NCBI GenBank assembly: GCA_027577595.1
Contig: JANBRJ010000141.1
Span: 1-28,793, forward strand
DNA length: 28,793 nt
From: Coemansia sp. RSA 487
Taxonomy: Eukaryota; Kickxellomycota; Kickxellomycetes; Kickxellales; Kickxellaceae
Reading direction: 5' to 3'
In this document: piece after piece, positions 1 to 28,793 of the stretch
How the letters are laid out: every line of letters starts with the position of its first letter
Position numbering within the stretch: position 1 is the stretch's first letter
Program-made: the position numbers and the translations under genes
Notes under the pieces: generated by a model
Database searches by the model: none
What the model saw: only the letters and a program-made list of their open reading frames with translations
Told to the model about the DNA's origin: nothing

Positions 1-381
1 AGTGGAGAGCCCAAACAGCTCGACAGATGGCACATGGGGACTCTCAAGGAGATAGCTAAAGCGAAAAGGGCTGATCTTCACAATAAAGATCACTTCCAGA
101 ATATTGCCTTGGAGTTTAATTTTGGGTTGGAGAACGTCGATCTGCTATTTAATTTGGTTAAAGAGCTTCGCAATGTGCTAATCGACAAATACTCTGGTAA
201 CCTTGGTGGTGCACTCAAAAACGAGGATATGCAACTCAACACTAAAACTAAGAAATTTGAAGCTGTAGTTCTCAGTGACCCATTTGAGGAGCGCGCTGCA
301 AAATGGGAAGAGTTATCAGAGTCGCTTCTTACGGTGTTAGAAGATTTTGCACAAAAGGCGAGAGAGCGCCTTGGAAAATAG
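1..381 (+). CDS. unrecognised protein, C-terminal part (5' end outside window)
   Basis: The frame is open from the first base of the window to the TAG at 379-381, so the Met codon at 34 is probably internal and the true start lies upstream. The visible 126 residues are hydrophilic and look helical. They include a Lys/Arg-rich start (KEIAKAKR), a Leu-rich amphipathic stretch (VDLLFNLVKEL) and a charged C-terminal helix ending in ARERLGK. I see no signal peptide, membrane segment or catalytic motif, and I do not recognise the family. Codon use looks coding and no stop interrupts the frame. The gene is read in the same direction as the cystathionine beta-synthase that follows about 1 kb downstream. 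Confidence 0.5.
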   Translation, partial: SGEPKQLDRWHMGTLKEIAKAKRADLHNKDHFQNIALEFNFGLENVDLLFNLVKELRNVLIDKYSGNLGGALKNEDMQLNTKTKKFEAVVLSDPFEERAAKWEELSESLLTVLEDFAQKARERLGK

Positions 382-1392
382 CTTTGGTGGTTTTATATGC
401 TTTTTCTGCAGTTCACAGCCTAAGAGTTCAATATTATTATGACTATGTATTTAGTGCCATTAGAAACCACGGTATTATAAGCAACTTCTGTTGAAGCTGA
501 ACTCTACACAAGCCGTAACAATTTGTAAACCAAAAATGCCTTTAGACCATAACTAGCTCATTGCATGGAAACGAGCCGACTTTGATGGCTTTGGATGGCT
601 CAGTTTCATGTGGTATTATAGCAGGGCGCCGCATATATATATCTGAGGGCCAAAGTATTTCAACGGGAAGAGATATTGAAATCATATAGACAAATTGTAA
701 GAGCTTTTATTTACAAAGAAATGATGTATTTTTGTTATTGGAAATTATTTTGACTATATAGCTATTTGATATGTTCATTTTGGAGTTGCTGCATACTTTT
801 CAGTACTGGTGAAAACAGGTCATTTAGTTAGTGGTATTTCTCCAGATTGTTAGGTTTTGTTAGGACCAATGTTAACTAATCATATCGAAAGCACAGGCAG
901 AGACCAGGAAGCCAATCCATTTTAGTGCAAAATAATAGGCGTGTAGCGAACAGCCTTCTCCACAAAGCTCAGGCTGCGCCTCTTGCTTCCAAGCGCAAAC
1001 ATAACGCCGACCAATACAAACTTTTCACCATTCGGAGCAACTAGTTTTGCAAAACACTGCAAGCCAGAAAGTGACATGACCGTGCGAAAAAAGCCCTTTG
1101 AAAAAAAACCTGGACAGCAAAAAACTGGAAATGGTGCAAGTCTGCAGGAGGTTGCATCACAAGAAATGGTAAACTCTTGCAGGCTGTGGGAAATAATTTT
1201 TTTCCTGGCCTTGCAGAATTCGAAAAAGGGTGGACAAAGAGACAGCTTACTGCCATTCGATCCAACGAAAAGGGCTCACCTCCTCTTTTTCTCTTTTCGA
1301 TAAACCTCTTTCTGTTTCATTTCAAATTCAAAACCCTCAGTATTATTTTTCCAGCTATTACACCAATTAGAAATCGGCCTTTCTTACACTCA
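382..1392. other. intergenic region before CBS
   Basis: About 1 kb without a supportable gene. It is AT-rich with a short (AT)n run near 631-640. Overlapping short frames on both strands between 980 and 1390 have no family resemblance and contain poly-A or poly-T encoded runs. The last part presumably carries the promoter and 5' UTR of the CBS gene, but I see no clear TATA box. Confidence 0.5.
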
Positions 1393-3270
1393 ATGTCAGA
1401 CCACGAAATGTCCTGCACCTGCGATGTAGCCCCAGGAAACGAATCGCACCGGCACCGCAACCTGTACGTATATCTCATGTCATAACCACAAGAACCATCG
1501 TTTCTTTCGTAGTATGACACTCCATACGCAAATACCCATGTTTCATATGTACATAAAGAGGCTAAATTCAGCGTAACGCCAGTTACCACTACATACCGTT
1601 CAGTTTTGTAGGGAGCCAGAACCTCAGATCCTGGACAGCATTCTGGAGCACGTCGGAAACACGCCGCTTGTACGTCTGAATCGGATTGCGAAGGCAGAGG
1701 GTCTCCAATGTGAGCTGCGTAAGTATTGACTCATCACCTTGTTCTGTAACGCAGCGCTTGCTACACACGTGCTGGTGCAGTTCCACACATTATTTGCTCT
1801 CGATTGCGCCATTCTGCCTTTCAACCAAAGAAACCACTCACATGTCTGCTTTGTGAATTCTGCATACTAAACCCTTCTTGCTTCTGTGCCATCTTCTTCA
1901 CACATGTAGTGGCAAAATGCGAGTATTTTAACGCAGGCGGATCGGTCAAGGACCGGATTGCTGTGCGCATCATGGAGGAGGCTGAGGCCGACGGTCGCAT
2001 CAAGCCCGGCTATACAATCATCGAGGCAACGTCGGGCAACACTGGAATTGGGCTTGCCATGACGTGCGCCGTGAAGGGATACAAGTGCATCATTACGCTT
2101 CCGGAGAAGATGTCGCAGGAAAAGGTCGATATCCTGCGAGCCCTTGGCGCCCAGATCGTCCGCACGCCTACAGAGGCTGCGTGGGACTCGCCGCAGTCGC
2201 ACATCAGCGTTGCCAAGCGCTTGCACGAGGAAATTCCCGACTCGATCATCCTCGACCAGTACGAAAGCCCGTACAACCCGGTTGCTCACTACGACGGTAC
2301 AGCCGAGGAGATCCTCAGGGCATGCAACGACCATGTCGACATGCTGGTTATAGGTGCTGGAACCGGCGGCACAATCAGTGGCACTGCGCGCAAGATCAAG
2401 GGGCGCTGCCCCGAATGCATTATTGTCGGCGTCGACCCAATGTCGTCGATTCTTGCGCAGCCTGAATCCCTCAACCACCCCGAGTCTGGCGTTTACTTTG
2501 TCGAGGGCATCGGCTATGACTTTATCCCCAACACGCTTGACCGCTCTCTTGTCGACCACTGGATCAAGATCTCTGACAAGCCCGCCTTTACCATGGCTCG
2601 CCGTCTGATACGCGAGGAAGGGCTGATGTGCGGCGGATCTTCTGGTGGCGCAGTGTGGGCTGCCATTGAAGCAGCACGCAATTTGGGTCCGGGCAAGCGC
2701 GTGGTGACTCTGCTGCCAGACTCGGTGCGCAACTACATGACGCGCTTCATCAACGACGAATGGATGAAAAAGCGCGGCTTTTTGGACAAGGAAGAGGAGA
2801 TCCGCAAGCAAAACGAGCGCAACACGCATTGGAGCGGTGCCCGTGTCAAGGACCTCAACCTAAAGCGGGCCGTGGTTATAGAGATGAGCACGCCTGTACC
2901 AGAAGCAGTTGAACTGATGAAAGCCAACGGATTCGATCAGCTCCCTGTTATCACGTCGCGAGGCATTCTGCGCGGAATCGTGACACTGGGCAATGTCTTG
3001 ACCCTGGTCGCCACAGGTCGTGTTACTTCCGAGGCACAGGTTAAGGACGTCATGTTCAGGTTCCAAACGAGCTCGTCCAAAAAGTTCCGTGAGATCACGC
3101 CCGATACTCCGCTCGCCGAACTTGACGGCTTCTTTGAAAACAATATTGCTGGCATTGTCACTGAGCGGCTATCGATCGATGATGATCGTGTAGCTTTCAA
3201 GCCTGTGCATGTCGTCACTGCTGTTGATCTGTTGACCTTTCTGATGTCCAGCAAGCAAAACAGCAGCTAA
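1393..3270 (+). CDS. CYS4: cystathionine beta-synthase, haem-type N terminus, three exons
   Basis: Condenses serine and homocysteine to cystathionine in transsulfuration (PLP enzyme, cytosol). Exons inferred: 1393-1463, 1612-1718, 1910-3270. Introns of 148 and 191 bp have GTACGT..TGTAG and GTAAGT..TGTAG borders, the second with a CATACTAAA branch site; phases match and give 512 residues. The N terminus is built from the start at 1393 because it joins in frame to EPEPQILDSILEHVGNTP. The catalytic core has GGSVKDR with PLP lysine K73 and the phosphate loop TSGNTG (100-105), spaced 28 residues apart from K73 to Ser as in human CBS. Further motifs are AWDSPQSH and GTGGTISGTARK. The C-terminal third is a pair of CBS (Bateman) repeats, which bind S-adenosylmethionine in animal enzymes. 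C8 and H21 in the N-terminal extension match the spacing of the human haem ligands C52/H65. Exon 1 is the least certain part; the rest is secure. Confidence 0.93.
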
Positions 3271-3340
3271 TTCGTTTTTTTCTTTTTGCCTTCTCCACTG
3301 TTTAATTGTGTTTTCCTTTCTTTAGTTTGCATTAGCTATC

Positions 3341-3360
3341 AATAAAAGTATCTGAATAAA
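3341..3360 (+). terminator. polyadenylation signals of CBS
   Basis: Two AATAAA hexamers, at 3341-3346 and 3355-3360, lie 71-90 bp after the CBS stop codon, where a cleavage and polyadenylation signal is expected. Confidence 0.5.
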
Positions 3361-3901
3361 CAAGCTTCTATGACTGAGAACTAGCATGCTTTTTAGTAGG
3401 AAAGCGGCTTGCTCTTTCTCGTGAGTTTTATGTGGACCGTTTGCTAAATCACTGTTATTCCATCATCGTATATGTTTTTATTGCTGTTGTGTGACATTAC
3501 AAATGCTAAAGTTTGAAATGGAGGCAACAATGGCACTGGATGCTATAAAAGCCAGTGGAAAAATGCTTTCCATGCCAAAAATCCCCTTACGGTAACTGAC
3601 CAGCTAAATCTAGACCGTTTACTCGTAATAGAAAAGCCATCATATCTTTTCTGCATGTTTCTCATACAGCCCCACTTGAAAGAGCCTCGCACAAATTGCG
3701 GTGGTATCTTGGTATGTATTTGCTTGACAAAGCCACAAAGGTGATGACGTATCTCAAGTGTCCTCTATTTCACGTGATGAGCTCCACAATGTGTTTTTGG
3801 TGAGATGGTCTGAAGCTGGTGTGGCTAAAATTTTAAACCCCAGTTTTGATGGCAACGCTAAACCATTACGCCTTTTTTTCTTCTTATTATTATTTGGCAA
3901 A
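3361..3901. other. intergenic region before the RBMX2 gene
   Basis: Holds a TATAAAAG at 3544-3551, about 350 bp before the chosen start, and a CACGTG E-box at 3771-3776. The reading frame of the next gene is open upstream to 3758, but the extra residues (many Phe/Leu from T-rich DNA just before 3902) look like untranslated leader. Confidence 0.4.
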
Positions 3902-4597
3902 ATGAATGTTGTTCAGGAGATTCGGCGAATAAACGAGAACGAACAGCGTCTTGGGTCCACAGCGTCCTGGCACGACGAGTACAAAGACAGCGCATACATA
4001 TTTGTCGGCGGGCTTTCGTATGATCTAACGGAAGGCGACGTAATATGCGTGTTCTCGCAGTATGGCGAGATTGTGAACGTCAATCTGGTTCGGGACAAAG
4101 AAACTGGTGCGTCCAAGGGATTTGCGTTTCTACAATACGAGGACCAGCGGTCCACAGTCCTTGCAGTTGACAATCTTAATGGGTTCAAACTGCTTGGCCG
4201 TGTGTTGCGTGTGGACCATGTAAAGAACTACAGACAGCCAAAGCAAGCCGACAAGGATGGCGAAGAAGTGCTGCCGATGGAGCGGGTGATGAATGCAGCA
4301 CCGCAGCCAATTAGGCGTTCTGCTGATGCTGATGCTGATGCTGATGGCGATGGCAATGGCGGTGGCGATGGCAGCGATAGCGAGCTTATGAAGACAGCTG
4401 GCATCGATCCAGAGGACCCCATGGCAAACTACTATTTGGAAAAACACAAGCGGCGGATAAAGAAAGAGCTCAAGCGGCACAAGTCCAGCAGCGACCGGCA
4501 GCATCGAAAAGACAAAAGACACTCGAAAGGGGAAAGAAGGAGGAAGCAGCGTGACAGATCACGCTCGCCGGATATCAGTAAAAGAACGGGGTCTTGA
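3902..4597 (+). CDS. IST3: RBMX2/Ist3-type RRM splicing factor (RES complex)
   Basis: A 231-residue single-RRM protein. The start MNVVQEIRRINENE is the characteristic N terminus of the RBMX2/Ist3 (Snu17) family, so I place the start at 3902 rather than at an upstream in-frame codon. The RRM spans about residues 31-108, with RNP2 IFVGGL (33-38) and RNP1 KGFAFLQY (72-79), followed by the family's HVKNYR. The known role is in the RES complex with Bud13 and Pml1, which binds the activated spliceosome in the nucleus and aids splicing and pre-mRNA retention. After the RRM come an Asp-Ala/Asp-Gly low-complexity stretch and a basic tail with RSRSPD, typical of splicing factors. No intron is seen. Confidence 0.9.
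   Translation: MNVVQEIRRINENEQRLGSTASWHDEYKDSAYIFVGGLSYDLTEGDVICVFSQYGEIVNVNLVRDKETGASKGFAFLQYEDQRSTVLAVDNLNGFKLLGRVLRVDHVKNYRQPKQADKDGEEVLPMERVMNAAPQPIRRSADADADADGDGNGGGDGSDSELMKTAGIDPEDPMANYYLEKHKRRIKKELKRHKSSSDRQHRKDKRHSKGERRRKQRDRSRSPDISKRTGS
4321..4344 (+). repeat. hexanucleotide repeat coding Ala-Asp
   Basis: Four exact TGCTGA copies inside the RBMX2 gene code for alternating Ala and Asp, followed by GATGGC-like Asp-Gly/Asn-Gly codons. The repeat lies between the RRM and the basic tail and is in frame. Confidence 0.7.
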
Positions 4598-5011
4598 TGC
4601 TTATTGTCCATTCATACTTCTGCTTGTCTCAACCGGCATGGTGCATTTCGTTTTCATTTAATTTGCCGAGAAAGTTAGAACCAGGCAGATATTTTAAAGT
4701 GGGAGAAAAAATGCAAATAGCGTATGCCAGAGAGAACGCATCACCCTTCTGTTGCTTGTCTTGCAGTGCATAAAAGGTACGGTTCTACTGATGGAGGAAA
4801 AAGCTGGCGATCAAGACCACTTTTCTCCTTCTTCTCCTTCTCCTTCTCTATCTGCTTTTATTTTGCTAGCTTTTCAAGCCTTTGACTTTGAAGTTGCCTT
4901 TGTGTGCTGTGCTTGTTTCTAATTTATTGAATTTCATAATTGCAGCTGTCCACTAGAACCGTCACCACACCGAATTAGACAACTTGGTTAACAAAACTGC
5001 GAACAAAGGGC
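4598..5011. other. intergenic region with CT-rich tract
   Basis: No gene. A run of CTT/CTC repeats (about 4821-4852) and a TA-rich GCATAAAAGG element near 4768 look like promoter and transcription-start sequence for the P-loop gene downstream. Confidence 0.4.
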
Positions 5012-5836
5012 ATGATGGCACTGCCTAGTGCAAGAATCCGCTCAGACCATGTAATTACCGCGCCCGCGACAGTTCCGCTCAAGATCCTGCTTGACCCGCA
5101 AGCCGGAGAGACAAACTCGGAGCAAACAGACACCGATACCTCGGGCAGGACGCCTTCAAGGCATCCGATGTTTATAGGCATTGGAGGCGGGCGCGGGGCA
5201 GGAAAGGAGTACACATGTCGCTATGTCATCAATAAAGTGCGGGAGCGCGGGTACACCGAGTTGGCTGGGCGTGTGGTACATCTGCACATGGACGACTTCC
5301 ATCGCGAACTGTCGCCGGAGGACAGGGAGCTATTGGACAGCGGGAAGATGCTGATCAACTTTGACCACCCAGAGTCGTACGACTTTGCGCGGCTGGCCAG
5401 CGTTCTCCAGAACCTCAAAAATGGCGTGCCCGTGGAAGTGCCCGAGTGGGATGGTAAGCGGCTCCGGCATACCGGCGCTGTCCGGCGGATTGAATGTCTG
5501 CCGCGAGTGGTTCTGGTAGAGGGCACCCTTGTATTGTTTGCCAATGAGGTACGCAGATTTATGGACATGCAGGTGTTTGTTGATGTCGACAGCGATATAA
5601 GGCTGAGTAGACAACTAAGCGCGTGTCTTGGCGACGAGAATCCTGGCAGCGACAAGGAAAAGTCCAACCTACTGGTGCATAGCTTCTTGGACGCATATCT
5701 CCAGATGGGAAAGCCGTGTTTCGAAGAGTTTATCTGGCCAACCAAACGATGGGCTGATGTAATTATACCGAAAGGCGACCGTAACAATGTTGCAATTGAG
5801 CTTATTGCTCAGCGCCTAATTGACTTGGACGCCTGA
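5012..5836 (+). CDS. uridine-kinase-like P-loop protein with atypical Walker A
   Basis: A 274-residue protein of the uridine kinase/phosphoribulokinase fold. Two adjacent ATG codons start it (5012 and 5015). The P-loop is GIGGGRGAGKEY: the invariant Lys is present (K65), but the following Ser/Thr that binds Mg is Glu. Family landmarks follow: HMDDFH in place of the usual DxFY, the uridine-kinase signature NFDHPESYDF, LKNGVPVEVP, VLVEGTL (the EG motif), and ADVIIPKG near the end. The lid, normally RRxxRDxxxRGR, reads RQLSACLGDENPG and lacks the usual arginines. Family membership is clear. Whether it phosphorylates nucleosides is doubtful; it may correspond to the divergent Das2-type group of yeasts. 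The first 50 residues are unconserved and acidic. Confidence 0.8.
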   Translation: MMALPSARIRSDHVITAPATVPLKILLDPQAGETNSEQTDTDTSGRTPSRHPMFIGIGGGRGAGKEYTCRYVINKVRERGYTELAGRVVHLHMDDFHRELSPEDRELLDSGKMLINFDHPESYDFARLASVLQNLKNGVPVEVPEWDGKRLRHTGAVRRIECLPRVVLVEGTLVLFANEVRRFMDMQVFVDVDSDIRLSRQLSACLGDENPGSDKEKSNLLVHSFLDAYLQMGKPCFEEFIWPTKRWADVIIPKGDRNNVAIELIAQRLIDLDA

Positions 5837-7033
5837 ACTTGGCTCCGTTTGACACGTATGTCATAGCGTTTCTGATCTCTGATAGGAGGGGGGCCTCAGC
5901 TATTGAAAAAAGTATCTTTTGATTCGCTTTACACTAGGTTTTAAGCTTTTCAGACTCAGAAATTGAAAGCCCAGTGTATCTTTTGACATCATGAGTTACA
6001 CTACCATACAACATGCACGTCAGGAGCACACCATGCTACATCATAATTCGAGCAGTAACTAGAGAAACCCAGATTGTAGTGGTTTAATCTAACGCAGCTG
6101 TGGCTGGTGGAATGGCCAGTAGATTTGGATTCAGTGTGGCGTCAGTGTCGTCAATATTGCTATAGTCAGACTAAGCTATGCCGCCTTGGTAATATGAGAA
6201 ATTTGTGCACAGATGCTTCGACACAAAGTCTGCGCCGATTTGCCCATTCGCGAATACCAGTGCCACACCAAGCCGTGCTTGTAACAGGGGTGTGGGTGCC
6301 TTTCCTGTTATATTTCTTCCGCCACAATTCAGGAGCAAACGGAAGGTCCCTCTAGCCCCTCTCTTCTTTGATTCGGCGAGCCACAGATCCTGGTGGTGGA
6401 AAAGTTCAAAAGACAATTCCATCAATGCAAGGTATGCCTTTGGCTCATTTTCGCCCAGCCTTTTTGAAAAGGCGGGTCCTAAAATACTGCTATTGATGAG
6501 CTCACCCCATCGCACCTTTTTCTTTCGACCTTTGAAACGAAGAAGGTACGAAAGAACTAGTCAAAAGAGATAAAAAAATATAGCCAGCTTTTCTTTTCAT
6601 ATTTCGCACCTCGGAATAGCTACTAAGAGTATTTTTTTAAAGAGCGCTGCGTCTCTATCGTCTTTCTTTTCTTTCGTTGTCGATATTTGTTTTTTCTTCA
6701 TATTTGTCATCTGTTATTAAATTCCAATTTATCTTCCCATCTTTCTTTGTCACTTGTGCTTCGGTCTCTGTTTTTTGGTTTCTATACCCGCTAAAACGCG
6801 CGCCCAAATATATACCTCGCTATACCATTCTATTCTATCCTTTATACGTCGACTGGCCTGCAAAGGGTGTTTTCAATATCAAGTAGCCCAACAAGTGCCT
6901 GTTGTGTGTGCTTTCCTTGACTTCGCGAAACTAACTAGCTCAAGCTTTTAGAAGGACTCGGACCACAGCATACACCTTTTTTTTTTAAATTCGCAATACC
7001 CAGGTTATCAGTACAAAAAAGGCCCACCCCAGG
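5837..7033. other. long intergenic region, pyrimidine-rich in its second half
   Basis: No supportable gene in about 1.2 kb. From about 6590 the plus strand is strongly T/C-rich with many TTTCTTT runs, as in leaders and promoters of expressed fungal genes. Short frames here encode mostly Phe, Ser and Leu from this bias and are not genes. Confidence 0.5.
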
Positions 7034-7041
7034 TATAAAAG
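7034..7041 (+). promoter_or_regulatory. TATA box of CDC24
   Basis: TATAAAAG, 137 bp before the CDC24 start codon. It is followed by a TC-rich stretch that would contain the transcription start and 5' UTR. Confidence 0.55.
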
Positions 7042-7177
7042 AAAAATTGCGCTTTTCTTTCCCACTTTTCTTTCGCTTTTTTATTCTTTGGGCTGCCTAT
7101 CCTATTCTTGTTTACTTTTCCCCCCTTTTTCTCCAGCAGGAATTGCATACAAACTGTAAACCAACACAAACTATTTA

Positions 7178-10100
7178 ATGGCGCTATCTCGTCGTCTTGG
7201 CCAGAACTCAGCCAACGCAGCCCCTCCTATGGAGGCGAGCACACCGACACAGAATACCGACTCTGTCCTCAACCGCAACACACCAGCAACGTCGATATAC
7301 CAGACAAGCGTAAATCTGCTTGATAAGCTGGCGTGCATCGAAGGCTTTGAGGTTTACTTGGCTTCTCTTTTCGATGAGAGCGCTCTGGGGAAGGCCAACG
7401 GATCCTCTACGCCGTATCTGAATCCGATTCAGCTGCTCTGGGACACCTTCCGGCAAGGTACCAGTCTCTGTGTTATCTACAATGCGCTAAAGCCTGCAGA
7501 GCCGTTGAGCACCACTCTTGACGAGTCGCAAAACATTCTTCGCCAGCGCAAGGACCGCGTCTACCGCTTTGTCAAGGCGTGCAAGGACAACCAAATTGTC
7601 CGTGAAGAGGATCTGTTTACCATTTCCGAGCTCTTCAAGGACGACACAAACTCATTTGTCAAGGTTCTCAAAACTATTGAAACCGTTGTTGACACTGTCC
7701 AGAGCCGTGGCTTGCTTGATACCTCGCGCCTTGTGGAAAAGCCTTCGGCAAGGTTTGCAGAGGCCCAGCTTGGCCCGCCCCAGGACAACCGCGACCGTGT
7801 TGTCAAGGAGTTTGTTGAAACAGAGCGGAGATACGTTCAAGATCTCGAACTGCTGCAGGTAAGTCCACAAGCCTTTTTTTCGCTTGACAGCTCTTGCAAA
7901 CCACCAATCCACCCACTAAAGTCATTTTTTTCTGGCTCGCGCCTTGGTGCAGCTTGCAATTCCGATATGCATCTCTTTATGTATTGTGCATGTATGTGTT
8001 CTGATGCTTCTGCTTTCTTCTGCCAGAGTCCAGAGTGTGTATCTTTGCGCTTTGCCTTTTCAGCCCAGCGCACTTGCGCATATACTCACACAGCAGCGTT
8101 TGAGCAGTCCATAATTTCCACAGCACAAAAACATGCCTTCTCTCTTGGTTGGCTGTGAGTGTGTTTTCTTTTATCGAGACGCTCAAAAGGGTTTCCTTTC
8201 GCGTCATCCTTTTTCTATGTGCATATCCAAGGGATCTGCTTCTGTTTATTGCAAATTGCCAATGAAACAGGCAAGACGATCTTTTTTTTGGCTGTTCATA
8301 TTCCCTATTTTCTGTGCTTGTGGCCCTGCTGACCACTCAAGGCTTTTCTTTTTTGATTGCGTCACAAAAAAGTCAGCTCCGTCTAGTTTTCTATTTATCG
8401 CATCAGTTTGGTAAAACTCCACTGGCTTTCTATACTGTAGGGATACATGGAAGAGGTGCACAAAAAGAACATTATATCGAGCGACAGCCTCCGGTACATA
8501 TTTGCAAACCTCAACTCGCTGGTCGACTTTCAGCGGCGGTTCTTGATTGGTGTTGAGGCTAATGCGTCGCAGCCTCCGGAGGATCAGCACTTTGGTGCCG
8601 TTTTTATCAATATGAAAGAGGGATTCATGGTGTACGAGCCATACTGTGCCAACTATGCGCGCGCATCCAAGCTCTGTGTTGCTGAGGAAGATTCATTAAG
8701 AGTAAGTATAATGATACCGTGGTGCAAAAAGGAGGGATGTCTTGGTTCCTTTAAATACAAAGACATTTTGGACAACCGTCGGCAGTAGATATAATGCAAA
8801 TGTCTCGGAATAAGAAAATATGGCCAAGCCTCATAGTTTGATGGACGCCATGCAATTGTGTATCGCTGTTATCTACAGTTTTGTTATTCCGTTCGTGTTT
8901 TTTTTTTGCAGCACAATGTCGGATATAATTTATGGTCGTTGTAGTGCTAATACAGCTATCATTTGGCGTTGCATGGCTTGCTGTCTCTGTTGTCACTTGT
9001 GTAGGTTTTGGCACATATAATTGAGCCACACTATGAGCTGCCGTCGATGCTAATCAAGCCCGTCCAGCGCATGTGCAAGTACCCGATGATTCTTGAGGAA
9101 CTGACAAAATTTTACGAAGTGACGTCGCCGATCTATCTTGAGCTCCGCGACGGTATTTCGGCAATCAACAGCATTGTTGAGCAAGTAAACGAGGCAGAGC
9201 GTAAGGAAGGCAACCTAGCGGTGGTCAGCGACCTCGAGGAGCGTGTGGAGAATTGGAAGGGATACTCGATCACTACATTTGGCGAGCTCTTTTTGCACGA
9301 CACCTTCGTCATGTCCACCACTGGCGTTGAACGCGAACTCCTCATCTACCTGTTTGAGAACATTCTCATTTGCTGCAAAGAGATGACAGAAAAAGACAAA
9401 CGGCGTAACCAAAAGCACAAATCTAATGCGCTGCATCTCAAAGGCAGAATCTTTTTGTTCAGCATACACAGCGTTGTCGATACAACGCGTGACAATCAGC
9501 TGAACCTGACCATTTATTGGCGTGATGTTGTCATGGAAAACTTTAGCTTGGCGTGCAGATCAGAGGAGCAGCTCAGAATCTGGAAAAGCACAATGGAGCG
9601 ACTTATTGCGCGCACCAGGGAGAAAGCTGCCTCGGCTATTGAAGGGCCCCAATCCAGCCCTGCAAACGTGCAAATGAGCCAGCGCTCTGCATCAAGCCAG
9701 CAGAGCACAGAATATGATAGCGACGATGAAGTGACTTTGCCGCGCCGCGACAGGTTCTCTGAGGGCTCCAGTCTGACAACGTCGATGCAGCAGGAGAAGG
9801 GCAGCCACATGCTGGCCTACCGCAAGACGTATGACGGTACTGGGCCTCGTGTTAGAAATGGCAGCACAAAGAAGCAAGGCAGCACGGACTATACCAATGA
9901 ACCGATGGATGGCGTCGAGCGCTCTGCAACAATATCAACGTTCCACCGCCGCCTGGGAGCCAATGGTAGCAACGGTGGCATCAACGATACTATTGATCCA
10001 GCCTACCGGAATCGCAGCAGCCCTATGCCTGCCGGCTCTATGCCTACTGGCCCTATGCCTGCTGGCCCTATGCCTGCTGGGCCCATGCCTGCCGGCCCCA

Positions 10101-10705
10101 TGCCTGCTGGCCCCATGTATGGAAAGAGCGAAGTCCCGCCAGTGCCTTCCTTCCATCGCACAGAAGGCAGCGATGGCATAGCCAAGTCTATCCCGTCCAG
10201 CAAGGCGCCAGGAACAATCACAATCAACCCACCTATGCCCACGGCGTTTGCATCGTCGATATCGCCGATGACACCAGGCACTGCTGGCCTGCCAGGATCA
10301 GCTATGTCTATTTCCTCGACGCCGGTGCCGCAATCGGCCAGCCCGCAGGGCATGAATGGAGCGGGAGGAGGAGCGCCGACAAGACCAGTGAAAGTCAAGG
10401 TACACTTCTTGAATGACATCTTTGTCATTATTATCAAGCAGGACGTGCCGTTTAGGGAGCTCGTCGAGCGTGTTGATAGAAAGATCAAGATCTGCGCTGG
10501 ACCGCATGTGGGGATCAGTGGCAGCAACGAGAATGATATCGCAACAGCGCCTCTGTTAGATATTCGCATGCGATACCAGGACGAGGACGGCGACATGATT
10601 CTTGTAAGCTCTGACGAGGACGTGCAGATGGCTTTTGAGTCTGCCAATGCTGCAAGAAAGGACGAAACAGCGACAAGCACCTTGAATTTATTTGTCTCAA
10701 TCTAG
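7178..10705 (+). CDS. CDC24: Cdc24-type Rho guanine-nucleotide exchange factor, three exons
   Basis: Activates Cdc42 at sites of polarised growth. Exons 7178-7858, 8441-8701 and 9005-10705, all phase 0 with GTAAGT donors and TGTAG acceptors, give 880 residues. The order is the fungal Cdc24 one. A CH-like domain covers about residues 45-170. The DH (RhoGEF) domain is about 205-390, with ERRYVQDLELLQ, YEPYCANYARASKL and IKPVQRMCKYPMILEEL. A PH domain follows (about 395-520, VERELLIYLFENILICCKEM). After a low-complexity Ser/Pro/Gly linker, a C-terminal PB1 domain (about 775-880, PVKVKVHFLNDIFVI, MRYQDEDGDMILVSSDEDV) would bind a Bem1-type scaffold. The two introns split the DH domain exactly between conserved blocks. 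The first intron, 582 bp, is long for this window. The start at 7178 has a good context and a TATA box upstream. Confidence 0.93.
10022..10111 (+). repeat. 15-bp coding minisatellite (Pro-Met-Pro-Ala-Gly)n
   Basis: Six 15-bp units of the type CCTATGCCTGCTGGC encode PMPAG, SMPTG and four PMPAG, ending in PMYG. They lie in the CDC24 linker between PH and PB1. Units differ only at third positions or by one substitution, which suggests recent expansion and likely length variation between strains. Confidence 0.85.
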
Positions 10706-11179
10706 CTGTGTTTGCTTGGGGTTTGATGATGCTGACATGTGTACTTTGACTGTCCGTATACGTACGACATTTTGTATTTGAGATATTTCCACTACTTGGC
10801 AATGCTCGCTTTTGGTAATGCTTCTTTTCATCTCATCTTTTTAATTTACTTTCCTGCTTACCATTTCTATTTGTCGGAATACTCGTTAGGCGTGTGGGGA
10901 GTACATTAGTGCTTTTTTATTGAACTTTAAAAAGTCCCGATGAAAGAAAGGGACACAAGGGACAAGCCTCCTATGGCATAAGTGATAGATCAGCAAAAAT
11001 ATGGCCACATCATCACCGGCCACGCAACATGACAGTGCGAAATGGTTCCTTTTTCATGCAGCAAGGAAATGCAATCTTTTCCTGCTCATTCAATCTAGCC
11101 TTTTCTTTTTCAATTTATTTTCGTCCACCAGTTGTTTTTTTTGCTCTGCATTGAATCAAATAGTTCTTTAGCCCACATA
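10706..11179. other. intergenic region between CDC24 and the proteasome gene
   Basis: Holds the CDC24 3' UTR and the promoter of the proteasome gene. I looked for the proteasome-associated element GGTGGCAAA in both orientations and did not find it. The T-rich stretch just before 11180 is probably leader. Confidence 0.4.
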
Positions 11180-12084
11180 ATGTTTCGTAATCAGTATGAC
11201 AACGACGCCTCGACGTGGAGCCCACAGGGCCGCATTTTCCAAGTGGAGTATGCATCGGAGGCAGTCAAGCAAGGTTCGGCCGTTGTCGGATTGAGGTCCA
11301 AGGACCATGTTGTTCTTGTAGCAGCAAAGGTATGTAGCCAAGCAAATTACAAGCAAATGTTTTCTCTTTAGATTCAGACTGCCATGCTGTCGGTCTTTGG
11401 CCATTGCGAATCAGTTCCTAGCCAATTTTTTACATGCTGTATCTTGTTCAAATGCAAACCTAAACCAAATAATGTTTATTTTTGATGTAGCGCTCGCCAA
11501 ATGAGCTTGCGTCGTACCAGAAAAAAATCATCCGCATTGACGACCATATGGGCATAGCCGTTGCTGGACTTACGTCGGATGCGCGTGTTCTGAGCAACTA
11601 CCTGCGCACAGAGTCCATCCGCTCCAAGATGGTGTATGGCAGGCCGCTCCCTGTCGGGCGTGCGGTGAATGCAATTGGCGATAAAGCGCAGACGAACACG
11701 CAGGACTACGGACGCCGGCCATATGGTGTTGGCCTTTTGGTTATCGGACAAGACGATGCCGGCCCACATCTGTACGAGTTCAGCCCGTCGGGGATCGTAT
11801 CCGAATACTTTGCGTACTCGATTGGTGCACGGTCGCAGTCGGCGCGCACGTACTTGGAGAGACATTTTGAGAGCTTTGAGGACCTGTCGCTCAAGGAGCT
11901 CATCGCTCAAGGACTGCGGGCCTTGCGCGACACGTTGCAGCAAGGAAAACAGCTTGACACATTAAACACCTCGATTGGGTTTGTTGGAAAGGATGCAAAA
12001 ATGACTGTTCTTGATGGCGAGGCCACTCAGGAATATCTTGATCTGCTGGATGAGGAGGACTCGGGTGCCATGGATACAGAATAA
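11180..12084 (+). CDS. PRE5: 20S proteasome subunit alpha-6 (PSMA1/Pre5), two exons
   Basis: Structural alpha subunit of the 20S core particle. Exons 11180-11329 and 11491-12084 flank a 161-bp intron (GTATGT..TGTAG) and give 247 residues. The N-terminal signature of alpha subunits is present as [20 protein letters not shown]. The opening MFRNQYDND is specific to the alpha-6/PSMA1 type, as are [14 protein letters not shown] and [16 protein letters not shown]. An in-frame ATG upstream at 11132 would add 16 hydrophobic residues not found in the family, so 11180 is preferred. The C terminus ends with an acidic tail ([10 protein letters not shown]), as in animal PSMA1. Confidence 0.95.
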
Positions 12085-12631
12085 TCTGGGAGATTGAACA
12101 TTTGAAGCTTAGTACACCGTTAGTCTTTATTCTAGGTTGCCAGTGTTGTGCTCCTTCTTGACCAAGCTTTTTTCACTTATAACATTGCTCTTTTCTTACT
12201 TTCATCAATTAAACACACCATTGCCTGAAGTATAAGATTGCATATAACCAAGATAATGAGCTGTCGCGTGAATAATGACAAAAATAAAAGCGCTAATCTT
12301 GAATCCAAAAGGCATATTTTTGCAGAGCGTTGCATGGCATCTGGATATCCAGATGAGGGAGATGTTTTGCACATCCGCGTTTTCGGCAAACGCTGACTGT
12401 GTGTTGCTTTTTGCAAAAGAAAAGACTGCTACCTTTCGTCTCTCTAGGCTTCTTTTCACTTGTGTAGACAGCTTTCGCTAGTAAAACATTTTCTGCTTCT
12501 TATACTACCCGTCTAGACAAAAATTATACATTATTCAAGATCTGACCGTCCATATTTTGCTTGCTAGCACAGTATTGACCAAAGAACGAGCACCGCATAA
12601 AATCGGAACATCAAAACCTAGGGAGGAGACA
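12085..12631. other. intergenic region before the ABC transporter
   Basis: No gene. It holds the 18-bp palindrome at 12338-12355. The frame of the transporter is open upstream to 12557 but only from a TTG, so the region to 12631 is taken as promoter and leader. Confidence 0.4.
12338..12355. repeat. perfect 18-bp palindrome
   Basis: CATCTGGATATCCAGATG reads the same on both strands. It lies about 280 bp upstream of the ABC transporter start and about 250 bp after the proteasome gene. It could be a dimeric regulator site or chance. Confidence 0.5.
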
Positions 12632-15600
12632 ATGGTAACGCGACTGTTGCCTGCTGCTATAGTTTCTACAGCGGCGGCTCTGTACTTTTCAGGTAGGCTC
12701 TACGCCCACACCACAAGATTTATATCGGATGACCATGTAGCATTTTGTGGCGGCTCTGCATGGGCTTGGTCGCTTGATAGCGACTGCTTCCGCATTGGAT
12801 TTCTGTGGCCAGCACTGTTTTTGCTGGCGTCGGGCATTTTGGCGACTGCACTCGCCTTTCTATTTGTTTTGCCGCCAAGTCATGACTCCGACTTTGCAAA
12901 CGATGGGAGTGCTCCGCTTGCGTTTTTCTCGGTTGGTGCAAAGAAAACACCTGTGCGTTGTCCTCCAGGTCCTGTCACTTTAGTCGATAACCGTCCACGT
13001 GTGGGGTTCCTTACTATTGTGCTTCTAGCCATGCAGGCTGCACTGCAAGCATTTTGGTGGCAAAACACCTACCCTAGCAACGCGCGCGACGCTGCTGACA
13101 CCATTAAAGATTTTTTCTATTCGAAAGCGCTGGCTGAGTCCACAGCAATGATATTAGCTTGTTCGGCTGTGTGCCTTGCTGCTCTTTGGCGTAGCGATCG
13201 CATGCTCTATGCCGGGCTTTTTCCCTGGACTCTTCCAGTTCTTGTCAGCGCACAGCTTGCTTCAGGAGTGGCCGAGATTTATGCATCCTTCTTCACAGAC
13301 AGGAACATCAGCGTGCCAGTCTTTGGAAAGCATGCATCTATGCGCTCAAACCTCTTGGTTGCAACAACAGCACTTGGTCTAGCCATACTTGTCTCGTTTG
13401 CGCATGTGCAAAAACGTCCTATTTTCTTCCGTCCTATCGGCAGTCCGGACAACATCCCTTCAGATGTTTCAAGCATTCTACTGGATGATACTAATATTAA
13501 CTCCAATAGCAACGATGAGAGCACGCCACTCACGCATCCGAATGCGATAAAGTCTAACAGTCTTGTAGATACACCCGAGTTCAGCTCGTCATGGCTTGAC
13601 CAAATTTTATTCTCTTGGCAAAATGACCTATTCCGCAAAGGGTTTCAGCAACAGCTACAGTATTCTGACCTCTACAAATTGGACAAAATAGACACGCCAG
13701 TGTATAATTGGACACGCTATAAACGCCACCGCAAGCCTGGCCGCTCTCTCCTAGCAACCATGGCCTTGACATTTGCCCCAGAGTTTGCCACACAGGCAAT
13801 ATTTTCCATTTCAATGTGCTGTTTACAGTTTGCCAGCCCATTCTTCCTTCAGCGTATTATTAGAACAATCGAACACTTGAGCGATGCCTCGGCTTTGTCA
13901 GTAGCAAACCCCCGCAAACCTTATTTAGATGCGTTTGGTCTGTTGCTAAGCACGCTGCTTGTATCTGCTTTCTACAACCAAGCAATGCTTACTGGTAGAC
14001 GCATTGGTACTTGCGTCAAAGGGCTTTTGGTTGCCGAGATTGCATCAACCGCATTGCTTCATAGAGGAAAGGGGTATCAGGAAGGAAAAAAAGCCGCAGA
14101 GTTGGCAGAGGGAGAAGCAGCTACCGCAGATGTTAGTTCGGGCCCCCCAGCTGTCGATGGCCAGCTCATGAATATCCTCACTGCTGATTCAGGACGGGTT
14201 TCCGAGGTTTCTGTCTACCTTGACCGGCTTTACTATCTGCCACTATCGCTTGGAATTGGAATATGGTACATGTACGAGCTTCTTGGCGTCTCGGCGCTTG
14301 TCGGCCTGTCCTTTGCTGCTTTGTACGCACCCCTTACGAAAACCATGTTTGTCTGGCTGACAGATATTGAGAAAAAGGCAAAGGCCATGAGCGACAGGCG
14401 CATTTCAGTTATTACCGAGATTGTACAGGGAATCAAAGCCGTCAAGCTGTTTGGTTGGGAGTCTCGCTTTCTGGAAAGTGTCGACAAGCAGCGCGAAAGC
14501 CAGCTTGTATATTTCTGGAAGGCTCTTGTGTGGCGAGTCTACATTGGCGCAGTAGCAGCGCTTGGGCCCATGCTGATCCTCATTATTATCTTCACCACAT
14601 ATGTTGCTATTCTTGGGAATACGTTAACTGCTGAAGTTGCATTCACGTCGATTTCTGTTTTCCAGTCAATTCGCTTTATCTTTGGACATCTTCCGAGCCA
14701 CCTCAGCTGGTGCATTACCGGATATGTGTCACTTGGTCGCATCGATTCGTTTCTTGGACAACCGCAGGTACAAGCTCTCGAGGATCGCGTTGCACAAGAG
14801 CACAGCGATGCGCTTGGGTTTGAATATGCTGACCTCGAGTGGGAGAGTCCGAAGGGCCTGAACAGCGTTCCAGCAGACAGAAAGCATGTCGACAGCAGTA
14901 AGCTGCCACGCGAAAGCACGCCGCTGCTCGCAGAGTATTCGTCTCGCGCGCAGGCCTCGTTGGATCCAAGTCCGTCGGCTTTATCTCTAAGACAGCAAGG
15001 TGACATGGCCGTCTTTGCGCTCAAAGATATTGATGTTCGGTTCCCAGATGGTGGACTTTCCCTTGTTGCTGGACCGACTGGAAGCGGAAAGTCATCACTA
15101 CTTTCTGCTTTAATCGGCGAAATGACACTTTCGCGCGGACGCATTATGTTGCCAACAATTCACTCCAGGGATGTTGCGGCAAGAGAGAGCAAGTACAGAG
15201 ATGTTATTAAGTTGTCAGGCGATGGGCTGGCCATCTGTGACATTGCTTATGTTTCTCAGGAGGCATGGCTGCGCAATGCTACTATTCGTGAAAACATCCT
15301 ATTTGGCGAGCCATACAATCAGGAAAGATACGAGGAAGTGCTGCGTGTATGTGCGATGAAGCCCGATTTGCGTATTTTACCCGCTGGAGACCTAACTGAA
15401 ATCGGCGAACGTGGGATAACGCTTTCGGGTGGACAGAAGCAGCGTGTTGCGTTGGCGCGTGCTGTATATTCCAGCCGCCGCATTCTCCTCATCGACGACT
15501 GTCTGTCGGCAGTCGATTCGCACACTGGCAAGCATATTCTAATGGAATGCCTGTTGAGCAAGACAAAGCTGATGCAGGGTCGCACCCGTGTTCTGGTCAC

Positions 15601-17929
15601 TCACCACGTTGCAATGTGTCTTCCATACGCCCAGTACATAGTTATGATGCACGAAGGCAGAATCACGCTAAAGGGCACGCCAGCAGATCTGCAGAACCAG
15701 ACCACACTATCCAAGGCGCTTGCTGAACTAGAAAGCGGAGATTCCGACGCAACCACAAGGAATAGCAAGAAGCACGAAAGATCGCCAGCATCAGAGGTTC
15801 CAACCGACAATCGTGTGGAAGATATTGCGCTGCTGGTCAATGACATGAAATCTGAGGACGAGTACAACGCAAGACGCCTGAGGACAATTACTGAAAATCA
15901 AACACGGGATCCAAATGGCAATACCTCGGTACTACAAGGAACACTTGTTGATGAAGAGGAGCGTGAGGAGGGCCGCGTCGAATTCAGGGTATGGAAGGTG
16001 TACATATCTGCATGTGGCTCCAAATGGTTCTGGATTAGGTCATTCTTTCTTATGCTTTTGTGGCAGGGCGTGGTAATTCTTCAGGACTATTGGGTTCGAG
16101 TCTGGGTTGCAGCTACCGATAAAAGCAGCACACCTCATAGCTTAATTTGGAACAACACCGAAAGTACTAATGCTCCAACCTCGGATGACATGGCGGTCGC
16201 CGAGCATGCAAAACACCACTCGGTTGCATATTGGTTAGGGATATATGTGCTCATAGGATTTGGTAGCATAGTCTGGCGCATCTTTCATCTGTTTGTGGTG
16301 TATCGTGGGTCGATCAGGGGATCAAGAAAGATCCACTCGCAGCTTCTACAGGCTATTGTGCATGCGACGCCACGGTTCTTTGACTCGACCCCGATTGGAC
16401 GCATCATCAGCCGGTTTTCGCACGATATGGATGTCATTGACGATTCTATCATGGATACAATGATGGAGCTATCGTCAAACGCTCTTGCTGTGTTTACCGT
16501 TTATGTAATCATGTCGACAGTGGCTCCAGTGCTTATTTTGGTCGCGCTGTTTGTTTCGTTGCTATATGCGGGCATTGGAGCCTACTATTTGAACACATCC
16601 AGAGAAATCAAGCGCTTGAAGACAAACAGCATGTCGCCACTTTTGTCGTTGTTCAGCGAGCTTACCCAAGGCGTATCGACAGTCCGAGCATTTGGAGCAA
16701 AGCACTATTATATCCAAGAGGCTATCAATCGAATGGGTGCACATATGCGGCCATTTTCTGTAGCATGTCTGATCAACAGATGGATTGGAGTACGTGTAGA
16801 CATTGCCAGTACTCTAATTTCGTTTTCTTGTGCGCTATTCATTATCTCCAATCTTGACTGGATTGATGCTGGTTTGGCAGGATTTGCCCTGTCATATGCA
16901 CTTACATTCTCAGAACGTATGATCTGGCTAATACGTAACTATGGCGATAATGAGTTGAATATGAACGCAGTCGAGCGTGTAGTGCAGTACTTGGATATCG
17001 AGCAGGAAGCTCCGTTGGAATCGGACCCGGAGAATAAGCCATCTACTTTGTGGCCAAGAAAGGGCGATGTGCAGATTAAGAACCTGGCTGTGGAGTACGT
17101 TCCTGGTGTTCCTGTATTGCACGACATTTCACTTTCGGCAAAGCATGGCGAGAAGATTGGTGTTGTTGGACGCACAGGCGCTGGAAAGAGCACAATGTCA
17201 CTGGCACTGTTGCGGTATATAGAGGCAAGCAAGGGACGTATTGTTTTGGATGGTGTTGACATTTCAAAGATCGGACTGGAAGATCTCCGTCGCAATGTCA
17301 CAATTATCCCGCAGGATCCGGTACTGTTCAATGGCACAATCCGCTTCAACCTGGATCCGTTTGACGAGCATCCTGACGAGCTTTTGTGGGACGCCTTGAA
17401 GCGCACTCATCTGGTGCGTGAGCGTGAAAGCCAGACAACCAGCACCGCAGCTAGCATTACTGAAGGAGCCAGCGATGAAGCGCCAATGCTCGAGCGCATG
17501 GCTGGAATATTCACCAGTCTGGATGCAGAGATCAAGGCAAATGGGCAGAATCTGTCTTTGGGTCAGCGGCAGCTTGTGGCACTGGCGCGTGCGCTCGTCA
17601 GAAGATCCAAGCTGATCATCATGGATGAAGCAACAGCATCGGTTGACTTTGACACAGACAACAGGATCCAGCGCACGATCCGCGGACCAGAGTTTGCAAA
17701 CTCGACACTGTTTTGCATAGCACATCGCCTACGCACAATCATTGACTATGACCAGGTTCTGGTTCTGGACAAAGGCAAAGTTGCAGAATTCGACACACCT
17801 TACAACCTGCTTCAAAATGATAACGGGATATTCAGGAGCATGTGCGAAAAGTCTGGCGAGTACGAACATTTGCTTGCTGCCGCCAATGCCACCACTATAT
17901 ATAGAAATAGTATTGATTTCAATTACTAA
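12632..17929 (+). CDS. full-length ABCC (MRP-type) ABC transporter
   Basis: A 1765-residue single-exon transporter. The first ATG of the frame is 12632. The layout is that of long MRPs: an N-terminal TMD0 of hydrophobic segments (about 1-280), an acidic L0 linker, TMD1, NBD1, a charged linker, TMD2 and NBD2. NBD1 has Walker A GPTGSGKS (814-821), signature LSGGQ (931-935) and Walker B ILLIDDCLSAVD, where Asp replaces the catalytic Glu. NBD2 has Walker A GRTGAGKS (1513-1520), signature LSLGQ (1641-1645) and Walker B LIIMDEATASVD with the Glu. This asymmetry, one degenerate and one hydrolytic site, is normal for ABCC proteins. Family members export glutathione conjugates, bile acids or drugs, often at the vacuole or plasma membrane. 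The substrate cannot be read from the sequence. It ends 32 bp from the convergent phosducin-like gene. Confidence 0.93.
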   Translation: MVTRLLPAAIVSTAAALYFSGRLYAHTTRFISDDHVAFCGGSAWAWSLDSDCFRIGFLWPALFLLASGILATALAFLFVLPPSHDSDFANDGSAPLAFFSVGAKKTPVRCPPGPVTLVDNRPRVGFLTIVLLAMQAALQAFWWQNTYPSNARDAADTIKDFFYSKALAESTAMILACSAVCLAALWRSDRMLYAGLFPWTLPVLVSAQLASGVAEIYASFFTDRNISVPVFGKHASMRSNLLVATTALGLAILVSFAHVQKRPIFFRPIGSPDNIPSDVSSILLDDTNINSNSNDESTPLTHPNAIKSNSLVDTPEFSSSWLDQILFSWQNDLFRKGFQQQLQYSDLYKLDKIDTPVYNWTRYKRHRKPGRSLLATMALTFAPEFATQAIFSISMCCLQFASPFFLQRIIRTIEHLSDASALSVANPRKPYLDAFGLLLSTLLVSAFYNQAMLTGRRIGTCVKGLLVAEIASTALLHRGKGYQEGKKAAELAEGEAATADVSSGPPAVDGQLMNILTADSGRVSEVSVYLDRLYYLPLSLGIGIWYMYELLGVSALVGLSFAALYAPLTKTMFVWLTDIEKKAKAMSDRRISVITEIVQGIKAVKLFGWESRFLESVDKQRESQLVYFWKALVWRVYIGAVAALGPMLILIIIFTTYVAILGNTLTAEVAFTSISVFQSIRFIFGHLPSHLSWCITGYVSLGRIDSFLGQPQVQALEDRVAQEHSDALGFEYADLEWESPKGLNSVPADRKHVDSSKLPRESTPLLAEYSSRAQASLDPSPSALSLRQQGDMAVFALKDIDVRFPDGGLSLVAGPTGSGKSSLLSALIGEMTLSRGRIMLPTIHSRDVAARESKYRDVIKLSGDGLAICDIAYVSQEAWLRNATIRENILFGEPYNQERYEEVLRVCAMKPDLRILPAGDLTEIGERGITLSGGQKQRVALARAVYSSRRILLIDDCLSAVDSHTGKHILMECLLSKTKLMQGRTRVLVTHHVAMCLPYAQYIVMMHEGRITLKGTPADLQNQTTLSKALAELESGDSDATTRNSKKHERSPASEVPTDNRVEDIALLVNDMKSEDEYNARRLRTITENQTRDPNGNTSVLQGTLVDEEEREEGRVEFRVWKVYISACGSKWFWIRSFFLMLLWQGVVILQDYWVRVWVAATDKSSTPHSLIWNNTESTNAPTSDDMAVAEHAKHHSVAYWLGIYVLIGFGSIVWRIFHLFVVYRGSIRGSRKIHSQLLQAIVHATPRFFDSTPIGRIISRFSHDMDVIDDSIMDTMMELSSNALAVFTVYVIMSTVAPVLILVALFVSLLYAGIGAYYLNTSREIKRLKTNSMSPLLSLFSELTQGVSTVRAFGAKHYYIQEAINRMGAHMRPFSVACLINRWIGVRVDIASTLISFSCALFIISNLDWIDAGLAGFALSYALTFSERMIWLIRNYGDNELNMNAVERVVQYLDIEQEAPLESDPENKPSTLWPRKGDVQIKNLAVEYVPGVPVLHDISLSAKHGEKIGVVGRTGAGKSTMSLALLRYIEASKGRIVLDGVDISKIGLEDLRRNVTIIPQDPVLFNGTIRFNLDPFDEHPDELLWDALKRTHLVRERESQTTSTAASITEGASDEAPMLERMAGIFTSLDAEIKANGQNLSLGQRQLVALARALVRRSKLIIMDEATASVDFDTDNRIQRTIRGPEFANSTLFCIAHRLRTIIDYDQVLVLDKGKVAEFDTPYNLLQNDNGIFRSMCEKSGEYEHLLAAANATTIYRNSIDFNY

Positions 17930-17961
17930 GGACAGTTTTTTTTTCGATATTCAACTGGTAT

Positions 17962-18795
17962 TTATTTATTCAAAACTCTGTCTAGCAACCTTTTCACATC
18001 CTCTTTCTCAAAGTTGACCGGATCGCTAAGCTGGTCCACCACATGAACAAGATTATGCTCCAGTTCTCCGTTTTTGTATCCAAGAACGATAGGCACAATG
18101 TCCGGGTCAGTGAACCCACACTCTTCGGCCTGTACGCATAAAAACCGAGCATGTCCATATTCTCCAACTAGTTGGGAAAAAAATGACAAAAGTCGTTCCG
18201 ATACGTAGCCATTTCCCAGCAGAAGAACGATCACGGGCACGCCAGCCTCGGCCTGCTGATCAACTATCTCCACATACTCTTCAGGAGATACAGTCGATAA
18301 TGTGCCAAGTATAATGCGCGTGGTGTTTCCACTGGTATCGGTGTTCATCTGCTTGAGGCGCTCCTGCTTGTACTCTTCAAAAACCAACTCTTCATCCAAA
18401 CCAAGATCGTCGAGCTCGCTTTCAGACCCTTGATCGCCTTTGCTTGGCTCCTCTTTTGTCCACATAGTATATCCTCCGTTGTCCTTGATATTACGTTTGG
18501 ACTCTGCAGCGTATGCAGCCCTTGCAGCTATTCCTTGCTGCTCGCGGCGGCGGCTCTGCTCATGAAGGCTGTGCTTATAATCAGCGATTACGCCCTTGAC
18601 GCCTGTCTGAGGACCGTCACGATGTTGGAAAGTCCTGGGAATGGTGCTTGGACTGGCATTCGGGCCCGAGCTATCTCCGTCGTCTGACTGTGACTCATCC
18701 TCGTTCTCTTGCGCTCTAATATGCTCATGGATGTCCTCGCTATTAGAAAGCCCGTTCCCAATATTTCCTTCTAGAAACTGCTTCTCAATGTTCAT
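17962..18795 (-). CDS. phosducin-like protein
   Basis: A 277-residue protein with a Met start at 18795. The N-terminal part is acidic and disordered. It is followed by TGVKGVIADYKHSLHEQ, the version of the phosducin-family motif (GPKGVxxD) that contacts G-beta, then a helical charged region. A thioredoxin-like domain occupies about 150-275 (IILGTLSTVSPEEYVEIVDQ, ending in a C-terminal helix). Family members act with the chaperonin CCT in folding G-beta and other clients; fungal relatives such as BDM-1 are needed for G-protein signalling. I favour the PhLP1-like class but cannot separate it firmly from other phosducin-like classes. No intron is seen. Its 3' end faces that of the ABC transporter with only 32 bp between stop codons, so the mRNA ends must overlap. 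Confidence 0.85.
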   Translation of the reverse strand: MNIEKQFLEGNIGNGLSNSEDIHEHIRAQENEDESQSDDGDSSGPNASPSTIPRTFQHRDGPQTGVKGVIADYKHSLHEQSRRREQQGIAARAAYAAESKRNIKDNGGYTMWTKEEPSKGDQGSESELDDLGLDEELVFEEYKQERLKQMNTDTSGNTTRIILGTLSTVSPEEYVEIVDQQAEAGVPVIVLLLGNGYVSERLLSFFSQLVGEYGHARFLCVQAEECGFTDPDIVPIVLGYKNGELEHNLVHVVDQLSDPVNFEKEDVKRLLDRVLNK

Positions 18796-19464
18796 TTCTA
18801 CTGCTTATAATCTGTATGTTGATAAAAATAACATGGACATGTAAAGAAACCAGATTGTGCTGGCACCTGAAAAATTCCCTCCTCTTGCATCTGTGTACCT
18901 GATGGCGCTTTACCATTGTGGGATCATGCACTTGGAATTTTTTGGATTCAAAGTTAGAACAATCTAAAATTAACTGCTGTTACTTTGCTGCAATTGATTG
19001 TGTTATTATGACAGGTTCCTTGCCTCACGGCAAGCACATCCAATCAGGGCAGGTTTTGACAATTTTTACCTTATCTGACACGGTATATAGTGGGATTATT
19101 GAGTCATATTGGCACAGCAGCAAAGAATAAAACTTGGCATGAGTCTATCCTCTTGCAGCATTCCAAAAACGAAAAACAAGGACAAGGGGGAGCTAGCTCA
19201 AAGAGTAGGGGAAATTGAAATGACCACTTTTGCTGACAAAAACCTGCATCTTTCACTCTGCCGTTTTCCCAGCTCCACAGTAAGCCAAAAAAAAGTATAA
19301 ATAACCAGCGATTTGCGAACAGTTGAGAAACGGCGTTTATCTCTTTCTTTTTCCATCGATCTGGTATTATTCGTTCTTCTGGTATTAATTCACCACTTGT
19401 GGAACGCGATTCTGCTTTTACTCTATCTATTCAGAAACAGCGATTTTGGCCTTTTTAATTGACA
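18796..19464. other. divergent promoter region between phosducin-like gene and PDX1
   Basis: About 670 bp with no gene. It serves the minus-strand phosducin-like gene on the left and the plus-strand PDX1 gene on the right. A short hairpin (CTTGCC, 4-nt loop, GGCAAG) lies near 19020-19036. The CT-rich leader of PDX1 begins near 19338. Confidence 0.45.
19296..19303 (+). promoter_or_regulatory. TATA box of PDX1
   Basis: TATAAATA after an A-rich run, 162 bp before the PDX1 start codon, with a pyrimidine-rich leader in between. Confidence 0.6.
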
Positions 19465-20406
19465 ATGTCCTTCTTTAGAACACCCTCCAACCTGACCGGG
19501 ATAACCGACAAGACCGCTGTGAGCGATCAGACTCCTGCCTTCAAGGTCAAGACAGGCCTTGCGCAGATGCTCAAGGGCGGCGTTATCATGGACGTCGTCA
19601 ACGCCGAGCAGGCACGTATTGCCGAGGAGGCGGGGGCCTGTGCCGTCATGGCGCTCGAGCGCGTGCCAGCAGATATTCGTAAGGACGGCGGTGTTGCGCG
19701 CATGTCGGATCCGCAGATGATCAAGGAGATCATCGATGCTGTCACGATCCCAGTGATGGCCAAGGTGCGTATTGGTCACTTTGTTGAGGCCCAAGTGATC
19801 GAGGCAATTGGCGTGGACTACATCGACGAGAGCGAGGTTCTTACACCCGCAGACGACACATACCACATTGAGAAGCACGACTACAAAATCCCTTTCGTGT
19901 GTGGTGCACGCAACCTAGGCGAAGCCCTGCGTCGTATCTCCGAGGGCGCGGCAATGATCCGCACAAAGGGTGAGGCTGGTACCGGCGATGTTATCCAGGC
20001 TGTCAAGCACATGCGCACAATGAACGCACAGATCCGCCACGCCCAGTCGCTTGACAAAATGGAGCTCTACAACTACGCCAAGGAACTCGGTGTGTCGATC
20101 GAGCTTCTCAGGGAGGTTGTCAGACTTGGCCGTCTGCCTGTTGTCAACTTTGCTGCTGGCGGCGTGGCCACCCCTGCAGATGCTGCTATGATGATGCAGC
20201 TTGGCTGTGACGGCGTCTTTGTCGGATCGGGTATCTTCAAGAGCGGAAACCCCGCCAAGCGCGCAACTGCCATTGTCAAGGCGGTTACCCATTACAGGGA
20301 CCCTAAGATCCTTGCCGAAGTCTCTGAGAATCTTGGTGAAGCTATGGTTGGCATCAACTGCGGTTCGCTCGCAGAGAACGAGCGGCTCGAGATGCGTGGA
20401 TTCTAA
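19465..20406 (+). CDS. SNZ1: pyridoxal 5'-phosphate synthase, PdxS/SNZ subunit
   Basis: A 313-residue lyase subunit that makes PLP from ribose 5-phosphate, glyceraldehyde 3-phosphate and ammonia. The ammonia comes from the glutaminase partner PDX2/SNO, which is not in the window. The start is the ATG at 19465 (MSFFRTP). The barrel residues of the family are present: D43 in [13 protein letters not shown], the substrate lysine K100 in [11 protein letters not shown], and K168 in [11 protein letters not shown]. The phosphate site [21 protein letters not shown] and the family's SGIFKS are also present. Length and motifs are normal. Codon use is biased towards C-ending codons, as in GAPDH, suggesting high expression. 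Its product is the cofactor of the CBS enzyme at the other end of the window, though the distance gives no hint of a cluster. Confidence 0.96.
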
Positions 20407-20490
20407 ATTGGCTGCGCTTCTGCTCTGTCGCTTTTGTTTTTGTTAAAAATTCGTATTTCAGATATTGTCTATGAAAGTTATAATTTGAGG

Positions 20491-20649
20491 ATGCCAATTC
20501 GCAAACCACCAAAAAGTATAGTTCAATATACCCCTGAACTGATTGAGCAAATCCGCAGATCATTAATGGAGCACAAAATTAAGTTGGATGAGGTCATTTT
20601 TCAATCTCTATTTCCCGCTCAAAACTGGCGGTTTGCAAAAGTCCTGTAG
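20491..20649 (+). CDS. small ORF of 52 codons, unrecognised
   Basis: Starts MPIRKPPKSIVQY and continues as a charged, helical-looking peptide (PELIEQIRRSLMEHK) to a stop at 20647-20649. Composition is more protein-like than nearby AT-rich frames. It starts only 85 bp after the PDX1 stop and I know no family for it. It may be a small gene, a gene relic or chance. Confidence 0.2.
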   Translation: MPIRKPPKSIVQYTPELIEQIRRSLMEHKIKLDEVIFQSLFPAQNWRFAKVL

Positions 20650-21259
20650 AGCTCCTGAATTTTAGATTCACATATACTTTTTCTTCTAAACACATCGCAC
20701 TTTCAAGGGCTTCTTTTCGAAACCAGAATAAACCCGCAGTCCAATGTTTGAGTGTATATATATGTAGCCCTGCGAATTGCCCATCGTTCAAGAAACCACC
20801 ACAATAAAAGCAGAGACTGTTCCTGTATGACCAATGTGAAAAAGAACCATCCAATTATTTGGAAGAGTTTGGAAAGGGACTTGATTGTTTGCTTTGCATA
20901 CAGCCCTTTGTTCAATGTATGACGTGCCAAGCCGACTTGCCGGTTCCAGAATAAATTGACCATTTTATAGAGTACATTCCTGAACGAGCCTATTTTATTT
21001 GTAATTCGTGATTCGTTGCGTGCTCAAAGTAGCCGGTTCGTCATACTCTTCAAAACGAGGGTTTCGATACAGGAATTGGACCCTGTACTTTGAAAGTAGT
21101 ACCGTTCTGGAACGCAAAACCACAGAGCTAGAATGGCAAACTGGCAATGGGACATATATAACAAGCCCTTGGCCGCGCTCGCTCTTCGTTTTTTCCCTCG
21201 TTATTGACCTCTTGCAAAAATATTGTTTCTACTCACCCACTACATTTCAGCATTTCACA
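20650..21259. other. intergenic region before the USP-like gene
   Basis: No gene seen. It contains a short TATATATATG run near 20755. The downstream frame is open from 21008, but without an ATG before 21260. Confidence 0.4.
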
Positions 21260-22969
21260 ATGATCTTTGCTTTTGTTATTATTCCCTTCATGCTTGCCTT
21301 AGCTGAGCAAGCACAGTTATTTGAGCCGGATTTCCTCGAGGACAGTGTCCACATCATTAGCCTGACAATCATCGGTGTCCTGGCACACAGCATTATGACT
21401 ACCAGCACCAACTACGTTGATTATCAGGATGGCACTCCCTTGGAGCACAAACCAGAACCTTCCGATGAAGTGCACTACATTCTCTCATCTCCTGATTTTG
21501 ACATCGCGGCGTTAATCGCAGACCTCATTCCTACTCCTACTCCTACTTTTCCGTCTCCATCTCCATCTCCATCTCCGTCTCCGTCTCCTACTCCTCCGCC
21601 TCCACTTGCCGACAATACTGACGACACTGACGACACTGATGACAGCCAGAATGTGCCCCCCTTTGTACAGGTGCTCTATCCTGGTTGGCGGCTTCAGAGG
21701 CTAATTATGGCTGGGGCTATATCTAGCTATCTCACCATTCTGGTAGCTAGGCGCAGGAAGGCTCAGGCTGATGCCTCTGATCGGACCGACAACGACAATG
21801 ACGGAGCGCCCGCAAACGGCTCATTCGCTCACAGCTACCTCTTCTTGACTTCTGCTATCGGCTCTATCAACGGTGACTACAGCTCCTCTCTCAATGCCTG
21901 CGGCGCTGGATTCATGCCTTTTTATTCTTCTAGCTACGCTGCTCAAGTTAACGTCAGCTGCGTTCGTGTTGCGCTAAACACTGAAGTGGCCAAGGCTTCT
22001 ACCACCAAGGTTACATGGTTTTCGGCGGGAGCCGCTGGGAGGAGCGGGTCAGAATATAGTGACTCCGTTACCTGCCGACTTTCCTCGCTGACAACCAGGG
22101 CCTCTGCTGGTAGAAGGTGCCCCGTAGGTGAGTACAGCAACAACGGCGTCTGCAACGGCGGACTTGACGGCGAGAGCATCCAATGTGGTGCCAGCAGAAG
22201 CAATGGCAGCGACAGCAGCAAAAGGCATATCAGTAGCGGTGGTTCTGTCAGCGCCAACGAGAGCGGTATCAGCGCTTGTCACCTGGTTCGAGATTTGAAG
22301 AAGCGAGATCGGCTTGTAAGTTACCTGCAGCTTCCCCTCGAGCAGCTGCTTGTCGATATTCGGAACGGTCTAGCGACGAACAGTATTGTACACTCGTTTA
22401 TATATCTATGGAGCGAGCGGCTGGAGAGCAGTGCTTTCGAGATTGACGAACGTACTCTGGAATACTGCAGCAACCCGCGGCGCAAAGCAATTACAAGCGA
22501 AAAGCGCAGCAGTCTCAGTTCCTATGCACGTATGCTCGATAGCCCTGAACATGCGCTGGAAAAGTACACTGCTGCAACAGAGGTTTCAGAGACAAACATG
22601 TGTACCCGTTGGAACTGCCACACAGGAGAATTCGGCAGCCAGACACAGAGCAAGACGCTTGCTGCTCTGCCTCGGCTGCTAGCAACCCAGTTTGATCGAT
22701 TCAGCGGAACCTTCCGAACCAGGATGTACTCTTACCATACAAGCTTCCCGGCAAAGCTTGACATGGGGCACTACCTCACCTCCCAGTCCAATGATGCCAC
22801 AGTCAGCAACTACATCCTTTATGCTGTGGTTGCGCACAGCGTTGAGGGTCATAACACAGGCAAACACTGCTACTTCGCAAAGTCATCCGGCGACAATTGG
22901 TACCACTCCGGAGCTGATCAGATTGCAGAAGACGTATGCGAGGAGGAAGTGCTCCATGCTAATGCATGA
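21260..22969 (+). CDS. ubiquitin-specific-protease-like protein, probably catalytically dead
   Basis: A 569-residue frame from the first ATG at 21260. The N terminus is hydrophobic (MIFAFVIIPFMLALAE and a second segment), like the membrane-anchored USP30/Ubp1 group. A Ser-Pro/Thr-Pro tract, a DDT repeat and another hydrophobic segment follow. The C-terminal 130 residues are plainly USP: SPEHALEKYT, a Cys pair CTRWNC, LAALPRLLATQFDRF, FPAKLDMGHYL, NYILYAVVAHSVEGH and WYHSGADQ. The catalytic boxes are abnormal. The best Cys-box match (182-197, GAPANGSFAHSYLFL) has Ala where Cys should be. The His box, normally GH[YF], reads GKH at 534-536. The usual final strand (AYILFYE) is missing. The middle third is Ser/Gly/Ala-rich and unalignable. 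It is either a pseudoenzyme or a gene in decay that has kept its frame. Confidence 0.55.
   Translation: MIFAFVIIPFMLALAEQAQLFEPDFLEDSVHIISLTIIGVLAHSIMTTSTNYVDYQDGTPLEHKPEPSDEVHYILSSPDFDIAALIADLIPTPTPTFPSPSPSPSPSPSPTPPPPLADNTDDTDDTDDSQNVPPFVQVLYPGWRLQRLIMAGAISSYLTILVARRRKAQADASDRTDNDNDGAPANGSFAHSYLFLTSAIGSINGDYSSSLNACGAGFMPFYSSSYAAQVNVSCVRVALNTEVAKASTTKVTWFSAGAAGRSGSEYSDSVTCRLSSLTTRASAGRRCPVGEYSNNGVCNGGLDGESIQCGASRSNGSDSSKRHISSGGSVSANESGISACHLVRDLKKRDRLVSYLQLPLEQLLVDIRNGLATNSIVHSFIYLWSERLESSAFEIDERTLEYCSNPRRKAITSEKRSSLSSYARMLDSPEHALEKYTAATEVSETNMCTRWNCHTGEFGSQTQSKTLAALPRLLATQFDRFSGTFRTRMYSYHTSFPAKLDMGHYLTSQSNDATVSNYILYAVVAHSVEGHNTGKHCYFAKSSGDNWYHSGADQIAEDVCEEEVLHANA
21530..21604 (+). repeat. 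Thr-Pro/Ser-Pro coding repeat
   Basis: A run of 6-bp units (CCTACT, then TCTCCA/TCTCCG) inside the USP-like gene. It encodes alternating Pro with Thr or Ser, ending in several Pro. It is in frame and separates the N-terminal hydrophobic part from the rest. Confidence 0.7.
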
Positions 22970-23326
22970 AGTATTCTTACACTCGCAAAATGCCATGCTA
23001 GATGATTTACTTGCAATTTATCTCTGCCTCGAAATGTCAGCGGTTTTACTTGTTTTCTTTTGTTTTCAACTTTTCCAATATAGTTATTTTCATCTACCAG
23101 CCTTATAGCATCATAAGAAAATAGCACACTCATCGGAGCCAAAGCAAAGACCGCAAAATGTCGTCTATATTGATAAACGGCTGTAAGCCTTTCCTTGCTA
23201 CATTTACACCTAATAACACATTCACATCAGTATAGTAGCTACAATATGCTGGTTCCTGCTGACCTAGCAAATATATTGAGAAAAAGTTGGACTAAGCTCG
23301 AAAAAAACTGCATATGCAATTTTACT
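22970..23326. other. convergent 3' region between USP-like gene and GAPDH
   Basis: About 360 bp, AT-rich, between two converging genes. Nothing beyond 3' UTR sequence is seen. Confidence 0.4.
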
Positions 23327-24337
<1,011 letters not shown>

Positions 24338-24504
24338 TTAGTGGAAGAACGAGTCTCTGACAAAGCCTACACCGATTTTACAACGTCAGGAGATAAATAA
24401 AACTGGAAAGCACAGATCAGCAAAAAGAAAAAGATGGTCCAGCACATCAAAGCCAGCAACAAAGCGAGAGAGTAACAGCAAAAAACGTTGGTAGTTACCT
24501 TTTA

Positions 24505-24536
24505 AAGGATATATATAAAAAAGGATATATATAAAA
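24505..24536 (-). promoter_or_regulatory. tandemly duplicated TATA element of GAPDH
   Basis: Two exact, adjacent 16-bp copies (plus-strand AAAGGATATATATAAA at 24505-24520 and 24521-24536). They lie about 170-200 bp upstream of the GAPDH start and provide two TATATATA boxes for the minus-strand promoter. Confidence 0.65.
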
Positions 24537-25361
24537 AGGTGCTAGATGAAAAGTATATTTTGAAGAAGGATGAAGAAGGAAAAGGAAAGAGGATCGGGCC
24601 GCCGAGGAATGGTGCTTTTATAAAGCGTATTGATTACTGTGGCCTCGACGCCGCCCGCTACAAATTTCTGCTTATCTGCCCACCAGCCCTCCCCTACTCC
24701 TGGTTTTTTTTCCTTCAGGCCAGAGGAATAAAGCGCACTTTTGCTTGCTCACTTTTTTTTTAATTGCGCCTGCAATCTTTCCGCATGCTGCGCTCTCTGC
24801 AATTGTTCTCACACGCCAGGAAATACAAGACATCATCAGGTCATGTCATCTTCACAGCCTATGTGTCTGTGCACAAAAGAACGCTCGGCCCATTTGCAAT
24901 TTGATATCTGACATCTGTAAAACCTGGCTCTTTCCTTACAAAAGCCTCCCAAGTCATGAAAGCCTCCTCTCTTTGTTTCGGCGGAATGCCAGCAAATCAG
25001 ATGTCCCACAGCAATAGCGGACAACAAAAGATGTGCGTCAGCAGCTGTCAGCTGGGCGTGAACATCTCCGAATTCTCCTCCCCCAACGGTGTATTCTAAC
25101 CAACCACCATCAAGCACGTCAAAACGTTGGTTCAAGAACAACACACTCTGGACATTGAATTCCTTGCCTTTTTAGCCATCATTTGGCATCGATTGAATCC
25201 TATGTTTTTGATTCCGCAGTAGCAAATGCATTCTCACTTTAGTGTTTTCTAGGTCGACAGCATTGGCTGATAGCGATAAATGAGGCTAGCAAAAGCTCCT
25301 CTTTCCGCTGTTTTGATTTCTCAGCTATTTTATTTTGTATTTTTATTTTATCCAAGTAGAA
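24537..25361. other. intergenic region between GAPDH promoter and CorA-like pseudogene
   Basis: About 820 bp. The left part is presumably upstream GAPDH promoter. No frame on either strand resembles a known protein, and nothing else structured is seen. Confidence 0.4.
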
Positions 25362-26456
25362 ATGGAGGCACCAAAAAGATATACTATTTGTGTGCCTGGC
25401 ATAGGGAACAGAAGTGCATGTGGCATCACCGGACTTTCTGTCAACAAACTGGCATTTGCCCAGCTTGTGGAAACGGCGGTTGGAAGTACAATCCAAACTC
25501 GACAGGAAAATGATATTAACCCGAATGCTAGTAGCAGCAGCAACACAGCTTGCACGCAACCAAAGCGCACACCTTTCAGCATGGTCTGGCTTGACATCGA
25601 GCGACCGACAAGAGACGACATTGTGGCATTAGCACACATGTTCGACATCGACGGAGCACCCACATAAAGGCTGCTGAAGGGCATAGGTGTTGACTGCTTG
25701 TTTGGGTTAGAATGTCTGTCTAGAGATGGTGCTTTGCTGTATGTATGCTGGGCAGAAACCACCGCACACGACGCAAACACAGATTCGTACCTGGCCAAAG
25801 GCGCCTTCAGTGCTCACGCCCCTTGCAGCGCACCAGGTCCAGAGGAGGAAGAGGAAGTAGAAGAAGAACAGCAGATACACAACGACAACGACGACGGCAG
25901 GGGCGGCGGGTGGATTGGGCAGTACATCCCAACATTTCCCTGGCTCCAGCCAAGTGCCACGCAGATACATGGCCACTTCTAGCTGCAGAAAAAGCTACAG
26001 AGCTCGAGGATGCGCTCAAAGAATCCGAGCGAGTGGAAGCTAGAGTCCGCCAGGCGTTAGCACGTGGACCAGATCCTCAGCATGCTCTACAGGCTGCCGG
26101 CCATTTCAAACAAGGACCGCACACTCTAGACCATCGACAGGTGGGGCTCTGGCCACGAGCAATGGAGGCGGGAGGTAGGCAACAGCGCCGAAGTTCGGGG
26201 CAAGCAGAGCCTGTCGGAGAGCCGGAATATTGCCGACCAAATTGGCCGCGATTTCCGGAACCTGATAGGATACCGCCTGGCGCAGGTATGGATCTGCGGA
26301 CCCATCGTGCTGACATTTCATGCGTCGCCGTCTGCGGCCATAAAACAAGCGATGCAAGAGCTGGTGGCTAGTCCGTGGTTATCAACAAAGGCGCCTCTAT
26401 CTGGTGTACAGGGCAAAGAATGTTTCTCTCCTTTGTTTCCACAATGGTCCATCTAA
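25362..26456 (+). pseudogene. CorA-like divalent-cation transporter fragment, broken and 3'-truncated
   Basis: A start MEAPKRYTICVPGIGN is followed by WLDIERPTRDDIVALAHMFD, matching the CorA-family cytosolic block (W-[IL]-D...L...F.IHPL). A TAA at 25665 interrupts it. The same frame then resumes with ALLYVCWAETTAHDANTDSY, an acidic linker and WIGQYIPTFPW. After stops at 25980, 26058 and 26127 it continues with IGRDFRNLIGYRLAQVWICG and IVLTFHASPSAAIKQAMQEL, the part resembling CorA's ...LTFH.SP... strand. Between about 25983 and 26070 a +2 frame (TELEDALKESERVEARVRQAL) looks more protein-like, so a compensating frameshift pair is possible. The C-terminal membrane helices and the GMN motif are absent; the frame ends at 26456, about 80 bp before the next relic. 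CorA proteins carry Mg2+ across membranes. The family call is moderate; the broken state is clear. Confidence 0.55.
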
Positions 26457-26537
26457 GAAGCTTCTTTCTTTTCTTGCATTTGTACATTATAAAATAACTT
26501 CCATACACTTTAGATAATTATTTGGCATAGCTCTAAT

Positions 26538-27686
26538 ACGCTGAGCTGCTTGTTCCACGCAGTGCTACGTTATATCCTGGCGGCCGTTGCAATGCTAGGG
26601 CTTTACACACTTTTCCATACAAACTATGACTGCGCGACATCACTCCTCGGCAGCGGCACACCAGAACTCTACGAGCGCAAGATAAGCTACCGCCCCAAAG
26701 ACCCAAAGCCAGTCAACGCATGTTTCACTATTCTGGCGCGCAACCACGACTGGCGCTCGCTGTGAGAATCCATGAAGCACATGGAGGACCGGTTCAACCA
26801 CCGCTACAACTACCCGTATGTGTTTCTTAACGACAAGCCGTTCAGCGAGGAGTTTATCAACATGACCCGGTCAATGACCAACGCCGAAGTGCACTACGGG
26901 CAAATTCCGCAAGAACACTGGTCGTACCCGGAGTGGATCGACCAGAAAAAGGCCAAGGAGGATTGCGAACGCATGGATAAGGATGGCGTAATGTATGGCG
27001 GCAGTGAAAGCTACCACCACATGTGCAGGTTCGAATCGGGGCTGTTTTTCAAGCACCCGCTGATGCAGCAGTTCGATTACTACTGGCGACTGGGGCCCAG
27101 AGCCCAGTACTTGTGCGACATCAGCCATGACCCGTTCCTGTACATGAAGGAGCGCAAGATCCGCTACGGCTAGACAACCGGCATCCACGAGCTGGCAAAC
27201 ACTATTCCGACTCTCTGGGGCTCTGTCAAGAAATTTATCAAGCAGCATCCCGAGACTATCCCCGACTACAACTCGCTCTGGTGAGTGTCGCGCGACAACG
27301 GTACTTCATACAACGTGTGCCACTTTTGGTAGAACTTTGAGATCGCCGATCTCTCGTTCTATCGTAGCAAAGAGTACCAGATGTTCTTTGACCATTTGGA
27401 CCGCGAGGGTGGCTTCTTTTACGAGCGCTGGGGCGATGCGCCCGTGAACTCGATAGCCACCGCCCTTTTCTTGCAGAAGGAGGAGGTCCACTGGTTCAAC
27501 GACATTGGGTATTTCCATCCTGGGTGGCAGCACTGTCCGAGTGGCGACGCTTGGCTGCGCAACAGATGCACATGCGATTCAGAAGACAGAGACAGGACCA
27601 TCACCAATGCTGGCTGGGGCAAGTGCTTCCACTCCTGGGAGCTGTTACCAGACAGGCCGCCGATATTCCGCAAAGCACGCACCTGA
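26538..27686 (+). pseudogene. KRE2/KTR-type alpha-1,2-mannosyltransferase (GT15), four in-frame stops
   Basis: Family members are Golgi type II membrane enzymes that extend O- and N-linked mannans with GDP-mannose. A hydrophobic anchor (VLRYILAAVAMLGLYTLF) is followed by NACFTILARN, MEDRFNHRYNYPYVFLND, GGSESYHHMCRFESGLFF, GTSYNVCHFW, NFEIADLSFYRS, FYERWGDAPVNS and IGYFHPGWQHCPSGD. These are all diagnostic GT15 blocks in the expected order, ending with the Cys-rich RCTCDSED. All lie in one frame without an indel, but stops fall at 26763 (TGA), 27171 (TAG), 27282 (TGA) and 27330 (TAG). The start is also uncertain: an ACG at 26538 stands where an ATG would give a normal short cytosolic tail, and the next ATG is 26592. 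The long conserved frame with only substitutions suggests recent inactivation. Confidence 0.88.
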
Positions 27687-27757
27687 ATCGTTTATTTGTT
27701 TATTATCGATAGTTGAATACATACTCTTACCAGCCACACTATAGGGATGACATCTAA

Positions 27758-27887
27758 AGGGCTGCCAAGGACCTCCGATTGCCACTAGCTAGTGGCAACC
27801 AAAGCCCTGTACCTGGCATTAATTTCTGCCCGGAACGGTTCCGGATAAGTTAGAGTGCTATAGCACCCAGGGAAAATATGGTTAATG
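27758..27887 (-). ncRNA. candidate Fanzor guide-RNA scaffold / element right end (hairpin-rich)
   Basis: The region directly 3' of the Fanzor stop codon contains three inverted repeats. A perfect 20-bp palindrome TTGCCACTAGCTAGTGGCAA (27779-27798) is enclosed by an outer 6-bp stem (27758-27763 with 27803-27808). CCGGAAC/GTTCCGG with a one-base centre lies at 27830-27844, and a perfect 12-bp palindrome GTGCTATAGCAC at 27855-27866. TnpB and Fanzor elements encode their omega/fRNA at the 3' end of the ORF and in the flanking DNA up to the element's right end. Position and structure fit, but transcription and the exact boundary are inferred. Confidence 0.35.
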
Positions 27888-28793
27888 TTAAGACTGCTGC
27901 TGCGATGTCACTGAACGGGGCTTCTTACTGGGCTGCATAGAGCCACTGGCAGACCTCTTGGTGCCGCTCACGGGGTTCTTGGTCTTCTTTGCTGGCGGAA
28001 GAGTGGCACCACGCCTAAAACGCTCGGGCCTCTTGTGTGCTTGGCGCAGACTATGGAGGATATGCCTGAAATTCAATACAGCAAGATCTCTGTTCTAAAA
28101 CCGAGCAGCAGGCTCTTTCCCGAGGTGGTTAGCAGGCTTCATGTTATTTGCCACATACTCCACACATTTTTTGTTTTGACACATTAGGAGTCCGTGGCAA
28201 GTAACATACTCACGTCTATTCTCTTTTGGGTAGAGCCTTGGGTTTGGAACCAGCTCTTCAGGATGCACAACCCTGTCTTCGCAACAACCAGGGCAGAAAG
28301 TCGAGGTGCGGAATTCGTCCAACAGGTACACTTTGAACCCATGCTTTCGCAGCATACTACGCATGCCTACACCCCGGATGGGCTCATGGTACTTGCACAT
28401 GGCAGCAGACCAGTTTCCAAGAACCAGCACAGGATCAAGACCAAACTGTTCACGGATAAGGTTGGCAAGGGTATGGTCTGCCCTTTGGCTGTTAAGGTAG
28501 GCTGCCAGACGCAACTGCTGATGAAGCAGTTTCTTGTTCGTTGTGCTGTTTGTCTGTGTGCAGGAATAGAACTTGTTCAGAAGGGGCCACACCTCAGCCT
28601 GGACCTCAATGAACTTCTTGAACTCATCAGGAGCAACAGTGGTGTATGAAACCTTAGCCAGACGCTGCTCTGCCTCAATGATGGTATTGTCAGGGTACAT
28701 CTTCTTGGCTGCTTCAAGGATCTTGCGGAACTTGGTAGAGCGAGTCAGCTTGGCCTTGTGATTGCGCGTAAACCGGAATAGCCATGGATTCCC
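27888..28793 (-). pseudogene. Fanzor (eukaryotic TnpB-like RNA-guided nuclease), C-terminal part, one in-frame amber
   Basis: Read from the window edge (5' end and RuvC-I lie outside) to a TAA at 27888-27890. Visible in order: a basic helical region; VLVLGNWSAAMCKYHEPIRG (Gly where TnpB has the RuvC-II Glu); YLLDEFRTS about 34 residues later, whose Glu (codon at 28314-28316) fits the displaced catalytic Glu described for Fanzors; a zinc-finger pair CPGC (28284-28295) and CHGLLMCQNKKC (to 28164); then NRDLAVLNFRHILHSL, the RuvC-III block with its Asp; RPERFRRG; and a Lys/Arg-rich tail with likely nuclear localisation signals (PAKKTKNP, PSKKPRS). A TAG at 28095-28097 stands just before NRD, where relatives have Trp, and the frame is the same on both sides. 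Fanzors are carried by mobile elements; they cut DNA using an RNA guide encoded at the element's end. Confidence 0.82.

Follow-up and report, generated by a model that had tools for sequence, protein, structure and literature searches.

The window and its genes

The window, meaning the whole 28,793-nt stretch that was analyzed, comes from a contig of the fungus Coemansia sp. RSA 487 (JANBRJ010000141.1). By Pfam, ordinary genes occupy positions 1750 to 24337: PALP with CBS, RRM, a PRK-type kinase, a CDC24-type RhoGEF with PB1, a proteasome subunit, an ABC transporter, a phosducin-like protein, SOR/SNZ, a ubiquitin hydrolase and GAPDH. These matches agree with the fungal housekeeping neighborhood proposed in an earlier sequence-only reading. 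They are followed by a mannosyltransferase frame, which is probably a decaying paralogue adjoining the Fanzor copy. The contig ends within a Fanzor gene on the minus strand. The features of this part of the window are as follows.

26514-27686, plus strand: mannosyltransferase frame (Glyco_transf_15) interrupted by four in-frame stops; coding similarity continues across the stops
27748-27762, minus strand: host flank directly past the element; presumed place of the guide
27763, minus strand: right end of the element, the last base common to subfamily A copies
27763-27890, minus strand: candidate omega-RNA scaffold, a conserved 128-nt 3' segment that includes the original stop codon
27812-27818 with 27763-27769, minus strand: closing stem in the predicted fold of the window copy
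27853-27868, 27829-27845 and 27773-27804, minus strand: stems in the same predicted fold
27888-28094, minus strand: remnant past the TAG, with the NRD motif, a basic NLS-like tail and the original stop codon (TAA, 27888-27890)
28095-28097, minus strand: in-frame TAG before the RuvC-III NRD motif
28098-28793, minus strand: C-terminal part of a Fanzor1 ORF, 232 codons, containing the zinc finger and the RuvC-II region; the N-terminus lies beyond the contig end
28164-28295, minus strand: four-Cys zinc-finger segment CPGC...CHGLLMCQNKKC
28302-28319, minus strand: DEFRTS motif
28314-28316, minus strand: alternative RuvC-II Glu codon in DEFRTS, with DEYKTS as its counterpart in the aligned Spizellomyces punctatus Fanzor
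28407-28424, minus strand: VLGNWS motif

Identity of the contig-end frame

Fanzors are eukaryotic RNA-guided nucleases. A phmmer search against PDB chains identified window positions 27891-28793 (minus strand) as the C-terminal part of a Fanzor1 protein. The best match was the Fanzor of Parasitella parasitica (PpFz1, 6.6e-34) and the second was that of Spizellomyces punctatus (SpuFz1, 6.5e-16), while the third match reached only 0.29. At the sequence level the similarity to Fanzors is far above chance. The Fanzor identity put forward in the sequence-only reading was borne out, and the Fanzor-specific best match it had named as support was obtained. Its glycine at the earlier RuvC-II position (VLGNWS) and its relocated glutamate (DEFRTS) both align to PpFz1 and SpuFz1, and the four-Cys zinc finger is present in the frame. 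A C4 zinc finger followed by RD is the Fanzor1 motif given in PMC3627910; both parts are present in the window DNA, with RD lying behind the TAG. The metal ligands reported for SpuFz1 are D383, E541 and D606 (PMC10432273), and DPG together with the alternative glutamate are given as Fanzor signatures in PMC10711439. Against Pfam the window fragment matched Cas12f1-like_TNB alone and below threshold (12.7 bits, cut-off 26.3). Two long ORFs searched against Pfam gave one unrelated sub-threshold match and nothing else.

A Fanzor family in the genome

Searching the 17.8-Mb genome with the window fragment gave 84 tblastn matches (E ≤ 0.001, self included). Once matches within 1.5 kb on one strand had been joined, these came to approximately 72 Fanzor-like loci on 54 contigs; the counts are lower bounds, yet diverged pieces of a single locus may have been counted twice. 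Subfamily A comprised ten long matches with 86-91% identity to the window, plus shorter pieces at 74-77%. Of the remaining loci one had 58% identity, a large group (subfamily B) had approximately 46-50%, another group had approximately 43%, and others were more distant. Fanzor matches came within a few bases of the ends of contigs C119, C141 (the window's contig), C38, C4 and C140, and the Fanzor repeats probably broke the assembly there.

Six of the ten matches at 86-91% sit in open frames of 763-816 codons, 88-91% identical to the window over the overlap, and in these six full-length copies the RuvC-I aspartate is present as DPGRRD. Six close relatives have, as read from their DNA, long open frames with a full D-E-D RuvC site. 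DP[G/N]R-x-D was found in 16 of the 17 long ORFs examined in the fetched loci, the exception being L017, which reads DPGRRG and keeps the DPG aspartate while the later one is lost. The EF glutamate was present in all 17, with the variants EEFHTS (L010), DEFRSS (L015), GEFRTS (L055) and KEFNTS (L056). NRD was present in 15; L056 reads NCD and L055 has none, its reading diverging before NRD.

The median dN/dS was 0.24 among six intact subfamily A copies (15 pairs) and 0.30 among five subfamily B copies (10 pairs), in an analysis restricted to copies with long open frames and to columns common to all (752 and 732, respectively), a selection that favors low values. The values indicate that the open frames of the family are under purifying selection.

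The right end of the element

A DNA search of the genome with the 133-nt 3' end gave 21 matching places. Twenty have in common the whole stretch of approximately 128 nt that begins at the original stop position and ends in ...TTGGCA. The remaining one, L044, shares it from about position 25 onward and has an unrelated 5' part. The final A lies at the same place in 19 of the 21 and is absent in L021 and L022. Twenty flanks were compared with the fetched loci and most were without a partner. Four of the 21 right ends (L010, L017, L019 and L024) run straight into the start of a repeat that all four have in common, and L020 is close to a copy of it. This CT-rich repeat was found at two further places, L058 (C69:642-887) and L027 (C57:66362-66599), where it starts after TATA and is preceded by no subfamily A sequence. 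It may represent a target, or else a piece of some longer element. With 21 dispersed copies of one right end, the Fanzor1 in the window is, on this pattern, part of a transposable element.

In the window 76 bases separate the right end at 27763 from the stop of the mannosyltransferase frame. A query made of the flank and the mannosyltransferase gene had seven other matches and yielded no insertion-free site for the window copy; similarity stopped inside the coding part in all seven. Two of the 21 right ends, those on C140 and C141, have mannosyltransferase-like sequence nearby, oriented alike in both cases (L024 4628-5090; window 26871-27763), and the sequence directly past the right end differs between them.

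The 3' segment as a candidate omega-RNA scaffold

The segment between the original stop codon and the right end was aligned for 20 of the 21 right ends, L044 being left out for its unrelated 5' part, and had a mean column identity of 88%. Over the same 15 pairs of intact subfamily A copies its distance was 0.065-0.127 per site compared to a dS of 0.176-0.392. It was less diverged than synonymous sites in 15 of 15 pairs, and its conservation extends over the whole ~128 nt. In the closest copies (L010, L011, L013 and L015) the 5' leader had a distance of 0.085-0.123 compared to 0.065-0.118 for the 3' segment, where pairs with L010 cover 66-125 columns and take its open-frame start, its ATG having been missed by the search pattern. 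The leader being about as conserved in these four copies, low divergence among them is not special to the 3' end. Compared with L009 the leader was far more diverged (0.26-0.41).

The segment folded better than the mean of shuffled sequences in all seven subfamily A copies that were folded (z-scores -2.45 to -4.88). Two subfamily B copies scored -2.42 and -2.98 and the distant copy L057 scored -1.60. The RNAalifold consensus contained three stems. A closing stem made with the last bases of the element was added in six of seven single-copy folds and was absent in L011; all five of its pairs (UGCCA/UGGCA) are possible in 12 of the 20 aligned copies. Compensatory changes in the segment did not exceed those of shuffles, and a search of the window against Rfam at gathering scores found nothing.

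The measured omega-RNA of SpuFz1 consists of a 75-nt conserved segment and a variable flank of 14-15 nt (PMC10432273). By analogy with this layout the 128-nt segment most likely encodes an omega-RNA scaffold, and the guide would come from the host DNA next to it. The segment might instead act purely as a transposon end that the transposase recognizes in the DNA, and be no guide-RNA scaffold. The bases at its end, CATTGGC, are similar to the inner portion of a Tc1-like left terminal repeat (GCCAATG or GCCGATG), which would suit a terminus, as would the lack of covariation, the retention of the segment in copies that have lost most of the ORF, and the 5' leader of the closest copies being about equally conserved. 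A terminus alone accounts poorly for a conservation that starts at the stop codon, extends over all ~128 nt and is higher than at synonymous sites in every pair, or for the folding of the segment compared to shuffles. In addition the terminal repeat of SpuFz1 itself belongs to the omega-RNA according to PMC10432273, so that DNA terminus and RNA scaffold can both hold. We regard a terminus without a scaffold as fairly unlikely and retain the scaffold as the preferred reading.

Linkage to Tc1/mariner-type DNA

A Tc1-type transposase fragment was found upstream of the Fanzor ORF in L009 (HTH_Tnp_Tc3_2, 6e-10, over the cut-off, in residues of 1559-2053; DDE_3, 0.04, below the cut-off); the corresponding left part of the window copy is cut by the contig end. 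Five loci (L019, L023, L025, L026 and L028) begin with a Tc1-like left terminal repeat and finish with a subfamily A right end, and L025, L026 and L028 are internal-deletion derivatives. L020 has both the repeat and the right end, with a Tc1-type 3' end between them. TA precedes the left repeat in six of six loci examined for it, and no regular TA was seen after the right ends. No target-site duplication was recognized by eye. Because other subfamily A copies have different starting points, the family has no fixed left end. Some subfamily A copies are, from these junctions, joined to Tc1/mariner-type DNA, and the linkage probably helped to spread Fanzor copies.

A more specific reading is that the omega-RNA end is the sole fixed terminus of subfamily A, the module of nuclease and RNA having been joined repeatedly to different Tc1-type left ends, and that the last stem of the scaffold derives from a worn Tc1 terminal repeat (CATTGGC). 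The end of the transposon and the end of the guide-RNA scaffold would then be the same bases, and each insertion would write a new guide. We consider this proposal unlikely.

The arrangement in subfamily B (L049-L055) is unlike that in A: a very conserved stretch follows the stop codon and lies approximately 250 nt before a conserved 3' terminus. In L049 the 3' terminus also recurs, inverted, toward the 5' side. The sequences fetched for six other B copies do not reach the 5' end, and terminal inverted repeats are therefore shown for L049 only.

State of the window copy

The minus-strand frame is open from 28793 to 28098, stops at the TAG and continues to the TAA. The TAG lies upstream of the RuvC-III aspartate, and as a result neither this residue nor the basic tail is translated in the window copy. 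The NRD aspartate and the Lys/Arg-rich, NLS-like tail of the sequence-only reading are therefore present in the DNA and missing from the protein. RuvC-I is absent from the sequence of the window copy, as the gene runs off the end of the contig. A sense codon occupies the TAG position in nine other subfamily A copies, namely six of 19 rows compared together with L009, L013 and L014; among the 19 rows one is the window and 12 were missed by the search pattern. The window copy is classed from its sequence as a pseudogene that can make no active protein, and despite the broken ORF it keeps an RNA-like 3' end. It does not stand as a working gene or as a single whole gene, as first proposed; it is a truncated, decayed member of a large transposable family.

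The TAG could be a sequencing error or could be read through, leaving a working Fanzor gene. The remaining frame is open and is 88-91% identical to copies with long open frames, as would be expected of such a gene. Decay is common in the family, with stop codons in 29 of the 84 tblastn match rows and frequent deletions, and the adjoining mannosyltransferase frame itself has four internal stops. The open housekeeping frames in the window argue against a changed genetic code. A working gene is judged quite improbable, and the pseudogene reading is kept.

Homologues and structure model of an intact relative

The ORF of the intact copy L014 has 789 codons, 745 from the first Met. Coemansia sp. RSA 1813 has a hypothetical protein, P0001, that matches this ORF from its first Met onward with 100% identity. 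The homologue search scored the 7997 candidates sharing most words and found 12 homologues, eight of them named Coemansia, one Martensiomyces and three without a name. PF26935 is the domain pre-computed for most of the 12. P0001 matched PpFz1 at 1.8e-93 in two aligned stretches and SpuFz1 at 5.8e-40, and its DPGRRD, DEFRTS and WNRD align to the RuvC motifs of both. An origin as bacterial TnpB through contamination or recent transfer, suggested by the weak match of the window fragment to Cas12f1-like_TNB, a domain common to TnpB, can be dismissed almost entirely, as that match, at 12.7 bits, falls short of the 26.3-bit cut-off, the matches to Fanzor1 structures are much stronger, all nine named homologues are Coemansia or Martensiomyces, and the same contig carries eukaryotic genes such as CDC24-type and Glyco_transf_15.

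The fold prediction proposed in the earlier reading was carried out on P0001. The AlphaFold model, built with 12 sequences, had a pLDDT of 52 and a pTM of 0.34. All seven Foldseek matches at E ≤ 0.001 were Fanzor chains (TM-scores 0.31-0.45). The model is weak, and the predicted structure lends weak support to the Fanzor identity.

Interpretation

Taken together, the window likely holds, in Coemansia, a broken, contig-truncated copy of a subfamily A Fanzor1 element whose 3' end would serve as scaffold, whose guide would come from the flank, and whose spread was probably aided by Tc1. Intact relatives are predicted from their sequence to encode a nuclease of approximately 745 amino acids with a D-E-D RuvC site. 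The segment between the stop codon and the right end most likely encodes the guide RNA scaffold. By analogy with SpuFz1, DNA immediately beyond the right end would supply the guide, which would direct the nuclease to cleave matching DNA. Joining to Tc1/mariner-type DNA probably helped some copies to spread.

By itself the window copy represents ordinary decay. The family as a whole is a natural set: one small fungal genome contains several Fanzor subfamilies with open frames under purifying selection, copies depleted of the ORF in which the RNA-like end persists, and links to Tc1. This makes the Coemansia set well suited to working out how element ends, guides and transposases pair up. A search of a literature library found no paper on Fanzor in Coemansia, and for related taxa there was none among the matches listed.

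Comparison with known Fanzors

PpFz1 (PDB 9cf0-9cf3; PMC11423790) is the closest solved relative and aligns to P0001 over nearly its full length. Both carry DPGRRDLL, DEFRTS and WNRD. PpFz1 is approximately 96 residues longer between the aligned stretches (chain 990 to 1086 compared to residue 528 of P0001), and these extra residues probably correspond to the RuvC insertion reported in PMC11423790.

The Coemansia family has equivalents of the three SpuFz1 metal ligands (PDB 8gkh; PMC10432273). According to that paper SpuFz1, like the Coemansia family, is present as many full and ORF-less copies in one genome, and like subfamily A it has a conserved segment between the stop codon and the right end. 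SpuFz1 has 30-nt inverted repeats at both ends, whereas the subfamily A copies that were examined have a fixed end on the right side only. The omega-RNA was measured for SpuFz1 and is proposed by analogy for the Coemansia family.

Fanzor1 beside a mariner-type transposase is seen both in Bao and Jurka 2013 (PMC3627910) and in Coemansia. The MCi-2 family of Mucor in that paper has one 3' region and several 5' regions, as does subfamily A. TA and 11-12 bp duplications accompany elements described there, in contrast to the Coemansia copies inspected by eye, and the MCi-2 copies are 99% identical while the Coemansia copies are more diverged. PMC3627910 has already described Fanzor1 within mariner elements as well as a family that combines a single 3' region with several 5' regions. 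What is added here is the Fanzor family of Coemansia itself, its selection signature and its fixed right end.
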